The notes beneath the pieces were generated by a model. The model saw only the letters and a list, made by a program, of their open reading frames with translations, was not told where the DNA came from and made no database searches. The position numbers were made by a program, and so were the translations under genes. A DNA stretch of 64,000 bases from Acidobacteria bacterium Ga0077553 (GTDB lineage Bacteria; Acidobacteriota; Terriglobia; Bryobacterales; Bryobacteraceae). Shown piece after piece: positions 1-64,000 of this stretch. The first letter of the stretch is position 1; each line of letters begins with the position of its first letter. The stretch lies in the NCBI GenBank assembly GCA_001464575.1, contig LNFE01000076.1, forward strand, positions 1 to 64,000, read 5' to 3'.

Positions 1-1
1 G

Positions 2-1057
2 AATCCACCCACCTTTTTGAAGGTTGAAAACCAGGCGCCACCACTCCTGAACCTCCTCGCCGGCGTCACGCTTGATCCCAACGCCAGGGCGATCGTATTC
101 ACGTACCCGCGCGACCTCCAGACGCCGTATGCGCACCAGTACAGCTTCACCTTCCAAGTCCCGGTACCCGATCGTTGGGGAAGGGTTGAGACGGCCTACA
201 TCGGCAGCCGCACCTGGAAACTACTGTACATGCTCTACCTGAACCGCGCCGTGCCCGTTACCGGAATTCCCCAAACCACCACGACGATCAACGACCGGCG
301 GCCGGATACCACTTACTTCGACTATCGCCTGGTTACCAACTCCCCGCGAGCGTACTATGACGCAGCGAAAGTCACTTACACCATCGCCAGCAAACGGGGC
401 GTGACTGTCGATTCCTCGTACTGGTTTTCAAAAGCGATCGATTCCGGCGCGACCTACGTCAATATCGCCGCGGGTGACGATGCTTCGCAAGGGCACTCCC
501 AAACGGCCGTCAACATCGACGCCGACCTGCGCGGAGTGAGCGACTTCGACCAGACGCACGCCTGGTTGAACCGCCTTTCCTACGAATGGCGAGGCTGGCG
601 CCTTTCTACCATCTTCGTCGCGAAATCCGGAACGCCCTTCAAAGTCATTACCGGATCCGATTCGCCAGGCTACGGCAACGTCGATGGCGTCTCCGGCGAC
701 CGGCCGCATATCGTCGACCCCACGATTCTCGGCGCCTCCATCGGTCACCCCGACACCTCTCAGCAGTTGCTGCCCCGGTCGGCTTTCGCTTATCCCGCAC
801 CGACCGAGCCACGCGGCAATCTCGGCAATAACGTCTTTCGGCGCGCCGGCTATCGCAATCTGAACGCGAGCCTCGAGCGCCGATTCCTTCTTCCGCACGA
901 AAGCGCTATCTCCTTCCGCGCCGAGTCCATCAACGCACTGAACACGCCGCAATTTGCCGAACCCGTCGGCGACCTGTCGAACCCCGCGTTCGCGAAGATC
1001 ATCAATACGCTCAACGACGGCAGGACATTCCGGTTCTCGCTCAGTCTGGAATTCTAA
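2..1057 (+). CDS. TonB-dependent receptor, C-terminal part (partial, Oar-like)
   Basis: The reading frame is open from the left edge of the window, so the start and the plug domain lie upstream. About 350 residues remain. They look like outer-membrane beta-barrel strands: alternating aromatic/polar segments, the barrel motif ending in a 'FRAE..NALNTPQF' stretch, and a final strand finishing on Phe (SLSLEF), as expected for BAM-dependent outer-membrane proteins. The 'FNxxNTPxF' style motif near residue 300 is typical of the large acidobacterial carboxypeptidase-regulatory/TonB receptors related to Oar. The substrate cannot be told. The gene converges on the next gene and their ends overlap by 17 bases. 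The family call is firm at the level of barrel type; the subfamily is inferred from memory of related proteins. Confidence 0.8.
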   Translation, partial: NPPTFLKVENQAPPLLNLLAGVTLDPNARAIVFTYPRDLQTPYAHQYSFTFQVPVPDRWGRVETAYIGSRTWKLLYMLYLNRAVPVTGIPQTTTTINDRRPDTTYFDYRLVTNSPRAYYDAAKVTYTIASKRGVTVDSSYWFSKAIDSGATYVNIAAGDDASQGHSQTAVNIDADLRGVSDFDQTHAWLNRLSYEWRGWRLSTIFVAKSGTPFKVITGSDSPGYGNVDGVSGDRPHIVDPTILGASIGHPDTSQQLLPRSAFAYPAPTEPRGNLGNNVFRRAGYRNLNASLERRFLLPHESAISFRAESINALNTPQFAEPVGDLSNPAFAKIINTLNDGRTFRFSLSLEF

Positions 1058-2856
1058 CCGTCACGGCATTGCTGCTTTCGCCGTTCACGGTAACCACGAC
1101 ATTCTGCACGCCCTTTCCGCTGAGTTCCGCGGGCAGAGGGCCGATCGCAATCACATCTACGCCGGGCAGGCCATCCGCTGCCCCGACGCTCCACACCGGC
1201 ACCGCCACGCCCCCGATGGTCACCGCCACATCTTTGCCCCGCAACCCGGTGCCGTAAACCAGAAACAGATCGGCCGAGGCGACCAGGGGCGACCACGCGG
1301 GCTGAACCTGAACCCCGTCCGGAGACCGCTCAACCGCCAGGATCACCCCCGTACCCGCCCCATTGCCGGCCAAACTAAACAGCCCCGGAGACACCGCGTC
1401 GACGCGCACATCCACTGCCATCGTCGCCCCGCTGAATCTGGCCGGGCCCACCGCCAAGGCCGCCGGCAGAGCCAACCGCCCGGCGCCAGCCAACGGGAAA
1501 CGCGTTCCCGTCGCATCGGTAATCGTCCACGCGCCATCGCTGGTCTCAACATCAATCAACAAGCCTGGCGCGAAAGCAGCGCGTTTCCGGCTCGCCGCAT
1601 GAACCACCTTCGGCTCCGCGCGATACAGGGGGGTGCCCGCCAATCCGGGCGTCGCCGCTTCGAGACGCGTCACCCGGTAGGAGAAGCCGCCCGTCTCGCC
1701 GATCGAAAGATTCATATCCCAGACAATCTCTCCTTCCGGCGTCACCTCCACCGCGCGGGCCGCGTTGGAAAGACCCAGCACCGTATTGCCATTCGGCATC
1801 CGTTGCACGCTGCCCGCGACCAGGGTGAAAAATGTACTGCCAAACTTCTCTCCCACCGTCCATACCGGCTGCGCCGGACCGAAAGCTTTGCCCGGCTCCC
1901 TCGCGTAACCGGCTGGCAGCACAATCTCATCGGCGGAGGTATATCCCCGGCCAACGCCGTTGTTCAGGATCAGGATGTGTCCCTCGCCGGGATACCCCTG
2001 GGGGATCCATTGGGCGTGGTGCTGGAAGAACAACTTCTGATCGGCGTCCGTCCCCATGCGATAAACCTGCGGATTGCCCCAGCGGTACAGGAAGTCGCCG
2101 TTCCTCCCCGCGCCGTGCGGGATAATCCAAATCTCGCTGAGCAGCCGCGAACCCAGCACGATCTCATCCCGCTCCGCGTGATAGTCGATCGAATTGATAT
2201 GCAGCCAATTCGCCGTCAGGGCCGCGTTCTGCCCCGCTCCGATAAAGTTGATATCCAGTTTCGCGGCATTACCGGCGACAACGCCAAAGTTGGCCTTGGT
2301 CGCGTCGATGTCCTGGATGAGATGGTCCCAGGCATGCCACTCCCAAACGATCTCGCACCGCTTCGGACCATACGCCTTCCGGGGATATCTTGTTCGGATC
2401 GCGCCCAGCGGCACGAGCCTCTTCTGGGGAACGCCTTTCCCAGGCGACCAGCAACAGGTTGCCATTGGGCATCACCACAAAATCGTGATAGTGCAGGTAG
2501 CGATCGTTCGACAACGTGTAACTCCAAACGACCCGTCCGGCCCAATCCAACTCCTCCAGCAAACCCGCGCCACCCATGCCCACCGCTCCGGGGAAGTTGT
2601 TGTTCACGGTTGCTTCCATCCGGATAATGTTCCCGTTGGGCAACATCTTCACGGCAATTGCTCCCGCCACGTTGCCCGTCCACTTCTTCACGATCTCGCC
2701 GCTGTTGTTGAGCAGATAGGAGTGGTTGGACGCCATCGGCGACACGAAGACATATCCCGAGGAAACCTTGTTTACCTCCTGCCTCGTCAACAACTGGGCA
2801 GGCAGGAGCGGACTCAAACCGATGAGCAGATGGAGCAACCTTAATCCATGGCGCAT
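1041..2856 (-). pseudogene. Aryl-sulfate sulfotransferase-like protein with Solibacter-type C-terminal domain, frameshifted
   Basis: Two frames are needed. The first (from ATG at 2856) has a signal peptide and then a beta-propeller-like half with 'HDFVVMPNGN' and 'SPEGVWSEAV'. The second frame continues with 'EIVWEWHAWDHLIQD', further propeller strands (IPHG, GEGHILILNNG) and a C-terminal domain ending 'VVTVNGESSNAVTVRI', typical of TIGR03437. The 'VVMPNGN' and 'WEWHxxDHLIQD' motifs are characteristic of the arylsulfotransferase (ASST) family, secreted enzymes that move sulfate between phenols without PAPS. The frame changes near 2352-2365. Relatives usually have about ten more residues between the two motifs, so a short deletion plus frame change is likely. 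It may be a true pseudogene or a consensus error. An upstream TTG/ATG at 2874 is possible, but 2856 starts the signal peptide. Confidence 0.75.
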
Positions 2857-2910
2857 GTAGACAAAATACACCACTCGCCGGACAAAGTTGCGGAGGCGGG
2901 TTAAGTTTAC

Positions 2911-4986
2911 TTAGTAGGAAAGCAGTTGGCGCATGGCCTTGGCTAAGTCATCGACTTGCGGGAGGATGGCATCTTCCAGCTCCGGGCTGTACCCCACCCA
3001 AGTGTCGAGCGCCCCCACCCGCTTCACCGGGGCATCCAGATAGCCGAATAACTCCTCGGCCACGCGCGCGGCGATCTCCGCCCCGTATCCCCAACTTAGG
3101 GTATCTTCGTGAGCAATCAGAACGCGGCTCGTCTTTCTCACCGAAGCGGCGATCGTCTCCCAGTCATACGGCGCTAGCGACCGCAGATCAATCACTTCAA
3201 TCGACTCGCCAATCTCATTCACGGCCCGCAGCGCCTTTTCCACCACAGCGCCGTAGGTAACCACCGTCAGCCGGTCTCCCTCGCGCACGATCTTCGCCTT
3301 GCCGAACGGAATCGTGTAATCCGGCCCCGGATGCTGCGACCGGTTGTACGGCTCCCGGTACAGCTTCTTGTGCTCCAGAAACAGCACCGGATCGTCGCAG
3401 CGCAACGCTGTCCGCAATAGGCCGACGGCATCCAAGGCGTTCGACGGAAACACCACCCGTAGCCCCGGAATGTGCGTGAACAACACCTCTCCGCTCTGGC
3501 TGTGGTAAATCGATCCCCCGGTCAAATAACCGCCGATTGGCACCCGGATCACCGCGGGACAGGCAAATCCATTGTTCGAACGCCACCGCAGCACTGCCAT
3601 CTCATCGCGGATCTGCATCATCGCGGGCCAGATGTAGTCGAAGAATTGAATCTCCGCCACCGGCTTCATCCCGCGCGTCGCCAGACCAATGGCTCGGCCC
3701 ACAATGCCGGCCTCGGCGATCGGGGTGTTGAAAACGCGATCCGAACCGAACCGCCGTTGCAGCCCCTGGGTCGTTTTGAAAACCCCGCCCTTGCCTTTCA
3801 CTTCGGGCAGCGCCTGTTCGCGGGAGCAGTCGGCCACGTCCTCGCCGAACACCACCATTTTCGGATTGGCGGTCAACTCCTCCAGCAGCGTCAGGTTGAT
3901 CGCGTCGACCATGGTGCGCGGCTCCCCGGAGAACTCAGGTTCCCGGGCGAACCCGTCGCCAGTTGGGTCGACCGTGGGCGAATAGAGATACCGCAGCGCA
4001 GTGTTCTTCGCTGGTAACGGCGCCTGCAGGGCGTAGTCGGCCGCCTCCTGCACTTCGCGATCGATGTCGGCGTACAGTTCGGAAAGTTCCCCCTCCGTCA
4101 GCAGCCTCTCGTCGAGCAGGAACCGTGGGAAGCGCACTAACGGGTCCCGCTCCGCTTCGGCGGCCCGCTCGGCATCAGTCTTGTACGAGCGCTCGTCGTC
4201 AGAAAGGGAGTGGGAGTAGGGACGGATGCAATGGGCGTGCACCAACACGGGGCCATGGCCCGCCCGGCAGTGCGCCACCGCTTCGGCCATCGTGTTGTAG
4301 CTCAGCAGGAAGTCGGTACCGTCGATCTCGAAGATCCGCAGATGCTCGGCAAAGCCCGACAGCAGGCGGGAGAGGTTGCCGCCGGGCGTCTGCACCTCCA
4401 CCGGCACGGAGATCGCGTAGTGGTTGTCCTGAATCAGGAAGATCACCGGTAGCTTGCCGAGGCACGCCCCGTTCAACGCCTCCCAGAACTCGCCCTCGCT
4501 GGTCGCGCCCTCGCCGGAGGTGACGAGCGTTACCTCGTCGGAGTCCGGGTTCAGCAACCGGCCCGCCTGCGCGCAGCCAATCGCTTGCACGAACTGCGAG
4601 CCGGTGCAGGAGGAACCAGAGACGATATGCAACTCAGTCGAAGACCAGTGCGAAGGCATCTGCCGGCCGCCGCTCTGCGTATCCTCCGCCGAACCCACCG
4701 CCTGCAGCATCATCATATGCGGAGAAATGCCCAGCGTCAGCGCCAACGCGCGATCGCGGTAGTAGGGATAAAACCAGTCGTGGCCGGGCCGCATCGCCAA
4801 GCCGGCCGCCGTTTGGATGGCCTCGTGGCCGGCGCCGGAGATCTGGAAATAGATCCGGTTCTGCCGCTTCATCAGCACTTCCCGGTCGTCAATGCGGCGC
4901 GAGGTCTGCATCAGCCGCAGCACGTGCATCAGTTCCGGTCGTGTCAGGCTAAGGCCACTGTCCGCCGCCGCGGCGCGAGTAAGCAT
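2911..4986 (-). CDS. Fused alpha/beta E1 component of a 2-oxoacid (branched-chain type) dehydrogenase
   Basis: A 691-residue protein joins the two normally separate E1 subunits. The N-terminal half carries the thiamine diphosphate motif beginning '[16 protein letters not shown]' and ending 'QDN' (near residues 160-190), and the phosphorylation-loop-like '[12 protein letters not shown]'. The C-terminal half, from about residue 365, is the transketolase-like beta subunit ([41 protein letters not shown]). It should decarboxylate 2-oxoacids, most likely branched-chain ones, and acylate the lipoyl group of an E2 that is not in this window. Fused E1 proteins of this kind are common in Acidobacteriota and Bacteroidota. 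The ATG at 4986 is preferred over the GTG one codon upstream. A candidate promoter lies just upstream, and the gene is divergent from rsgA. Confidence 0.9.
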
Positions 4987-5003
4987 CACTTCGAGTTTAT
5001 CGT

Positions 5004-5033
5004 ATACTAACGGTTTGGTAACCGTCGCTCCAA
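5004..5033 (-). promoter_or_regulatory. Candidate sigma-70-like promoter for the E1 gene
   Basis: On the minus strand TTGGAG (5033-5028) and TAGTAT (5009-5004) are separated by 18 bases, about 17 bases upstream of the ATG at 4986. The boxes fit the -35/-10 consensus moderately well. This is pattern matching only. Confidence 0.35.
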
Positions 5034-5099
5034 TTGTTCTTCGTTAATTGCGGCCTTCCGTCCCGCAGCCTTCGAACCCTTTAGAAGGAACGAACCCCC

Positions 5100-6008
5100 A
5101 TGTGTTCTTTGGAGCGCGCCCGCGTCCTATCGCAGGCCCATGAACTGTATTCTGTTGCCACCGTCCAGGGCGAACAACTCGCCCAAGTCACCGGCCGGCT
5201 CCGTTTTCTTGACGAACTGCCCGCCGTCGGCGATTGGGTGAGCCTCACGCCCACCGATCCGCCCCTGATCACTGCCATCGAACCGCGCACCAGTTGTTTC
5301 ACGCGCACTAGCCCCGGCGGCGGCCGGCAGATCCTCGCCGCCAACATCGACGTCGCCTTTCTCGTCTGCGGCCTCGATGCGGACTTTAACCCCAACCGTC
5401 TGGACCGCTATCTCGTCCAGGCTCGCCAATCCGGCGCTCGGCCCGTCGTCGTCCTCAATAAGGCTGACCTCCGGCCGGAACTGCCCCGGCTCGCGCTCGA
5501 TGTTCCGGTGGCGGCCGTCAGCGCCCTCACCGGCGATCTGGCCGCCCTCCACCATCACGTCCAACCCGGGGAAACGGCCGCGCTGTTTGGTTCCTCTGGC
5601 GTTGGCAAGTCCACCATCGTCAACCGTCTGCTCGGCGCCGATCGGCAGGCCATTGGAGTAACGCCCGGCCGGCACGTCACAACGTCCCGACAGCTCATTC
5701 CGCTCCCGGCAGGTTGGTGGCTGCTCGATATGCCAGGGCTGCGGGAACTCGCTCTCGACGCCACCGCGGGCGCCGTCCACCAGGCGTTTGCCGAAATCTC
5801 TTCCGACCAATGCCGCTATCGCGACTGCCGCCACGAAGACGAACCCGGCTGCGCCGTGCGGGACCACGTCGACCCGGCTCGCCTCGCCAGCTACCGCAAG
5901 CTCCGCCGCGAGCAAGCCTACGCCGAGCGAAAGGACGACCCCGTTGCCGCCCGGGCCGAAAAGGAGCGCTGGAAGAAGATCCACAAAGCGATGCGCAAAC
6001 CCGGTTAG
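5100..6008 (+). CDS. rsgA: Ribosome small-subunit-dependent GTPase A
   Basis: A 302-residue circularly permuted GTPase that checks and releases maturation factors from the 30S subunit. An OB-fold occupies about residues 10-65. The GTPase motifs follow in permuted order: G4 NKAD (120-123), the P-loop GSSGVGKST (164-172) and G3 DMPG (210-213). The C-terminal zinc-binding region has C238, C243, H245 and C251 in the expected spacing. It is slightly shorter than the E. coli protein because it lacks the N-terminal extension. An AGAAGGA sequence lies about ten bases before the ATG. It diverges from the E1 gene and its end abuts the next gene, which converges on it. Confidence 0.93.
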   Translation: MCSLERARVLSQAHELYSVATVQGEQLAQVTGRLRFLDELPAVGDWVSLTPTDPPLITAIEPRTSCFTRTSPGGGRQILAANIDVAFLVCGLDADFNPNRLDRYLVQARQSGARPVVVLNKADLRPELPRLALDVPVAAVSALTGDLAALHHHVQPGETAALFGSSGVGKSTIVNRLLGADRQAIGVTPGRHVTTSRQLIPLPAGWWLLDMPGLRELALDATAGAVHQAFAEISSDQCRYRDCRHEDEPGCAVRDHVDPARLASYRKLRREQAYAERKDDPVAARAEKERWKKIHKAMRKPG

Positions 6009-7172
6009 CTACTGCCGCATTCGCTGGTCAATATCCTCCGCAATACGGTCGAGATATTCGGGATTCCGGACCAGCGTCCGGATCCCGAAATCCTGATGAT
6101 GGGCAAAGAAGAGTTCGGCCGCATAGAGCGCCATCCCGTAGGCCAGCCGGGCATGGTCCGGGGTCAACCGTGCCCACGTCTGGCTCATCTTTTTGAGCGG
6201 CGGCAACTGTCCGCCCTTCGCCGCCGCGCGGACAGTCTCGCGCATCTCCGCCCCCAGCGTCTCCCCGCTCAGCCGCTGCGCCAACCCCTCGTGCAGCCAC
6301 GCCGGCCAACGCCCCGTAGCCGCCAGGCACGCGTGCACCAACTCGTGGGCAAACGTCTTCCGCATCTCTCCCGGCTCCAACACGGCGACGCGGATCCGCC
6401 CATCGAACTGCCCCCCGCTCCACTCCGCCGCCCCCGTGGCCCTCAGGTAAGCGTCCCGGCTCTGCGCGGTGGCCGAAAGCCTCTCCGCCGTTTGGCACCC
6501 CAGTTCAAAGGAGATGCGCGTGTATTCCTGTTCGAGCACCCCGGCCAACTGCCGGGCCACGTCCGCTGTCATCACCTTCGGATCGTACCGGAGCGAAAAC
6601 CGCGTGGTTTCTAACGTCTGAATCCCTTGGTCGGCTGCGGCCTCCTGCTGTGCCTTCGCCAGCAGCGCTGCCACGGACGGTTCCGGACGGATCTCCTGGG
6701 CATCTTTCAAGTAACCGATCGCCCGCGCCGTCAATCCCGCCCGATAGGCCGCCATACCCGCCACGGCCAACAGCACCGGATCCCGCGGAGCCTTCAGCAA
6801 CGCCGATTCGAGCAACTGCAGCGCTTCTCCCGGCCGGCCTTGCGCAATCAACTGCGACGCCACCGTCAACGGATCCGCGCCCGCCGGCCGCGCCACCGGG
6901 GCCGCGCCCACCGGCGTATCAAGCGCCCGGGCGCCCCGGCGCTCCGCTTCCCACGCGTCGATGCCCTCAAGCGCCGTACCGGCCAGATATCCCTTGTGGT
7001 CCCCAGCCTGCACCGCATAGCAGCCGTTCAGCGCGAACCGCACCGTCACCGGCGTCCCGGCGGCAACCTTCGCCACCAGCTCATCGCTCTCCTCGCAACC
7101 TGTCTTGAGCGGAGTTTGGTCTTCCCGCACGGTCAGCAAGATGGAGGCAAGATAGAAAGCCAGCAGTCCCAT
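6009..7172 (-). CDS. TPR-containing MA-type zinc metallopeptidase, membrane-anchored or secreted
   Basis: A 387-residue protein. The N-terminal hydrophobic stretch (residues 2-14) is a signal peptide or anchor. Residues about 25-75 resemble an SH3-like domain. Two to three TPR-like helical repeats span about 100-180. The C-terminal half is a gluzincin-type peptidase with HELVH at 276-280 and a downstream glutamate in 'LHEGLAQR' (E295) as probable third zinc ligand, as in the peptidase MA-like families. It probably acts in the envelope; the substrate is unknown. It converges with rsgA at exactly one base and diverges from the next gene. Confidence 0.72.
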   Translation of the reverse strand: MGLLAFYLASILLTVREDQTPLKTGCEESDELVAKVAAGTPVTVRFALNGCYAVQAGDHKGYLAGTALEGIDAWEAERRGARALDTPVGAAPVARPAGADPLTVASQLIAQGRPGEALQLLESALLKAPRDPVLLAVAGMAAYRAGLTARAIGYLKDAQEIRPEPSVAALLAKAQQEAAADQGIQTLETTRFSLRYDPKVMTADVARQLAGVLEQEYTRISFELGCQTAERLSATAQSRDAYLRATGAAEWSGGQFDGRIRVAVLEPGEMRKTFAHELVHACLAATGRWPAWLHEGLAQRLSGETLGAEMRETVRAAAKGGQLPPLKKMSQTWARLTPDHARLAYGMALYAAELFFAHHQDFGIRTLVRNPEYLDRIAEDIDQRMRQ

Positions 7173-7264
7173 AACCGCATGCTAAGCGGATCGTCGTGCC
7201 GAGTCTCTCCTATAGAAACCCTAGAGTGAATCTGTTTGTTAGCTGTGATAGTCTAACGCAGCGC

Positions 7265-8251
7265 ATGAGCCAGCCAACTGACCCATCCGAATCCTTTGAA
7301 GCCCGCGCTGCTCTGTGCGAGCTGATGCAGGAAGTCAGCAGCCTGCCGTCCGCTTTGGCCTGCGCCGAGGGAGCCGGCGCCCTGCTGCAACTGCATCGCC
7401 AGGACGCTACCCCTTCCCTGCTCGCTCTATGCTGGCAAGCGGGCCAGCGAGCCCGCGAAGCCTATCCCCAAAACGAACCCATCGCCACCGCCTGGGCGCG
7501 CACGCTTTGCCTACTTACCACCGCCTACGGTTCGAACGACTTACTGCAAGAAATCTTCCGCTGTCAGGAAGAGCGCGAAGCCATTGCCGCGCAGTTCCCC
7601 CACTCGGAAGGCGTACAGTATTGGAACGCCCAGTCGAACTTTGAAATGGTCACCGTGCTCGCCCAGCGCGGTTACGCCAAGTCCATCCCTGTTTATCTCG
7701 ATAACCTGCGAACCCTCAGCCGCACCTGGCGGGACCGCGCTCCCTTCCCCGCCCTCTACGCCATGGCCCTCGCCAACGCCGCCGCCGCGTACGCGCAATT
7801 GCAGGAAGTGCCCGCCGCGCGCGAGCAAGTCGACGACCTGCGCGGCATCGCCAACCAATATTCCGACAGCGCCGAGGTGCTGCAGGCCTACGCCCGCGGC
7901 CTGCAGCAGGTGGCCTGGTATTGCGGCGAACTCGTTACCCCCAGCGTGTTGCACGGTTGGGCGCTGGAGCTCGCCGATCTCCTTTCGGCCCGGTCGATCC
8001 GGCGCGAATGCGGCTCCCGCGCCGTGGCCGAACTCGGCGTCTATTCGGCCTATTTCACCCGCCGTGGCGAACTCGCCTTCGCCACCGATACACTGCGCGA
8101 AGCGTGCCGTTGGCTCGAAGCGGTGACGCTCGACCCCGAAGAGATCCCCATGGTCGTTGAAACCTTTCGCGCCGCCGCCACCCAACTCCGCGCCACCGAA
8201 CCCGCCCTCGCCGCCCTGGCCGAGGCCCGCACCGACCGGCTGATGGTTTAG
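7265..8251 (+). CDS. Helical-repeat (TPR-like) protein of unknown function
   Basis: A 328-residue, almost entirely alpha-helical protein rich in Ala, Leu and Arg, with repeating amphipathic helices such as 'LANAAAAYAQLQEVPAAREQ' that resemble TPR units. I see no enzymatic motif, signal peptide or membrane segment, so it is probably a cytoplasmic scaffold. A GTG at 7196 would add 23 residues, but these are not helical-repeat-like, so the ATG at 7265 is preferred. Its end overlaps the convergent cytochrome gene by four bases. Confidence 0.55.
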   Translation: MSQPTDPSESFEARAALCELMQEVSSLPSALACAEGAGALLQLHRQDATPSLLALCWQAGQRAREAYPQNEPIATAWARTLCLLTTAYGSNDLLQEIFRCQEEREAIAAQFPHSEGVQYWNAQSNFEMVTVLAQRGYAKSIPVYLDNLRTLSRTWRDRAPFPALYAMALANAAAAYAQLQEVPAAREQVDDLRGIANQYSDSAEVLQAYARGLQQVAWYCGELVTPSVLHGWALELADLLSARSIRRECGSRAVAELGVYSAYFTRRGELAFATDTLREACRWLEAVTLDPEEIPMVVETFRAAATQLRATEPALAALAEARTDRLMV

Positions 8252-9198
8252 CTCTCCGGGTGCACCGTCACCTTATTGACGATCGCCTTCTGCTTCCGCA
8301 GATAGCGGTAGATCGCCCCCAACTCCTCGGCCGAGTACCGCGAGTACTGCAACCAGGGCATCAACGTGAAGTTCTTCTGCGTGGCGTCCGGCAACGGCGT
8401 CTGTTCATATTCCCGATACTCGTGGAAGCGTTTGATAAACGCCGCTTCCGTCATGCGGCCAATGCCCGTCTCCACGTCCGGCGTAATGTTGGCCGACACT
8501 ACGGTGAACTTGTCCGTGCGGAATATTTCCCCTCCCGCCAACTCCTTGCCCGCGATCGGCGCCCCATTCTGCTTCTGCGTATGGCAGTCGGCGCATCCAC
8601 CCAACTTCACGAGGTACTCGCCCAACTCGGCTGGCTCCGCCACCGGACCTTCCACTGGCGCCGGAGCGCTCTTAATCAACACGGAAACCGGAAAATCGAT
8701 TTCGGTGCGCGGCCGCTGGTCCGGCACGGCCGGCAGCGTATTGAGGTAGGAGACCAGCGCCTCGGCATCGCGGTCGCTCAGGTGCCGGTAGGCCCCATAC
8801 GGCATCATCGGAAACAGTGCCCGCCCATCCCGGCCAATCCCTTCGCGGATCGCCCGCAGCTTCTCCCCATCGCTCCAGGCGCCGATGCCGGCCACCGGGT
8901 CAGAGCTGATGTTCGGAGCGGTCACCCGGCCGGGCAAACCCATCGCCGGCGGGAACGTAAATCCGGCCGCGCTGCGGACTACCGGCGCCAACTGCTTGCC
9001 CCAGTTCCGCTCGCCATGGCATCCGTCGCAATCGGCGACCACTTCATATAGGTATTTCCCGCGCGCCACCGACTCTGGCGTCATCGGCACCCGGATCTCC
9101 TTCGGCGGCGCACTCTTTGGCGGACGCATCACGAAGTACCCCGCCGCCAGCGCCAATCCGCCAAATCCCAGACACAACCCCTTCATCACTCTGTTCAT
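8248..9198 (-). CDS. Di-heme cytochrome c
   Basis: A 316-residue exported protein. An N-terminal signal anchor (residues 6-24) precedes two cytochrome c domains with heme-attachment motifs CDGCH (57-61) and CADCH (202-206). Candidate distal methionines lie in 'MMPYGAYRHLSD' (near 131) and 'LMPWLQYS'. This two-domain layout matches cytochromes that accept electrons from periplasmic dehydrogenases, but no dehydrogenase sits beside it here. The start at 9198 is set by a GGAGG six bases upstream; the longer frame to 9240 lacks such a site. Confidence 0.88.
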   Translation of the reverse strand: MNRVMKGLCLGFGGLALAAGYFVMRPPKSAPPKEIRVPMTPESVARGKYLYEVVADCDGCHGERNWGKQLAPVVRSAAGFTFPPAMGLPGRVTAPNISSDPVAGIGAWSDGEKLRAIREGIGRDGRALFPMMPYGAYRHLSDRDAEALVSYLNTLPAVPDQRPRTEIDFPVSVLIKSAPAPVEGPVAEPAELGEYLVKLGGCADCHTQKQNGAPIAGKELAGGEIFRTDKFTVVSANITPDVETGIGRMTEAAFIKRFHEYREYEQTPLPDATQKNFTLMPWLQYSRYSAEELGAIYRYLRKQKAIVNKVTVHPES

Positions 9199-9243
9199 CA
9201 CGAACCTCCGGACACAAACGCGCAAGTTTACCGGGGGCACGGC

Positions 9244-12237
9244 TCAACAAAAATCGTGCGAAGCCACTTGCGGCGCCGCCGCCGGCAAGTTGACAGGATA
9301 CACCGCCTCCCCCTTCACCGAAACTACCCCCGATTGGTTCTGCAGCCGCCCCACCACCCGCAAATACCCCTCCTGCAGAACCACCGGCCGGAATTCGGCA
9401 TACACCTGCGGCGTCAGAATGATGTTGCTGATCCCGGTCTCGTCCTCAAGACTCAGAAACACAAACCCCTTCGCCGTGCTCGGCTGCTGCCGGCAGATCA
9501 CGAGCCCCGCCACCTCCACCACCCGTCCATTCCCCAGCGCCGTCAATTCGCCCGCCCGCCACACCCCCGCCGCCGTCAACGCCGTGCGGAAGTATTGCAT
9601 CGGATGCGCGCCAATGGTCAACCCGCTCGTCCGGAAATCGGCCCGCAACCGGTCAATCGCCTCCATCGGCGCCAGCGGCGCCGGCCCCTCCTCACTCACC
9701 CCGGCAAACAGCGCTCCCGCCGGACGCACCGCCAAACTCGCCTGCCACAGAGCCTCCCGCCGGTGCCGCTGCTTCGATTCGCCCACCCGGTTCAGCGCCC
9801 CAATCTCGGCCAGCCGGTTCAACTCCTCGGCCGAAATCTGCGGCACCCGCCGCTTCAAGTCATCAATACTGCGGAACGGCCGCGCCGCCACAATCGCCTC
9901 CGCCGTCGTCTGCCGCAGCCCCTTCACGTAGTTCAAACCCAACCGCAGATGCAGCCGCTCATCAAGCGTACAGAGCCAATCGGACTCCTCCACGTCCACC
10001 GGTTCAAAGCGCTGCCCATGCCGCTGGGCGTCCTTCACCAGTGTGAACGGGTTATAAAACCCCATCGGCTGATTGTTGAGCAAAGCCGCCGTAAATGCAG
10101 CCAGATAATGGACTTTTAAGTACGCACTGGCGTAGCTCAACAATGCGAAGCTGGCCGCATGGCTCTCCGGAAAGCCGTACAAAGCAAACGCCGTAATCGA
10201 CTGGACGATCGTATCCTGCACCGGCCCCTCAATCCCGTTCGCCGCCATGCCCGCCCGCAGCTTGGTCTCAATCTCGGCCATCCGCTGCTGCGACCGCTTG
10301 AAGCCCAGCGCCCGTCGTAGCTCCTCCGCCTCGCCGCCCGAAAAGTTCGCCACCAGCATCGCCATCCGCAGCAACTGCTCCTGGAACAGCGGCACCCCTA
10401 ACGTTCTTCTTAAAACCGTCTCCAGTTTCGGATGCAAACAATCGGCTTTTTCGAGGCCCTGCCGCCGCCGCAGATACGGATGGAGCATGTTGCCCACAAT
10501 CGGCCCCGGGCGGATAATCGCTACTTGCACCACCAGGTCGTAGAACTTCTGCGGCCGCAGCCGCGGCAGGCAGGACATCTGCGCCCGGCTCTCCACCTGG
10601 AACATCCCCACCGTATCGGCCCGCTGCAGCGTCGCGTACACCAGCGGATCATCTGCCGGCAAATGAGCCAGATCCACGTCTTCGTGATAGTGCCGCTTGA
10701 TCAGCACAATCGTATCCCGCAGCGCCGCCATCATCCCCAGGCCCAGCAGGTCTACCTTGATGATGCCCATGTCCGCGCAGTCTTCCTTGTCCCACTGCAC
10801 AATCACCCGCCCCGGCATCGTCGCCGGCTGCAGCGGGACAATCCGGTCCAGCTGCCCCTGGCAGATCACCATGCCGCCCGAGTGCTGGCCCAGGTGCCGC
10901 GGCAGATCCTGAATCGCCTCCGTGAAGCGGGCCAACTGCGGCGCCAGCGGATGCTTCTCGTCGCGCAGCGCCTCTTCGTTCATCCCAAGCGCCTTGCCAA
11001 CGTCCCGCCGTGCGCTGCGGCCGCGGTAGGTGATCACGTTCGCCGTCATCGCCGCGCCCAGCTGCCCGTAGCGCGCGTAGACATATTGGATCGCCCGCTC
11101 CCGGTCGTCGCCGCTCGGCAGATCCAGGTCGATGTCCGGCCACTCGCCCCGCTCCTCCGAGAGAAACCGTTCAAACAGCAGCTCCATCCCCACCGGATCC
11201 ACCGCCGTAATCCCCAGCGAATAACAGACCGCCGAGTTTGCCGCCGACCCCCGGCCCTGCACCAGAATCCCGTTCCGCCGGCAGAACTCGACAATGTCCC
11301 AAACGATCAGAAAGTACCCGGCCAGCCCCAGCTTTTCGATCAACCGCAGCTCGCGCTCAATCTGCCGCCGCGGCTTCTCGCCGTACGGCTGATAGCGCCG
11401 CCGCGCCCCCTCGTCGGTCCGCTTGACTAGGAAGCTGTCCATCGTTTCGCCCTCCGGCACCGGGTAGAGCGGGAACTGATAGCCGAGGTCCTCAAGCGTA
11501 AACTCCAGCCGGTCGGCCAACTCGTACGTCCGCGCCACGGCGTCGGGCAGATCGCGGAAGAGCGCCAGGCGGTCGGCGGTACTTTTCATATACCGTTCCG
11601 AGTTCTGCGCGAGCAGCCGGCCGGCGGCTTGGATCGTCGTATGCTGCCGGACGCAGGTCAGAATATCCATCAACGGCCGCTCCTCGGCCACGGCGTGGTT
11701 TACCCCGCCGGTGACGATCGCCGGCAGTCCCATCTCCAGCAGCGCCCGGTTGCGGACCTCAACCCCGCGCACATAAGTTCTTTTTAGATCAACATATACG
11801 TTTGTTTTACTAAATATCTGGATGAGGCGATCCGCCACGCCTCGATCGAACTCCTGCGCCACCAACGGATCGCCCGCCAGCAGCACCAACCCCTCGGCGT
11901 ACTCCTCCAAATCGGCCAACGTCGCGCCTGCCCTGCGCTCTAACTTTATTCTTGTCAACAACCCACAAAGATTCTGGTATCCCTTTCTTGAAGCACACAG
12001 TAGCGGATACCGGAACCGTCCCCCCGCCTCTGTCACCTCCGCTCCCAACAGCGCCCGAATCCCGCGCTTCGCCCCCGCTTTGTGAAACCGTACCGCCCCC
12101 GAAAACCCGTCCCGGTCCAGCAACGCCACCGCCGGAATCTCCAACTCCGCCGCCCGCGCCATCAGCGCCTCCGGCAGACTCGCTCCCTCCAGAAAGCTGA
12201 ATGCCGACCGAACCCGCAACTCTGGCAGTCCCTTCAT
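9244..12237 (-). CDS. dnaE2: Error-prone DNA polymerase III alpha subunit (DnaE2/ImuC)
   Basis: A 997-residue polymerase for mutagenic lesion bypass. The PHP domain opens with 'RSAFSFLEGAS' (10-20), as in DnaE2 rather than DnaE1. The polymerase motifs 'GRGSAANSAVCYSLGIT' (328-344) and the catalytic 'DIDLDLPSGD' (368-377) are intact. A helix-hairpin-helix region and a C-terminal OB-fold follow, and the protein ends in the SHDF-type tail seen in this family. It is a little shorter than the usual 1,030-1,080 residues. Its usual partners imuA and imuB are absent from both sides, so it is an orphan here. A LexA-like direct repeat overlaps its ribosome-binding region, suggesting SOS control. Confidence 0.92.
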   Translation of the reverse strand: MKGLPELRVRSAFSFLEGASLPEALMARAAELEIPAVALLDRDGFSGAVRFHKAGAKRGIRALLGAEVTEAGGRFRYPLLCASRKGYQNLCGLLTRIKLERRAGATLADLEEYAEGLVLLAGDPLVAQEFDRGVADRLIQIFSKTNVYVDLKRTYVRGVEVRNRALLEMGLPAIVTGGVNHAVAEERPLMDILTCVRQHTTIQAAGRLLAQNSERYMKSTADRLALFRDLPDAVARTYELADRLEFTLEDLGYQFPLYPVPEGETMDSFLVKRTDEGARRRYQPYGEKPRRQIERELRLIEKLGLAGYFLIVWDIVEFCRRNGILVQGRGSAANSAVCYSLGITAVDPVGMELLFERFLSEERGEWPDIDLDLPSGDDRERAIQYVYARYGQLGAAMTANVITYRGRSARRDVGKALGMNEEALRDEKHPLAPQLARFTEAIQDLPRHLGQHSGGMVICQGQLDRIVPLQPATMPGRVIVQWDKEDCADMGIIKVDLLGLGMMAALRDTIVLIKRHYHEDVDLAHLPADDPLVYATLQRADTVGMFQVESRAQMSCLPRLRPQKFYDLVVQVAIIRPGPIVGNMLHPYLRRRQGLEKADCLHPKLETVLRRTLGVPLFQEQLLRMAMLVANFSGGEAEELRRALGFKRSQQRMAEIETKLRAGMAANGIEGPVQDTIVQSITAFALYGFPESHAASFALLSYASAYLKVHYLAAFTAALLNNQPMGFYNPFTLVKDAQRHGQRFEPVDVEESDWLCTLDERLHLRLGLNYVKGLRQTTAEAIVAARPFRSIDDLKRRVPQISAEELNRLAEIGALNRVGESKQRHRREALWQASLAVRPAGALFAGVSEEGPAPLAPMEAIDRLRADFRTSGLTIGAHPMQYFRTALTAAGVWRAGELTALGNGRVVEVAGLVICRQQPSTAKGFVFLSLEDETGISNIILTPQVYAEFRPVVLQEGYLRVVGRLQNQSGVVSVKGEAVYPVNLPAAAPQVASHDFC

Positions 12238-12252
12238 GTTCGCCTTTTGTTC
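12238..12252 (-). promoter_or_regulatory. LexA-like direct repeat GTTC-N7-GTTC at the dnaE2 start
   Basis: GTTC at 12238-12241 and GTTC at 12249-12252 are separated by exactly seven bases. This is the LexA-box form known from Alphaproteobacteria. It ends one base before the dnaE2 start codon and includes the AAAGG Shine-Dalgarno-like sequence, so a bound repressor would block expression. dnaE2 is a typical LexA target, which supports the reading, but the acidobacterial LexA motif is not known to me. Confidence 0.4.
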
Positions 12253-12281
12253 GCTATCTCTCTAGCCTATCATGAAGAGGC

Positions 12282-14279
12282 ATGCCTCCTGCCCCTGTCA
12301 TCCACGAGAAGCACGGCGACCGCCGGATCGATCCCTACTTCTGGTTCCGCGAGAAAACGAACCCGGACGTTATCGCTCACCTCGAAGCCGAGAACGCCCG
12401 CACGGAGGCCGCCCTCGCCCCCACAAAAGACCTGCAGGAGCAGCTCTACACCGAAATCCTCGGCCGCATTCAGGAGACCGACACCTCCGTCCCCGTCCGT
12501 CGCGGCGAGTGGGAATACTACACTCGCACCGTCGAAGGCCTTGCCTATCCCATCTACTGCCGCAAGCAGACCGAAGAGGTCGTCCTTCTCGACGCCAACC
12601 AACTCGCTGAAGGCCACGACTACTTCCGCCTCGGCGTCTTCGAACCCAGCACCGACCAGCACCTCCTCGCCTACTCCACCGACTACGCCGGCGACGAGAA
12701 GTACACCCTCGTCTTCCTCGACCTCCGCACCAAACAGCTCCTGCCGGACTCCATCCCCAACACCCACGCCGACCTCGTCTGGGCCAACGACAACGAGACG
12801 GTCTTCTATACCAAGCTCGACGACGTCACCCTCCGCCCCTATCAGGTCTGGCGGCACAAGCTCGGCCAAGCGGAGGACACCCTCGTCTACGAAGAGCCCG
12901 ACGAACGCTTCCTCGTCGGCCTCGACAAGACCCGCGACCACGAATACCTGCTCCTCTCCATCCACTCCTCCACCAGTTCCGAGGTCCACTATCTCCCCGC
13001 CCACGCCCCGCTCGCCGACCTCACCGTCATCGCCCCGCGCCGCCCCAAAGTCGAGTACTCGGTCGGCCACAAGCACGGCTACTTCCTCATCCACACCAAC
13101 CTCGAAGCCACCAATTTCCGCCTGATGCAGGCCCCCGTCATCGCCCCGGCCGATTGGGAGGAGCTCGTGCCCCACCGGCCCGAGGTCTACCTCGAAGGCT
13201 TCGCCGAGTTCGCCGAACACCTCGTGCTCTACGAACGAACCAACGGCCTGCGGCAGATCAACATCGACCAGAACCATCTGATCGCAGTGCCGGAGCCCGT
13301 CTACCACCTCACCTCCCTCTCGAACCCGACCTTTGAAACGCACGTCTTCCGCTACGGCTACACCTCGCTGACGACGCCCTTCACCGTCTACGACTACGAC
13401 ATGCGCACCCGCGAACGCACGATGCGCAAGCAGGAGCCGGTCCTCGGCGGCTACGACCCGGCGCTCTATACGACCGAACGCCTCTGGGCCACCGCCCCCG
13501 ACGGCACCGCGGTCCCCATCGCCCTCGTCTATAAGACCGAGCTCTTCCGCAAAGACGGCCAGTCGCCCATGCTGCTCTACGGCTACGGCTCCTACGGCCT
13601 CAACATGGAAGCCACCTTCCACGGCGACCGCCTCAGCCTGCTCGAACGTGGCTTCGTCTACGCCATCGCCAACATCCGCGGCGGCAGCGAAATGGGCCGC
13701 CCCTGGTACGACCACGGCAAGTTCCTCGAAAAGAAGAACACCTTCACGGACTTCATCGCCGCCGCCGAACACCTCATCGCGAACCAGTACACCAACCCCA
13801 AAAAGCTCGCCATTGAAGGGCGCAGCGCCGGCGGCATGCTCATCGGCGCCGTGCTGAACATGCGCCCCGATCTGTTCGGCGCGGCCATGGCCGGGGTGCC
13901 GTTCGTCGACGTGCTGACGACGATGCTCGATGAGACGCTGCCGCTCACCGTCGGCGAATACGAAGAGTGGGGCGACCCCAACGACGAGACCTACTACCAC
14001 TACATGAAGTCGTACTCGCCCTATGACAACGTCACCGCGCAGGCCTATCCCCACCTGCTCGTCACCAGCGGGCTCAACGACCCACGCGTCCAGTATTGGG
14101 AGCCCACCAAGTGGGTCGCCCGGCTGAACGAACTCCGCACCAACGACAACCTGCTGCTGCTCAAAACCAACATGGGCGCCGGGCACTTCGGCAAATCCGG
14201 CCGTTACGATGCCTTGCGCGAGACGGCCCTCTACTACGCCTTCTTCCTGCTTGCCTTAGGGCAAACGCGAGCGAATTAG
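12282..14279 (+). CDS. Oligopeptidase B-type S9 serine peptidase
   Basis: A 665-residue cytoplasmic peptidase that cleaves short peptides, usually after basic residues. Residues 1-400 form the beta-propeller lid (it opens 'HGDRRIDPYFWFREK', the standard S9A start). The alpha/beta-hydrolase domain carries 'YGYGSYGL', the oxyanion 'NIRGGSEMG' and the nucleophile in 'EGRSAGGML' (Ser near 520). The catalytic His is in 'GAGHFGKSGR' near the end. There is no signal peptide. Its end overlaps the convergent permease pseudogene by 24 bases. Confidence 0.9.
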   Translation: MPPAPVIHEKHGDRRIDPYFWFREKTNPDVIAHLEAENARTEAALAPTKDLQEQLYTEILGRIQETDTSVPVRRGEWEYYTRTVEGLAYPIYCRKQTEEVVLLDANQLAEGHDYFRLGVFEPSTDQHLLAYSTDYAGDEKYTLVFLDLRTKQLLPDSIPNTHADLVWANDNETVFYTKLDDVTLRPYQVWRHKLGQAEDTLVYEEPDERFLVGLDKTRDHEYLLLSIHSSTSSEVHYLPAHAPLADLTVIAPRRPKVEYSVGHKHGYFLIHTNLEATNFRLMQAPVIAPADWEELVPHRPEVYLEGFAEFAEHLVLYERTNGLRQINIDQNHLIAVPEPVYHLTSLSNPTFETHVFRYGYTSLTTPFTVYDYDMRTRERTMRKQEPVLGGYDPALYTTERLWATAPDGTAVPIALVYKTELFRKDGQSPMLLYGYGSYGLNMEATFHGDRLSLLERGFVYAIANIRGGSEMGRPWYDHGKFLEKKNTFTDFIAAAEHLIANQYTNPKKLAIEGRSAGGMLIGAVLNMRPDLFGAAMAGVPFVDVLTTMLDETLPLTVGEYEEWGDPNDETYYHYMKSYSPYDNVTAQAYPHLLVTSGLNDPRVQYWEPTKWVARLNELRTNDNLLLLKTNMGAGHFGKSGRYDALRETALYYAFFLLALGQTRAN

Positions 14280-15271
14280 CTCCCGGCGGCTTTCAAGGCG
14301 CCGCCCCGCGGCGCCCGTCAACTGCCACGCCAGCGCTGCCGCCAACCCCAAAATTACGAAACGAACCCACCACTGTCCGCTCGCCGCCGCAAACCCCGGC
14401 GCCAAGCACAGCGCAAACGCCACCAGCCCGTACAGCACCGACCCGCCATCGCTGAACCGGTACGCCCGCATCGGGTACGGCGTATGTACACTCGTCCACG
14501 CGCCCCAGCCGGCCAGCAGCAGCAGCAGGCTCAAGCACTCAATCACAATCATCCCGCCCATCGCCCAACCCAGTCGCCAGCAGACCGCCAAGCTCACGAG
14601 CCCCATCGGCGCCCCCAGCAGCACGAGCAACGACTGCGTCTTACTGCGCACAATATCGGCGCCCGTCATCGGCAGCAGTAGATACCGGTCAAACCCCGTC
14701 CCCTGATCCGTGCCGAAGGCGTTCAGCGCCAGATTGGAATTGCTAATGGCCACCACCACCGGCACAATCCACGCCGCTTCGATGGCCATATTCGGCTCCC
14801 GCACGGCATAGGCCAAAAACATCAGGGCGATCCCCCCGGCGATCATTGTGTCGAACAGCCGCACCGCCGCCCGCACGTCCTTCCGCAGGAGCGCCGGCCA
14901 ACGCGACGGCCCCGCCGATAGCCGCTTGCCGGGTTTCACCACCGGCCATTCGAACATCGCCAAAACCCCCAGCGCCGGAGCCCACGGCGAAACCCGTACG
15001 GTCACATAGAGCAGCACCGGTCCGCCCGCCGCAACGGAAACTGCCCCGGCGCGCCCTCCGGCCCCCAACTCAGCCCCAGCCAAGCCACCGCCAACCCCGC
15101 CACCACCCCCGGCATCGGCAACTGCGGCAGGTAGGCAACCACCCGTTCGGCGAGCAGCGCCGCCGCGAGCAGCAGCAACACCTCGCCCGTAATCTCCGCG
15201 TTGCCCCGGCCCAGGAGTGTCCGCCAGCGGATCTTGACGAGGCCCAGCAGCAGCGGCCCTAGCCGAGCCAC
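14256..15271 (-). pseudogene. ABC exporter permease subunit, frameshifted and internally shortened
   Basis: The upstream frame (GTG at 15271) encodes about 75 residues with two membrane helices, reaching 'LSWGPEGAPGQF'. The downstream frame encodes four or five more helices (from 'VLLYVTVRVSPW' to 'RSRLP'). The switch lies near 15010-15060. Whole permeases of this ABC-2-like class are roughly 450-550 residues, whereas the two parts sum to about 330, so a central stretch also seems missing. It follows the ATPase gene with a 13-base overlap and would form the membrane part of that exporter. Whether this is decay or a consensus error cannot be settled from the sequence. Confidence 0.65.
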
Positions 15272-15987
15272 GCGAAGTCCTCCCCGGCCGGCCGCGGAAT
15301 GTGTTCGAAATAGACGTCCTTCAGCGGCCGTTCGCCCGTCCGCCCGCTGGCCACCACCTTGCCGCCCGAGAGAATCGAGTAAGTGCCAACCAACTTCTCG
15401 ACAACATCCAGAATGTGCGAAGTAATAAACACCGCCGCGCCCTTGGCCGCCAGATTCACAAGCAGCTCCCGCATGTTCTCGGCCGACGAGGGGTCGATGC
15501 CCTCAAACGGCTCATCGAGAAACAACGTCTTCGGGTTATGCAGCAGCGCCAGCGCGAAGGCGGTCTTCTTCCGCATGCCGTAGGAGGCTTGCCCCGCCTC
15601 GGTGTGCCGCTCATCGAACAGGTCGAGATAGCGCAGCAACTGCCCCGCGCGCTCCTCCGTCTCCGCCGCGTTCAACCCGTAGAGCGGCCCGGCCAGCGTC
15701 AGATGTTCCCACAGCGTCAGCGCGTCAAACAGCGCCAGGTCCTCCGGCAGCACCCCGATCGTCCGCTTCACCGCCACCGGGTCCGCCGCCAGCGCAATGC
15801 CGTTGATCTCCACCGTCCCCGCCGTCGGAATCAGCAGCCCGGTCAGCATCTTCACCGTCGTCGACTTGCCCGATCCGTTCGGCCCCAGAAACCCATGAAT
15901 ACTCCCCGGCTCGACATGTAAATCTACCCCGGCCACGGCGGTAAACTCGCCGAACCGCTTCACCAAACCCGTCGCGCGGATGCTCAT
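15259..15987 (-). CDS. ABC transporter ATP-binding protein (ABC-2 exporter type)
   Basis: A 242-residue ATPase with Walker A GPNGSGKST (near 40), a 'SYGMRKK' signature in place of LSGGQ as usual in ABC-2 exporters, Walker B 'TLFLDEPFEGIDP' and the H-loop 'FITSHILD'. It should power the permease encoded just downstream, which is broken here. The start at 15987 gives the classic ATGA overlap with the upstream AlkC/AlkD-like gene; a longer open frame upstream is not protein-like. Confidence 0.9.
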   Translation of the reverse strand: MSIRATGLVKRFGEFTAVAGVDLHVEPGSIHGFLGPNGSGKSTTVKMLTGLLIPTAGTVEINGIALAADPVAVKRTIGVLPEDLALFDALTLWEHLTLAGPLYGLNAAETEERAGQLLRYLDLFDERHTEAGQASYGMRKKTAFALALLHNPKTLFLDEPFEGIDPSSAENMRELLVNLAAKGAAVFITSHILDVVEKLVGTYSILSGGKVVASGRTGERPLKDVYFEHIPRPAGEDFAWLG

Positions 15988-16685
15988 ACGATGCTCCGCA
16001 GCGCCCGGCGCGTCACGTACTCCACGTTCCACCGGGCGCACGTCTCGCGCACCCAGTCCGGCCGCGTCTTCGCCGCATCGTTCATCCAATTGGCCACCGA
16101 GTCCTGCACATACTTGCTCGGATCGAGGACGCACCGGTCCAACACCGGCAACCCTAAACCTGGGTTCTTTTTGAGCAGCGGAATGTGCGGACACCAAACG
16201 CCGCGCGGCCGCGTCGCCTCGCTGGCGAAACGCCGCAGGTACGCCTCCCCTCCGGCCCACTCCGCCAGCAATCCAATGGCTCGTTCAATCTCCGCCGCGA
16301 TCGCCGGCCGCACCCCGAGCCATGCCCACTCGCGAACGCCGAAATGGGCGTCCTGCGCCAGCGGGCGCACGGCTTCCAAGCGTTGTTCGAGCGTCCACCC
16401 CGGTCGCAGCCCCGCGCGGAACGCCGCCCAACCACGCACCGTATCCGACGGATGCCCAACTAAGTCGCCCTCAAAATCCAGCAGTGCCTCAGCGGCCAGT
16501 GTCATCCGCTTGGTGATTCCCAAGCCGGGATCGATCTCCCGGTCCACGCCCAGCGTTCGCAGCAGCGTCGTGAAGTCTACCGCCAGCCCTTCGCCCAACG
16601 TCGCCGACTCGATCTCGCCCCGGTTGAGTTGCCGTCGCAATTCCGGCGGCACCTCCGCCGGGCTGCTATACGTCTGCCGCCCCAT
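15984..16685 (-). CDS. AlkC/AlkD-like DNA alkylation repair protein (HEAT repeat)
   Basis: A 233-residue helical protein. The C-terminal half carries 'RRFASEATRPRGVW', 'LPVLDRCVLDPSKYVQDSVANW' (split here for length) and 'MNDAAKTRPDWV', which match the HEAT-repeat glycosylase family that removes alkylated bases without flipping them. It lies in an overlapping operon: TGATG with the upstream DUF7009-like gene and ATGA with the downstream ABC ATPase. Tight coupling of a repair glycosylase to an exporter is unusual and might reflect resistance to an alkylating compound, but that is inference. The family assignment rests on motif memory. Confidence 0.72.
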   Translation of the reverse strand: MGRQTYSSPAEVPPELRRQLNRGEIESATLGEGLAVDFTTLLRTLGVDREIDPGLGITKRMTLAAEALLDFEGDLVGHPSDTVRGWAAFRAGLRPGWTLEQRLEAVRPLAQDAHFGVREWAWLGVRPAIAAEIERAIGLLAEWAGGEAYLRRFASEATRPRGVWCPHIPLLKKNPGLGLPVLDRCVLDPSKYVQDSVANWMNDAAKTRPDWVRETCARWNVEYVTRRALRSIV

Positions 16686-17035
16686 CAGCAAACCGGCGCC
16701 GGGTGCGGATACGTGTCTTCGTTGTCCCGTGGGTCCTTCGCGTCCAGGCACTGCCAATCTTTCTCTACCAGAATGTCCACCGGTCCAGCGCCGCCGGCGA
16801 TGCCCACCTGCTCCGTCCCCGCCCAAGTCGCCACTGCCGCCACGGGCAAGCCCACCGTCAGCACACCCTCGGCGAAGGTCACCCCCACCTCCAAGCCGCC
16901 CGGCGACAGCCGGTACACTAGCGCCTGCCCCGGCAGGTCGCAACGCCCTTCCACCGTTTCCCCGGCCGCCAGCGCCGCCACCTCTCCCTGTTTCACCCGC
17001 AGGCGTAAGGCGTTGCCATGAATGCGAAGCTTCAT
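16685..17035 (-). CDS. Small conserved protein, DUF7009-like
   Basis: A 116-residue protein opening 'MKLRIHGNALRLRVKQGEV', a start I associate with the DUF7009 family of small beta-rich proteins. No signal peptide or catalytic motif is visible. It is the first gene of the operon with the AlkC/AlkD-like protein, ABC ATPase and permease, overlapping the next gene by one base (TGATG). Its start codon is 19 bases from that of the divergent zinc-ribbon gene, so both promoters must be very compact. Confidence 0.6.
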   Translation of the reverse strand: MKLRIHGNALRLRVKQGEVAALAAGETVEGRCDLPGQALVYRLSPGGLEVGVTFAEGVLTVGLPVAAVATWAGTEQVGIAGGAGPVDILVEKDWQCLDAKDPRDNEDTYPHPAPVC

Positions 17036-17054
17036 CAGCTCTTATTATAGAAGT

Positions 17055-17237
17055 GTGCCCATCTACGAGTACCGCTGCCCCGATTGTGACGCCCGCTTCG
17101 AGCGGATTCGGCGCATGGCCGAAGCCGATGCCCCGCTGCCTTGCCCAAAGTGCGGCGCCCCGCAGGCCGAACGGCAGTTGTCTTGTTTCGCCGCTGGCGG
17201 CAGTTGCAACGCCCAGGCCGGATCCGGCTTCTCCTGA
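17055..17237 (+). CDS. FmdB-type zinc-ribbon protein
   Basis: A 60-residue protein starting with GTG and reading 'MPIYEYRCPDCDARFE', the standard FmdB/CxxC_CXXC_SSSS opening. Two CxxC pairs (CPDC and CPKC) form the zinc ribbon. Such proteins are widespread putative regulators of unknown targets. The GTG at 17055 is chosen because family members begin exactly there; the open frame further upstream is not conserved. Confidence 0.85.
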   Translation: MPIYEYRCPDCDARFERIRRMAEADAPLPCPKCGAPQAERQLSCFAAGGSCNAQAGSGFS

Positions 17238-17316
17238 GCCAACTAAGCTGGCGCCCGGTGGGCGTCCCAACATTTTGAGCAGCCATTGATCGGATTGGCC
17301 GTTTCCTTGCGCCTTG

Positions 17317-17871
17317 ATGAGTATGGAAACGCTAACCCTTGACCAGCAGATCGCCGACGTCCTCGCGGCAACCCCCGAATACACTCGCCCGGCCCTCCGG
17401 CTCGTCAGCGGCCGGCCCATCGTCCTTGTCGCCAACTCCTTCGCCACCGACGCCGAAATTGACCATCTGCTCACCCTCGCCGCTGGCGACGCCGACCTGC
17501 TCGTCGCCCCGGACGTGGTCCTCTCCCGCCTCGCGGCCAGCATCGAAGAGGCCTTCGGCATCGCCAATCTCCGCGGCACGATGATGGAGTTCCGCACCAG
17601 CGACTGCCCTGCCCCGGCTGCCGCAACCGATGGCCCCCAACTGCTCGCCACGGCGACCTTATTCCTCGAAAACGGTCCCGGCGGTGGCCTGCACTTTCCC
17701 GGCGCTCCGGAAGGCCCGCTCTCCGTCAAAGCGGTCCGCGGCCGCCTCGTTCTCTGCTTCAACCGCCGTCTCGATGGCACCGAGGAACCCGCCGCCGAAC
17801 CGGTCAGCACTGGCCTCCGCAAGAGCTTGACCCTGCGGATCTACAACCACCTCAGCGCGCTACTTGGATAA
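17317..17871 (+). CDS. Prolyl-4-hydroxylase-like fold protein lacking visible iron ligands
   Basis: A 184-residue protein. 'VANSFATDAEIDHLLTLA' resembles the helix opening the prolyl 4-hydroxylase domain, and 'ATLFLENGPGGGLHFPG...GRLVLCFNRRLDG', then 'STGLRKSLTLRIYN', resembles the core double-stranded beta helix. However, the HxD motif expected after 'MEFRT' is not seen, and the distal His before 'PVxxGxR' is replaced by Ala. An Arg sits where 2-oxoglutarate is normally held. It may be a non-catalytic relative or have lost a short segment. ATG codons at 17317 and 17323 both fit, and no clear Shine-Dalgarno is visible. Confidence 0.5.
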   Translation: MSMETLTLDQQIADVLAATPEYTRPALRLVSGRPIVLVANSFATDAEIDHLLTLAAGDADLLVAPDVVLSRLAASIEEAFGIANLRGTMMEFRTSDCPAPAAATDGPQLLATATLFLENGPGGGLHFPGAPEGPLSVKAVRGRLVLCFNRRLDGTEEPAAEPVSTGLRKSLTLRIYNHLSALLG

Positions 17872-17875
17872 CCCG

Positions 17876-17971
17876 ATGCGCTTCAATGTACCCCCTTGGC
17901 TCCCATCGGCCTGCCTGGCTCTCATGATGATCTCCGCTGTGCTGGCGGTGCTCTGGATCAATCTGTCGTAG
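17876..17971 (+). CDS. Candidate 31-residue single-span membrane protein
   Basis: ATG at 17876, four bases after the preceding stop, reads 'MRFNVPPWLPSACLALM' followed by a hydrophobic stretch (MISAVLAVLWINL) and TAG at 17969. It fits a one-helix membrane miniprotein translated with the upstream gene. It ends three bases before the convergent anti-sigma gene ends. There is no homology evidence, so chance is possible. Confidence 0.3.
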   Translation: MRFNVPPWLPSACLALMMISAVLAVLWINLS

Positions 17972-17974
17972 GGC

Positions 17975-18589
17975 TTACTGCTCCACGCGGAAGACGTAGT
18001 CCGCCAACTCCTCGCCGCGCGCATCAGAGACCGTAGCCACATAGTCTCCCGGTGGCAGCAGCGGCACACGGGCCACCCCGCCCCGCAGCTCCCCCGCCGC
18101 TACCTGACCACCGTCCACTGCGCGAAGCTGCCAGCGAACCGCTTCCCGGTTGCCGAAGTCCACCGCCAACCCAGTCACCCCCGGCGCGATCCGAACCACT
18201 TGAGCCGCCTCGGACCCGCGCAACGTACCCGCCGTCAACGCCACGGCCATCACGTTTTCCCGCGCTGGCTGGAACCAGAACCACCCAGCGACTAGCAACG
18301 CAGCCACCGCCGCCGCCCAGCGCCACCACTCGACGCCGCGGCGCAACCGCTTCCGCAGCGCCCGCGCGAAGGGCTCCCGTCGCACCAGGTCTCGCCGCGC
18401 CGCTCGGTAGCTTTCCCAAGCCTTGCGCTCCTCCGCCGTCAGCCGCCCGGCCACGTACTGATCAAGCAGCTCCTCCTCTTCGGCTTCCACCAACTCCAGA
18501 AACTCCGCCTCCGCAAACAGGCGCGCCTCAACGGCCTCCCGCTCCCGCTCGTCTAACTGTCCGAGTAAGTACCGTCGAATTTCGCTCAC
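17975..18589 (-). CDS. Putative membrane-anchored anti-sigma factor (partner of the ECF gene)
   Basis: A 204-residue protein. The cytoplasmic N-terminal part (1-86) is highly charged and helical (YLLGQLDERERE...LDQYVAGRLTAEERKAW), like anti-sigma domains but without the HxxxCxxC zinc motif. One membrane helix spans about 88-106 (WWRWAAAVAALLVAGWFWF). The remaining 98 residues form a beta-rich periplasmic domain ('LLPPGDYVATVSD'). The GTG at 18589 follows the sigma gene stop directly, as expected for a co-translated sigma/anti-sigma pair. The upstream TPR-CHAT protease makes regulated cleavage an attractive hypothesis. Confidence 0.7.
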   Translation of the reverse strand: MSEIRRYLLGQLDEREREAVEARLFAEAEFLELVEAEEEELLDQYVAGRLTAEERKAWESYRAARRDLVRREPFARALRKRLRRGVEWWRWAAAVAALLVAGWFWFQPARENVMAVALTAGTLRGSEAAQVVRIAPGVTGLAVDFGNREAVRWQLRAVDGGQVAAGELRGGVARVPLLPPGDYVATVSDARGEELADYVFRVEQ

Positions 18590-18590
18590 T

Positions 18591-19190
18591 CTATTCCATG
18601 GCCCCCGCGTCCGTTTCGTTACCAGCCAGGCACGCCCGCACACACGCTTCCAACTTGCCCCGTACCCGATGCATCCGCACCCGCAAGGCGTTGGCATCAA
18701 TTCCCAACTCGGCGGCCAACGCAGCCCGCGCCCGAATCTTCTCGCCCCCTTCGCCGGTATAGAACCGCTCCACCCAGCTCCGGCTCGCCGGCGCCAGACG
18801 GTCTAAACAACGCTCCAGGCAATCGAGCGCCGCCTGCGGCTCCGCCCTCTCCGGGGCCGCCAGCCGACGCCCATCCAGCTCCACTACCTTCGGCTTTTTC
18901 CACCCCTCCCGCACGACGTTCCGCGCAATGCCCAGCACAAAGCTCTCGACGGTCGTTACCGCCACGCCCTCCGCCAGCCGCCGGGCCGCGCGGTCCAGTG
19001 TCTCATCGGCGGCCTCCTCGGCTCCCGGGTGCCGCTGCGCGCCGAAGTAGACCAGCAAGCGCCGCCGTAACTGCTCGTAGCGCTCTCCGGCGTTCTCTCC
19101 CAACACGGCCAAAAAGCCGGCAAAACTCTCCGGGGTCAGAGGAACTCCCCCTGCACCACGAACCCCGCCCAATAGAACGGATGCGCCCAC
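18591..19190 (-). CDS. ECF-type RNA polymerase sigma factor
   Basis: About 180-200 residues. Region 2 is 'RRRLLVYFGAQRHPGAEEAADETLDRAARRL' (split in reading: DETLDRAARR is the typical core) followed by 'ESFVLGIARNVVREGWKK'. Region 4 is 'DRLAPASRSWVERFY' and 'LAAELGIDANALRVRMHRVRGKLEACV', the helix-turn-helix for the -35 element. The start is uncertain because no ATG is in place: GTG at 19190, TTG at 19172 or CTG at 19139 could serve. The last would give a CTGA overlap with the CHAT stop. The gene lies directly between the CHAT protease and the anti-sigma gene. Confidence 0.8.
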   Translation of the reverse strand: MGASVLLGGVRGAGGVPLTPESFAGFLAVLGENAGERYEQLRRRLLVYFGAQRHPGAEEAADETLDRAARRLAEGVAVTTVESFVLGIARNVVREGWKKPKVVELDGRRLAAPERAEPQAALDCLERCLDRLAPASRSWVERFYTGEGGEKIRARAALAAELGIDANALRVRMHRVRGKLEACVRACLAGNETDAGAME

Positions 19191-21157
19191 CGGCGGCTCG
19201 CCGCCAGCCGCCGCTGCGCCTCCCGCAACGCCTCGGCCGCGGGCCGCTTGGCTACAAACATTTCTGTGTAGAAATGTTTCATCAGCTCCGCCGTGGCCCG
19301 GTCGTCCACCTTCCATAAACTCGCGACCACTCGCTTGACGCCAGCCTGTTGAAAGGCCCGCGTCAGGCTCATCAGCCCCTCGCGTTTCATCTCCCTGCCC
19401 AGCGCGGTCTGGCAGGCGCTCAGCACCGCCAACTCCGCCCCCAGCTTCATGCCATAGACATCGCGCAGCCGCAGGCTGCCGCCGCTCAACACAATCTCGG
19501 TCCGTTCCGGCCGATCGGTATCGAGCACGGAGTGCGCGGCGAAGTGCATCACGGCGGCCGGATTTTGCCGCACGGCATCGGGCGTGGCAGCCGCCCCCAT
19601 GGCGGCCAACCGCTCCCCCGCCGGCACCAGCGCCAGCACCTGCTCGGCCTCCATCCGCGCAAACGCCAGCCGCGCCAACTGCGGCGCCGCCGGGTCCGCA
19701 AATACAGCCAATCGCTTACCCACGAATCCCGGCGCCCCCCGTTGCGCCGCCACCGCCGATGCCGATGGCGCCAGCGTCACGGCCGCGCCCGTCAGGTCCG
19801 CAAACGGAAGGTACTGCAACGCGCCGTCGGCCACCACCAGCAATCTCTTCGCAGAGACACCCGGCAGCAACGCCTTAGCCAACGCCGCGGCATCCGGCCG
19901 CGCCGAGCCGGCCGTGCGATACCCGGCGTAGGCCTGCCGCGCCATCGCCTCGAGCGTGCCCCGCCCCGGCAATAGCCGATGTTGCACGGCCCCCTTGGTC
20001 ACGATAAACAGATGGCTCCGCTCCTGCCCCAGGGAATACTCCACTAGGGTCGTTTCCGCGTCCAGCACGTCACGCTGCACCTGCTCCGCGGTCAACGTCG
20101 CCCGCTCTGGCCCGCCCTTCACCCCGGCTTCCGATAGCGCCTCCACAATCGCCCGTGCTCGCGCCCGTTCGCTGATGGCAAAGGCACGCCGCGGGTCGCC
20201 CTTATCCAGTTCCAGGTACACCTCAATCAGAAACTCATACCGGTTCTGCACATACCCGATATAAGTCGCCCGCAGGTCCTGATCCGATAACTTCTGCCGC
20301 AAGCCCTCGGCCAGCGTCACCGCCGCCAACATCTCCCGGGCCGCCGCCTCCAGGTTCCCCGCCCGCCGTTCCAACATCGCCAGCGTCTGCCGCGCAAACG
20401 CCTCGCCGCCCCGATACTTCGCCTCGCTGAACAGCGCAATCGACCGCTGTAACTCCTCCCGCGCCGGGGCCACCGCGCCCTGCCCGAGTAACTTCGTCCC
20501 TAACTTCACCCGCGTCGACGCCTCCCCGCGGATGTCCTTCATCTCCTGCCGGATCGCCAACGCCGCGGCCAGATCCTCCTGCCCCATCTGCGGGTCCAGC
20601 ATGGCGCGGGAGCTCAGCGCGTCGGCCTCGGTCCTCCGATCCCCGGCGGCGCGGGCCAGTTGCAGCGCTTCGTCCAGCAGCAGCCGCGCCTTGGCCGTCT
20701 CCCGTTGGTAGCGCCGCATCTCGCCGAGGCCGAATACGGTCAACGCCAGCGCCCCGGGCTTCGCCGTCCCCCGCTGCATCGCCAGCGCCCGTTCGAGATA
20801 GGCAAACGCCTTGGCGTTCTCGTTCAGGTTGAAATACAGCACCCCGACATCGCGGATCGTCTTGGCTTCGAGGTCGCGCAGCTGCGCCTTCCGCAGTACC
20901 GCCAATGCCTGTTCGTAGAACGCCAGCGCCTTCTGCCGTTCGCCAATGCCTTCGTGAATGTAGGCCAGCAGCCGCAGATTCAGCGCCTGTTCGGCCGGTT
21001 TGCCCAGTTGCCGGTGCATGGCCAACGACTGCCGCACCGCGGCAATGCCGTCCTCCGCCTGGCCCTTTTCATAGAGTTGCAACGCTTCGTTGTGCAACAT
21101 CTCGGCGCGTTCGGCATCTTGCCACCAGAACAGCGCGAGAAAGATCCAGACGGCCAT
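19136..21157 (-). CDS. TPR-CHAT protease-like protein with N-terminal signal sequence
   Basis: A 673-residue protein. A short hydrophobic start (MAVWIFLALFWWQ) suggests export or membrane anchoring. Residues about 20-330 are TPR repeats ('GERQKALAFYEQALAVLRK' and similar). The CHAT (caspase-like) domain occupies about 350-673 with both catalytic residues in place: His in 'MHFAAHSVLD' (near H542) and Cys in 'LSACQTALG' (near C582), followed by 'VVASLWKVDD'. CHAT domains are cysteine peptidases of the separase/caspase clan. The stop overlaps the ECF sigma reading frame, and a membrane anti-sigma gene follows. Protease and target may therefore be encoded side by side; the cleavage target is not shown by the sequence. 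Confidence 0.87.
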   Translation of the reverse strand: MAVWIFLALFWWQDAERAEMLHNEALQLYEKGQAEDGIAAVRQSLAMHRQLGKPAEQALNLRLLAYIHEGIGERQKALAFYEQALAVLRKAQLRDLEAKTIRDVGVLYFNLNENAKAFAYLERALAMQRGTAKPGALALTVFGLGEMRRYQRETAKARLLLDEALQLARAAGDRRTEADALSSRAMLDPQMGQEDLAAALAIRQEMKDIRGEASTRVKLGTKLLGQGAVAPAREELQRSIALFSEAKYRGGEAFARQTLAMLERRAGNLEAAAREMLAAVTLAEGLRQKLSDQDLRATYIGYVQNRYEFLIEVYLELDKGDPRRAFAISERARARAIVEALSEAGVKGGPERATLTAEQVQRDVLDAETTLVEYSLGQERSHLFIVTKGAVQHRLLPGRGTLEAMARQAYAGYRTAGSARPDAAALAKALLPGVSAKRLLVVADGALQYLPFADLTGAAVTLAPSASAVAAQRGAPGFVGKRLAVFADPAAPQLARLAFARMEAEQVLALVPAGERLAAMGAAATPDAVRQNPAAVMHFAAHSVLDTDRPERTEIVLSGGSLRLRDVYGMKLGAELAVLSACQTALGREMKREGLMSLTRAFQQAGVKRVVASLWKVDDRATAELMKHFYTEMFVAKRPAAEALREAQRRLAASRRWAHPFYWAGFVVQGEFL

Positions 21158-21175
21158 CCGTGCATCGTAGCGCCC

Positions 21176-21973
21176 CTACTGCCGCAGAAACAACATCCCG
21201 TTCAGTTTCAGCCCGTCCCGTGTGTGCGGCTCCATGGCGAAAATCTGCCGCCCCACCCCGTCGATGTCGGCCACCAGCGAGTTGCCAAAGATCCGGTAGG
21301 TGCCGGTGGCCGTATTGCTGGCCCCCACGCTGCCGCCGCCGTACACCTGCGAGCTGGTGTCAAAGTAGTTCTGCTGCGTCGACTGAAAGCGGTTCCCTGG
21401 CAGGAACACCACCGTCCAGTTGCTCGAGTAACTCGAAGAGTCCCGCACGCCGGTGCGCGTGCTCTTATAGTTACTCAACTCCCACCGGCCCAGCACCTGC
21501 TGCTCGGCGGCCGTGTTCCGCGGCGGAGCCTGAAAGCGCGCGCTCTGCAGCATCGCCCGGCCCCGGCCCTGCAGTTCGGCCAGCCGCTCCGGCCGTCCCA
21601 CCGCCATCACGGCGAAGTAGACCTCTCCTTGCAACTGCATGCCGTTCCAGGCCACAAACATGCCGTTGGCGTATTCCTGCTCGGCGTTCGCGCCGGAAAA
21701 CGTAGGCCCGGCCGTCACCCGCAAACCCGGCAGGATGGTATTGGAAATCCCCACCGCCTGCTGCGCCAGCTCCTGAATTGACCGCGCGGCCGATATCCCC
21801 GAACCCACCAGAATCCGCTCCGCCGCGCCGTCCACCGGCTCCACCACCGTCATCAGCGGCGAGTATCGCGCCCGCCAGCCCTCCGGCACCGGAAACCGGT
21901 ACGACCCATCCGGCGCGGCAAACTCGCCGGCCAACAGCGGCAGCGTTGATAACAGCATGGCAATCATCCTCAT
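21176..21973 (-). CDS. Secreted protein of unknown function, first gene of the CHAT/sigma operon
   Basis: A 265-residue protein with a signal peptide (MRMIAMLLSTLPLLAG). The first half resembles small PsbP/DUF1795-type domains (PEGWRARYSPLMTVVEP, ending before 'AMLQSARF'). The second half is a beta-barrel-like domain starting 'LGRWELSNYKS' with 'WTVVFLPGNRFQST' and 'GTYRIFGNSLVADI', a lipocalin-like pattern. The start at 21973 excludes an upstream frame crossing the palindrome. Only 18 bases separate its stop from the CHAT start, so the four genes probably form one transcript. The function is not recognised. Confidence 0.6.
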   Translation of the reverse strand: MRMIAMLLSTLPLLAGEFAAPDGSYRFPVPEGWRARYSPLMTVVEPVDGAAERILVGSGISAARSIQELAQQAVGISNTILPGLRVTAGPTFSGANAEQEYANGMFVAWNGMQLQGEVYFAVMAVGRPERLAELQGRGRAMLQSARFQAPPRNTAAEQQVLGRWELSNYKSTRTGVRDSSSYSSNWTVVFLPGNRFQSTQQNYFDTSSQVYGGGSVGASNTATGTYRIFGNSLVADIDGVGRQIFAMEPHTRDGLKLNGMLFLRQ

Positions 21974-21993
21974 ACCCTGGAATGGCCCACCGC

Positions 21994-22027
21994 CGAAAAA
22001 CATTACCATTACCAGTAATGTTTTTCG
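21994..22027. promoter_or_regulatory. Perfect 13-bp inverted repeat between divergent genes
   Basis: CGAAAAACATTAC at 21994-22006 is repeated in inverse at 22015-22027 with an 8-base loop; the centre also repeats CATTAC. It lies in the 75-base gap between the start codons of the CHAT/sigma operon (21973) and the SBBP gene (22049), so an operator acting on both is the simplest reading. A terminator would make little sense between two starts. Confidence 0.5.
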
Positions 22028-22048
22028 CTCTGCCCCCATTCCTCACGA

Positions 22049-24865
22049 ATGCTTCATCGCGCCAACCTCATCGTGCTCGCCCTTGTGGCCTGCCTGTTCC
22101 TGTCGAGCAACACCTGCCAATACACCTTCGGTCAGCAGGCCCTGCTCATCCAAGCCATTAGCGAGTGCATGCAACTCCCCTTGAGTCCCTCGCCGCCTTC
22201 CCCGTACCCCTACTTCCTCGGGGGCTCCGGCCGCTTTGAAGCCAACCACGGCCAGGCGAACGACCGGTATCCCCTTCTCGGCCGCGGCCCCGGCTACTTC
22301 CTCTATCTCAACGCCCACGAGACCATCCTCGATCTTCGTCCCGCCCAACGCGTCATCCGTCTCACCCTCGATGGCGCCGCCGCCGGCGCCCCGCTGCTCG
22401 AGCCCGAAGGAGAAGTCAACTACTTCCTCGGCGCCGACCCCACCCGCTGGCTCTCGCACATCCCCACCTACCGCGAGGTCGGATACCGCGGCGTCTATCC
22501 GGGCGTCGACCTCGTTTACTACCGTAAGGACAGCCATCTCGAACACGACTTCCGCCTCGCCCCCGGCGCCGACGCCACCCGCATCCGCTGGCGCTTCTCC
22601 GGTGTTGACCGCGTCACCCCCGACGGCGAAGGCCTGCTTCTCGTCGCCGGCGCCGCCCGCATGCGTTGGCGCACTCCCCTTGCCCAGCAGGGTGCCCGCC
22701 GCATCCCGGTCCGCTATCAGCTCCACCCCGATGGCACCGTCGGCTTCGCCCTCGGCACCTATGACCGCGCGCAGCCCCTCGTCATCGACCCAGTCATGGA
22801 ATACCTCACCTACCTCGGCCAGCGCGGCGGCGAACTCGCCGGCCGCAGTACAGTGGACCCCCAAGGCAACATCATCCTCACCGGCGCCACCACGGATCCC
22901 GTCTACCCCGTCACCCCCGGCGCCCCGCTCACCAACCCGCAGGGCTTTGCCCCAGCGAACATCCTGATCTCGAAGTTTGACCCCACCGGCACCCGCCTGC
23001 TCGCCTCCACCTATATCGGCGGCGGCAACGCGGAAATGGCCGCCGCCGTGGCGACCGACGCTGCCGGCAACCTCTACGTTACCGGCGCCACGAATAGCCC
23101 CGACTGGCCCACCACGGCCAACGCCTTCCAGCGCCGCCCCGCCACCATGGAGGCCGGCAAAACCGATCCCGGCAACTGCTTCGTCGTCAAGCTCAACCCG
23201 GCCGCCTCCGCGCTGCTCTACTCCACCTTCCTCAGCGGCAACCAAACGGACGGCTGCATCGCCCTCGCCGTCGACGCCGCAGGCCACGCCTACGTCACCG
23301 GCGGATCCGATTCCCCCAACTTCCCCACCAGCCCCGGAGCCTATCAAGCGCGCCCTCGCCTCGGCAGCGCCGACATCCGCTACGACGTCTTCGTCACCAA
23401 GCTCTCCCCCGACGGAAGCACGCTCGCCTACTCCACCTTCGTCGGGGGCTCGGGCTCAGAAACCGGCCACGGCATCGCGATCGACGCCGCGGGCCACGCT
23501 TACGTCACCGGCGTCACCAATAGCCCAAACTTCCCCACCACCGCCGGCGCCCTCCGCGCTACCCCAGCCGGCTCCGGCGGCAGTCCGCTCTTCTATCCCA
23601 TCGGCGATGCCTTCGCCATCAAACTCAACCCCACCGGATCGGAACTGCTTTATAGCACTTACCTCGGCGGCGCTCGCGACGATTCCGGCTTCGCCATCGC
23701 CGTCGACCCCTCCGGCAGCGCCTACATTGCCGGCAATACGCTCTCGCGCGATTTTCCCACCACTACCGGCGCCCTGCAGCGCGATTGGCGCGGCGAAGGC
23801 GGGAACGCCGGCCTGCCTGCGGGCGACGCCTTTGTGGCCAAGCTCAATCCGGCCGGCACGGCCCTAGTCTACAGCACCCTCCTCGGCGGCGCCCGCGACG
23901 ACCGCGCCGTATCCCTCGCTCTCGGCGCCGGCAATACTCTCCACATCGTCGGTCACACGCTGTCTACCGATTTCCCCGTCTCCGCCGACGCGGCCCAAGC
24001 CACCCAGCGCAGCACGAACCTCACCGCCCCGCTCCAAACCGGCGACGGCTTCTATGCCCATCTCAACGCGGAGGGCAATCGAGTGCTCTATAGCACGTAC
24101 CTCGGCGGCGCCGGCAACGATTGGCTCTCCGGCGTAGCCGTCACCCCGTCCGGCGCAGTGGTCGTCACCGGAAACACGGCCTCGGAGAACTTGACCGTCT
24201 CCGCAAACGCCTTCCAGCGAACCTACTTCGGCGCCGGCGCTCAATGGGAGCCCGCGGGGGATCTCCTCATCGCCCGCTTCGTCACCCCGCCCGCCATCGC
24301 CTATGCCAACGCCGCCAGCTATGCCACCGGCGCCGTCGCCCCGCGGCTTATTACCACGCTGGTCGGCACCGGCCTCACCCCCCAGTCCCGCTTCGTCTTC
24401 GATGGCGTCCCTGCCGAAGTGCTCTATAGCACTCCCACGCAAGCCGCCGTCGTCGTCCCGGCCGGGGTGCGCAACCCCACCACGCTGATCGTCGATAACC
24501 AGCCGCCCGTGGTCATCCCCGTCGTCCCGGCCCAACCCGCGCTCTTCACGGCCAACGCCTCCGGCTCCGGCCCCGGCGCCATCCTGAACCAGGATGCCTC
24601 GCTGAACACGGCCACTAACGCCGCCCGCCCCGGCGACATCGTCGTCCTCTATGGCACCGGCGACGGCCCCGGCCCCGTGCAAGCCACCGTAGCCGGACGC
24701 CCCGCGGAGGTCCTCTACGCCGGTCCCTCCGCCGGCCTGACTATCGGCCTCGTCCAGGTGAATATCCGCGTTCCGGCCGAAACGCCGCCCGGCGCCCAAC
24801 CCGTCACGATTCGGGTGGGCGCCGCCAGCAGCCAACCGGGCGTTACCGTGGCGATCCGGGAGTGA
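22049..24865 (+). CDS. Secreted SBBP beta-propeller protein with Solibacter C-terminal domain
   Basis: A 938-residue exported protein. The signal peptide is 'HRANLIVLALVACLFLSS'. Residues about 50-260 form an N-terminal domain (FEANHGQANDRYPL...GVDLVYYRKDSHLEHDF) found ahead of SBBP propellers. Repeats follow at roughly 70-85 residue spacing, each with 'LxYSTYLGG' and 'DAAGHAYVTGxTxSxNFPTT' (seven or so, about 260-750). The end is a TIGR03437-like domain ('AYANAASYATGAVAPRL', 'VLYGTGDGP', 'VNIRVPAETPPGAQPVTI'). It is probably a cell-surface or secreted binding protein. It diverges from the CHAT/sigma operon across the palindrome and could be a target of that sigma factor. Confidence 0.88.
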   Translation: MLHRANLIVLALVACLFLSSNTCQYTFGQQALLIQAISECMQLPLSPSPPSPYPYFLGGSGRFEANHGQANDRYPLLGRGPGYFLYLNAHETILDLRPAQRVIRLTLDGAAAGAPLLEPEGEVNYFLGADPTRWLSHIPTYREVGYRGVYPGVDLVYYRKDSHLEHDFRLAPGADATRIRWRFSGVDRVTPDGEGLLLVAGAARMRWRTPLAQQGARRIPVRYQLHPDGTVGFALGTYDRAQPLVIDPVMEYLTYLGQRGGELAGRSTVDPQGNIILTGATTDPVYPVTPGAPLTNPQGFAPANILISKFDPTGTRLLASTYIGGGNAEMAAAVATDAAGNLYVTGATNSPDWPTTANAFQRRPATMEAGKTDPGNCFVVKLNPAASALLYSTFLSGNQTDGCIALAVDAAGHAYVTGGSDSPNFPTSPGAYQARPRLGSADIRYDVFVTKLSPDGSTLAYSTFVGGSGSETGHGIAIDAAGHAYVTGVTNSPNFPTTAGALRATPAGSGGSPLFYPIGDAFAIKLNPTGSELLYSTYLGGARDDSGFAIAVDPSGSAYIAGNTLSRDFPTTTGALQRDWRGEGGNAGLPAGDAFVAKLNPAGTALVYSTLLGGARDDRAVSLALGAGNTLHIVGHTLSTDFPVSADAAQATQRSTNLTAPLQTGDGFYAHLNAEGNRVLYSTYLGGAGNDWLSGVAVTPSGAVVVTGNTASENLTVSANAFQRTYFGAGAQWEPAGDLLIARFVTPPAIAYANAASYATGAVAPRLITTLVGTGLTPQSRFVFDGVPAEVLYSTPTQAAVVVPAGVRNPTTLIVDNQPPVVIPVVPAQPALFTANASGSGPGAILNQDASLNTATNAARPGDIVVLYGTGDGPGPVQATVAGRPAEVLYAGPSAGLTIGLVQVNIRVPAETPPGAQPVTIRVGAASSQPGVTVAIRE

Positions 24866-26774
24866 GCTTCCACTGCTCGTCGAAGAACCCGGCGGAAACG
24901 ACCTTGCCGGGATACTTGCCGTCGGCCGGGGTCGTCGAATCGATCACGGCCCAATCGGGCAGCTTCGAGATCTGCCGGGCGTTGTTCAAGTAGTCGAACT
25001 CACGGAACGTGAAGCCGGAGTTCACCACCACATACCGCGTCGGGTTCAGCGGATTCGGATAGACGAACGCCGGATAATGCGTCGCTGCGGAATACGCAGC
25101 CGCACCAACCTTCACCTGCTCGCCCGCCCATTGCACGGGCAGCCGGTCGGCCAGCTTCGCGAGCAGCGAGTTCGTCGCCGGCGTCCCCCAAACCACGATG
25201 TGGTGAGCGGCCAAATCGGCCTCGGTCACCTCGCTATCTTTCTTCACACGCGCCTCGCCACGGAACTGCCGCCGCCACTCTTTGATGGCCCGCGCCTGCT
25301 CCGCTTCGATCCGCTCGCTGCTCTTGCCGGATCCGGTGACGATCAGGAAGCTATCCATGAACGCATCGTCAATCGGCCCCTGCAGCCCGTGCACCTTCCG
25401 CAATCCGGTGGCGGACCCGGCCACCCATTGCCCGCCCTGCTTCACAAAGCTGACCTTCCAACTGCGGTCGCTGGCCGGGCCCGTCACGTCGATGCGCTTG
25501 CCGTCAATCGTCACGGCCGTCCGCCCCACCAGTTCCACCGGCGCGCCGCCCGGTCCGAACGCGAGCGTCAACCCGGTCACGCCCGCCGTCTTCACCTCCA
25601 CGCCCGCCCCGGCGATCATCGCGTCGACACTGCCCTTCTCCCAGTGCTGCGCCAAGCCATCCACCGTGACCCACTTCATCCGGTTGTAGCGCAGCGTATA
25701 CGTGACGAAACGAACCCGCCGCGGATAGGCCTCCCGACCCTGCGCCGCGATCGCGTCGATCTTCTGATTCAGCTCCTCCCGCGCCCCCGGATGATATCGG
25801 TGGCCCGTCTGCGGCCCGATCACGTGCGTCATCGGAATTCCTTCTTTCTCGAGATACTTCGCCATGAGATCGGCAGCCTGCTTCTGCCCGTCGATCTCGC
25901 CGCTATAGGCCACCAGCGGCACGTTGGTGAAGTTCGCCGCATAGTCCGTGGCATCGTACATCCGCCACAGCTTCTGCTCCCACACCGGCGGCATCTCCTT
26001 CAACTTCAGGAACTCGCGGCTCTCGCTAAATCCTGCGCCCGGCGCCACCGCCACCCACTGCCCCGCGTAGTGCGCGCCAATGTGCCACGCCGCGGCCCCG
26101 CCCATCGAAAAGCCGCGCATCACGATCCTGTTGTCATCAATCCGGTACTGCTTCTTCACCGCCTCCAGCGCCTCAAACAAATCGATCTCGCCGGCAAACT
26201 TGTTCGCGTTGCAGTAGCGGCCATAGAGGTGCAGCACGATGGCATCCCGCGGCGTAAATTCACCGGAGCGGCTCATGCGCTCCGATAAAAAGTTGACTTC
26301 GCTCAACTGCTCGGCCCGGCCGTGGAACCACGCGTCTAGCCGCCAACTGCGCGGCAACCGGGCGTCATAGGACGGCGGCACCACCAAGCCATAGGGCTGC
26401 ACGGAGCCGTCGATCTTCGAAACATACCCCCTCACCACCAAACCCGTCGCCCGGGTCCACGGCGCCTCGCCGTTCCGCAGCGCCTCGGCGCGGTTCACCC
26501 CTTCCGTCAGCAACGCCCGCGCCTTGGCCGGCTCATCCGGCCGGAAAAACTCGTTGTTTTCAAGCGCAAACCTAGCCGCATCCCGGAAGATGATCACGTC
26601 GGGCAGCAGGGCATGGTTACCGAGGCCAGCGATCAGCCCCGAGAGCCTTTCGATCCCGGCTTTCAACTCCTTCTGATCGGCTTCCGAGACAGCCACACCC
26701 GGCGGGGGGATCGGCCGGTCTTGCGCCCAAATCGTCGCGACCAGCAGGGAAAAGCAAAGGAACTTCATTTTCAT
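24843..26774 (-). CDS. Secreted alpha/beta-hydrolase (prolyl oligopeptidase-like esterase)
   Basis: A 643-residue protein with a signal peptide (MKMKFLCFSLLVATIWAQ). The hydrolase core has the nucleophile in 'MRGFSMGGAAAWHIG', an acid candidate in 'YSGEIDGQKQAA' and a His in 'GPQTGHRYHPGA'. A C-terminal domain of about 250 residues follows ('DAFMDSFLIVTGSGKS', 'HHIVVWGTPATN', 'PNPLNPTRYVVVNSG'), as in large acidobacterial and planctomycete esterases. The start at 26774 is set by the signal peptide. The stop overlaps the end of the SBBP gene by 23 bases. Confidence 0.82.
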   Translation of the reverse strand: MKMKFLCFSLLVATIWAQDRPIPPPGVAVSEADQKELKAGIERLSGLIAGLGNHALLPDVIIFRDAARFALENNEFFRPDEPAKARALLTEGVNRAEALRNGEAPWTRATGLVVRGYVSKIDGSVQPYGLVVPPSYDARLPRSWRLDAWFHGRAEQLSEVNFLSERMSRSGEFTPRDAIVLHLYGRYCNANKFAGEIDLFEALEAVKKQYRIDDNRIVMRGFSMGGAAAWHIGAHYAGQWVAVAPGAGFSESREFLKLKEMPPVWEQKLWRMYDATDYAANFTNVPLVAYSGEIDGQKQAADLMAKYLEKEGIPMTHVIGPQTGHRYHPGAREELNQKIDAIAAQGREAYPRRVRFVTYTLRYNRMKWVTVDGLAQHWEKGSVDAMIAGAGVEVKTAGVTGLTLAFGPGGAPVELVGRTAVTIDGKRIDVTGPASDRSWKVSFVKQGGQWVAGSATGLRKVHGLQGPIDDAFMDSFLIVTGSGKSSERIEAEQARAIKEWRRQFRGEARVKKDSEVTEADLAAHHIVVWGTPATNSLLAKLADRLPVQWAGEQVKVGAAAYSAATHYPAFVYPNPLNPTRYVVVNSGFTFREFDYLNNARQISKLPDWAVIDSTTPADGKYPGKVVSAGFFDEQWKLTPGSPR

Positions 26775-26850
26775 ATTCCCGGATAGCATATCCCAGAAAG
26801 TTTTCTTTTCGCGGTGAGCCGATTCGCCACCGCTTTTCGCGTCTCTGGAG

Positions 26851-27486
26851 GTGTCGGAATCTCACACCGTTCAGCCCGGCGATTGCCTTTTCAGTATTGC
26901 GGAAGAGTATGGCTATCACTGGGAGACCATCTGGAAGGATGCGTCGAACAGTTCACTCCGCCAGCTGAGAAAATCCCCGGCCGTCATCGCGCCCGGCGAC
27001 CCGCTCAACCTGCCCGGCAAAAGACTCAAAAACTTGGATCGGCCCACCGACCAGACGCACAAGTTCGTTCGGCTCGGCACCCCGGCCAAGCTCCGGCTCC
27101 AGTTCCTTCGCGATGGCGAACCGCGCGCCGGCGAGCCGTATACCTTGGACATCGACGGCGTGACCCGCTCCGGCGCCACCGACGGCCAAGGCTTCGTTAC
27201 CGAATATCTCCCGCCGAAAGCCCGCCGCGGCGAACTGATCATCGGCCAGGGCGAAAACCAAATGACGTACCCGCTGCAACTGGGTCATCTCGATCCCATC
27301 GACAGCGGCCCCGGCGTTTCGCAGCGGCTGAGTAATCTTGGCTTTCTGCCGCCAGACGCAAACCCCGACGACCCGGACGTTCGCGGAGTTGGCCTCCGCC
27401 GGTTTCAGTCCACGCACGGTCTGCCGATTACGGGCGAGGCCGACGCGGCGACGGCGGACAAGTTAAAGACCCTGCACGGCTCTTAA
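26851..27486 (+). CDS. LysM and peptidoglycan-binding domain protein paired with HET-C
   Basis: A 211-residue protein without signal peptide. A LysM domain (about 4-55: 'HTVQPGDCLFSIAEEYGY...IAPGDPLNLP') is followed by a beta-sandwich-like middle ('LRLQFLRDGEPRAGEPYTL', 75-130). The C-terminal peptidoglycan-binding domain ('VSQRLSNLGFLPPDA...LRRFQSTHGLPITGEAD', 150-208) completes it. It starts at GTG 26851; a stop in the same frame at 26815 leaves little choice, and the GGAGG touches the start, an odd spacing. The stop is nine bases before the HET-C gene, so the two are almost certainly co-expressed. A cell-wall adaptor or carrier role is inference. Confidence 0.78.
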   Translation: MSESHTVQPGDCLFSIAEEYGYHWETIWKDASNSSLRQLRKSPAVIAPGDPLNLPGKRLKNLDRPTDQTHKFVRLGTPAKLRLQFLRDGEPRAGEPYTLDIDGVTRSGATDGQGFVTEYLPPKARRGELIIGQGENQMTYPLQLGHLDPIDSGPGVSQRLSNLGFLPPDANPDDPDVRGVGLRRFQSTHGLPITGEADAATADKLKTLHGS

Positions 27487-27495
27487 GGAAGCGTC

Positions 27496-29511
27496 ATGGA
27501 TACTCACGGACACGAAGAGTGCGCCAAGCTAGGCGGCGAAATGATCCAGGCCGCCATCGACAGTTCCCGGCATCCGCAGTTGCGGTTGGGAGCTTTCTAC
27601 CTCGGCAACTGGTTGACGGACGTTTCGCAAGCCGTCGACCCCGTCGCCATCTCCTCACTCCGCGTGAAATTCCGCCAGGCCATGTACGCTGTGATCCAGG
27701 AGGTCGAGGCCGCCTCCGCGTATCTTCCGGGCTTTACCCAGGCCCAAGTTGGCCAGTTCCGGAACAGCTTGAATGAGGAGCATTGCCGGATCGATAACGC
27801 CGCGGCGGCCATTGCCGGCACTACCTCGGCCAGCCCGTTGGCCGGTTTGATCAAGCGAACCTTTTTCGTCCTGGGATACCGGAAGTTTGTTCATCCCGAT
27901 TCGCCCAAAACGAAACGCCGGATGGATTTCCCGTCGTACAAGGAAATCTTCAACCAGCGATTCACCCAGTATTTCCCCCACGAGCACGTCGACCGCTACC
28001 CAGGGGACCCCGCCGAGCGTGGCGGCTACAGCAAAAAGGTAGCCGTTGGCACCTTAACTCCTACGGGCACCGGCACCGGCCAATCCAAGCTAACCCCGCA
28101 CCAGTACGAATACCTCGTCGAAGACATCCGGGTGGTCGCCGGCTTGCTGGCCGAGGTTGATCTGCATTGGGCCAGAAAGACGTTCAGCGGCCGGCGGAGC
28201 GTTTCTGATGAGGACGTTGAATGGAACAAGCACCTGGCAAAGCTCGGTCACGCGGTCCATGCCGTGGAGGACTACTTCGTGCACTCCAACTACATCGAAC
28301 TGGCGCTGAGGGATTGGCCGGACGGCGCGAAGTATCGCCCGGATCCCTCCCTGCAGCTGGGCTCAGGTTACCTCGAAACACCAACGGAAATTGTCGAAAA
28401 GCGCCTGCGCCAATTCGACGGCGAAAAGTTGCCGAATCTCTCCAAAGAGAGAAACGTGGTTACTGGCTACTTTGACTTCGTGGACACTTTCTTTAGCTTG
28501 CGCCATGTGTACGAAGGCATCTTCGGAGAAAAGGAAGGCGACGGCGAAGAAGGAGACGAGGCGGAAGGCTGGCGGCGGCTGCTCCATTCCGTGGTGCAGG
28601 CCATCCATGAGCAGACCCGTCTCGATCCTTCCGTTAGTTTGGAGAACGCCCGGAAGATTGCTCGCCGCGAGGTGGTGCACCAAGCCTATTACGGTAAGGC
28701 CGAACGGCAGCTCGCGGCCCAGGAGTTGCTCAACGAATGCCCTAGTGAAATCCGCGAGGAGTTCTATGAGGTCGCCGCCCAGTTCTGTGTGCGGGCGCCT
28801 GGGGCGGCCGTTAGTATGTACTCCGCCTTTGAAACCGTCGTCGAATTCACCAGCCATCTCAGCGCGCCCGTAAAGTGGATCGAAGGGTTGTTGAAGCCGC
28901 TCATGGGTCCATCGCTGTCAAGTATGATCGTCAAATCCATTAGCCACCAGATTCTGCGGATTGTCGACAACCGTCTCGGCCGGACTCGCATCGGCAGTCA
29001 TTCCTTGCTCGCCAAGGACTACGCCTGGCACGTGCAGGGTTTGAGCGAACTCGACCGGCTGTATGATCTGGCCAAAGGTCTGGCGAAGGCCATCCACTGG
29101 TACATTCTGTATGCGCTTACCCGGTGGTCACGGGTGGAAGCCATTCCGGCCGCCCGGACTTTTGCCGGCGACGAGACCGTGTTCAACACCATCGAGGAGC
29201 GTCTCTACATCGACTGGCTCGAGCTTCTTGAATGCTTCTTGCGGAATCCCCATTCCGTGCCCGCACCGCCGGGCACCCCTTGGTGGCAGAATATCGTCAA
29301 GCACGGCTACACCAACATGCAAGCCATGATGAGCCTGGTGAGCGCCGCTCCGCCGCCCCACCAGTTTCGTTATATCACCGAGGCCGAGGTCAAGCAGTTC
29401 ATCGCGGACGCCGCCGCCCACAACCAGAAACTGGAAGAGTTCTACAACACCGATCCGGCCGTTATTTCCATCCGCACTACGGAAGAATACTGCGCCCCGA
29501 TGGGACGATAG
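27496..29511 (+). CDS. HET-C domain protein (zinc phospholipase C/P1 nuclease-like)
   Basis: A 671-residue protein. 'THGHEEC' (3-9), 'GNWLTDVSQAVDP' (37-49) and 'GHAVHAVEDYFVHSNYIELA' (251-270) match the HET-C family. His and Asp residues H252, H255, D259 and H263 are spaced like the metal site of zinc-dependent phospholipase C and P1 nuclease. The C-terminal 350 residues are helical without a recognised domain. There is no signal peptide. HET-C is known from fungal incompatibility, and bacterial homologues are candidate antibacterial effectors. An AAGGA lies 8 bases before the ATG. No secretion-system or immunity gene is visible beside it. Confidence 0.8.
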   Translation: MDTHGHEECAKLGGEMIQAAIDSSRHPQLRLGAFYLGNWLTDVSQAVDPVAISSLRVKFRQAMYAVIQEVEAASAYLPGFTQAQVGQFRNSLNEEHCRIDNAAAAIAGTTSASPLAGLIKRTFFVLGYRKFVHPDSPKTKRRMDFPSYKEIFNQRFTQYFPHEHVDRYPGDPAERGGYSKKVAVGTLTPTGTGTGQSKLTPHQYEYLVEDIRVVAGLLAEVDLHWARKTFSGRRSVSDEDVEWNKHLAKLGHAVHAVEDYFVHSNYIELALRDWPDGAKYRPDPSLQLGSGYLETPTEIVEKRLRQFDGEKLPNLSKERNVVTGYFDFVDTFFSLRHVYEGIFGEKEGDGEEGDEAEGWRRLLHSVVQAIHEQTRLDPSVSLENARKIARREVVHQAYYGKAERQLAAQELLNECPSEIREEFYEVAAQFCVRAPGAAVSMYSAFETVVEFTSHLSAPVKWIEGLLKPLMGPSLSSMIVKSISHQILRIVDNRLGRTRIGSHSLLAKDYAWHVQGLSELDRLYDLAKGLAKAIHWYILYALTRWSRVEAIPAARTFAGDETVFNTIEERLYIDWLELLECFLRNPHSVPAPPGTPWWQNIVKHGYTNMQAMMSLVSAAPPPHQFRYITEAEVKQFIADAAAHNQKLEEFYNTDPAVISIRTTEEYCAPMGR

Positions 29512-29523
29512 AATAGCGGGGCG

Positions 29524-29955
29524 ATGGCCTTTTCCCACATCACAACTTGCGGCCAGTGCGGCGCCGGCAACCGCATCCCCGCTGCGCATCTGGCCCACCG
29601 TGGCCGCTGTGGCAAATGCAAGGCGGCCCTGCCTGCGCTCGCCAAAGCGCTCCCGGTCGACGCCGAGGCCTTCACCGAGATCATCGGCTCCGCCTCCGTG
29701 CCTGTCCTAGTCGACTTCTGGGCCTCCTGGTGCGGCCCCTGCCTCATGGCCGCGCCCGAAGTCGAAAAGCTCGCCGCCGAAATGGAGGGCCGGGCGATCG
29801 TATTGAAGGTGGATACGGAAGCGCAACCCGCCTTGGCCGCCCGCTATCGCATCCAGTCCATCCCCAACTTCATCGTCTTCCGGAACGGTCAGATCGTCCA
29901 CCAGCAGGCTGGCGCCGCACCGCGGAGCCAGATGCGCGCGTGGCTCGAAACCTAA
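29524..29955 (+). CDS. trxC: Thioredoxin 2-type protein with N-terminal zinc ribbon
   Basis: A 143-residue protein. The N-terminal ribbon has two CxxC pairs (CGQC at 9-12 and CGKC further on) and the thioredoxin domain has the active site WCGPC near residue 72, with the cis-proline region 'QSIPNFIVF'. This is the TrxC layout: a cytoplasmic disulfide reductase whose zinc ribbon tunes redox response. It starts 12 bases after the HET-C stop, perhaps only read-through. Its stop overlaps the convergent DUF1501 gene by four bases. Confidence 0.9.
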
Positions 29956-31337
29956 GTCTTGAAGAAGCCCAGATCCGCCGTCGGGAAGTTCGCCAGATTG
30001 GGGAACACGGTAGTCAAACCACTATCCGGCACCCCGAACCACTTCGCCAACGTTGCTCCGTACTGATCGAGCGAAATCGACGGAATCCAGTTCCCCCGGC
30101 TGCCGGAATCATCCGCTCCGTTCAGAACCATGCTGGGATACGTGCCGTAAAACCCACTCTTCACCGCTCCGCCCGTCACAAACTGATGGCCGCCCCAGGC
30201 GTGGTCCGTGCCGTTGCTGGCGTTGGGCTGGAAGGTCCGGCTAAACTCCGACTCGGTGAACAGCGTCACTTGTTCCGACAGTCCTAACTCCTCCATCGCC
30301 AGATTAAACGCAAGCATCGCCGCGCTCAGGTCGGCGAGCAACTGCGGCTGCCGGTTGGGCTGATCCTCATGGGTATCGTAGCCGCCCTGCGAACAGAAGA
30401 AGATCTGCCGTTGCAGACCCACCGCCCCGCGGATCTGGATCAGCCGCACGATCTGCCGCAACTGGTTGCCGATAGAAGTCGTGGGGAACGGCGTCGTCAA
30501 ACTCGGCAGATTCGCGAAGGCATCATTGGCCTGCCGCAGCACAACCAGCGAGTCGTTGATGCGGCTGCCCGCGGCCTGCACGAGGGTTACGCCGTTCGAA
30601 AGCGTCAGAATCTGTTGCAGCGCGTTTAGCCTTTCCAGGTCACCCGGGCGGTTCTGCTGACCGGTCACGGCGATGTTGGGTGAGGCGATCTGCGAGGGTT
30701 GCGTCTGCTGGCCCACCAGAAACAGGGAGTTGCCGTTCACTGAAACCGCCGCGGGAAACAGCGACGGCTGGTTCAGGGGCCGAATCTGGTCGGCAATTCG
30801 CCCGGCCCAACCCGATTGGGCGATGCCAATGGGAATCGCGCTCTGCCACTGCTGCTGCTGGTCGGAGTGCGAGAACAGGTTGCTCGGCACCGGCTGCTGG
30901 TTGGCCCGGTACTGCGCCCGCGTCAGGGGCCGCACTAGCATGCCGACGTTCGAAACGACGGCCGCCTTGCTGGTCTGAAACAGGGTCTGCAGGCCGGGCA
31001 TGGACGGCGGCAGCCCGTAGGTGGAACTGCCCGCGTTGGTGGCCTGCAGGAGGTTGGTGCGGGGAATGGCGATCGCTCGCCGGACGCCGGCATAGGCCGC
31101 GTATCCGGCGTCGTCGGTGGGAATCAGCATGTCATTCGCATCGCTGCCCCCGAATAAGAAGATGCATACCAGCGCCTTGTAGCCGGAGTTCGCCGTTTGG
31201 GCCAAGGCGTTAATCCCGCCTAACTGACCCAGCGCTCCAGCGGCCCCCAGGCCGGTCACCGCCCGGCAGCCAAGCCGCAGGAACTCCCGGCGATTGGCAA
31301 GCAAGCCGGCATGTCGACGTGCAGAAGAGATAGCCAT
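29952..31337 (-). CDS. DUF1501 protein, Tat-exported
   Basis: A 461-residue protein of the sulfatase-like DUF1501 family. A twin-arginine signal (RREFLRLG, 16-23) precedes '[19 protein letters not shown]', the typical family start, and the C-terminal '[15 protein letters not shown]' and '[13 protein letters not shown]' motifs are intact. The family is predicted to be periplasmic and is nearly always paired with DUF1800, which here ends 13 bases upstream of this start. The substrate is unknown. Confidence 0.9.
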
Positions 31338-31350
31338 GTTGTTTCCTTGT

Positions 31351-32802
31351 TTACCGTTTCACCAGAACCTGCGGAGACGCACCCACCAGATAAAGCGCCG
31401 TGATCGCCTTCATCCGGTTGCTGGTCTGCGCATTGACCGCCTGCAAAATCGTGGCCCGCACGTTGCTGTTAACGGTGCCCCGGTTCAGTGCGTTCGCCGC
31501 AGCCGTGATGAGCGCATCCGGGTTCGTCGCCAGTTGATCCCAGGGGTTCAGATCCAGCACGGCCGCGCTCCCCAGCCCATTGCTGGCCAACCGGTAGATC
31601 AAGTTCACCGCATTCATCGCCGTGGTGGCATTCAGAGCCTGGAATTCGGGACCGGGCTTTGAGAACGGCGAGAAGTAGCTGAACACGCTGCCCGGGTAGA
31701 ACAGGTTCTGACCCACCCCGCTGACTGTGCTCGCCAAGCCGCCGTTCGAGCGCATATCCAACGCCCGGATGATGTTCAGGGTCAACGCCAAGGGTTCCCG
31801 CAGGGATCCCTGGTCGGCGTTCAACTCCGAGTACGGGCCCGCCCCGGTCCCCGCTTCCGGATCGGTCAGAATCGCTTCCACCACCGATTTCAGGTCCCCG
31901 CGCACGCCACCGCTGTTGCTGTTGAACACCCGGGCCACCCGGTCGACATAGGCCGGCGAGGGGTTCGACGTCACCAGGCGCTGAATCAGCCGGTAGGAGA
32001 CGAACGGTCCGACGTTCGGGTGATTGAAGATCGCGTCCAGGGCCGAAGCCAGATCCTGCCGGGCCATTTGTCCGGCCGGAATGGTCACGCCGGGCAGAAT
32101 CGCCTTAGCCGTCGTGTCATGTTCGGCCTCGATCGGAATCATCGGTTCGGCCCAGTTATCCGGCGCGCGGAACTTCGGCGCCGCGCCGTTCATTGGCGCC
32201 GAAGTCCAGCCCGTAAACACCTTGGCCAATTCCGAAACGTGCGTCTCGTTGTAGCTCGCTGGGTTGCCGGTCTTCGGCGTTCCGTTCGGATTCAGTTCGA
32301 CGAGACCGATCGTGAACAGTTGCATCAACTCGCGGGCATAGTTTTCGTTGGCCACCGTGTTGCGGGCCGGGTTCGCCTTGGCGTTGTTGAGCATGTTCAA
32401 ATAACGACCCATGGCGGGGTTCAACGTGATGCGTTCAAGCAACCGCCGGTAGTTACCAAATGCTTCCTCGTGCAGAATCCGCAGATACGGCACGTATTGC
32501 CGGTGCTCGCCCAAATCCACCGCCGAGACCACCAGAATGGAGTGCAGCGCAAAGGCCACCCGGTGGCGCAGTTGATCCGGCGCATTCAGGGCGTTCAGAA
32601 TCCAGGTGGTCTGCAGACGGCTCATCCCCTCTTGCGATCCACCCGGCGTCGCCTCCAGCGCATCCGGAAGCGGCGTCATCGGGGCGCGAAACTGCTCGGC
32701 CAACCAAGCCGCCCGGCCAATGGCTTGCACCTTGGCGATGGACGCCGGGTCCGCTCCGTAGCTTGCTTGCTCCAGAAAGCGAATCGCCGAACCGTAGCCC
32801 AT
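31351..32802 (-). CDS. DUF1800 domain protein (C-terminal part of a larger gene)
   Basis: A 483-residue DUF1800 domain, from 'AIRFLEQASYGADPASI' through 'NYARELMQLFTIGL' and 'GWTSAPMNGAAP' to the C-terminal motif 'NPAARNTVANENY'-type core, partner of DUF1501. The ATG at 32802 has AGGAG only three bases upstream, and the frame upstream can be joined to the Ig-like gene by removing one G from a GGCGGCGG run near 32820-32830. The sum, about 865 residues, matches large acidobacterial DUF1800 proteins. So this is probably one gene split by a single-base frame change. Confidence 0.82.
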   Translation of the reverse strand: MGYGSAIRFLEQASYGADPASIAKVQAIGRAAWLAEQFRAPMTPLPDALEATPGGSQEGMSRLQTTWILNALNAPDQLRHRVAFALHSILVVSAVDLGEHRQYVPYLRILHEEAFGNYRRLLERITLNPAMGRYLNMLNNAKANPARNTVANENYARELMQLFTIGLVELNPNGTPKTGNPASYNETHVSELAKVFTGWTSAPMNGAAPKFRAPDNWAEPMIPIEAEHDTTAKAILPGVTIPAGQMARQDLASALDAIFNHPNVGPFVSYRLIQRLVTSNPSPAYVDRVARVFNSNSGGVRGDLKSVVEAILTDPEAGTGAGPYSELNADQGSLREPLALTLNIIRALDMRSNGGLASTVSGVGQNLFYPGSVFSYFSPFSKPGPEFQALNATTAMNAVNLIYRLASNGLGSAAVLDLNPWDQLATNPDALITAAANALNRGTVNSNVRATILQAVNAQTSNRMKAITALYLVGASPQVLVKR

Positions 32803-33949
32803 GAGCTCCTGACTCTCCGCCGCCCGGCCCCGGGTTCACCACGCGGAGAGTGGTCATCTGCCCGGCCACCGGCGCGAGAATCGCCGTCGCGCGCAGTTGG
32901 CCGGTGTTCACATAGGTTGTTGCCAATTCAAAAGCGCCAAGATACACCTTCGAGGAGGGCGTAAAGAGCGATCCGTTTAGCGTAAATGTCGTCGTGTTGC
33001 TCGCTTGGGGAGCGGTAGTCAAGCTGGGGTTTAACGGAGACGGCTGAACTAGCGGCGCGGGCGAGGTGCCGGTTTTGGCCACCGTGGGCGAGGCACTCGT
33101 CAGCACGGGAATCGGATTTTGGAGATTGACCACGGCCACCGCGAATCCGCGCGCATCGTGGCGACTTACCACCTTCACGTCCACTCTAGCCGCAGGCGGC
33201 GCCGCGGGCGCGGTGTACAGCCCGGTCGCGTCGATGGTCCCCACCATTGCATTCCCTCCGGGGATCTCATTCACCAACCAATCCACCGTCGACACGGAAG
33301 TGTTCGAAACATACGCATTGAACTTCACCGTCGCGCCGCCCCGCACCGTCGTCGAGGTCGGCGACATAGTCACTTTCACCGGTGCATTGACGGTCAGGCC
33401 GCGGGTGTTGCTCGGCGAGGCGCCGGGGTCCGGATTCGAGACGATCACGTCAATCGAGTTGCCCGCCGGGTTTTCTGCCACCGCCGACACTTCCAGCTCC
33501 GTCGCGCTCAGAAACCGCGGCACAGCCGGCTTACCTTCGAGCGTCACCGTGCTGGAGGGCAGAAAGTTCGTCCCCCGAATCCGCAACGTGTAGGCCAAAC
33601 CCGTATTCACCGCCGCCGGTTCCAGTGCCGTAATGGTGGGTTTCGCATTTTGAATCGTCACCACCGCCGTCGCCGATTTGGTGGCATCAGCCACTGATGT
33701 AGCGCGCACGGTCACCGACCCACCAGACGGAATGGTCGCAGGAGCCGTGAACTGCCCCGAGGCGGTTATCGTGCCCGCGGTCGCCGTCCACTGCACTGCC
33801 GTATTGGTTGTGTTCTTGACAGTAGCCGAGAAGCTACGGGACTCATTGACGCGCAGCGTCGCCGTCGTCGGCGAAACCGTGATCGTGACCTGTTGCGCTT
33901 GCAGAAGGCCACTCAAAAGGATTGTAGATAGGGCCAGTCGGGACAGCAT
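32453..33949 (-). pseudogene. Ig/IPT-domain N-terminal half of the DUF1800 protein, frame lost near 32825
   Basis: The convincing coding part runs from 33949 to about 32825 (about 375 residues). It has a signal peptide (LSRLALSTILLSGLLQAQ), a BIG2-like domain (ITVSPTTATLRVNESRSF), an IPT/TIG domain (PTITALEPAAVNTGLAYT), another Ig-like domain and a final strand 'LRVVNPGPG'. After this the frame becomes non-protein-like and shadows the DUF1800 gene to 32453. Deleting one base restores '...NPGPGAESQELMGYG' into DUF1800. The domains would form an exported, multi-Ig stalk. Slippage in a GGC run or a sequencing error are equally possible. Confidence 0.7.
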
Positions 33950-34026
33950 CGTCTCCCTGAGAGTAACAGGACTACCAGGACCAGTCCAGAACTAGTTTGC
34001 CCTAATACCCTCTGAGGGCAATGCCT

Positions 34027-34899
34027 CTACCCCCCATACAAGGGGGGCTCACCCGGCGGACGGGTCTTCCAACGGCGATGAATCCAGAGCCACTGGTCCG
34101 GATATGCCCGAATCGCCCGTTCCAAGGCGTTTTGAATCCGCTGGGTGTCGATCAACACGTTTCCCGTGATCCCCACCGGCGGATCGAACCGAAGTATGTA
34201 TTTCCGCTCTTCCGCCGACCACACCGCGTAACCGGGAATCACGGTCGCGCCGGTCCGCGCCGCCAACTTGGCGAACGTCGGGCTGACGCACGCCTTCCGG
34301 CCGAAGAAGTTGACGAACAGCCCGTCGTCCAATCCGACGTTCTGATCCACCAGGATGCCCACCGCCTGGTTGGCCTCGAGCGCCCGGTAAATCGGCCGAA
34401 TCCCCTCGGCTTTGCCAAACACAGTATTGCCGCTCGCCGTTCTCCGTTCCCGCACCAGGGCGTCGAGCAGCGGGTTATCGAGCGGCCGCACGACAATATG
34501 CATCGGCTCGGTCAGCAACGCATGCGCATAAGCCGAGAGCTCCCAGTTCCCGAGGTGCAGCGTGGCAAACAGAACACCCTTCCCCTTGGCCTTAGCCGCC
34601 TCGTAATGTTCGAATCCCTCGTAGCGGATCCACTCGCCGACGTTCTCCTTATTGATCCGCGGAAACCGGGCGAAACAGACGAGCATCCGGCCAATCGAGC
34701 GAAACACCCCGTCGATGATCTGTGGATCCATCCCCGTCAATTCGCAATTCCGCTGCGCAAACCGCCGCAGTTTGGGTACCGCCCGATCCAGTACTTTGGC
34801 GTAGACCGAACCCAGAAACCGGGTGGGGCCATAGCTTACGCTGGCAAGAATCAGGCGGACTAACCAATATTCCAGGCGGTTTCGCCGCTCGCTACGCAA
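34027..34899 (-). CDS. Lipid A-type lysophospholipid acyltransferase (LpxL/HtrB family)
   Basis: A 290-residue membrane-associated enzyme. '[16 protein letters not shown]' holds the HxxxxE catalytic pair of the family, and '[20 protein letters not shown]' and '[12 protein letters not shown]' are the later conserved blocks. It should add secondary acyl chains to lipid A or a related lipid. The start is TTG at 34899 with GGAGG upstream; that site lies inside the native end of mnmA, indicating translational coupling. A hydrophobic N-terminal helix ([13 protein letters not shown]) is present. Confidence 0.85.
34030..34047 (-). terminator. GC-rich hairpin over the acyltransferase stop codon
   Basis: CCCCCC (34030-34035) and GGGGGG (34042-34047) flank a six-base loop and cover the last codons of the acyltransferase gene. 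A second small palindrome (CCCTCTGAGGG) follows just downstream. No U-tract is present, so this would be at best a rho-independent-like or mRNA-stabilising hairpin. Confidence 0.25.
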
Positions 34900-35948
34900 T
34901 CCACCCGCCTCCCAGCACCAGGTCGCCGTCGTAGACAGCGGCCCCTTGGCCCGGGGTAACGGCGCGCTGCGGCTGGTCGAACTCCACTTCCAACCGGCCG
35001 TCGACCAACCTGCGCCCGGATCGGTTCGGCCGGCTCGGCAATCGAAATCCAGTTCATATCCCGAACCGCCATGCGCGTGGTTAACAACTCGTCCGGCCCG
35101 CCCACCGTTACCCGGTTAGACGCCGGTTCGGTGGCGATGACATACAACGGCTCCGGCGCGGCCACGCCGAGTCCGCGGCGCTGGCCCACCGTGTAGTTAT
35201 GAAAGCCGGCATGGCGGCCCACCACTTCCCCGCTCTGCGTCACAATTTCGCCGCCGCCCGCCGGCACGGCCATGCCTTGCTCTTTGGCATACGCGGCGAT
35301 AAACGCCGCATAGTCGCCATTCGGCACGAAACAGATCTCCTGCGAATCCTGCTTCTCGGCCACCGGCAGCCCGGCCTCCCGCGCCAGTTCCCGCGTCTCC
35401 GTCTTGAGCATCTCCCCCAACGGAAACAAGGTCTTAGCCAATTGCGCCTGGGTCAGTCCGAGCAGGAAGTAAGTCTGATCTTTCGTCGAATCGACGGCGC
35501 GCCGCAGTTGGTAGCGGCCGGAGGCTTCGTCGAACGAAACCCGGGCGTAGTGGCCGGTCGCGATCTTCTCGGCGCCAATACCCGCGGCCATTTCGAGAAA
35601 CGTCTCGAACTTAATGAAGTTATTGCACAGCGTACAAGGAATCGGCGTCCGGCCCTGCAGATAGTCGTCCACAAACGGCCGCACCACATGCTGCTCGAAT
35701 TGATCCTCGAAGTTGACGACATAGTACGGGATGCCCAAAAACTGCGAGACATACCGCGCGTCATAGACATCATCAATCGAACAACAGCGCCCGGACGACG
35801 TCTCCGTCGCCAACTCCGGCAGCCGACGTTGATTCCAAAGCTGCATCGTCATCCCGACAATATTCTGCCCCTCGCGCTTGAGCAGCGCGGCGACCGCCGA
35901 AGAATCTACGCCGCCGGACATGGCGACGGCAATCAATCCATTAGACAT
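34860..35948 (-). CDS. mnmA: tRNA-uridine 2-sulfurtransferase, C-terminal frame lost
   Basis: MnmA adds sulfur to U34 of tRNAs for Lys, Glu and Gln. The PP-loop SGGVDSS (11-17) and both catalytic cysteine regions ('[10 protein letters not shown]' and 'ICFVPNGDY') are intact. After 'EPIRAQV' the frame turns into Arg-rich nonsense and stops at 34860. The correct end ('[20 protein letters not shown]...VLGGGWIA') is present in the next frame and stops at 34892. About ten residues (the RYRH-type motif) also seem missing. The break is near 35005-35025. The start at 35948 overlaps the cysteine desulfurase stop by eight bases, a logical pairing because that enzyme supplies the sulfur. Loss of mnmA would be costly, so error is likely. 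Confidence 0.88.
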
Positions 35949-37053
35949 AAGTAGGCGACAACTTTCGTAAATGCGCGACCGCGGAGCCGACCGCTCCAAT
36001 CAACGCCTCTACCTCATCCAGGGTATTCGATTCCCCCAGTGAAAATCGGATGCAACTCTTCGCTTCGGTCTTCGTCAGGCCGATGGCCAACAGCGCCGGC
36101 GACGGCTCGACGGCCCCGGATGAGCAAGCGGCGCCCGAAGAGACCGAAAACCCGCGCAGGTCGAGCGCGATCACGAGCGCCTCGCCTTCGAGACCCGCGA
36201 ATCGGATGTTCGTGGTATTTGGCAATCGCGGTGCACCCGCGCCCTGCACTACGGCATCCGGCACCGCGGCCAGAATCCCGGCTTCCAACCGGTCCCGCAA
36301 CGCCGCCACGTCGTGCAGCGGTCGAGCCGCCGCCGCGCCTAACGCCACGATGCCTGGAACGTTTTCCGTACCCGCCCGGCGACCGCTTTCGTGCCGTCCG
36401 CCGAACTGCAACGGCGCCAGGTCGACCCCTTTCCGCACGAACAACGCGCCAATACCCTTGGGCGCCTGCATTTTGTGCCCACTCACGGAATAAAGATCGA
36501 CGCCGAGCGCACCCAGATCAACGGCCATCCGGCCCGGCACCTGCACGCCGTCAGAGTGGAACAGCGCGCCGAACTCATGCGCAACCGCGGCCAGGGCCGC
36601 CACCGGTTGCACGGTGCCGAACTCATTGTTGGCGTGCATGATGGATACCAAATCCGTCTCCGGGCGCATCGCCGCGCGCAGGGCTTCCGGGGTGATCAAA
36701 CCATTCTGGTCCGGGGCTACCACCGTGACATCGGCCCGCCGGGCGAGCGTCTGCGCCACCGCCGGATGCTCAATCGCGCTCGTCACCACGTGCCGCGCCG
36801 GCAGCGAAAGCGCCAGGTTGTTCGCCTCCGTCCCCCCGCTCGTAAACACGATCTCTTTCGGCGAACAGCCCAACCGCGCCGCCACTTGCCGCCGCGCCGT
36901 TTCCACCATTTGCCGGGCCCGCTGCCCGTCCCGATGGATGCTCGACGGATTGCCGCACGCCTCCGTCAGCGCCGGCAGCATCGCCGCCAACACATCGGGC
37001 GCCACCGGGGTCGTCGCGTTATGGTCGAAGTAAGCCAACTTCCATGGTATCAA
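35941..37053 (-). CDS. Cysteine desulfurase (NifS/IscS-like)
   Basis: A 370-residue PLP enzyme that takes sulfur from cysteine as a persulfide. '[10 protein letters not shown]' opens the protein, 'HSDGVQ' and '[12 protein letters not shown]' (PLP lysine near residue 200) follow, and the mobile catalytic loop is '[14 protein letters not shown]'. TTG codons at 37053 and 37038 both fit; the shorter form begins exactly where relatives do. It overlaps the upstream membrane-protein gene end and the downstream mnmA start, and probably feeds sulfur to MnmA. Confidence 0.92.
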
Positions 37054-39007
37054 GGCGCGAAATCCGAGCCGAACGCACCCAGACCGTCCCTGGCGAAGGG
37101 TTGACCAGCCGAAGCCAGCTCTGCGCAGGCGGCGCCGTCCCGGCCGGAATTACGAAACGAACCCAACGAAACTCCCGGCCCAGTTCCCCAATCGTATGGT
37201 CCTGCTCGGCGGCATCATAGCCCTGCCCTCCGTAGAAGTCCGCGTAGAAGGCGCTCGTATCGCCTTCGGCCCGAGCCTCGAACTCGACAACGTATTCGAA
37301 ATCGGCCTGCAGCGGCACCAGGTGTTGCGCAATGCTCACCGGCTGGCCGCGCAACTGCAGCACGCCACCCTCCAGACGCGGACCTCCGGCCACCTCCCAA
37401 CGTTCCAGATGCAAGGGAGGCCCCGGCTTGCGTTCCCCGGCATACAGCGGCTGCTCGCGATGGAAGGTCACCTGGTAACCTGCGGTGTCTTCCTTGCGCA
37501 GCACGTTCACCCGCCGCACGCCTGAGTCGTCGTACCGCATCAGCACCACACTCCGATAAGGCACCCAAGACGGAGCCTTCCGCAAAATGAAGCCCCGATG
37601 CCCCATCGTGTTCTCCGCCAGCATCCCCTTGGCATCGCTATCAAACACCAGATCCGCGTATTCAACCGTCGCCACTCCCGCCCGCCCCGGCGCGAAGATC
37701 TTTAGATTCACGTTGTCCGACCGGTACAAATTCTTCACAAAGATGTCGCTGTTGTAGGGCGACAATCCCAGCGGCGGCTGGGTCAGGACAAACATGGTCG
37801 GCGAGGTAATCCGCGGTACCGCGGCCTTGAGTCCGGCGCCGATGCGCTCCAAATCCGCCGACCAGCGAGTCTGCCGGGCGTTGGCGCCCAGCGCCAACAA
37901 AGCCGCTCCGCAGAAGACGGCCAACCGCACCCCGCGAGCCCAACGCACCGGCAGGAACAGCAGCCCAATGGTAACGAGCAACGGCATCATCAATTGTTGA
38001 ATCATCGGCGCCCGCGTCCCGGGAACCCACACTACACTGGTCATCTCCAAAGCCACGGTGCCAGCGCCGAGACCCGCGACTGCCCACCCCAATTCGAGCG
38101 CCAAGCGCCGTCCGCCCGCGGGTCTGCCCGGCTCAGCGCACAGCCGGAAAAACGCCACGCCCAGCGCCACCGCGCCCACCGCGCAAAAAATTAGGTCCCG
38201 CCGGTAGTAGCCCCACAACTCCCGGAGCACGTCCCCGTACACCGGATCCCAAACCCACGCCAGTAACGAAGGCGCCAGCCGGCTCAGCGCCGGGCCATCC
38301 ACCGACAATGTCTCCGATGGCACGTACCCTACCGTTGTCCAGATCATGCCGAAAAGCGCCAGCACCCCGGCAAAGGGCAGCGCGTCGATCAACCCCTTCC
38401 GCCATCCCAGCCGCACCGCGCCCAGCCCGGCGATGGCCAGCGGAGCAGAGGCCTGCAGCGTATAAGTCGAAATAGCCGCCAGATACAGCAGCAGGGCTCC
38501 CACCAGCCACCCGGCCTCCGCCCGGCCGCTATCGAGAAACCGCACGTAAGCCGCCACCGCCAGCAAGGACATCGATGCCGCCATCAGCATCGTCCAGTTG
38601 ATCTGGCCGACTATCCCCGAGCAGCTCCATAACATTCCCAACGCACCGCTCACAACTGCGAACCGCCGGTAGGCTGCGCCCCCCAACGACGCCACCAGCG
38701 CGTAAACCGACAACCCGCAAACCAGGTCGACCACCTTCCGAACCGCGTAGATTCCGTAAGCCGTGTCGATCACCAACGGCTTTACCGCCAGGTACCACCA
38801 CGGGGCCAGCGGATTCCGGCTATCGTGCTCCCAAAAGGCCTTCTGCGCCGGGTACTCCGCATGATGTTGCAGAAAGTAGACCCAGTTGAAATCCTCGCCC
38901 AATGGGCCGATGCGGAAACCCACCCCGGCGCCCAGGGCCTGCAAAACGGCAATCCACCCGAGGGAAATCGCCCAGAGTAAAAAAAGCCTGACCAAAGGTT
39001 GCGCCAA
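37019..39007 (-). CDS. Polytopic membrane protein with C-terminal beta-sandwich (GT-C-like)
   Basis: A 662-residue protein. About ten membrane helices fill residues 8-390. The first loop ('GPLGEDFNWVYFLQHHAEYP') has acidic residues as in GT-C glycosyltransferases. The soluble C-terminal part includes a carbohydrate-binding-like beta-sandwich (about 535-650: 'FEYVVEFEARAEGDTS', 'GYDAAEQDHTIGE', 'WLRLVNPSPGTVWV'). The same domain type with the same YDAAEQ motif ends the protein at 49842-51899. It heads the operon with the cysteine desulfurase, mnmA and the acyltransferase. Glycan transfer at the envelope is inference. Confidence 0.62.
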   Translation of the reverse strand: MAQPLVRLFLLWAISLGWIAVLQALGAGVGFRIGPLGEDFNWVYFLQHHAEYPAQKAFWEHDSRNPLAPWWYLAVKPLVIDTAYGIYAVRKVVDLVCGLSVYALVASLGGAAYRRFAVVSGALGMLWSCSGIVGQINWTMLMAASMSLLAVAAYVRFLDSGRAEAGWLVGALLLYLAAISTYTLQASAPLAIAGLGAVRLGWRKGLIDALPFAGVLALFGMIWTTVGYVPSETLSVDGPALSRLAPSLLAWVWDPVYGDVLRELWGYYRRDLIFCAVGAVALGVAFFRLCAEPGRPAGGRRLALELGWAVAGLGAGTVALEMTSVVWVPGTRAPMIQQLMMPLLVTIGLLFLPVRWARGVRLAVFCGAALLALGANARQTRWSADLERIGAGLKAAVPRITSPTMFVLTQPPLGLSPYNSDIFVKNLYRSDNVNLKIFAPGRAGVATVEYADLVFDSDAKGMLAENTMGHRGFILRKAPSWVPYRSVVLMRYDDSGVRRVNVLRKEDTAGYQVTFHREQPLYAGERKPGPPLHLERWEVAGGPRLEGGVLQLRGQPVSIAQHLVPLQADFEYVVEFEARAEGDTSAFYADFYGGQGYDAAEQDHTIGELGREFRWVRFVIPAGTAPPAQSWLRLVNPSPGTVWVRSARISRLDTMEVGLLRP

Positions 39008-39045
39008 TCTCCCTCACGGTATCACGGACCGCTAGAATAGCGGTC

Positions 39046-39792
39046 ATGCTTGTCGCCAACCCTAAGGGCAACTACTCCTTCATCCGCGGCATTGCGCCGT
39101 ACTCCGGCGGTGCCGTGGCCGCTGACGGCTTCGAGGTCGTCCACGCCCGCTTCCATCAGCCCGTGCCCCTCGCGCAGGGCTTTGAACGGGTGAAGGCCCA
39201 TCTGGCCGCCATCAACCGGCCGCTCCACGCCCTCTGCTCGATGGAGCTCCGGTCGCCCCGGCCCTTCACCTTCCAGGGCTTCAATGAGTTCAACGCCGGC
39301 TACGTCACCGTGCTCAAAAACTGGGGGCTCTTCCTCGAAGACATGAATCCGGTCGCCCGCACCAACATTGCCCCGGAGATCGGCGCGCCCTCCGAACCGA
39401 GCCTCTACGGCTTCGGTTACACCGTGCCATCGAAGGTCACCCGCAAGACGTTTATCGTAGCCGGGGCCGGCGAACTGCCCGAAGGCACCCTTGACCCGCA
39501 CGATGTCGTCCGCCGCGGCGAACTCTCCGCCGACGCGCTTCGCGTCAAGGCCGAGTTCGTCATGGGGCTCATGACCGGCCGCCTGCATGGCCTCGGCGTC
39601 AACTGGGACCTCGTCAACGTCGCCGAAATGTACACCGTCCATCCGGTGTGGCACCTGCTCGCCGAACAGATCGTCCGGCCCATGGCGAAAGGCGCCATCC
39701 ACGGCGTCACCTGGCACTACTCCCGGCCCCCCATTGAAACCATCGAATTCGAAATGGACGTCCGCGGCTGCGTGCAGGAGCTTTTCCTATAA
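39046..39792 (+). CDS. CnbZ-like/YjgF-related protein
   Basis: A 248-residue cytoplasmic protein. 'YSFIRGIAPYSGGAVAADGF', 'PVPLAQGFERVKAHLAAINRP', 'CSMELRSPRPFTFQGFNEFN', 'NPVARTNIAPE' and 'TFIVAGAGELPEG' match the family annotated as 2-amino-5-chloromuconate deaminase CnbZ, distantly related to RidA. In organisms without nitroaromatic pathways the true substrate is probably another enamine or imine. It ends directly before the SAM hydrolase start and heads the plus-strand operon. Confidence 0.68.
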   Translation: MLVANPKGNYSFIRGIAPYSGGAVAADGFEVVHARFHQPVPLAQGFERVKAHLAAINRPLHALCSMELRSPRPFTFQGFNEFNAGYVTVLKNWGLFLEDMNPVARTNIAPEIGAPSEPSLYGFGYTVPSKVTRKTFIVAGAGELPEGTLDPHDVVRRGELSADALRVKAEFVMGLMTGRLHGLGVNWDLVNVAEMYTVHPVWHLLAEQIVRPMAKGAIHGVTWHYSRPPIETIEFEMDVRGCVQELFL

Positions 39793-40575
39793 ATGCCCAT
39801 CATCACCCTGACGACCGACTTCGGCACCACGGACTCCTACGTCGGCGCGATGAAGGGAGTGCTGCTCTCCATCTGCCCCAAGGCCACCATCGTCGACCTG
39901 ACCCACGAGTTGCCGCCGTATGACGTCACCGAGGCCGCCTTTGTCTTCGAACAGGCTCGCCGCTGGTTCCCGAAAAAGACGATCCATGTCGCCGTCGTCG
40001 ACCCCGGCGTCGGCAGCACGCGCCGGCCGCTCCTCGTCGAGGCCGGGGGGCACTATCTCGTCGGACCCGACAACGGCATCTTCACCTACGCGCTCGGCGG
40101 AAGCGCGGTGAAGACCCGGCACTTGAGCAACGAGAAACTCTTCCTAAAGCCCGTCAGCGCCACCTTCCACGGTCGCGACATCTTCGCCCCCTGTGCGGCG
40201 CATCTTGCCGCCGGGATGCCGCCGGCCAAGCTGGGCAAACTGGTGAAGGACGCTCTCCGGCTGAACCTCGGCACGAACAACCGGATTTCGAAGCGGCAAT
40301 GGAGCGGCTCCGTTTTGCGCGTAGACCGTTTTGGCAACCTCATCACGAGTTTTTCTATTGCTGAGTTCGGCTGGCTGGCCGATCGGCCCTTCGAGATCCT
40401 GGTTGGTTTCGAGAAAGTGGGCAAACGCGCCACCCACTTTGCCGAGTGCGAGTATGGAGAGCTCTACGCGATTGTCGGTTCGAGCGGCTACATCGAAATT
40501 GTGCAGCGGGAAGCCTCGGCCGCCAAGCGGCTGGGAGTAGTCAGCGGCGCCCCGGTGGATGTGACTGGCTGGTAA
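39793..40575 (+). CDS. SAM hydrolase (DUF62/SAM hydroxide adenosyltransferase)
   Basis: A 260-residue enzyme that cleaves S-adenosylmethionine with water to adenosine and methionine. 'ITLTTDFGTTDSYVGAMKG' (4-22), 'VAVVDPGVGS' and 'GPDNGIF' are the family motifs, and 'FHGRDIFAPCAAHLA' lies in the middle. The start follows the previous stop with no gap, and the homocysteine methyltransferase starts 13 bases after its end. Placement next to a methionine-forming enzyme suggests a role in methionine/SAM balance. Confidence 0.9.
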   Translation: MPIITLTTDFGTTDSYVGAMKGVLLSICPKATIVDLTHELPPYDVTEAAFVFEQARRWFPKKTIHVAVVDPGVGSTRRPLLVEAGGHYLVGPDNGIFTYALGGSAVKTRHLSNEKLFLKPVSATFHGRDIFAPCAAHLAAGMPPAKLGKLVKDALRLNLGTNNRISKRQWSGSVLRVDRFGNLITSFSIAEFGWLADRPFEILVGFEKVGKRATHFAECEYGELYAIVGSSGYIEIVQREASAAKRLGVVSGAPVDVTGW

Positions 40576-40588
40576 ACTCAGAGATTAA

Positions 40589-42448
40589 ATGAGTTCCGCC
40601 ACCCTGCCGAAGACCCGCGCCAAAGAGTTCCGTGAGGCGCTTGCCCACGGGGTTCTGGTCGCCGATGGCGCCATGGGCACCATGCTGTACGAGAAGGGCG
40701 TATTCATCAACCGTTGCTACGACGAGTTGAATCTCTCCGCCCCTCACTTAGTCAAAGAGGTTCACGAAGCCTACGTCAAGGCCGGGGCGCAGATCCTCGA
40801 AGCCAACACGTTCGGCGCCAACCGCGGCCGCTTGGCGACGTTCAGCCTGGGCGAAAAGCTGGTGGCGATCAATCAAGCCGGCGTCCGTCTGGCCCGCGAA
40901 GCCGCCGGAGAGGTCGCGTTCGTGGCCGGCTCCATCGGGCCGAGCGGCATGCGCAACGCTAGCCCCGAAGAGCTCCGCGATATCTTCACTGAACAGGCCA
41001 CGGTGCTGGTCGAAGCCGGCGTCGACCTTCTCGTCCTCGAAACTTTTTTCGCCATTGAGGAACTGCGCGAGGCGGTCGCCGCCGTCCGCGCCGTAGCCGG
41101 GCCGGAACTCGCCATCATCGCTCAAGTCACCATCAACGACGACGGCGCCATGCTCGACGGCACCAGCACGGAAGACTTCACCGCCCTGCTCGACCAATGG
41201 CCCGTCGATGTCATCGGTTTGAACTGTTCAGTGGGCCCCAAGGCGACGCTCGAAACGGTCGAACGCATTATGCGCCAGACGAGCAAGCCGGTTTCCGCCA
41301 TGCCGAACGCCGGCCATCCGGCCGATGTCGAAGGCCGCAAGATCTATCTCTGTTCGCCCGAGTACATGTCGCAATACGCCCGCCGCTTCCTCTGGGCCGG
41401 GGTGAAGATCGTCGGCGGCTGTTGCGGGACCACCCCGGATCACATCAAGCTCGTCCGCAGCGAAGCGCGCAGCCTCCAGCCGGGCCATCAAACCCTGCCG
41501 GTGACCGTCGACGAAACGAAGCCACCCGTGGTGAAGATGCCGTTGGTGCCGGTCGGCGAAAAGAGCAAGCTCGGCGCCAAGCTGGCCGCCAAGCAGTTCG
41601 TCACCTTTGTCGAGATTCTGCCGCCGCGGGGCGTCGATCCCGCGCGCGAGGTGGCCGGCGCCATCCTCTGCCGCGATGCGGGCATTGACGTAATCAACGT
41701 CCCCGATGGCCCCCGCGCCAGCGCCCGGCTTTCGGCCGCCATCACCTGCAAGATTTTTCAGGAGCAGGCGGGCATCGAAGCCGTGCTGCACTTCTGCTGC
41801 CGCGACCGGAATATCCTTGGCATGCAGTCGGACCTGCTGGGCGCGCACGCGCTCGGGGTACGCAACCTCATCTGCATCACCGGCGATCCGCCCCGCATGG
41901 GCGCCCACCAGCACGCCACGGCCGTCTTCGATGTGGACGCCATCGGTCTTGCCGATATCGTCACCAACCTGAACTCGGGGCTCGACATTGGCGGCAACGC
42001 CATGGGTTCGCAAACGGCGCTGCTGCTCGGCGTCGGAGCCAATCCTGGCGCATTGAATATCGACGAAGAGGTGCGCCGCTTCGAGCGCAAGGTGGCGGCG
42101 GGCGCCGAGTACGTCGTTACCCAACCGGTGTTCGACATCAAACTCCTCGAGAACTTCCTCAAACGGACCGAGCATTGCAGGATTCCGGTGGTCTGCGGCA
42201 TCTGGCCGTTGACCAGCTACCGGAACGCCCAGTTCATGGTGGATGAGTTACGCGTCCCGGTGCCGGAACCGTTCATGCAACGCATGCAGCGGGCCGCCGA
42301 TGCCGAAGCCGCCCGGCAGGAAGGCATTGCCATCGCCCAGGAAATGACCCGGGAGGTGCAATGGATGGTCGAAGGCATTCAGCTCAGCGCCCCGTTCGGA
42401 CGCTATCAAATGGCCGTTGACGTGGCTACCGTGATCGAGAAACGCTAA
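40589..42448 (+). CDS. Bifunctional homocysteine S-methyltransferase/methylenetetrahydrofolate reductase
   Basis: A 619-residue fusion. The N-terminal domain (about 10-300) is a zinc-dependent homocysteine methyltransferase: 'DGAMGTMLYEKG', the zinc cysteines in 'IGLNCSVGP' and 'GGCCGTTPDHI'. The C-terminal domain (about 320-619) is the MTHFR TIM barrel: 'FVEILPPRGVDP', 'NLICITGDPPRMG', 'YVVTQPVFD'. The fused enzyme is a normal family form. It makes 5-methyl-THF and can methylate homocysteine without the large MetH. It lies in an operon with the SAM hydrolase and tsaC, the latter seven bases downstream. Confidence 0.92.
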   Translation: MSSATLPKTRAKEFREALAHGVLVADGAMGTMLYEKGVFINRCYDELNLSAPHLVKEVHEAYVKAGAQILEANTFGANRGRLATFSLGEKLVAINQAGVRLAREAAGEVAFVAGSIGPSGMRNASPEELRDIFTEQATVLVEAGVDLLVLETFFAIEELREAVAAVRAVAGPELAIIAQVTINDDGAMLDGTSTEDFTALLDQWPVDVIGLNCSVGPKATLETVERIMRQTSKPVSAMPNAGHPADVEGRKIYLCSPEYMSQYARRFLWAGVKIVGGCCGTTPDHIKLVRSEARSLQPGHQTLPVTVDETKPPVVKMPLVPVGEKSKLGAKLAAKQFVTFVEILPPRGVDPAREVAGAILCRDAGIDVINVPDGPRASARLSAAITCKIFQEQAGIEAVLHFCCRDRNILGMQSDLLGAHALGVRNLICITGDPPRMGAHQHATAVFDVDAIGLADIVTNLNSGLDIGGNAMGSQTALLLGVGANPGALNIDEEVRRFERKVAAGAEYVVTQPVFDIKLLENFLKRTEHCRIPVVCGIWPLTSYRNAQFMVDELRVPVPEPFMQRMQRAADAEAARQEGIAIAQEMTREVQWMVEGIQLSAPFGRYQMAVDVATVIEKR

Positions 42449-42455
42449 CAAACCT

Positions 42456-43094
42456 GTGCCGACGGACTTACTCGAAGTAGACCAGACTGACCCGGATGAA
42501 GGCGTCATCGCCTCGGCCGCCGCCGCGATTTTGCGGGGGAAAGTGGTCGCCATCCCCACCGACGGGTTGTACTCCCTGGTGGCGGATCCCTTTAACTTGC
42601 AGGCGGTGGGCCGGGTGTTCGCCGCCAAAGGCCGCGAGCAGGCCCGGAGCCTGCCGCTACTCGTCAGCGATGTGCCCATGGCTGAAGAGTTATGCGCGGA
42701 GATTTCGGCCCGCTTTCGCGTGCTGGCGCGGGTCTTCTGGCCGGGGCCGCTGACCGTAATTGTGCCGGCGTCGCCGAAAGTGCCGCTGCGGGCCACCGGC
42801 AATACTGGCCGGTTGGGTTTGCGCCATTCGCGGTCAAAAGTGGCGCAGGCGCTGTTGCAAAAGTTGAACCAGCCGTTGATCGCCACAAGTGCTAACATAA
42901 ACGGCCAGCCGACGTGTACCAGCGGCATCGAAGTCTTTGGTACGATGGACGGTCGTCTGGACTTAGTGCTGGACGGGGGGACGTGCCCAGGCATGGGTCC
43001 CACGACGATCGATATTACCGAACCCTACTGGCGCGTGATCAAAGAAGGGGCGGTCCCAGAAAAAGAACTCGCAGAAGTCTTGCGGCAAACGTGA
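42456..43094 (+). CDS. tsaC: L-threonylcarbamoyladenylate synthase
   Basis: A 212-residue YrdC/Sua5-type enzyme that makes threonylcarbamoyl-AMP for the t6A37 modification of ANN-decoding tRNAs. 'VVAIPTDGLYSLVADPFN', 'KGREQARSLPLLVSD', 'FWPGPLTVIVPAS', 'GRLGLRHS' and 'PLIATSANINGQPTC' cover the ATP, bicarbonate and threonine sites. It starts at GTG 42456, seven bases after the methyltransferase stop. It has no C-terminal Sua5 domain, so it is the short TsaC form. Confidence 0.93.
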   Translation: MPTDLLEVDQTDPDEGVIASAAAAILRGKVVAIPTDGLYSLVADPFNLQAVGRVFAAKGREQARSLPLLVSDVPMAEELCAEISARFRVLARVFWPGPLTVIVPASPKVPLRATGNTGRLGLRHSRSKVAQALLQKLNQPLIATSANINGQPTCTSGIEVFGTMDGRLDLVLDGGTCPGMGPTTIDITEPYWRVIKEGAVPEKELAEVLRQT

Positions 43095-43101
43095 GGCATA
43101 T

Positions 43102-44124
43102 ATGAAGTATTTCCTGCAGCGGGAAGGCCGGAGTTTCGGTCCTTACTCCTTTGACGATCTGAAGCGTTACCAAAGTGAAGGCCGGATCGGTCCCGAGGAC
43201 AAGATCCGCCCGGAAGATTCCGAGAACTGGGTCCTGCAGACCGAGTTCTTTAATCCCCCGGCCACGCCGGCGCCGCAGGTAAGCCCGGCCCCGGTGTTCA
43301 TGCCGCCGGCCCCGGCACCCGCACCCGCCCCGGCGCCCACTCCCACTCCGGCTCCAAACCCATTTGCCGCGCCCACCGACGCCAACCCGGTGTGGACTCC
43401 CCCAGCCCCGGCCCCGCAGGCCAACCCGTTTGCGCCGTCTGGCGCCACGTCGAGCAACCCCTTCTCGGCCCCGCCGACGGGTGGATTCGGCGCGCCGCCC
43501 GCGCAACAGGGTTTTGGCGCTCCCCCGGCCTCGCCTGGCTTTGGCGCTCCCCCGGCGCAGCAAGGGTTTGGTGCTCCTCCGGCCAATTCCGGCTTCGGCG
43601 GTCCCCCAGCTTCGCCTGGCTTCGGTGCTCCCGCCCCGGGTGGCTTCGCCCCCGCGCCCAACCCCGCGGCCTCCGGCGCCTGGCCGGCTCCGCCCGACAT
43701 GCAGTGGTATCTCGTTCTGATTATCACCATGGTCTGCGGATTCTTCGGCCTGTACTGGTTCTACACGCAGATGGTGTTCGTCAAGAAGCTGGACCCGGCA
43801 AGCAAGGCGATGAAGATGATCTTCGGCGGCTGGGGCTTGGCCATTGGCGGGGTGCTCATCGGTGCGATTCTCGGTGCGGCGCTCAGCGACTCGGCGCTGG
43901 CACTAATCCCGATTCTGCTAACCATGGTTTGTTACCTCGGCGGGATCATTGCGATCATCCTCGGGGTGTTCAATATGCGCGCGTCGATTGAGAAGCACTA
44001 CAACACGGTGGAGAACATCGGGTTGAAGCTCAGCCCCGTGATGACGTTCTTCTTCAACATGTATTACTTCCAGTACCACTTCGCCCGGATCGCGGAGTGG
44101 AAGAAGACCGGCCGTTTGGCCTAG
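43102..44124 (+). CDS. GYF-domain membrane protein with proline-rich repeats
   Basis: A 340-residue protein. Residues 1-50 form a GYF_2 domain ('YFLQREGRSFGPYSFDDLKRYQSEGRI', split when compared with family: GPYS is the core). Residues 55-200 are Pro/Ala-rich and include six 9-residue repeats of GFGAPPAxx. Three or four membrane helices fill the last 140 residues ('WYLVLIITMVCGFFGLYWFYT', split: CGFFGLYWFY is the first). GYF domains bind proline-rich segments, so self-binding or recruitment of a partner at the membrane is possible. It ends the plus-strand operon. Confidence 0.75.
   Translation: MKYFLQREGRSFGPYSFDDLKRYQSEGRIGPEDKIRPEDSENWVLQTEFFNPPATPAPQVSPAPVFMPPAPAPAPAPAPTPTPAPNPFAAPTDANPVWTPPAPAPQANPFAPSGATSSNPFSAPPTGGFGAPPAQQGFGAPPASPGFGAPPAQQGFGAPPANSGFGGPPASPGFGAPAPGGFAPAPNPAASGAWPAPPDMQWYLVLIITMVCGFFGLYWFYTQMVFVKKLDPASKAMKMIFGGWGLAIGGVLIGAILGAALSDSALALIPILLTMVCYLGGIIAIILGVFNMRASIEKHYNTVENIGLKLSPVMTFFFNMYYFQYHFARIAEWKKTGRLA
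43483..43644 (+). repeat. Six 27-base coding repeats (GFGAPPAxx)
   Basis: Six imperfect in-frame units within the GYF-domain gene encode GFGAPPAQQ, GFGAPPASP, GFGAPPAQQ, GFGAPPANS, GFGGPPASP and GFGAPAPGG. The synonymous differences between units indicate selection on the peptide. Confidence 0.85.
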
Positions 44125-44144
44125 GCGGCATGCTATCCTGACCC

Positions 44145-44347
44145 TTGGAGCGTTTCTGGGGGTCAGGTGGGGCCTCTTAAATTTGATCCGATAGTCAAAG
44201 TCATGGAGTCCGTCTCGCACAAATGTGCCGGTGTGCAAGCTCCTGAACGCAAGTTCCAGGGAGAAGCCTGAAGGCGCGCGGAGGGTTCCCCCGTTCCAAA
44301 AGACGGGTCAATGACAGGGGTTTCACGGTCTCCCTGGGGCGCTCCAA
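44145..44347 (+). ncRNA. ssrS: 6S RNA candidate
   Basis: A non-coding gap of 238 bases holds a segment of about 200 bases whose ends pair perfectly: TTGGAGCG (44145-44152) with CGCTCCAA (44340-44347). Internal hairpins include GCAC-AAAT-GTGC (44217-44228) and CCCGT/ACGGG (44290-44307). 'GAGAAGCCT' resembles the equivalent strand of the E. coli 6S RNA. The length fits 6S RNA, and a TATCCT box lies six bases before the first base. No conserved ORF spans it. The identity rests on shape and limited similarity; another structured RNA is possible. Confidence 0.5.
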
Positions 44348-44362
44348 CTCGCTCCCGCCAGC

Positions 44363-45142
44363 ATGAACATCCTTTTTATCGGCGACGTGTTCGCCTCGCC
44401 GGGCCGCCGCATCGTGGCCAATAATCTGCATCAGATCGTGACGGAAGAGCGGATCGATCTGATCATTGCCAACGTGGAGAACTCGGCCGGCGGATTTGGG
44501 GTGACCTCCGCCATCGCCGAAGAGTTCGTTTCGCTCGGCGTCGAGGTGATGACGACCGGCAACCACGTCTGGGACAAGACCGAGATCCACGAGTACCTCC
44601 CGCGGCAGCCTCGCCTGCTCCGTCCAGCCAACTACTCCCCCCTCCTGGCGGGCAGCGGGCTTTATCTGGGCAAGGCGCGCAATGGCGCCGAGTACGCGGT
44701 AATGAATCTGCAGGGCCGCACCTTCATGGCAACCCTCGACGATCCCTTCCGCAAGGTGGAGGAGCTCCTCGCCCAGATTCCCGACCGGATCAAGGTCCGC
44801 TTCATCGATTTCCATGCCGAGGCCACCAGTGAGAAGGTGGCGTTCGGCTGGCACCTCGATGGGCGCGCCACCGCCGTCGTGGGCACGCATACGCATATTC
44901 CCACGGCCGATGAACGGGTTCTGCCCGAAGGTACGGCCTATCAGACCGATGTCGGCATGACCGGCTCCTACGCCGGGGTAATCGGCGTCGAGAAGGGCCC
45001 GATCATTCGCAAGTTCCAAACCGCCCTGCCGATGCGCATGGAACCGGCCAAGGGCATGGTGGAACTCCACGCGACGATTGTGACAGCGGACCCGGAAACG
45101 GGTAAGGCGCTGAAGATTCGGCGATATGAGTTAAAGGAATAG
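44363..45142 (+). CDS. ymdB: YmdB-type metallophosphoesterase (TIGR00282)
   Basis: A 259-residue cytoplasmic phosphodiesterase. The metal-binding blocks 'NILFIGDVFASPGR' (2-15), 'NVENSAGGFGVT', 'TTGNHVWDK', 'FIDFHAEATSEK' and 'GTHTHIPTADE' are all present. In Bacillus the family hydrolyses 2',3'-cyclic nucleotides and influences biofilm and sporulation choice. Here it follows the 6S candidate by 15 bases and precedes a small two-helix membrane protein. Confidence 0.92.
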   Translation: MNILFIGDVFASPGRRIVANNLHQIVTEERIDLIIANVENSAGGFGVTSAIAEEFVSLGVEVMTTGNHVWDKTEIHEYLPRQPRLLRPANYSPLLAGSGLYLGKARNGAEYAVMNLQGRTFMATLDDPFRKVEELLAQIPDRIKVRFIDFHAEATSEKVAFGWHLDGRATAVVGTHTHIPTADERVLPEGTAYQTDVGMTGSYAGVIGVEKGPIIRKFQTALPMRMEPAKGMVELHATIVTADPETGKALKIRRYELKE

Positions 45143-45168
45143 TCCTAGTCTGCCGATACCTCAGGTAG

Positions 45169-45795
45169 ATGAACGAGGACTACGCTATCCTTCCGGCTTC
45201 CCGCTTGGCTCAGATTTTTCTGATTCTAGCGGTTCTTTCCCTAGCCGGAGCAGCATCGATGGACCGGATGATTGGGCAGCGCCAAGTGTCTTTCGAGAGG
45301 CTGGGCCAGGAGTTGCGGAGTCTCGAAGAGCTCGAGGATCTGATGGACCGCTGGCAGAAGGCTCCGGACGCGCAACTCCGGCAGGAGTTGTCGGGCCGGG
45401 TATCGGTGGTTGTGCGCCAGATCCTTCGGCAGGCGCCTTCCCCGGCCTTTCAAGACCGCTTAAATCGAATTGAGACGTTGTTGCAATGGTCCCAATCTTT
45501 GGACGGGCCATCGCCTGCGACCAATGAGTTGCGCCGCACGACAGACTTCGCCCAGACCCAGCACCGGCTGCGCGGCGAAATCAAGGCAGCCGTTGCCCAA
45601 GCCGCCTCCATGCAGTCTTCAAAAGGAGAAGAGGTACTGCTCCTCGAACGGGGAGGACAAGTAGGGCTCACACTCGGAATCGGCGCAGCGTTGTTCGCTT
45701 TGTTGATCTTCCTGCGCAGCCGCCGGCCCCGCCAAGTTAACCCCTACGCCTATGCGCCCGGTTCGGTCTCCCAGGACCCCAAAGGATCGCGGTAA
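45169..45795 (+). CDS. Two-helix membrane protein of unknown function
   Basis: A 208-residue protein. A membrane helix at about 11-29 ([19 protein letters not shown]) is followed by about 110 residues of charged helix, likely coiled coil ('[16 protein letters not shown]'), and a second helix near 168-185 ([16 protein letters not shown]). The short tail is basic then polar. The central part is probably periplasmic. Its 3' end overlaps the convergent CobW gene by 46 bases. I do not recognise the family. Confidence 0.55.
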
Positions 45796-46958
45796 GTCGC
45801 CCAAGCGGCCGGTCCCTCCGCCATCTCCTCGTCCGTCAGCAGACAACCATTGAGCGCCGCTTCGATCGCCGCTTGATCCATGCCCGCGCCGATGAATACG
45901 AGCTCCTGCATCCGGTCTCCGAACTCGGGATGCCAATCCTTGGCTAGCGCGTCCAGCGACGCCGCATCCTCCGGCCATTCCTCGCGTGGACTGGCCGCAT
46001 ACCAGCGGCGCACCGGCTCGACGCCGACGCAGTTCCCGGCTTGCGCGTAGTGCCCGATCCAGTCGTGCTTCGAGGCGATCCACATCATCCCTTTGGCGCG
46101 CAGGACGTTCTCCCAGCCCTCGTCGAGCGCCTCATTCAGCCGTTCGGGATGAAACGGCCGCCGGGCCCGGAAGACGAAACTCGTGATGCCGTACTCTTCG
46201 GTCTCCGGGGTGTGAAACCCTTGCAGCTCCTTGATCCAACCGGCCGCTTCGGAGGCCTTCTCTTCGTCAAACAATCCGGTGGCCAGAATCTGCCGCGGCG
46301 CCACCCGGCCGCGTTCCGCGGTCAGAATGGTCGCCTCGGGGTTCAAGCTGCGGAGAATGGCGCGCAATTGCTCGACCGCTAACGGTTCCATACGGTCTGT
46401 CTTGTTGACGATCAGAACATTGGCGAATTCAATTTGGTCAATCAGCAGGTCGGCGATGTTGCGCTCGTCCTCCTCATTCAGCTGCAGTTCGCGGTCGTGC
46501 AGGTCCTCGAGCGAGAGGTAGTCTTCGAGAAACTTCTCGCCGTCGACGACGGTGACCATCGTATCGAGCCGCGCGACGTCCGAGAGCGAGACGCCCGCCT
46601 CGTCAACGAAGCTGAACGTGGCAGCCACCGGCATGGGCTCGGAGATCCCGGTCGATTCAATCAGCAGGTAGTCAAATCGCCCTTGCTCGGCGAGCTGGCG
46701 GACCTCCTTCAGCAGATCGTCGCGCAGCGTGCAGCAGATGCACCCGTTCGACATCTCAACCAGTTGCTCGTCCACCCGGCTCAACGAAGCGCCCTGGGCC
46801 ACCAGCCGGGCATCGACGTTCACTTCGCTCATATCGTTGACAATTACGGCGACCCGGAGGCCTTCGCGGTTGTTCAGTACGTGATTCAGGACGGTGGTCT
46901 TGCCGGCCCCCAGAAAGCCGGAGAGAACGGTGACGGGGAGTTTCTGTTTCGCGCTCAT
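45750..46958 (-). CDS. CobW/COG0523 GTPase, ZigA-like metallochaperone
   Basis: A 402-residue G3E GTPase. Walker A is '[14 protein letters not shown]' (13-26), the metal-binding CxCC motif is '[14 protein letters not shown]' (near 72), and 'NKTD' gives base specificity. The C-terminal CobW_C domain ('[19 protein letters not shown]', '[14 protein letters not shown]') matches the subgroup named ZigA in zinc-starved bacteria. It should deliver or protect zinc in the cytoplasm. A Fur-family-like half-site overlaps its leader. Confidence 0.88.
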
Positions 46959-46962
46959 TCCT

Positions 46963-46972
46963 GATAATGATA
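46963..46972 (-). promoter_or_regulatory. Possible Fur/Zur-family half-site before the CobW gene
   Basis: GATAATGATA at 46963-46972, five bases before the start codon, equals the left half of the classic Fur consensus. The right half is absent. For a zinc-chaperone gene a Zur-type operator would make sense, but a 10-base match can arise by chance. Confidence 0.25.
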
Positions 46973-46985
46973 GCGCAGTCGCGTT

Positions 46986-48470
46986 TCAGTCCGCCGCGTG
47001 CAGCTTCCGGAAGGCCTCGACATAGCGCTTCACTTTCGGATGGGACTCTACCCACTGCGGCGCCACTTCGCCATTGGCGACCCGGGTGACGCCCACCGCG
47101 ACCATCCGCACCACCTTCTCCATATTGGGCAGGTCGATCTTCTCCCAGTGGTCGCCGGGACGGTGGTAGTCGGGAAAGATCCAGGCGACGCTTACGGTGA
47201 TGGCCGGCACCCCGGCATCGGCTAAAGCCTGGTTATCGCTGCGCGCAAAAAAATCGTCACTATTCCGCGGGTGGCTCCAGGTGCCTACGCCAGTGGCAGC
47301 GCCGGCCCCCGTCAACGCTTCGCCGAGCGTCGTGTAGTCGAAGCCGGTCGCCGTGATCTGCCCTTCGCGCTTGCCTTCGCTATCATCCGTGCGACCCATA
47401 TGTTCGAAGTTAAGGTTCGCGACGGTTTGCCGCAGAGGGAAGACGGGATGGGCCGCGTAGTACCGCGACCCGAGCAGCCCCTTCTCTTCCCCGAAGTAGG
47501 TCATGAAGATCAACGTCCGTTTGGGACGCAGTTTTCGGCCGGCGATGGATTCGGCGAGCGCAAGTACGGTGGAGACCCCGCTGGCGTCGTCGTTGGCGCC
47601 GTTGTGGATACGGTCGCCGTCGCCGCGGGTGGCGACCCCGACATGATCGTAGTGAGCGGTCAGCAGAATGGCTTCGTTTCGTAAAGTGGGGTCGCTGCCC
47701 ACCAGCTTGCCGATGACGTTGCGGAGTTGAATCGACTCTTGGACGGGGGCCGAGACCTTGGCCGTCAGCTTCGCGGGCGTCAATCCTTCGGGCAGAGTGT
47801 CGACGAACTTACTGAAATCGGCGTCGGAGGTAACGATGTAGGGCGCCGTCGAGGTGGATGCCGCCGACGCCGGACGGAGACGGAACGGGGCCGGAGCGAT
47901 CACGCCATACGTCACGAGGACGGCGGGCTTCATCGTTTGCAAAGCCCGATTCCGGGCGTTCGCCGCCGCGGAGCCTTGGGCTACGTACAGAAGTACCGCT
48001 TTGCCCCGCACCTGTTCAGCGGAGGGTAGCGGCGAATTCTGATCCTTGACCGTAACTTTCAAAACCTCCAGATCCGTGGCGTCCACGGCCTCGTTAGTGA
48101 CGGCCATCACCTTCGCCCCGGTCGACTCCCAGGACTTTCCGTCCGGCGTTTGGAGCCGCAGACGGAAATCCTGCATGGGTTGGGAGACTTTCAGATACGG
48201 CGCGTTCTGGAAGTAGGTACCGTTGTCGCCGCCCGGCTCAACCCCGAAACGCCGAAACTGCGACGCGATGTATTCGGCCGCCAGGTCGAGCCCGCGCGAG
48301 GGGGTATCCCGGCCTTCGAGCAAATCCGACGCCAGAAACGAAAGATGCCCCCGCAGGGTGTTGGCGGGGATCGAATCCATGAGCTCCCGCTCGGCCGGGC
48401 TAACCGGTCCGGCGGCCGAAGCCGATCCCACAAGAAAAACTGCCAGTAAGCCGAGGCGGTGAGCGATCAT
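46986..48470 (-). CDS. Secreted M28-family zinc aminopeptidase
   Basis: A 494-residue exported peptidase. The signal peptide is 'MIAHRLGLLAVFLVGSASAA'. The di-zinc site residues lie in 'LTAHYDHVGV' (His), 'NGANDDASGVS' (Asp), 'FGEEKGLLGS' (Glu-Glu), 'NLNFEHMGRTDD' (Asp) and 'YHRPGDHWEKID' (His). A PA-type insert lies between about 120 and 260. It removes N-terminal residues from peptides in the periplasm or outside. The start at 48470 is chosen for the signal peptide; only nine bases separate it from the divergent APC start. Confidence 0.9.
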   Translation of the reverse strand: MIAHRLGLLAVFLVGSASAAGPVSPAERELMDSIPANTLRGHLSFLASDLLEGRDTPSRGLDLAAEYIASQFRRFGVEPGGDNGTYFQNAPYLKVSQPMQDFRLRLQTPDGKSWESTGAKVMAVTNEAVDATDLEVLKVTVKDQNSPLPSAEQVRGKAVLLYVAQGSAAANARNRALQTMKPAVLVTYGVIAPAPFRLRPASAASTSTAPYIVTSDADFSKFVDTLPEGLTPAKLTAKVSAPVQESIQLRNVIGKLVGSDPTLRNEAILLTAHYDHVGVATRGDGDRIHNGANDDASGVSTVLALAESIAGRKLRPKRTLIFMTYFGEEKGLLGSRYYAAHPVFPLRQTVANLNFEHMGRTDDSEGKREGQITATGFDYTTLGEALTGAGAATGVGTWSHPRNSDDFFARSDNQALADAGVPAITVSVAWIFPDYHRPGDHWEKIDLPNMEKVVRMVAVGVTRVANGEVAPQWVESHPKVKRYVEAFRKLHAAD

Positions 48471-48479
48471 ACCTAGATT

Positions 48480-49837
48480 GTGTCGCAACCGGATGAAGCA
48501 AGTCTCTCTCGATTTGGGTACGCCCAGGAACTTTGGCGGAGTATGGGCGGGTTTTCGAACTTCGCCATCTCGTTTTCCATCATTTCGATCCTGACCGGGG
48601 CGGTCACCCTCTACGGCTACGGCTATGAAATGGGAGGGCCGCTCGAAATGACGCTCGGTTGGCCCTTGGCTACCGTATTCTCCCTCCTGCTGGCGGCGAG
48701 TATGGCGGAGCTGTGTTCCGCGTTTCCCACCTCGGGCGCCATGTACCATTGGACCGCGGCGCTGGGTTCGCCGGGGTGGGCGTGTTTCGTTTCGTGGATG
48801 AACCTGGTGGGGCTAATGGGGAGGGTGGCGGGGATCCGGCGATCGGGTGGCCGGCGGACCGGGTGTTCCTGCTGTTCCTGCTGCTGACCGTGGCCCAGGC
48901 GGCCTTCAACCTGCTGCGGGTGCAGTGGGTCTCCTGGATGAACGACGCGAGCGTGGTGGTGCACATCGTCGGCGTGTTGTTGATCCTCGGCGCGCTGTGG
49001 TGGGCCGCGCCGCTGCGGCCGGTGTCGTTCCTGCTCGAACGGTCCACGGGTACGCCTTACCTCTGGGTGTTCCTGCTTGGCTTGCTGCAGGCGCATTGGA
49101 CGTTCACCGGGTTTGACGCCTCCGCGCATATGGCCGAGGAGACGGAGAATCCGCGGCTGAAGGCGCCATGGGGCATGGTGCTGTCGGTGGCCGTGGCGGG
49201 GGTGTTTGGCTACGCGCTGCTGCTGATGCTGACGTTGGCGATCCGGGAAACCGCGGCCGCGGCGGCGCCGGGCACGCCGATGGCGATCGCGATTTTCGCC
49301 GGGGCGCTGGGGGAACGGGCGGGTCTGTTGATGAGCCTCGGGGTGGCGTTGGCCATGTGGTTCTGCGGGTTGTCGACGCTGGTTTCGGCCTCGCGGACGG
49401 TGTACTCGTTCGCGCGAGACGGCGGGGTGCCAGGTTCGGCCTACTTCCGGAAGGTCGACTCCCACGGGGTGCCGCAGCGGGCCGTGCTGGCCGTGGCGGT
49501 CTGTTCGGCGGCGGTAATGGCGTGGGGCGAGGCGGTGCCGGTGGTGACTTCGATGAGCACGGTTTCCCTGTATTGGGCGTACGTGATTCCGGTGTGGCTA
49601 GGGTGGCGAAAGCGGCAGGAGTGGACCGGCGAAGCGGTCTGGACGCTGGGCAGAGCGGGCTGGTGGGTCAACCTGTTGGCGATCGTGTACACGACGCTCA
49701 TCTGCTTCATTCTCATGATGCCGCCGAATGCCTTGGCCGGAAAGACCATGGCGGGCATCGTGGGGGGACTGGCCCTTTTGTGGTGGGGGGGCGTGCGGCG
49801 GCGGTTTGCGGGACCGGACTGGACCCGGGCACACTAG
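48480..49837 (+). pseudogene. APC-family amino acid permease, frameshifted
   Basis: The first frame (GTG 48480) gives 'FGYAQELWRSMGGFSNFAIS', 'TLYGYGYEMGGPLEMTLGWP' and 'SWMNLVGLMGRVAGI', the classic start of GABA/amino-acid permeases. The second frame resumes with 'DPAIGWPADRVFLLFLLL' and continues through helices to 49837 ('FTGFDASAHMAEETENP' is the family motif). The break is near 48825-48845, and about 10-30 residues between 'VAGI' and 'DPAIG' appear to be missing. Either it is a pseudogene or the consensus has lost a short GC-rich piece. Confidence 0.75.
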
Positions 49838-49841
49838 AAAG

Positions 49842-51899
49842 TTGACGATCTCGAAACTTCCGCACCGGGGTTACTGGTTTTCGACGGCGCTGGTGGCCCT
49901 GGTCATCGCGTTTCTGTGGAGCCTGGACACGTTGCGTACGCCGAACGTGTTTGACGCGGCGGGCTACGTGCGGATTGCTGAACACATGCGGACGAACGGA
50001 GTGTTCTCAAATCATGAGCTCTCCGATGTCCGGCTCTACGGATATCCTGCGTTCCTGCGCTGGGTGCTAAGCTTCGCGCAAGTCACGGGCGTAAACGACC
50101 GGCTGCTCGGCTTTGCCCTGCAGCTCGGTCTGCACTTCGCGGCGTCGATTGGCCTGGCCTGGTCGCTCTCCCGGTGCGGGGTCCGGGGATGGGCGTGGCG
50201 CGCGGCGGTGGCGGCGGTGATGGCCCATCCTTTGGCGCTGCTCTATCCCGGCTTCCTTCTCACGGAGAGCCTGGCGTTCTCGCTGGGTACCACGCTGCTG
50301 GCGCTGGCGGTCGCGGCGTGGGACCGGCGGGGCGGCGCGGCCGTCTGGATCGCCGGGGGGCTCGTTTGCGGCGCGATGATCATAGTGCGGCCAGCGAGCG
50401 TGTTCGTCCTGCCGGTTTGGGTCCTGGTGGCCGCTCGCGGGCTGATCCGGCGGGAGTGGTTGGCGGCGTTGGGGCTGGCGGCGGTGCTGCTCCCGCTGGC
50501 TCCGCAATGGTGGATGAATCGGACCTATCACAGCCAATCGACGCCGCTGGTGGCCTCGTCCATCGCGCGCGGATTGCAGGTGATGGGGATTCTGAACTCG
50601 AAGTATGCGACGGCGATGATCCCGGGGATGGAGCCGCCGATTCTCTACGCCAACCCATTCCTGGTGGATGAACCCTTAGCCCGGCAGGACCCGGTGGTAT
50701 GGTACCGGACGCATCCCGCGGCAGGGTTAGCCACCTGGGCGCTGCATCTGTTCAACACACTCGACCAGGATCTGCCTTTGCCGTTTGTGCGCGACCTGGC
50801 CCCGGCCTATGGCCCCTGGCTCGTGGCGGCAAACTGGGCTGTGGCGGGCCTGGGGTTGGCGAGCTTGCTGGCGGCCTGGCGGAGCCGAGGCACGGTGGGA
50901 GAGCGGGGCGCCATTTGGATTTCGACGGGACTCATCGTGGGCCACCTGGGCGGATACGGCTTGTCCTTGGTCGAGTCCCGGTATGGGGTGGCCGCGCTGG
51001 TGCCGCTCTACGCGTGGGCAGCAGTGGGCGGGTCGTGGCTGGCGCGATCGGGGGCGCCTTGGCAGCGCTGGGCGGCGGGAGTCTTGATGGTGGGGGCGGG
51101 CGCGGCCGGGATGGCCGTTTCCGGCTGGGTCCGGGAGTATTCGCCGCTGATCCAGGATGCCATGGGACGGGAACCGCGGCGGCCGGCGAGCGGAAAGCAG
51201 AAGCACCCGCTGTGCGTGAGCACTTGGTCGACGTGGACGGTGGCAGGGACCCGCGTAGGGCCATCCGGCGAACTGGTGATCAGTGCAGGTGGACAGGCGG
51301 CTCACCCGGTGGATACCGCGCCGGATACGGTCTATTGGCTTGATTTCGAGGTAACGGGAAAAGCGGTGGAACGAAGCCCCGGGGATGTCGTGCTCGAAGG
51401 GACAGGCGGCGGCTACCAATGGGTTCGTTTCGCACAGAAGGGTGGGGGGCGCCGGGAGATCCGGTTCTCGGCCACGAGTCTAGCCCGGCTGCGGAACGTT
51501 CGCTTCGGCGTAGCGGAAGCGATGCCCTTGGCGGCGGATTGGCAACGGCTGAATGTTCTGGTGCAACTTGATGGCGCCGCGGTGTTCTGTTCCGAGAATG
51601 GCGCAGTCGGGTTGTTGAGCCGTCCGGTGACGCTCGAAAAGAATACGGAATACGAGGTGGAGTTCGAGATTCGGAGCCACGGCCCCGGAACCGGCGAAAT
51701 GAGTATCGATCTGTTCGGACCCGGCTATGATGCGGCCGAGCAGAACGGCTTTGTGCGGGAGTATCGGCCGGGGTTCGAGCGAAAGCGGATCCGCTGGAAC
51801 TCCGGCCCTTCGGCCCCGCCGCGGGCGGAGCTCCGATTCGTAACGCTCAGCGACGTCCCGATCACCGTCCGGGATATTCAATTCCGCAAGGCGCCATAG
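49842..51899 (+). CDS. GT-C-like membrane glycosyltransferase with C-terminal YDAAEQ domain
   Basis: A 685-residue protein from TTG 49842 (five bases after the APC stop). The first loop after helix 1 reads 'TPNVFDAAGYVRIAEHMRT', resembling the aspartate-bearing loop of ArnT/PMT-type enzymes. About ten helices follow to residue 430. The soluble C-terminal region ends in a beta-sandwich ('NTEYEVEFEIRSHGPGTGEM', 'GYDAAEQNGFVREY') shared with the protein at 37019-39007. It probably transfers sugar from a lipid carrier at the envelope. It abuts the convergent ADOP permease exactly. Confidence 0.62.
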   Translation: MTISKLPHRGYWFSTALVALVIAFLWSLDTLRTPNVFDAAGYVRIAEHMRTNGVFSNHELSDVRLYGYPAFLRWVLSFAQVTGVNDRLLGFALQLGLHFAASIGLAWSLSRCGVRGWAWRAAVAAVMAHPLALLYPGFLLTESLAFSLGTTLLALAVAAWDRRGGAAVWIAGGLVCGAMIIVRPASVFVLPVWVLVAARGLIRREWLAALGLAAVLLPLAPQWWMNRTYHSQSTPLVASSIARGLQVMGILNSKYATAMIPGMEPPILYANPFLVDEPLARQDPVVWYRTHPAAGLATWALHLFNTLDQDLPLPFVRDLAPAYGPWLVAANWAVAGLGLASLLAAWRSRGTVGERGAIWISTGLIVGHLGGYGLSLVESRYGVAALVPLYAWAAVGGSWLARSGAPWQRWAAGVLMVGAGAAGMAVSGWVREYSPLIQDAMGREPRRPASGKQKHPLCVSTWSTWTVAGTRVGPSGELVISAGGQAAHPVDTAPDTVYWLDFEVTGKAVERSPGDVVLEGTGGGYQWVRFAQKGGGRREIRFSATSLARLRNVRFGVAEAMPLAADWQRLNVLVQLDGAAVFCSENGAVGLLSRPVTLEKNTEYEVEFEIRSHGPGTGEMSIDLFGPGYDAAEQNGFVREYRPGFERKRIRWNSGPSAPPRAELRFVTLSDVPITVRDIQFRKAP

Positions 51900-54395
51900 C
51901 TATTCGTAGCGGAGCGCCTGCATGGGGTCCGTGCTCATGGCGCGGCGCGCGGGCAGATACCCGGAGGCGAGCGAGACAGCGGCGACAAGGACGATGGAGC
52001 CGACGAGGACCGTGGGGTCCCCGCTCGTCATTTCGTATAGCAGTGATTCCGCGTATCGACCCAGCAGAAGAGCCGCGGGAAGGCCGAGGCCGGCACCGAT
52101 GGCGACCATGATCCCGACTTCGCGCAACACCATATTCCGGATGGCCGGCGCGGAAGCACCGATGGCCAGGCGGATACCGATTTCGCGGGTGCGGCGGGCC
52201 ACCGTGAACGAGAGCACGCCGTAGAGCCCGACGGCGGCCAGCACGGTGGCGAGCACGGCGAAGGCGGCGGCGAGGGTGGAGACCAGCCGGTCGAGCACGA
52301 TGTTCTCGTTCACTTGGGCTTCGAGCGTCTTCAACTGCTCAATGGGTAGGTTGGGGTCGAGCGCGGCGATGGCCTGGCGCAGCGCCGGAACGGCCTGTTC
52401 GGCGGGCAGCGTCGTTTTCACATAGAACGTGTTCGCGCCGATCGTGGGGTCCTGACGGTAGGGCAGGTAGAACAGAGGCGGGGTGGCATCCTTCACCTGG
52501 CTGTACTTGGCGTCCTTGGCGATGCCGACAATCTCGATGTCATTCTTCCCCCCGGCGCCCATCTGCATCCGTTTGCCGAGCGCGGAGGAGGACGGGGAAA
52601 ACTTCCGGACGAAGGCTTCGTTGACGATGGCGACCTTCGGAGCGTCCGCCGAATCCGTGGCCGCGAATTCACGACCCGAGGCCAGCGCGATGCCAAAAGA
52701 GCGGAAGAAGCCGGGGCCGATGCGGCTGAACATAGCGTGCGAATCGGTGTCGGGGCCGGCTTCGAAGCCATCAATGGAGACGTTGCTGCCCCAGTTGTTA
52801 CCGGCGAGCAGGGAGACCGTAGAGGTGGTGACCGCGGTGACTCCGGGCAGCGCCGCGATCGACTCCTCAATGCGTTCGAACAGCGCCCGGCTGCGGGCCG
52901 GGGTGTACTGGTTCAACTCGGGGGAAAGGCCGAAGGTGATGGTGTTGGCGGTCTTTAGCCCCAGATCGACCTGCATGATCTTGACGAGGCTCTTGAGGAA
53001 CAGACCGGCCGAAACCAGCAACAACAACGACAGGGCGATCTGCGCCGTGACGAGCCCATTGCGAAAGCGCGTGGCGGAACGGGAGGAGGAGACATTGGCG
53101 CCTTGGTCCTTCATGGCCGAAGCCAGATCCTGGCGCGTCGAATGCATCGCCGGGAAGAGGCCGAACAGGAAGCCCGCCACCACGGAGAGGCCGAACGTGA
53201 AGGCGATCGTAACCGGGTTCAGGGACGAGTGAATGACCGTTCCGGCGTCGGGCGGCAGGAGGGTGATGATGAACTGCGTGGTGCCGTAGGCGACAAACAG
53301 CGCGGCAGCGCCGGCGAGTACGGCCAGCAGCAGGGCTTCCATCATCAGCTGGCCGATCACTTGTCCGCGGGAGGCTCCCAGGGAGAGCCGGATGGCGAAC
53401 TCCTTGGCGCGGTTGGCCGACCGGGCCAGCAGCAAATTGGCGATGTTGGCGCAAGCGATGAGCAGGACAAAGCCGGTGATGGTGAGGAGCAGGAGCAAGG
53501 GCATGCGCGACTCCTGCATCAGGTTACTTTGCCCTTGGGCGCCGGGTTCGAGCCGGATGGTCTGGCCGAGAAACCGTTCCCGAAAGCGATCGCTGGCGCC
53601 CTTTTGGAGCGGCAGTTCGACGTCTTTGATGATCGCGCGGAAGGGACCGTTCAGCGTGGCCTGCGCCTGTTCCACCGTTAGCCCCGGCTTGAGGCGGGCG
53701 AAGAGATAAATCCAGTAATTGCGGCGTTCGGTAAGCCCTTTCCAGCCGGGGGTGAGCGTTTCGCGCAGACTAATGGGCACGAAGATCTGGGGGGAGGAGC
53801 CAAGCGTGGTGCCGCGGAAGTCGCGGGGCGCGACGCCGATGATGGTGAGCGGTACACCGTTGACGAGCAGGGCTTCGTTGAGCACCTGCGGGTTTTGATC
53901 GAAGCGTTCGGTCCAATAGGCGTGGCTGAGGACGGCGAGGCGGTGGGCGCCGGGGGTCTCGTCATCGGCCGGGGTGAGTAGACGGCCGAGCGCGGGATTG
54001 AGACCCAGCACGGGAAAGTAGGATCCGGAGACGAACATGCCCTCAGCGGAGATGGTGTTGCCGCGATAGGCCAGATTGGCTCCGAAGTTGCGATGGGCGG
54101 CGATGCCGGTGAAGACGGTTTGCGCCTTCTCGAGGTCGCGAAACAGGGGATAGCTGAAGATGGACTCGTTGCCACCGGCGTTGTTGGTGGAGTTACTGCC
54201 GCTGCGGGGGCCGTTGGCGGTGATGTTGACGAGTTGGCCGGGGTCGGCCGCCGGAAGTTGGCGAAGCAGAATCTGTTCAAACAGCGAAAAGATGGCGGTG
54301 TTGGCGCCAATACCAAAGGCGAGCGAGAGGATCGCCACACCGGACACAATCGGGCTCCGGAACAGGGTGCGGAAGGCAAGGCGGAGGTTATGCAT
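51900..54395 (-). CDS. MacB/FtsX-type permease of the acidobacterial ADOP family
   Basis: An 831-residue duplicated permease. It opens 'LRLAFRTLFRSPIVSGVAIL' with helix 1 near 20-40. Two MacB periplasmic core domains (about 50-260 and 500-680) alternate with FtsX-like membrane bundles ('CANIANLLLARSANRAKEFA', 'TVARRTREIGIRLAIGAS'). This layout is the 'acidobacterial duplicated orphan permease', usually without an adjacent ATPase, as here. The transported or mechanically moved substrate is unknown. Confidence 0.9.
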   Translation of the reverse strand: MHNLRLAFRTLFRSPIVSGVAILSLAFGIGANTAIFSLFEQILLRQLPAADPGQLVNITANGPRSGSNSTNNAGGNESIFSYPLFRDLEKAQTVFTGIAAHRNFGANLAYRGNTISAEGMFVSGSYFPVLGLNPALGRLLTPADDETPGAHRLAVLSHAYWTERFDQNPQVLNEALLVNGVPLTIIGVAPRDFRGTTLGSSPQIFVPISLRETLTPGWKGLTERRNYWIYLFARLKPGLTVEQAQATLNGPFRAIIKDVELPLQKGASDRFRERFLGQTIRLEPGAQGQSNLMQESRMPLLLLLTITGFVLLIACANIANLLLARSANRAKEFAIRLSLGASRGQVIGQLMMEALLLAVLAGAAALFVAYGTTQFIITLLPPDAGTVIHSSLNPVTIAFTFGLSVVAGFLFGLFPAMHSTRQDLASAMKDQGANVSSSRSATRFRNGLVTAQIALSLLLLVSAGLFLKSLVKIMQVDLGLKTANTITFGLSPELNQYTPARSRALFERIEESIAALPGVTAVTTSTVSLLAGNNWGSNVSIDGFEAGPDTDSHAMFSRIGPGFFRSFGIALASGREFAATDSADAPKVAIVNEAFVRKFSPSSSALGKRMQMGAGGKNDIEIVGIAKDAKYSQVKDATPPLFYLPYRQDPTIGANTFYVKTTLPAEQAVPALRQAIAALDPNLPIEQLKTLEAQVNENIVLDRLVSTLAAAFAVLATVLAAVGLYGVLSFTVARRTREIGIRLAIGASAPAIRNMVLREVGIMVAIGAGLGLPAALLLGRYAESLLYEMTSGDPTVLVGSIVLVAAVSLASGYLPARRAMSTDPMQALRYE

Positions 54396-54464
54396 GGCGG
54401 GTCAAGAAACTACTACGAACGGGGAGGCGTTTGGTTCCCAATAATTGTAGAGATAATCGTTAGG

Positions 54465-54940
54465 TTGCGTTGCAAAAACCTAGTTTGGACGATCGTGCTG
54501 GTGGCCGGATGCGGGAAACCAGGGGCGGAACGCGTGCCCTCTCCGATGGAGGCGAGTCCGCTGTTCGGGACGGTTCGCGTGGAACCCGGGCTGGGTGAGG
54601 TGACGCTGCGACTGGACCGGGCGCCGGGTAAGCCGGAGCCGGCGTTCCTCGGCGTGTTGGTGAACGACGGCGCGTCCGGGGCGAACGCCTGCTATGTGCT
54701 CGTGGAGGTGGCGGCGGGGGTGGCGCGGTTAGTCAACGATAGCGGTGCGGGATCGGAGGCGGCCGGGGCGGATGGGCGAGTGGAAAACGGGCAGTGTACG
54801 GTGCAGGCGGGACGGGTGGAGCGGACGAATTCGGCGGTAGCGGGGGTTTTACGGGAACGAAGCAGGTGTTTACGATCGCGATGGATGGCAATGGCCAAGG
54901 GACGGGCCTGGCGCCGGCCGGCGCGTGGAGTATTCAATAG
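54465..54940 (+). pseudogene. Small lipoprotein, frameshifted near its end
   Basis: From TTG 54465, a lipobox 'IVLVAGC' precedes a beta-rich domain ('PLFGTVRVEPGLGEVTLRLD', 'GVLVNDGASGANACYVLVE', 'VENGQCTVQAG'). The frame then becomes Arg-rich. In another frame the sequence 'GGFTGTKQVFTIAMDGNGQGT' to 'AGAWSIQ' and TAG at 54938-54940 is plainly protein-like and ends directly before the YfhO start. So a frame change, with probable loss of some ten residues, lies near 54830-54860. Related acidobacterial extracellular domains have this order. The function is unknown. Confidence 0.55.
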
Positions 54941-57136
54941 ATGATTCGCCGTTGGTTGGGATTGTTCGGCCTCTATCTGGCCGCGGCCTGGCTGTTACAC
55001 GGGCTAGGGGTGAATCTGTGGACCCAGATTCTGGGCGGAGGCGATAGTTACACCGCAGGGTTGCCGTCGAAGCTATTCGCCACCAGCCTTTCGCCGTGGA
55101 ACCCGTACGTGCAGTTAGGCCAATATACGTTCGCGAATACTCAATTTCAGGCGCTCTATCCTCCGGCGCTGGTGGCGATGGCGGTGTGGCCGAACACGCT
55201 GGGTTACAACCTGTTTCTGTTGGGCCACTACGCGTTGGGCGGGTTGGGATTCTATTTGTGGATGCGTCAGACCGGACTGGGCCGGGAGGCGGCCTTCTGG
55301 GGCGGCTTGTCGTTCCTGGCGGGCGGCTTTTTGGTGGCGCATAAGGGTCATCAGGCGATGGTGACGACGGCCGTCTGGCTGCCGCTCTGGTTGGGTTTCG
55401 TGGCGCGGCATGCTGCGGGCGGCGCGCGGCGGGATGCGATCGGGGCGGGCGTCGTGATGGCCTTGTCGCTGCTGGCGGGGTTTCCGCAGATGACCTTGTA
55501 CGGGCTCTTGGTGGTGGGGCCGTATTGGGTTTGGCGGGGCGGGTGGCGGCGGGCGCTCACGGGGTTGGGATGGATGGGTCTGTTCGGGTTGGTTTTGAGT
55601 TCGCTGCAACTGCTGGCGGTGGCCGAGGCGTTGCCTTGGATGACGCGGGAGACCCTGACGTTTGCCCTGTTTCAACAGAACGCGCTGCCCGCGGCCCACT
55701 TGGCAGGTTGGTTTGTGCCGAACGTGCTGGGCGGAATGCATGGCGTACCGAGCTACGCGCAGGATGCGCAATTAGTGGAGGTGTACCTCTACTGCGGCCT
55801 GGCGCCGCTGGTGCTGGCTGGCTTAGCGCGGGGGCGGGAGGCAAAATTCTGGGCCGTGGTGCTGGCGGTGAGCCTGGGGGTGGCGCTGGGTTGGGAGCCG
55901 GTGCAACAGGTGCTGTTCCGCGTGCCGGGGTACAACCTGTTCCGGGCGGCCGGACGGCATCGGATGGAGATGCATCTGGCACTGAGCGTGCTGGCGGCGA
56001 TGGGTCTCAGCCGGTTGGCGGAGAGCCGGGGGCGGCGGTGGGCCTTCGCGATGGTGGGCGCGGGCGTGGCGATGAGTTTGGCGTGGGCGTGGCGAGTGCC
56101 GATCCACGATTCGGTGAACGTTCTGGTCACCGAGCATTCGGCGGCCGAATGGCGGGCGATGAACACGGCGTGGACGAGCGTGACGATGTGGGGGCCGCTA
56201 GTGGCGCTGGCCGCGGCGGGAATCGGCCTGTGGCGGCGGGCGCCGGGTTGGGCTTGGGGGCTGCTGCTGCTGGTGGATGCCGGGAGCGTGGGACGGACGA
56301 TCTACGAAAATCCGAACACCGCCGATCTGTACGGGCGGGAGCGGCGGAGTGAGGTGCAATATCTGTTTGACCGGGGATACGATCCGGTGCAGCAGCGGAT
56401 TTTGCCGGTCGATGCGAGGCTGTGGCAGACGTATCCGCTGCAGAGCATGATGTATGGGCTGCAGACGGCGAACGACTATACGCCGATGTGGATGAAACGC
56501 TACCAAGGATTGACCGGCTTCGCGCTGAACGGCGAGGGCGGGGCGGCGTTGGCAGCGCGGCAGAAGCTGGTTTCGGCGTTGGGGGTACGGTTCCTGTTGA
56601 CGAAAGAGCCGGAGAGCGTGGCGGCGGTGCGGGCGGCGAAGGGGTACCCGGAGTTGGCGGCATCGCGCGAGGGGATCACCGTGTTCGAGAACCCCGGAGC
56701 GCTGCCGCGTTTCCGATTTGTGGACGAGGCGGTCGGCGTCCCTGATTTCGCCGCGGCGCAGCAGTTGTGGGCGTCGGGGTTCGACGCGTCGAAGGCGGCG
56801 ATGGTGGAAGGCATGCCGGGCCGGACGAAGCTGGCCGCGGGGCGCATTCTTACGCAGCAGGTGGGGAACGCCAGCTTGACTTTCCGGGTGGCGACCGAGG
56901 GCCGGGCTCTCCTGGTCGTGGCCGATACCTGGTTCCCCGGGTGGACGGCGACGGTGGATGGCCAGCCCCTGCCGATTGCCGTCATCAACGGCTGCATGCG
57001 CGGGGTGTTCGTCGAGAGCGCCGGCGAACACCAAGTGACGATGCGCTTTTGGCCGTGGAGCCTCACGGCCGGGTTGGTGATCACCGCGATAGGGTTGATC
57101 GCGCTGGTTAGTCTTTGCCGGACAGGACGCGGATGA
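54941..57136 (+). CDS. YfhO-like polytopic membrane protein
   Basis: A 731-residue protein with about 12 membrane helices. 'GGGDSYTAGLPSKLFATSLSPWNPYVQLGQ' in the first loop (GDSYTAGLP holds the acidic residue) and the C-terminal 'ADTWFPGWTATVDGQPLPI' followed by 'GEHQVTMRFWPWS' are the YfhO signature. In Firmicutes YfhO glycosylates lipoteichoic acid; here a GT-C role on a surface glycan is inferred. Its ATG follows the native lipoprotein stop without a gap. The end overlaps the convergent Pit gene by 29 bases. Confidence 0.82.
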   Translation: MIRRWLGLFGLYLAAAWLLHGLGVNLWTQILGGGDSYTAGLPSKLFATSLSPWNPYVQLGQYTFANTQFQALYPPALVAMAVWPNTLGYNLFLLGHYALGGLGFYLWMRQTGLGREAAFWGGLSFLAGGFLVAHKGHQAMVTTAVWLPLWLGFVARHAAGGARRDAIGAGVVMALSLLAGFPQMTLYGLLVVGPYWVWRGGWRRALTGLGWMGLFGLVLSSLQLLAVAEALPWMTRETLTFALFQQNALPAAHLAGWFVPNVLGGMHGVPSYAQDAQLVEVYLYCGLAPLVLAGLARGREAKFWAVVLAVSLGVALGWEPVQQVLFRVPGYNLFRAAGRHRMEMHLALSVLAAMGLSRLAESRGRRWAFAMVGAGVAMSLAWAWRVPIHDSVNVLVTEHSAAEWRAMNTAWTSVTMWGPLVALAAAGIGLWRRAPGWAWGLLLLVDAGSVGRTIYENPNTADLYGRERRSEVQYLFDRGYDPVQQRILPVDARLWQTYPLQSMMYGLQTANDYTPMWMKRYQGLTGFALNGEGGAALAARQKLVSALGVRFLLTKEPESVAAVRAAKGYPELAASREGITVFENPGALPRFRFVDEAVGVPDFAAAQQLWASGFDASKAAMVEGMPGRTKLAAGRILTQQVGNASLTFRVATEGRALLVVADTWFPGWTATVDGQPLPIAVINGCMRGVFVESAGEHQVTMRFWPWSLTAGLVITAIGLIALVSLCRTGRG

Positions 57137-58136
57137 GAATCATCACCACTGCGCCGACGAAGGCGGACGCGGGGATCGTCATCACCCACGCCCAAATAAT
57201 GTTGGTCGCCAGGCCCCAACGAACGGCTTTCAGCCGCTGAATGGACCCGACGCCGACGATGGCTCCGGCGATGACGTGCGTCGTCGAAACCGGCATTTTC
57301 AGATAGGTGGCAAAGAGAATCGATAAGGCCGCTGCCGTCTCCGCGCTGAAGCCGCCGCGAGGACGCAGACGCGTCAGCCGGCCGCCCATGGTCTTGATGA
57401 TGCGCCAGCCGCCGCTCAAAGTTCCTAAGGCAATCGCAATGTGGGCCGCAAAGATGATCGGCACCGGGACGACGAAGGTGTTGAGATAGCCGGCCGTGAC
57501 CAGGACGCCAGTGATGATGCCCATAGTCTTTTGGGCGTCGTTCGTCCCGTGAGCGAACGAGAAGATCGCCGAGCTGAGAAGCTGCAGGACGCGGAACCAT
57601 TTGTCCATACGGGTGGGAGAAGCACGCCGGAAGATCCAGAAGATCGCGATCATGAGCAGATAGGCCAGCAACATGCCTAACAGAGGTGAGATGACGATGA
57701 AGGCGATGGTCTTGGTCCAGCCGCTGATGACCAGCGCGTCAAAACTGCTCGTGATGCCGACAGTCATGGCGACCTTAGCCATGGCGGCGCCGCCGTACCC
57801 GCCCAGCAGGGCGTGGGAGGAACTGGTGGGGAGACCGAAATACCACGTGATCAGATCCCAGGTGATGGCGCCGAGCAGGCCGGCGAGAATCACATAGGGG
57901 GTGACGAACTTGAGATCGACCATGCCTTTGCCGACGGTGCTGGCAACGCCAGTTTCAAAGGCGAAGGCGGCGATGAAGTTCCAGAATGCCGCCCAAGCCA
58001 CGGCATGAAATGGGCTGAGGACGCGGGTCGCCACGATGGTCGCCACGGAGTTCGCGGCGTCGTGGAAGCCATTGATGTAGTCAAAGGCGAGGGCCACCGC
58101 AATGATCAGGGCTACCAGGATGAGGGTGGTATCCAT
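57108..58136 (-). CDS. pit: PiT-family inorganic phosphate transporter
   Basis: A 342-residue secondary carrier. Both family repeats are visible: 'DYINGFHDAANSVATIVAT' (N-terminal) and 'SFAHGTNDAQKTMGIITG' (C-terminal), with 'GLPTSSSHALLGG' and 'LPVSTTHVIAGAIVGVG'-type sequences (KMPVSTTH) between helices. About ten membrane spans are expected. It starts nine bases after the DUF47 gene, its usual regulatory partner, indicating one operon. Confidence 0.93.
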   Translation of the reverse strand: MDTTLILVALIIAVALAFDYINGFHDAANSVATIVATRVLSPFHAVAWAAFWNFIAAFAFETGVASTVGKGMVDLKFVTPYVILAGLLGAITWDLITWYFGLPTSSSHALLGGYGGAAMAKVAMTVGITSSFDALVISGWTKTIAFIVISPLLGMLLAYLLMIAIFWIFRRASPTRMDKWFRVLQLLSSAIFSFAHGTNDAQKTMGIITGVLVTAGYLNTFVVPVPIIFAAHIAIALGTLSGGWRIIKTMGGRLTRLRPRGGFSAETAAALSILFATYLKMPVSTTHVIAGAIVGVGSIQRLKAVRWGLATNIIWAWVMTIPASAFVGAVVMILIRVLSGKD

Positions 58137-58144
58137 GCAGAGGG

Positions 58145-58759
58145 CTAGCTATTCTTTACGACGATGCCCTGGAGGACATCGGCGACATCTTCGCAGGCAT
58201 CGGCCGTGCTTTCGAGATAATCATAAATCTCTTTGAGCTTGATGACCTGCACCGCATTCGTTTCGTGGTCGAACAGGTCGACGATGGCCTGCCGGACCAA
58301 GGTATCGATCTGGCCTTCCAGGCGATTGATTTCGATGCAATGCCGATGGATGTTCGGCATGTTTTCGAGAGCTTCCACCGCTTTGGTCAACTCGACCGAA
58401 CATTCCTGCAGCAGAGTGCAGATTTCGATGACGGCTTTCGGAATGGGATCGATCTTGTAAGAGACGATGCGGTGCGCCACGTCTTCGAGACCGTCCATCA
58501 CATCGTCGAGATGCGAACACAGGGAATGGATGTCTTCGGGATCGAACGGCGTAATGAACGTCTGATTGAGCCGGGTGAAAACTTCGTGGAGGATCTCGTC
58601 GGCTTCTTCCTCCAACTGCTCAATGCGGGGGGCCATCAGCTTCAGTTGGGAATTCCCCTTGCTGACGCCTTCGGCGAGCACGGTCGCTGCCTGCGCGATG
58701 GACCGCGTCTGGCTGTTAAATTGTGCGAAAAACTTCTCTTCCTTGGGAAGAAATCTCAT
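58145..58759 (-). CDS. DUF47 PhoU-like phosphate transport regulator
   Basis: A 204-residue helical protein. 'MRFLPKEEKFFAQFNSQTRS' (split: EEKFFxxF is the hallmark), 'ITPFDPEDIHSLCSHLDDVMDG' and 'YDYLESTADACEDVADVL' are the metal-binding DUF47 motifs. It is thought to control or assist the Pit carrier encoded just downstream. Confidence 0.93.
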   Translation of the reverse strand: MRFLPKEEKFFAQFNSQTRSIAQAATVLAEGVSKGNSQLKLMAPRIEQLEEEADEILHEVFTRLNQTFITPFDPEDIHSLCSHLDDVMDGLEDVAHRIVSYKIDPIPKAVIEICTLLQECSVELTKAVEALENMPNIHRHCIEINRLEGQIDTLVRQAIVDLFDHETNAVQVIKLKEIYDYLESTADACEDVADVLQGIVVKNS

Positions 58760-58868
58760 AGCGCCTCAGTTCTTGCTACTTGGCATCAGAATCAAAAGAA
58801 TAGGCTTGTTGGAGATCAAAGAAACCCTAGTGTCGCAAAGGGGTGCCCGAACCGCAACGCCAAGATGG

Positions 58869-59666
58869 TTACATTTCCATGACGATAGGGAACGGGTTGG
58901 CCGCCGGGGGGGAGGCGGGGGCACCGCCGCTGTCGGCCGGTAGATATCGGGGATCGAGCAGCCGGGAGGTTTCCAGGTTTCCCATGGCGGACAAAAGGTT
59001 CTCCTTGAGAAACGGATGCTCCGCTTCCAAGTCCTTGAAAATATCGCGGAGCGTCCGCCGGACCGTGCCCGTTTTCTGGGAGCAGCCGCAGGGGATGACC
59101 GGTGCGGTCAATTTAGCCGCGTAGGCGGTGGTGATCTCCTCGCTGACGTAGACGAGGGGTCGAATCAGCCGGAAATCCCGTTCCGCCGACCAGGTGACGG
59201 CCGGCAGGGCGGCCATGCGCCCGGTGAACATGGCGTTGCGGAGAAGCGATTCGCAGAAGTCATCGGCCGTGTGGCCGAGCGCGATGACATTGGCGCCCAT
59301 CCGCTTGCCCACTTCGTACACCGCCCGGCGGCGAAAGCGGCTGCAGAGATCGCAACCGTGGTCCGGTTGTTCTTCGAGCAATCGGAAGCTGGGCCCATCC
59401 TCGAAGTACTCCCACTCGACGCCCCGCTGGCGAAGGTAGTCGCCGAACGGTTTGATGGAGGCCAGAAACTTGCCCTGTTCGATGGTGAAGGCCGAGACTG
59501 TGAATTGAATCGGCGCCCGTTTTTGCAGCAGGAGCAGGGCTTCGAGGAGGGTAACCGAATCCTTGCCACCGGAAAGGCCAACGGCGACGCGATCGCCTTC
59601 GCGAATCATGTCGAACTTCTTAATGGCCTCGCCGACTTTGCGGAGCAGCGTCTTTTCAAGTTCCAA
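58869..59666 (-). CDS. ttcA: TtcA-type tRNA 2-thiolation protein
   Basis: A 265-residue PP-loop ATPase. SGGKDS (32-37) binds ATP and 'CDLC' (C105, C108) plus a later cysteine in 'VIPCGCSQK' would hold the 4Fe-4S cluster. The order 'GHTADDFCESLLRNAMFTGR' (split: ALGHTADD, LLRNAMF) fits TtcA, which thiolates C32 in some tRNAs, better than TilS. It lies upstream of tRNA-Ser on the opposite strand. Confidence 0.85.
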   Translation of the reverse strand: MELEKTLLRKVGEAIKKFDMIREGDRVAVGLSGGKDSVTLLEALLLLQKRAPIQFTVSAFTIEQGKFLASIKPFGDYLRQRGVEWEYFEDGPSFRLLEEQPDHGCDLCSRFRRRAVYEVGKRMGANVIALGHTADDFCESLLRNAMFTGRMAALPAVTWSAERDFRLIRPLVYVSEEITTAYAAKLTAPVIPCGCSQKTGTVRRTLRDIFKDLEAEHPFLKENLLSAMGNLETSRLLDPRYLPADSGGAPASPPAANPFPIVMEM

Positions 59667-59719
59667 GCTTTCCCATTATAGCTGGGCGAGTGGGGTAAAC
59701 TGGAGAAAGTTCACCGTGT

Positions 59720-59809
59720 GGAGAAGTGGCCGAGCGGTTTAAGGCACCGGTCTTGAAAACCGTCGTACCTGAAAGGGTACCGTGAGTTCGAATCTCACCT
59801 TCTCCGCCA
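59720..59809 (+). tRNA. tRNA-Ser (anticodon UGA)
   Basis: Acceptor GGAGAAG (59720-59726) pairs with CTTCTCC (59799-59805), the discriminator is G and CCA is encoded (59807-59809). The anticodon loop CTTGAAA gives anticodon TGA. The long variable arm (GTACCTGAAAGGGTAC) and T-loop TTCGAAT confirm a class II serine tRNA. Ninety bases including CCA. Confidence 0.97.
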
Positions 59810-59838
59810 TTCCACGGAGGACGATGCCGCATTCGCCC

Positions 59839-60630
59839 TCAGATTGAGCGGAAGACATGGTTGATAAACTCCCCGTTCGCATCGACACTTTCCACCGCAA
59901 AGCCGGTGCGCTTGGCTAGGACATACGGCGAGCGCCCGAGGAGAAACAGGGTGTGGAAACGGGTGAAGGAGTAGCTGTAGGCGTAGCAGGGGGAAGCATG
60001 CGCCATCGCAGCGTTGGGCTTGAGAAGAGATTTGAAGTCCTTGAACTGCTCGACCGGGTCACGAAAATGTTCGATGACGTTGTTCGAGAAGATGCCGTCG
60101 AACTGCGCGCTGATCTCGCCGCGCCACTTCACGATATGCCCTTCCGAGGCTGGGGCGGAGGGTTCATAGCCCCAAACGTCGAATCCTTCACCGCGTAGCT
60201 GAGGAATGCTCTTGCTCCACGACCCGCATCCCCAGTTCAAATGAAGAGAACCCGCAACCGGGTGCAAGGAGCGAAACGCGCGAAGCTCATTTTCGGTGCT
60301 GTCGGACTCGGCATAGCGGGAATACAACAGATTGTAATCGGCGACGACAAAGTCTTCCGCTAAATCGAGGTACTTCTGCGGCCCAAACAAGGCGTCGCAT
60401 TGGGGGCATTCGTAACGTTCGAGCTTGCCGCCACCAAATTGACACGTGTCGGTGCGGGTTTTGAAGCCCGATCGGCGATCCGAGAAGTCGCAAACGATGC
60501 AGCGGAGCGTTCGGGATGGAAGCGTGATGTCATAGACCCGGTCGAGCGCCTGCCAAAAGCTGGCGACCGAGTACGATTCCAACAGTTTCAGCTGAGTTTC
60601 GAGCCGCTCGATTCGTGCTGCCGTATCCAT
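59839..60630 (-). CDS. Class I SAM-dependent methyltransferase with N-terminal cysteine motif
   Basis: A 263-residue protein. An N-terminal zinc-ribbon-like part has CIVC and CPQC (about 45-80). The methyltransferase fold follows with 'LHLNWGCGSWS' (motif I), 'FDVWGYEPS' and 'FDGIFSNNVIEHFRDP' (motif IV). This layout resembles methyltransferases of sugar or surface-polymer pathways. The start at 60630 is preferred over 60651. It follows a deacetylase gene in the same direction. Confidence 0.75.
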   Translation of the reverse strand: MDTAARIERLETQLKLLESYSVASFWQALDRVYDITLPSRTLRCIVCDFSDRRSGFKTRTDTCQFGGGKLERYECPQCDALFGPQKYLDLAEDFVVADYNLLYSRYAESDSTENELRAFRSLHPVAGSLHLNWGCGSWSKSIPQLRGEGFDVWGYEPSAPASEGHIVKWRGEISAQFDGIFSNNVIEHFRDPVEQFKDFKSLLKPNAAMAHASPCYAYSYSFTRFHTLFLLGRSPYVLAKRTGFAVESVDANGEFINHVFRSI

Positions 60631-60655
60631 AGTCGATGCTCGCGGGAGCAACTCC

Positions 60656-61327
60656 TCAGGGTAGCAGCGCGAACTGGAAGCCGCGCTTTTTCAGGCCGGC
60701 GATCAGCGGATCGAGCATGGGCCAGTACGGATCCTGACGCGACCAGATGCCGAGGTGCAGCAGCAGGATTTCGCCGTCCTTGATGTTCCGCAGCGAGTCT
60801 TCGAGCAGACGACGGTTGGGATGGGTTTTGCTGGACAGCTCATCGCCCAGGAAGCCGTGCGGGGTCCAGCCGACGTGGCGGAAGCCGCATTTTTGCGCAA
60901 ATTGCAGGACGCGCGGGGTGGTTCGGCCACCCGGAGCGCGCCATACCGGATCGAGATGGCGGCCAGTCATCTCGTGAAAGCGCTCGTCGACGCGGCGGAG
61001 TTCGGCGCAGACGCCAGCCTGGTCGAGCTGCTCGGTGGGGCCGGATTTCGCGACGTAGGCCACCTTGCCGTTGGGGAGGTCGCGACGGAAATAGGAGTGC
61101 TTCCAGGTGTGGCTACCGAATTTGTGGCCGTCGGCGGCTAGAGAGCGCCAGAACGGGGTCCAGGCGATATCGAGGGAGGTGTCGCCTCGCTTGGTTTTTT
61201 CATCGGCCAGGAAGAAGGTGGCCTTCACCTGATGCTTGCGCAGAATGGCGGCAATCTGTTCGGCCGGCTCCATGTTGCCGGTGTCGATGGTGAGATAGAC
61301 CGTGGCGGCCAGAAGAAAGAGGCTCAT
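60656..61327 (-). CDS. Polysaccharide deacetylase-like protein with altered motif 1
   Basis: A 223-residue protein with a short hydrophobic start (MSLFLLAATVYL). Motif 1 is 'TIDTGN' rather than TFDDGP, so the second (metal-binding) Asp is Thr. Motif 2 'SHTWKH', motif 3 'WRAPGGR', motif 4 'GWTPHG' and motif 5 'LLLHLG' are intact. It may have altered metal use or reduced activity. The start gives an ATGA overlap with the upstream propeller gene. Confidence 0.8.
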   Translation of the reverse strand: MSLFLLAATVYLTIDTGNMEPAEQIAAILRKHQVKATFFLADEKTKRGDTSLDIAWTPFWRSLAADGHKFGSHTWKHSYFRRDLPNGKVAYVAKSGPTEQLDQAGVCAELRRVDERFHEMTGRHLDPVWRAPGGRTTPRVLQFAQKCGFRHVGWTPHGFLGDELSSKTHPNRRLLEDSLRNIKDGEILLLHLGIWSRQDPYWPMLDPLIAGLKKRGFQFALLP

Positions 61328-62244
61328 CGGAAGGTCTGCCGGGGGCCGTGAGCGGCCAGATAGATCCCGTGGGGCGATTTCCCGACGGGGATCTGGTGGA
61401 CGATCTGCTTCGAGGCGAGGTCCAGAATGGACACTTTGCGGGCGAAGCGGGAGGTGAACCAAAGCTCCTTCTTATCGGCGGACAGCTCCATGCAGTCGGG
61501 GCCACCCGGGGCTTTATAGCGGTCGACAACCGTCAGCGTGTCTTGGTCAATTTTGGTGATGACGGCGTCGACGCGGTTCGACTGGTAAACGTGGCGACCA
61601 TCGCCGGCGGAGATGAAATTGTGGGCGCCTTTGCCTGTGACAATCTTCTTCACCTGCTTGCGGGCGCGCCAGTCGATCACCTCGACATAGTCGCGGCCCA
61701 TGATCCCGATGAGGAGGTGCTTGTCGTCGGGGGTCATCCAGATGCCCGAGGGCAAGGTGCCGATGGGCATGCGCCAGGCCTCCTTCTGCGTCTTGAGATC
61801 AATCGCCATCAGCTCGTTCGTATCCTGCAGGGTGATGAAGACGAACGAGGAGGACTTGTCGTAAGCGAGATGGCTGGGGGTTTTGGCGGCGCGGAGGCGC
61901 TTGAGAAGTTTGAAGTCTTTGCCGGAGTAAATGTCGACCCGATGGAGACGGAGCGAGCAGGAGACGAAGTATTGGCCATCGGGGCTGAAGCCGATTTGGT
62001 AGGGATCGGCAATATCCCGGATACGATTTTTAATCTCGCCGGTGGTGCGATCGAGAAAGACGAGTTCATTGGAAGCGGCGTTGGCGACGATCAGGAACTT
62101 GTCGTCGGGCGTGGCCATTAGGTGGTGCGGCTCTTTTCCGATCCGGAAGCGCTTGGTCTCTTTCCGGGTCTTTTGGTCGATCAGGGAGTGGGCCGAGAGA
62201 GGAAGGGCGGCCGCCAGAAGGACTACGGGCAGAAGAGTGGACAT
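61324..62244 (-). CDS. Secreted YVTN-type beta-propeller protein
   Basis: A 306-residue protein with signal peptide 'TLLPVVLLAAALPLSAHS'. Seven or so YVTN-like blades carry 'HHLMATPDDKFLIVANAASN', 'YQIGFSPDGQYFVSCS', 'SGIWMTPDDKHLLIG' and 'MELSADKKELWFTS'. Such propellers are generic binding or display scaffolds. It is the first gene of a three-gene set with the deacetylase and methyltransferase. Confidence 0.88.
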   Translation of the reverse strand: MSTLLPVVLLAAALPLSAHSLIDQKTRKETKRFRIGKEPHHLMATPDDKFLIVANAASNELVFLDRTTGEIKNRIRDIADPYQIGFSPDGQYFVSCSLRLHRVDIYSGKDFKLLKRLRAAKTPSHLAYDKSSSFVFITLQDTNELMAIDLKTQKEAWRMPIGTLPSGIWMTPDDKHLLIGIMGRDYVEVIDWRARKQVKKIVTGKGAHNFISAGDGRHVYQSNRVDAVITKIDQDTLTVVDRYKAPGGPDCMELSADKKELWFTSRFARKVSILDLASKQIVHQIPVGKSPHGIYLAAHGPRQTFR

Positions 62245-62320
62245 AGAGGTCTGTTATTCGCAGGGTACCATGGGGATTCGTTCACCCAACCCAAGGCCAG
62301 AATGGGGTACCCTATCGGGG

Positions 62321-62800
62321 ATGTTGCTTTCCGTCCGATCCAGTCTGCTGGTTGTGGGTAGCGCGCTCTGGGCGCTGGCTGGGCCCTGCATGGCTGCTTC
62401 CGGTAACCCCGTGGATTGTGAAAAAGACGGGCGCTGCCGAACGCTGAAAACTTTCTTTGCGCGGCATGGCAGTCCGCTACAGGCCATGGCTGGCATCTTC
62501 ATTGAGAAGGCCGACCGCTACGGGCTCGATTGGCGTCTGCTGCCGGGGATTGCAATGGTGGAATCGAGCGGCGGAAAACATTGCCGCCGCAACAATGTGT
62601 TCGGATGGAACTCCGGCCGCACCGGCTTTAAGACCGTCGCGGCCGGGATTGACTTTGTCGCCAGCCGGTTTGCCCACTCCCCGATTTACCGGGGCCGGAC
62701 TAGCCGGGGAATTCTGGCGGCCTACAACCCAGCGCGCCAGAAGTATCCCCCCAAGGTGATTCGGTTCATGGAGATGCTGGAGCCTGGACCGGTGAAGTAA
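62321..62800 (+). CDS. Secreted lysozyme-like/glucosaminidase-domain protein
   Basis: A 159-residue protein from ATG 62321. The signal peptide is 'SSLLVVGSALWALAGPCMAA'. The domain has the likely catalytic Glu in 'LPGIAMVESSGGKHC' and 'NNVFGWNSG' plus 'SRGILAAYNP', as in glucosaminidase and transglycosylase relatives. It probably trims peptidoglycan. A longer in-frame start at 62042 overlaps the divergent gene and is rejected. It converges with the anti-sigma gene. Confidence 0.78.
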   Translation: MLLSVRSSLLVVGSALWALAGPCMAASGNPVDCEKDGRCRTLKTFFARHGSPLQAMAGIFIEKADRYGLDWRLLPGIAMVESSGGKHCRRNNVFGWNSGRTGFKTVAAGIDFVASRFAHSPIYRGRTSRGILAAYNPARQKYPPKVIRFMEMLEPGPVK

Positions 62801-62803
62801 GCG

Positions 62804-63433
62804 CTAGCGCACCCCGAAGCCGAACTCGCGAACCGGTTCGGCGTGGTCGGGTCCATAGAGGCGGAGCCAGTAGCGGCCGGCGGGTAGCCCCTCGGCCAGC
62901 TCGAGAATGGTGTGAGCGCCCGACGGAGCGAGCGAACGCGTCAGGACTGTCTCGCCATCATCTTTAGCGAGTTCCGCCCGATAGGAGGCGGCCGGGGTAA
63001 GCCCGGACAAATCGAGGCGGAACAGCAACGGCCGGCCCACGGGAGCCTCCGGGACGGTGGCAGCGCGGACGGCTTGCAGTTCGAGAGTGGCCACCGGGCC
63101 GGTGACCGGGCTACCCCGCCATGCCATCGGCGCCATCACCAGCACCAACGCGGCAGCTGCACCAAAGGCCAGCGCGGGCAGCGGATTGCGGAATTGGCGG
63201 CGAAGCCAATCCATCACCCCTCCGCGGTCTTCGAGGGCGTCCTCGCGCGCCAGGATTGGCGCCACCGAACGGAAAGTCTTCGTGAAGAGCTCCAGCTCTT
63301 CGAGTTGTGTCTGACAATGCTCACAGACGAGCAGATGTTCTTCGACGGCAGCGGCAGCCGCCTCAGAAACCTGTTGCAACAGGTATTGTTCGAGTTGTTC
63401 CTCAGATAAATGCGCTACGGACGATTGCGGCAT
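62804..63433 (-). CDS. Zinc-finger (ZAS-type) membrane anti-sigma factor
   Basis: A 209-residue protein. The zinc-binding anti-sigma motif HxxxCxxC is seen in 'EEHLLVCEHCQ' near residue 40. A membrane helix lies near 90-110 (LPALAFGAAAALVLVMAPM) and a beta-rich periplasmic domain follows. A GGAG seven bases before 63433 sets the start. No sigma gene is adjacent, so its partner lies elsewhere. Architecturally it parallels the anti-sigma at 17975-18589, but that one lacks the zinc motif. Confidence 0.82.
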   Translation of the reverse strand: MPQSSVAHLSEEQLEQYLLQQVSEAAAAAVEEHLLVCEHCQTQLEELELFTKTFRSVAPILAREDALEDRGGVMDWLRRQFRNPLPALAFGAAAALVLVMAPMAWRGSPVTGPVATLELQAVRAATVPEAPVGRPLLFRLDLSGLTPAASYRAELAKDDGETVLTRSLAPSGAHTILELAEGLPAGRYWLRLYGPDHAEPVREFGFGVR

Positions 63434-63546
63434 CTTCGTTCTCCGTTCCACTCAATTTAGGGTAATCCTTCACCCTCGTCGATTTAGTGCGAAAAGGATA
63501 AGAATTCTCTCCTTTTTTTGTTTTACGGAAATGAGCGAAGCGCGTA

Positions 63547-64000
63547 CTACGCCGCTACCCGCAAAAGGTGGTGGGCATTCCCCCAGCAGATCTTGGCAAA
63601 CACTTCCGGCGTCGTGAGCTCCTTGAGGAGGCCCAGTGTGTCGCGGCCCACGCATTTTCCTTTTAGCCGGGCGAGGAGAGGACTGCCGCCGCCACCCTTT
63701 CCATCTTTGCAGGAGCAGTCGCTGCCGAACATCAGTTTGTTCTGATGACGCTTCAGGAATGCCCGGGCAAAGGCGGGATCGCGGCTGAGGGCGTTGTTGC
63801 CGGAGTTGGCCGAGAGGTCACCGTAGAGGTTGGGATAGTCGGCGAGCCACTTGTCGGTGAGGCCGCCAAGTTGGACGAGGCCGGCGGGGTACTCTTCGCC
63901 CGAAGGCGGATTGGCGCTGATGCTGGCCCAGAAGAAGTTGGCATGGCCGATGAAGTTGGTCTTCTTGTGAGCTTTGAGAATCCTGTCGAACTGGGGGTAG
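63547..64000 (-). CDS. Amidohydrolase (PF04909-like), C-terminal part
   Basis: The frame is open to the right edge, so the start is outside the window. About 150 residues remain: 'HKKTNFIGHANFFWA', 'YPNLYGDLSANSGNNAL', 'LMFGSDCSCKDG' and 'WGNAHHLLRV'. These are the last strands of a TIM-barrel amidohydrolase; the Asp in 'FGSDC' is the usual metal or base residue. The substrate is unknown. Confidence 0.8.
   Translation of the reverse strand, partial: YPQFDRILKAHKKTNFIGHANFFWASISANPPSGEEYPAGLVQLGGLTDKWLADYPNLYGDLSANSGNNALSRDPAFARAFLKRHQNKLMFGSDCSCKDGKGGGGSPLLARLKGKCVGRDTLGLLKELTTPEVFAKICWGNAHHLLRVAA

Follow-up and report, generated by a model that had tools for sequence, protein, structure and literature searches.

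Does a TPR-CHAT protease encoded beside an ECF sigma factor and a membrane anti-sigma factor act on that anti-sigma factor? The question is raised by a locus of Acidobacteria bacterium Ga0077553, a member of the Bryobacteraceae within the Acidobacteriota (GenBank assembly GCA_001464575.1). It is located in the first 64,000 nucleotides of contig LNFE01000076.1, and this whole stretch of DNA is referred to here as the window. A preliminary description, made from the sequence alone, suggested that the protease could serve as a site-1 protease that frees the sigma factor.

The Gene Cluster of the Window

The cluster consists of four minus-strand genes in the order secreted protein, TPR-CHAT protease, ECF sigma factor, and single-span anti-sigma factor. 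They follow one another almost without gaps, as had been described: 18 nt separate the secreted protein gene from the CHAT gene, the CHAT and sigma genes overlap by 4 nt, and 1 nt lies between the sigma and anti-sigma genes. The features discussed in this article are the following.

21176..21973, minus strand: secreted protein, 265 aa, first gene of the cluster; BLAST match only in locus L053
19136..21157, minus strand: TPR-CHAT cysteine protease, 673 aa, with a weak hydrophobic N-terminus; PF12770 E 6.4e-55, TPR_12 E 5.4e-14
19532..19534, minus strand: catalytic His542; His in 127/127 alignment rows with a letter, codon checked
19412..19414, minus strand: catalytic Cys582; Cys in 127/127 alignment rows with a letter, codon checked
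19301..19303, minus strand: W-x-V-x-D motif with Asp619, which may form an S1 pocket for Arg at P1; Asp in 119/127 rows
about 18591..19139, minus strand: ECF-type sigma factor of 182 aa, start codon probably CTG; TIGR02989 E 8.5e-11, PF08281 E 0.0095
17975..18589, minus strand: single-span anti-sigma factor, 204 aa, GTG start; NF052375 E 1.7e-6, below cut-off
18269..18325, minus strand: predicted transmembrane (TM) segment of the anti-sigma factor, residues 89-107, from hydropathy; model helix 66-105
17981..18253, minus strand: outer beta-rich domain of the anti-sigma factor, residues 113-203, from the AlphaFold model
18218..18220, minus strand: Arg124, candidate P1 residue of a CHAT cleavage site (LTAGTLR/GSEA); Arg in 51/52 outer domains

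We have no hesitation in assigning CHAT and TPR domains to the 673-aa protein, which reaches 187 bits against the Pfam model PF12770 (cut-off 24). The sigma factor probably starts at the CTG codon that overlaps the CHAT stop codon. Its matches to Pfam Sigma70_r4_2 and NCBIfam TIGR02989 are both under the family cut-offs, as is the match of the anti-sigma factor to the NCBIfam "antisigma" model (28 bits, cut-off 100), but both assignments fit in place and in kind, and relatives of the sigma factor occupy the same place in other loci. The anti-sigma factor has one hydrophobic segment near residues 89-107 and an outer part of about 97 residues, in good agreement with the single span and the 98-residue outer domain given in the preliminary description. 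Its AlphaFold model (mean pLDDT 79, pTM 0.43), with a long helix at residues 66-105, predicts a helical sigma-binding domain, a TM helix, and an outer beta-rich domain. According to this model the outer domain is probably a beta-sandwich, and its fold gave weak matches only against the PDB (best 2p9r, E 1.8e-3).

The secreted protein had been placed in the operon together with the other three. However, it was matched by BLAST in L053 only, among the 41 loci compared, and L053 is a near-copy of the window; the secreted protein was therefore ruled out as a member of the conserved module. When the stretches upstream of the cluster and of the CHAT genes of nine relatives were read by eye, nothing evident was seen of a shared promoter, and Rfam gave no match in positions 8000-32000 of the window.

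Linkage of CHAT and Sigma Factor Genes

The neighborhood of CHAT and sigma genes is conserved beyond chance in this genome, in its family, and in its phylum. Six of the seven CHAT genes of this genome (those of the window and L048-L052, but not that of L047) have a same-strand ECF sigma gene within 2.5 kb. The expected chance is about 0.035 per CHAT gene, an estimate that assumes about 90 sigma genes on the basis of 82 matches in the genome, and the binomial probability of six out of seven is then near 1e-8.

The same distance was applied to three sets of relatives. Set A (L047-L086, plus L009) was built from 40 regions, of which six surround the remaining CHATs of this genome and the others were selected as top matches of the window CHAT; a same-strand sigma gene was linked to 29 of its 43 CHAT ORFs. 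Sets B (L127-L166, the family) and C (L087-L126, other families of the phylum) comprise 40 regions each, spread over genomes and hand-picked, not drawn at random, from lists ordered by the CHAT model; the picks for B extend through most of the family list, and those for C come from the top portion of theirs. Linkage was found for 25 of the 41 CHATs in set B, the 16 unlinked CHATs including two with an opposite-strand sigma gene, and for 14 of 44 in set C, where seven of the 30 unlinked CHATs have a sigma gene on the opposite strand. In set B all 25 same-strand sigma genes lie no more than 2.5 kb from CHAT, the outer 247 kb containing none; set C has 14 near CHAT and two in 251 kb. Within the family CHAT and sigma genes are strongly linked, and across the phylum the linkage is partial. 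The preliminary description had taken a gene order that relatives do not share as its refutation, and it passed this test.

Further loci were collected as relatives of the unexported CHAT of L050 (set D, 20 loci, L167-L186) or picked by hand (L187-L205, several of them for unusual CHAT lengths), and additional CHATs of the phylum (L214-L227) stand outside all counts. CHATs are also present in 17 of the 61 Chloroflexota genomes listed.

The Active Site and a Conserved Arginine

The catalytic dyad had been located near His542 and Cys582, and it consists of exactly these residues. The alignment comprises 128 rows from sets A-C, from both sigma-linked and unlinked CHATs, and two of these rows come from the broken L057 gene, whose two fragments each miss one of the dyad columns; every one of the 127 rows with a letter has His in the first column, and every one of 127 has Cys in the second. 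Proteases of clan CD often take Arg at P1, and in separase the Asp of a motif similar to the W-x-V-x-D of the window CHAT serves the P1 Arg. By analogy, it is possible that Asp619 forms an S1 pocket for such an Arg.

A candidate for the P1 residue is present in the anti-sigma factors. One column in the alignment of their outer domains is Arg in 51 of 52 split membrane anti-sigma factors, the next best column reaching 45. The count began with 57 membrane anti-sigma factors, from which five with outer parts longer than 190 aa were excluded; the 52 that were kept include near-copies (window/L053, L051/L058/L060, and L048/L143) and four rows with a truncated CHAT. By eye, three of the excluded long outer parts (L087, L114, and L124) have R-G, R-S, and R-D at a like place, and the other two (L123 and L149) have an outer part of another kind. 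L112, the one exception among the 52, has R-S three residues further on. The residue after the conserved Arg is G in 32 sequences, S in 10, D in six, and A, N, and Q in one each, and the Arg itself is located 15-87 residues past the scored TM window. In the window this residue is R124, lying in a loop (residues 123-127) that is the only stretch of at least three residues with pLDDT <50 in the model. Soluble anti-sigma factors have Arg between the helical part and the beta-domain in 19 of 19 cases, followed by S (14), G (2), A (2), or D (1).

When the outer domains were shuffled and realigned 12 times, with fewer refinement rounds than the real set, the best Arg column contained 12-35 of the 52 sequences. 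Pro columns in the same shuffled sets reached 51-52 of 52, which indicates that the aligner is able to gather a common residue. A profile trained on the linked outer domains gave no match at E up to 0.1 in 20 ECF loci of this genome on CHAT-free contigs, these loci being 20 of about 82, not all of which need have a true membrane anti-sigma factor. The profile matched three of four held-out anti-sigma factors near an opposite-strand CHAT (L063, L067, and L068, but not L071), and L067 has Lys in place of the Arg. The restriction of this profile match to CHAT neighbors is indicative only.

We propose, from these sequence comparisons, that CHAT cuts the anti-sigma factor at the conserved Arg of the outer loop. 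In the reading that we consider the best, and toward which we lean, the cut after this Arg would be followed by a site-2 step that frees the sigma factor. The anti-sigma factor would bind the ECF sigma factor at the inner face of the membrane and expose its beta-rich domain outside; the exported TPR-CHAT protease would be switched on by some signal through its TPR part and would then cut the anti-sigma factor after the Arg (R124 in the window). Further processing of the remaining stump would fall to an M50 site-2 protease together with cytosolic proteases, and the freed sigma factor would transcribe its targets. The genome has four PF02163 matches to M50 site-2 proteases, on three contigs, although their presence is weak evidence because the same model matches all 14 control genomes. 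Against this reading stand the weak signal sequence of the window CHAT, the CHATs that lack a nearby same-strand sigma gene, the Lys of L067, and the deviating Arg context of the fusion proteins described below.

TPR arrays bind proteins, and the TPR-CHAT protein might instead be a sensor that sits on the outer domain without cutting it, as the transmembrane anti-sigma factor DdvA might, leaving the cleavage to another site-1 protease. DdvA has its CHAT domain within the same polypeptide, and the almost invariant Arg could be a docking residue, both of which would suit such a sensor; the Arg could also be structural instead of a cleavage site. The complete invariance of the His and Cys columns is unlike what would be seen in a pseudo-protease, and we regard a non-cutting sensor as rather unlikely.

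Gene Order and Fusion Proteins

Three gene orders are present, namely CHAT-sigma-anti-sigma, sigma-anti-sigma-CHAT, and sigma-CHAT-anti-sigma. A quickly built tree of 79 CHAT domains, with many unresolved forks, requires at least four changes between CHAT-first and sigma-first orders, and a single CHAT-first clade was rejected (AU p 0.004). The CHAT/sigma link thus outlives rearrangement, which speaks for joint function more than for common descent of a single operon.

In six ORFs (L191, L209, L210, L211, L212, and L228) an anti-sigma part, a TM segment, TPR, and CHAT are joined in one frame, and each of them has a sigma frame that overlaps it or lies within about 33 nt upstream. One of the six, L228, is of the same anti-sigma type as the window: its N-terminus matches residues 2-107 of the window anti-sigma factor, that is, the sigma-binding and TM parts (33% identity, E 3e-11). 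L209-L213 were obtained as relatives of L191, and L213, which is cut by a contig end, was not counted. The Zn-type fusion is rare, as only 4 of 297 genomes of the phylum gave a match in the search with L191. All fusions fall into a single group of the quick tree, with L228 and L212 on long branches, and thus represent few events. In the fusions, the motif [ED]-x-R-[IL] follows the TM segment in seven of seven sequences, the split L162 included, a context unlike that of the other split anti-sigma factors.

These data bear on the possibility that CHAT is an output of the sigma factor in an autoregulated operon and acts on other periplasmic proteins. ECF sigma factors commonly lie in operons that they regulate themselves, and CHAT leads the CHAT-first operons, as a gene of the regulon would. 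The fusions, though few, put CHAT inside the anti-sigma factor and make it hard to view CHAT as a mere output; in addition, the linkage survives several gene orders, and in the small control the outer-domain profile was matched only beside CHAT. We consider it distinctly unlikely that CHAT is an output of this kind, and we retain cleavage of the anti-sigma factor by CHAT as the preferred reading.

Export of CHAT and Type of Anti-Sigma Factor

Cleavage of the outer loop would call for a CHAT protease outside the cytoplasm. The N-terminus of the window CHAT, MAVWIFLALFWWQDA, had been described as signal-like. It is indeed hydrophobic, but it has neither a positive charge nor a clear cleavage site, and the export signal is weak for these reasons. 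It clears the signal-peptide score only narrowly, the near-copy in L053 reaching 2.07; as a control, the score reaches 2.0 in one of 90 sigma proteins. Most sigma-linked relatives have clearer export signals than the window CHAT, the export of which is uncertain.

Among 71 curated loci, 52 combine an exported CHAT with a membrane anti-sigma factor, 18 combine an unexported CHAT with a soluble anti-sigma factor, and one is discordant by the automatic score. This one is L050, where the hydrophobic window falls in an apparent Zn-finger helix. Export and TM predictions agree in 70 of 71 loci, or in 64 of 71 without six signal-peptide calls that were set by hand (L146, L149, L150, and L156 as exported; L133 and L186 as not exported); the anti-sigma factor was also chosen by hand in L050, L133, and L137. 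The 71 loci are what was kept of 86 linked rows. The 15 exclusions concern CHATs that are truncated (L009, L062, L075, and L083), broken (L057, twice), or split (L162), loci in which no anti-sigma factor was found (L070, L164, and L167), one uncertain locus (L052), two loci with a kinase neighbor recognized by eye (L088 and L095), and two with a far sigma gene (L174 and L176).

The unexported CHATs are one supported group in the tree, and relatedness to L050 was the basis for collecting 15 of the 19 unexported rows. The agreement therefore reflects one joint evolutionary switch, and its reading as many independent events was ruled out. A periplasmic protease that acts on a membrane anti-sigma factor is consistent with the predicted topology.

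The sigma factor itself might be the protein that CHAT degrades or cuts, a mechanism proposed in a review (PMC8999054) for ECF54, where no anti-sigma factor is involved. This agrees with the position of CHAT genes next to these sigma genes, but we consider it very improbable, since a cytosolic sigma factor would be out of reach for an exported CHAT and the unexported set has a candidate Zn-type soluble anti-sigma factor, encoded between or after the sigma and CHAT genes.

Comparison with Known Systems

In the sigma-E pathway of Escherichia coli, the membrane anti-sigma factor RseA, which has a periplasmic part, is cleaved by the site-1 protease DegS, a PDZ serine protease, and then by the M50 site-2 protease RseP. 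The window shares with this pathway a predicted single-span anti-sigma factor with an extracytoplasmic domain, whereas the putative site-1 protease here is a caspase-fold cysteine protease encoded together with its substrate.

CHAT, subtilase, and carboxypeptidase genes are found near ECF54 according to the review mentioned above (PMC8999054). The unexported set (L050, L102, L133, L137, and the L050 relatives among L167-L186), which also has sigma and CHAT genes, looks like ECF54, and we infer that it belongs there. An S8-like pattern is present in six of 19 loci of this set, and the candidate soluble anti-sigma factor of L182 matches CarboxypepD_reg weakly (E 3.4e-4, below cut-off). Unlike ECF54 as reviewed, the set has the candidate anti-sigma factor described above, which suggests that ECF54-like systems, described without an anti-sigma factor, may have one. 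In PADLOC, the L050 CHAT gave a weak match named BovA and the window CHAT a generic TPR match only.

The whole-protein CHAT profile gave mostly TPR matches among PDB chains, and a CHAT-only profile was therefore used; DdvA came first (E 7e-14), with His and Cys at the dyad columns, as in the window CHAT. DdvA also ranked first when the model of the window CHAT was compared by fold (E 1.7e-10); the TM-score was only 0.35, and confidence in the CHAT part of the model is low. Chains of Csx29 and separase rank after DdvA among the structure and profile matches, the Csx29/TPR-CHAT chains matching the CHAT profile at E 1.6e-11 to 5.9e-6. DdvA (PDB 8rot and 8rw5) is a transmembrane anti-sigma factor whose 991-aa chain is named CHAT domain-containing protein; by its name, it is the anti-sigma factor of the ECF sigma factor DdvS of Myxococcus xanthus, and DdvS is reported to be active upon DdvA inactivation (PMC4374960).

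DdvA thus already joins the same parts, and the split module is a variant rather than a new kind. The preliminary description took the window for an independent wiring of these parts, which overlooks both DdvA and the CHAT genes beside ECF54 given in the review (PMC8999054). The two arrangements differ in that DdvA is one polypeptide and the protease and anti-sigma factor of the window are two genes; the anti-sigma factor of the window type has its own outer domain with the almost invariant Arg. The DdvA-type arrangement of anti-sigma, TM, TPR, and CHAT in one polypeptide, absent from the window, is that of the six fusion loci. In a literature search that was largely limited to open-access sources, we did not find a split TPR-CHAT/anti-sigma pair described outside CRISPR systems.

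Type III-E CRISPR systems combine the same three components as the window, a TPR-CHAT protease (Csx29), a sigma inhibitor (Csx30), and an ECF sigma factor (CASP-sigma). The Csx29 system is cytosolic and RNA-triggered through Cas7-11. Csx29 cuts Csx30 in a flexible loop, which was proposed to free CASP-sigma (PMC10028731, which also names the RseA-type pathway). The loop position of this cut speaks for the reading proposed here; against it, none of the Csx30 residues proved essential for the cut, whereas loop length matters (PMC10028731). The window CHAT was ruled out as a member of Csx29, scoring 15.4 bits against NF041237 (cut-off 300). In line with the earlier remark that no CRISPR component is seen, positions 8000-32000 of the window, about 10 kb on each side of the cluster, yielded no family of direct repeats ≥22 nt long at spacings up to 120. 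A single-sequence search of PDB chains with the window anti-sigma factor gave no match to Csx30 at E up to 1.

If CHAT cuts the anti-sigma factor as proposed, this would explain the role of many bacterial TPR-CHAT proteases encoded beside ECF sigma factors, and it would give these proteases a substrate in which one residue stands out as the candidate cleavage site. Taking the known systems together, we put forward tentatively, as a view that is quite possible but that we would not yet back, that the Acidobacteriota have a large family of caspase-fold site-1 proteases, each of them encoded with or fused to its own anti-sigma factor and cutting it after an almost invariant Arg in the linker that joins the sigma-binding part to the outer or second domain. 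This family would have periplasmic, cytosolic, and fused forms, and Csx29/Csx30 would be a recruited branch of it that is triggered by RNA; the loci described here would then offer a possible origin of the Csx29 system on the chromosome and outside CRISPR.

Neighbors of CHAT at the compared loci

Subtilase-like ORFs, recognized by the S8 pattern, were found at 6 of the 19 loci with unexported CHATs (the group with soluble Zn-type candidate anti-sigmas), compared with 1 of the 66 other linked loci, in which an ECF sigma gene lies on the same strand within 2.5 kb. The six loci are the following:
L102, L175, L177, L180, L182, and L186: unexported CHAT with subtilase-like ORF

At L047 (7040-13778 of that region), in this genome, a sigma-like gene is located upstream of CHAT, followed by an apparent serine/threonine kinase in the place of the anti-sigma. 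By eye, L088 and L095 likewise have a sigma-like gene upstream of CHAT, followed by an apparent serine/threonine kinase in the place of the anti-sigma.

Features of the CHAT cluster and its reading frames

An inverted repeat with a z of about -7 (DNA fold) is flanked by the CHAT cluster and a divergent plus-strand DUF7948/SBBP gene:
21994-22027: inverted repeat, 13-nt arms CGAAAAACATTAC and GTAATGTTTTTCG, 8-nt loop

In L053, a near-copy of this locus, the arms are near-identical and the loop is different. The sigma start codon is probably CTG (19137-19139), overlapping the stop codon of CHAT.

In two family genomes (L056 and L057), the frames of CHAT and sigma are broken and the adjacent anti-sigma frame is intact. 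Another locus is arranged as follows:
L162, 6587-10317: two overlapping ORFs, the first encoding Zn-finger anti-sigma, TM, and TPR, the second CHAT

This arrangement, which may be a real split or a sequence error, has the part order of the Zn-type fusions, in which a single ORF joins these parts, spread over two ORFs.
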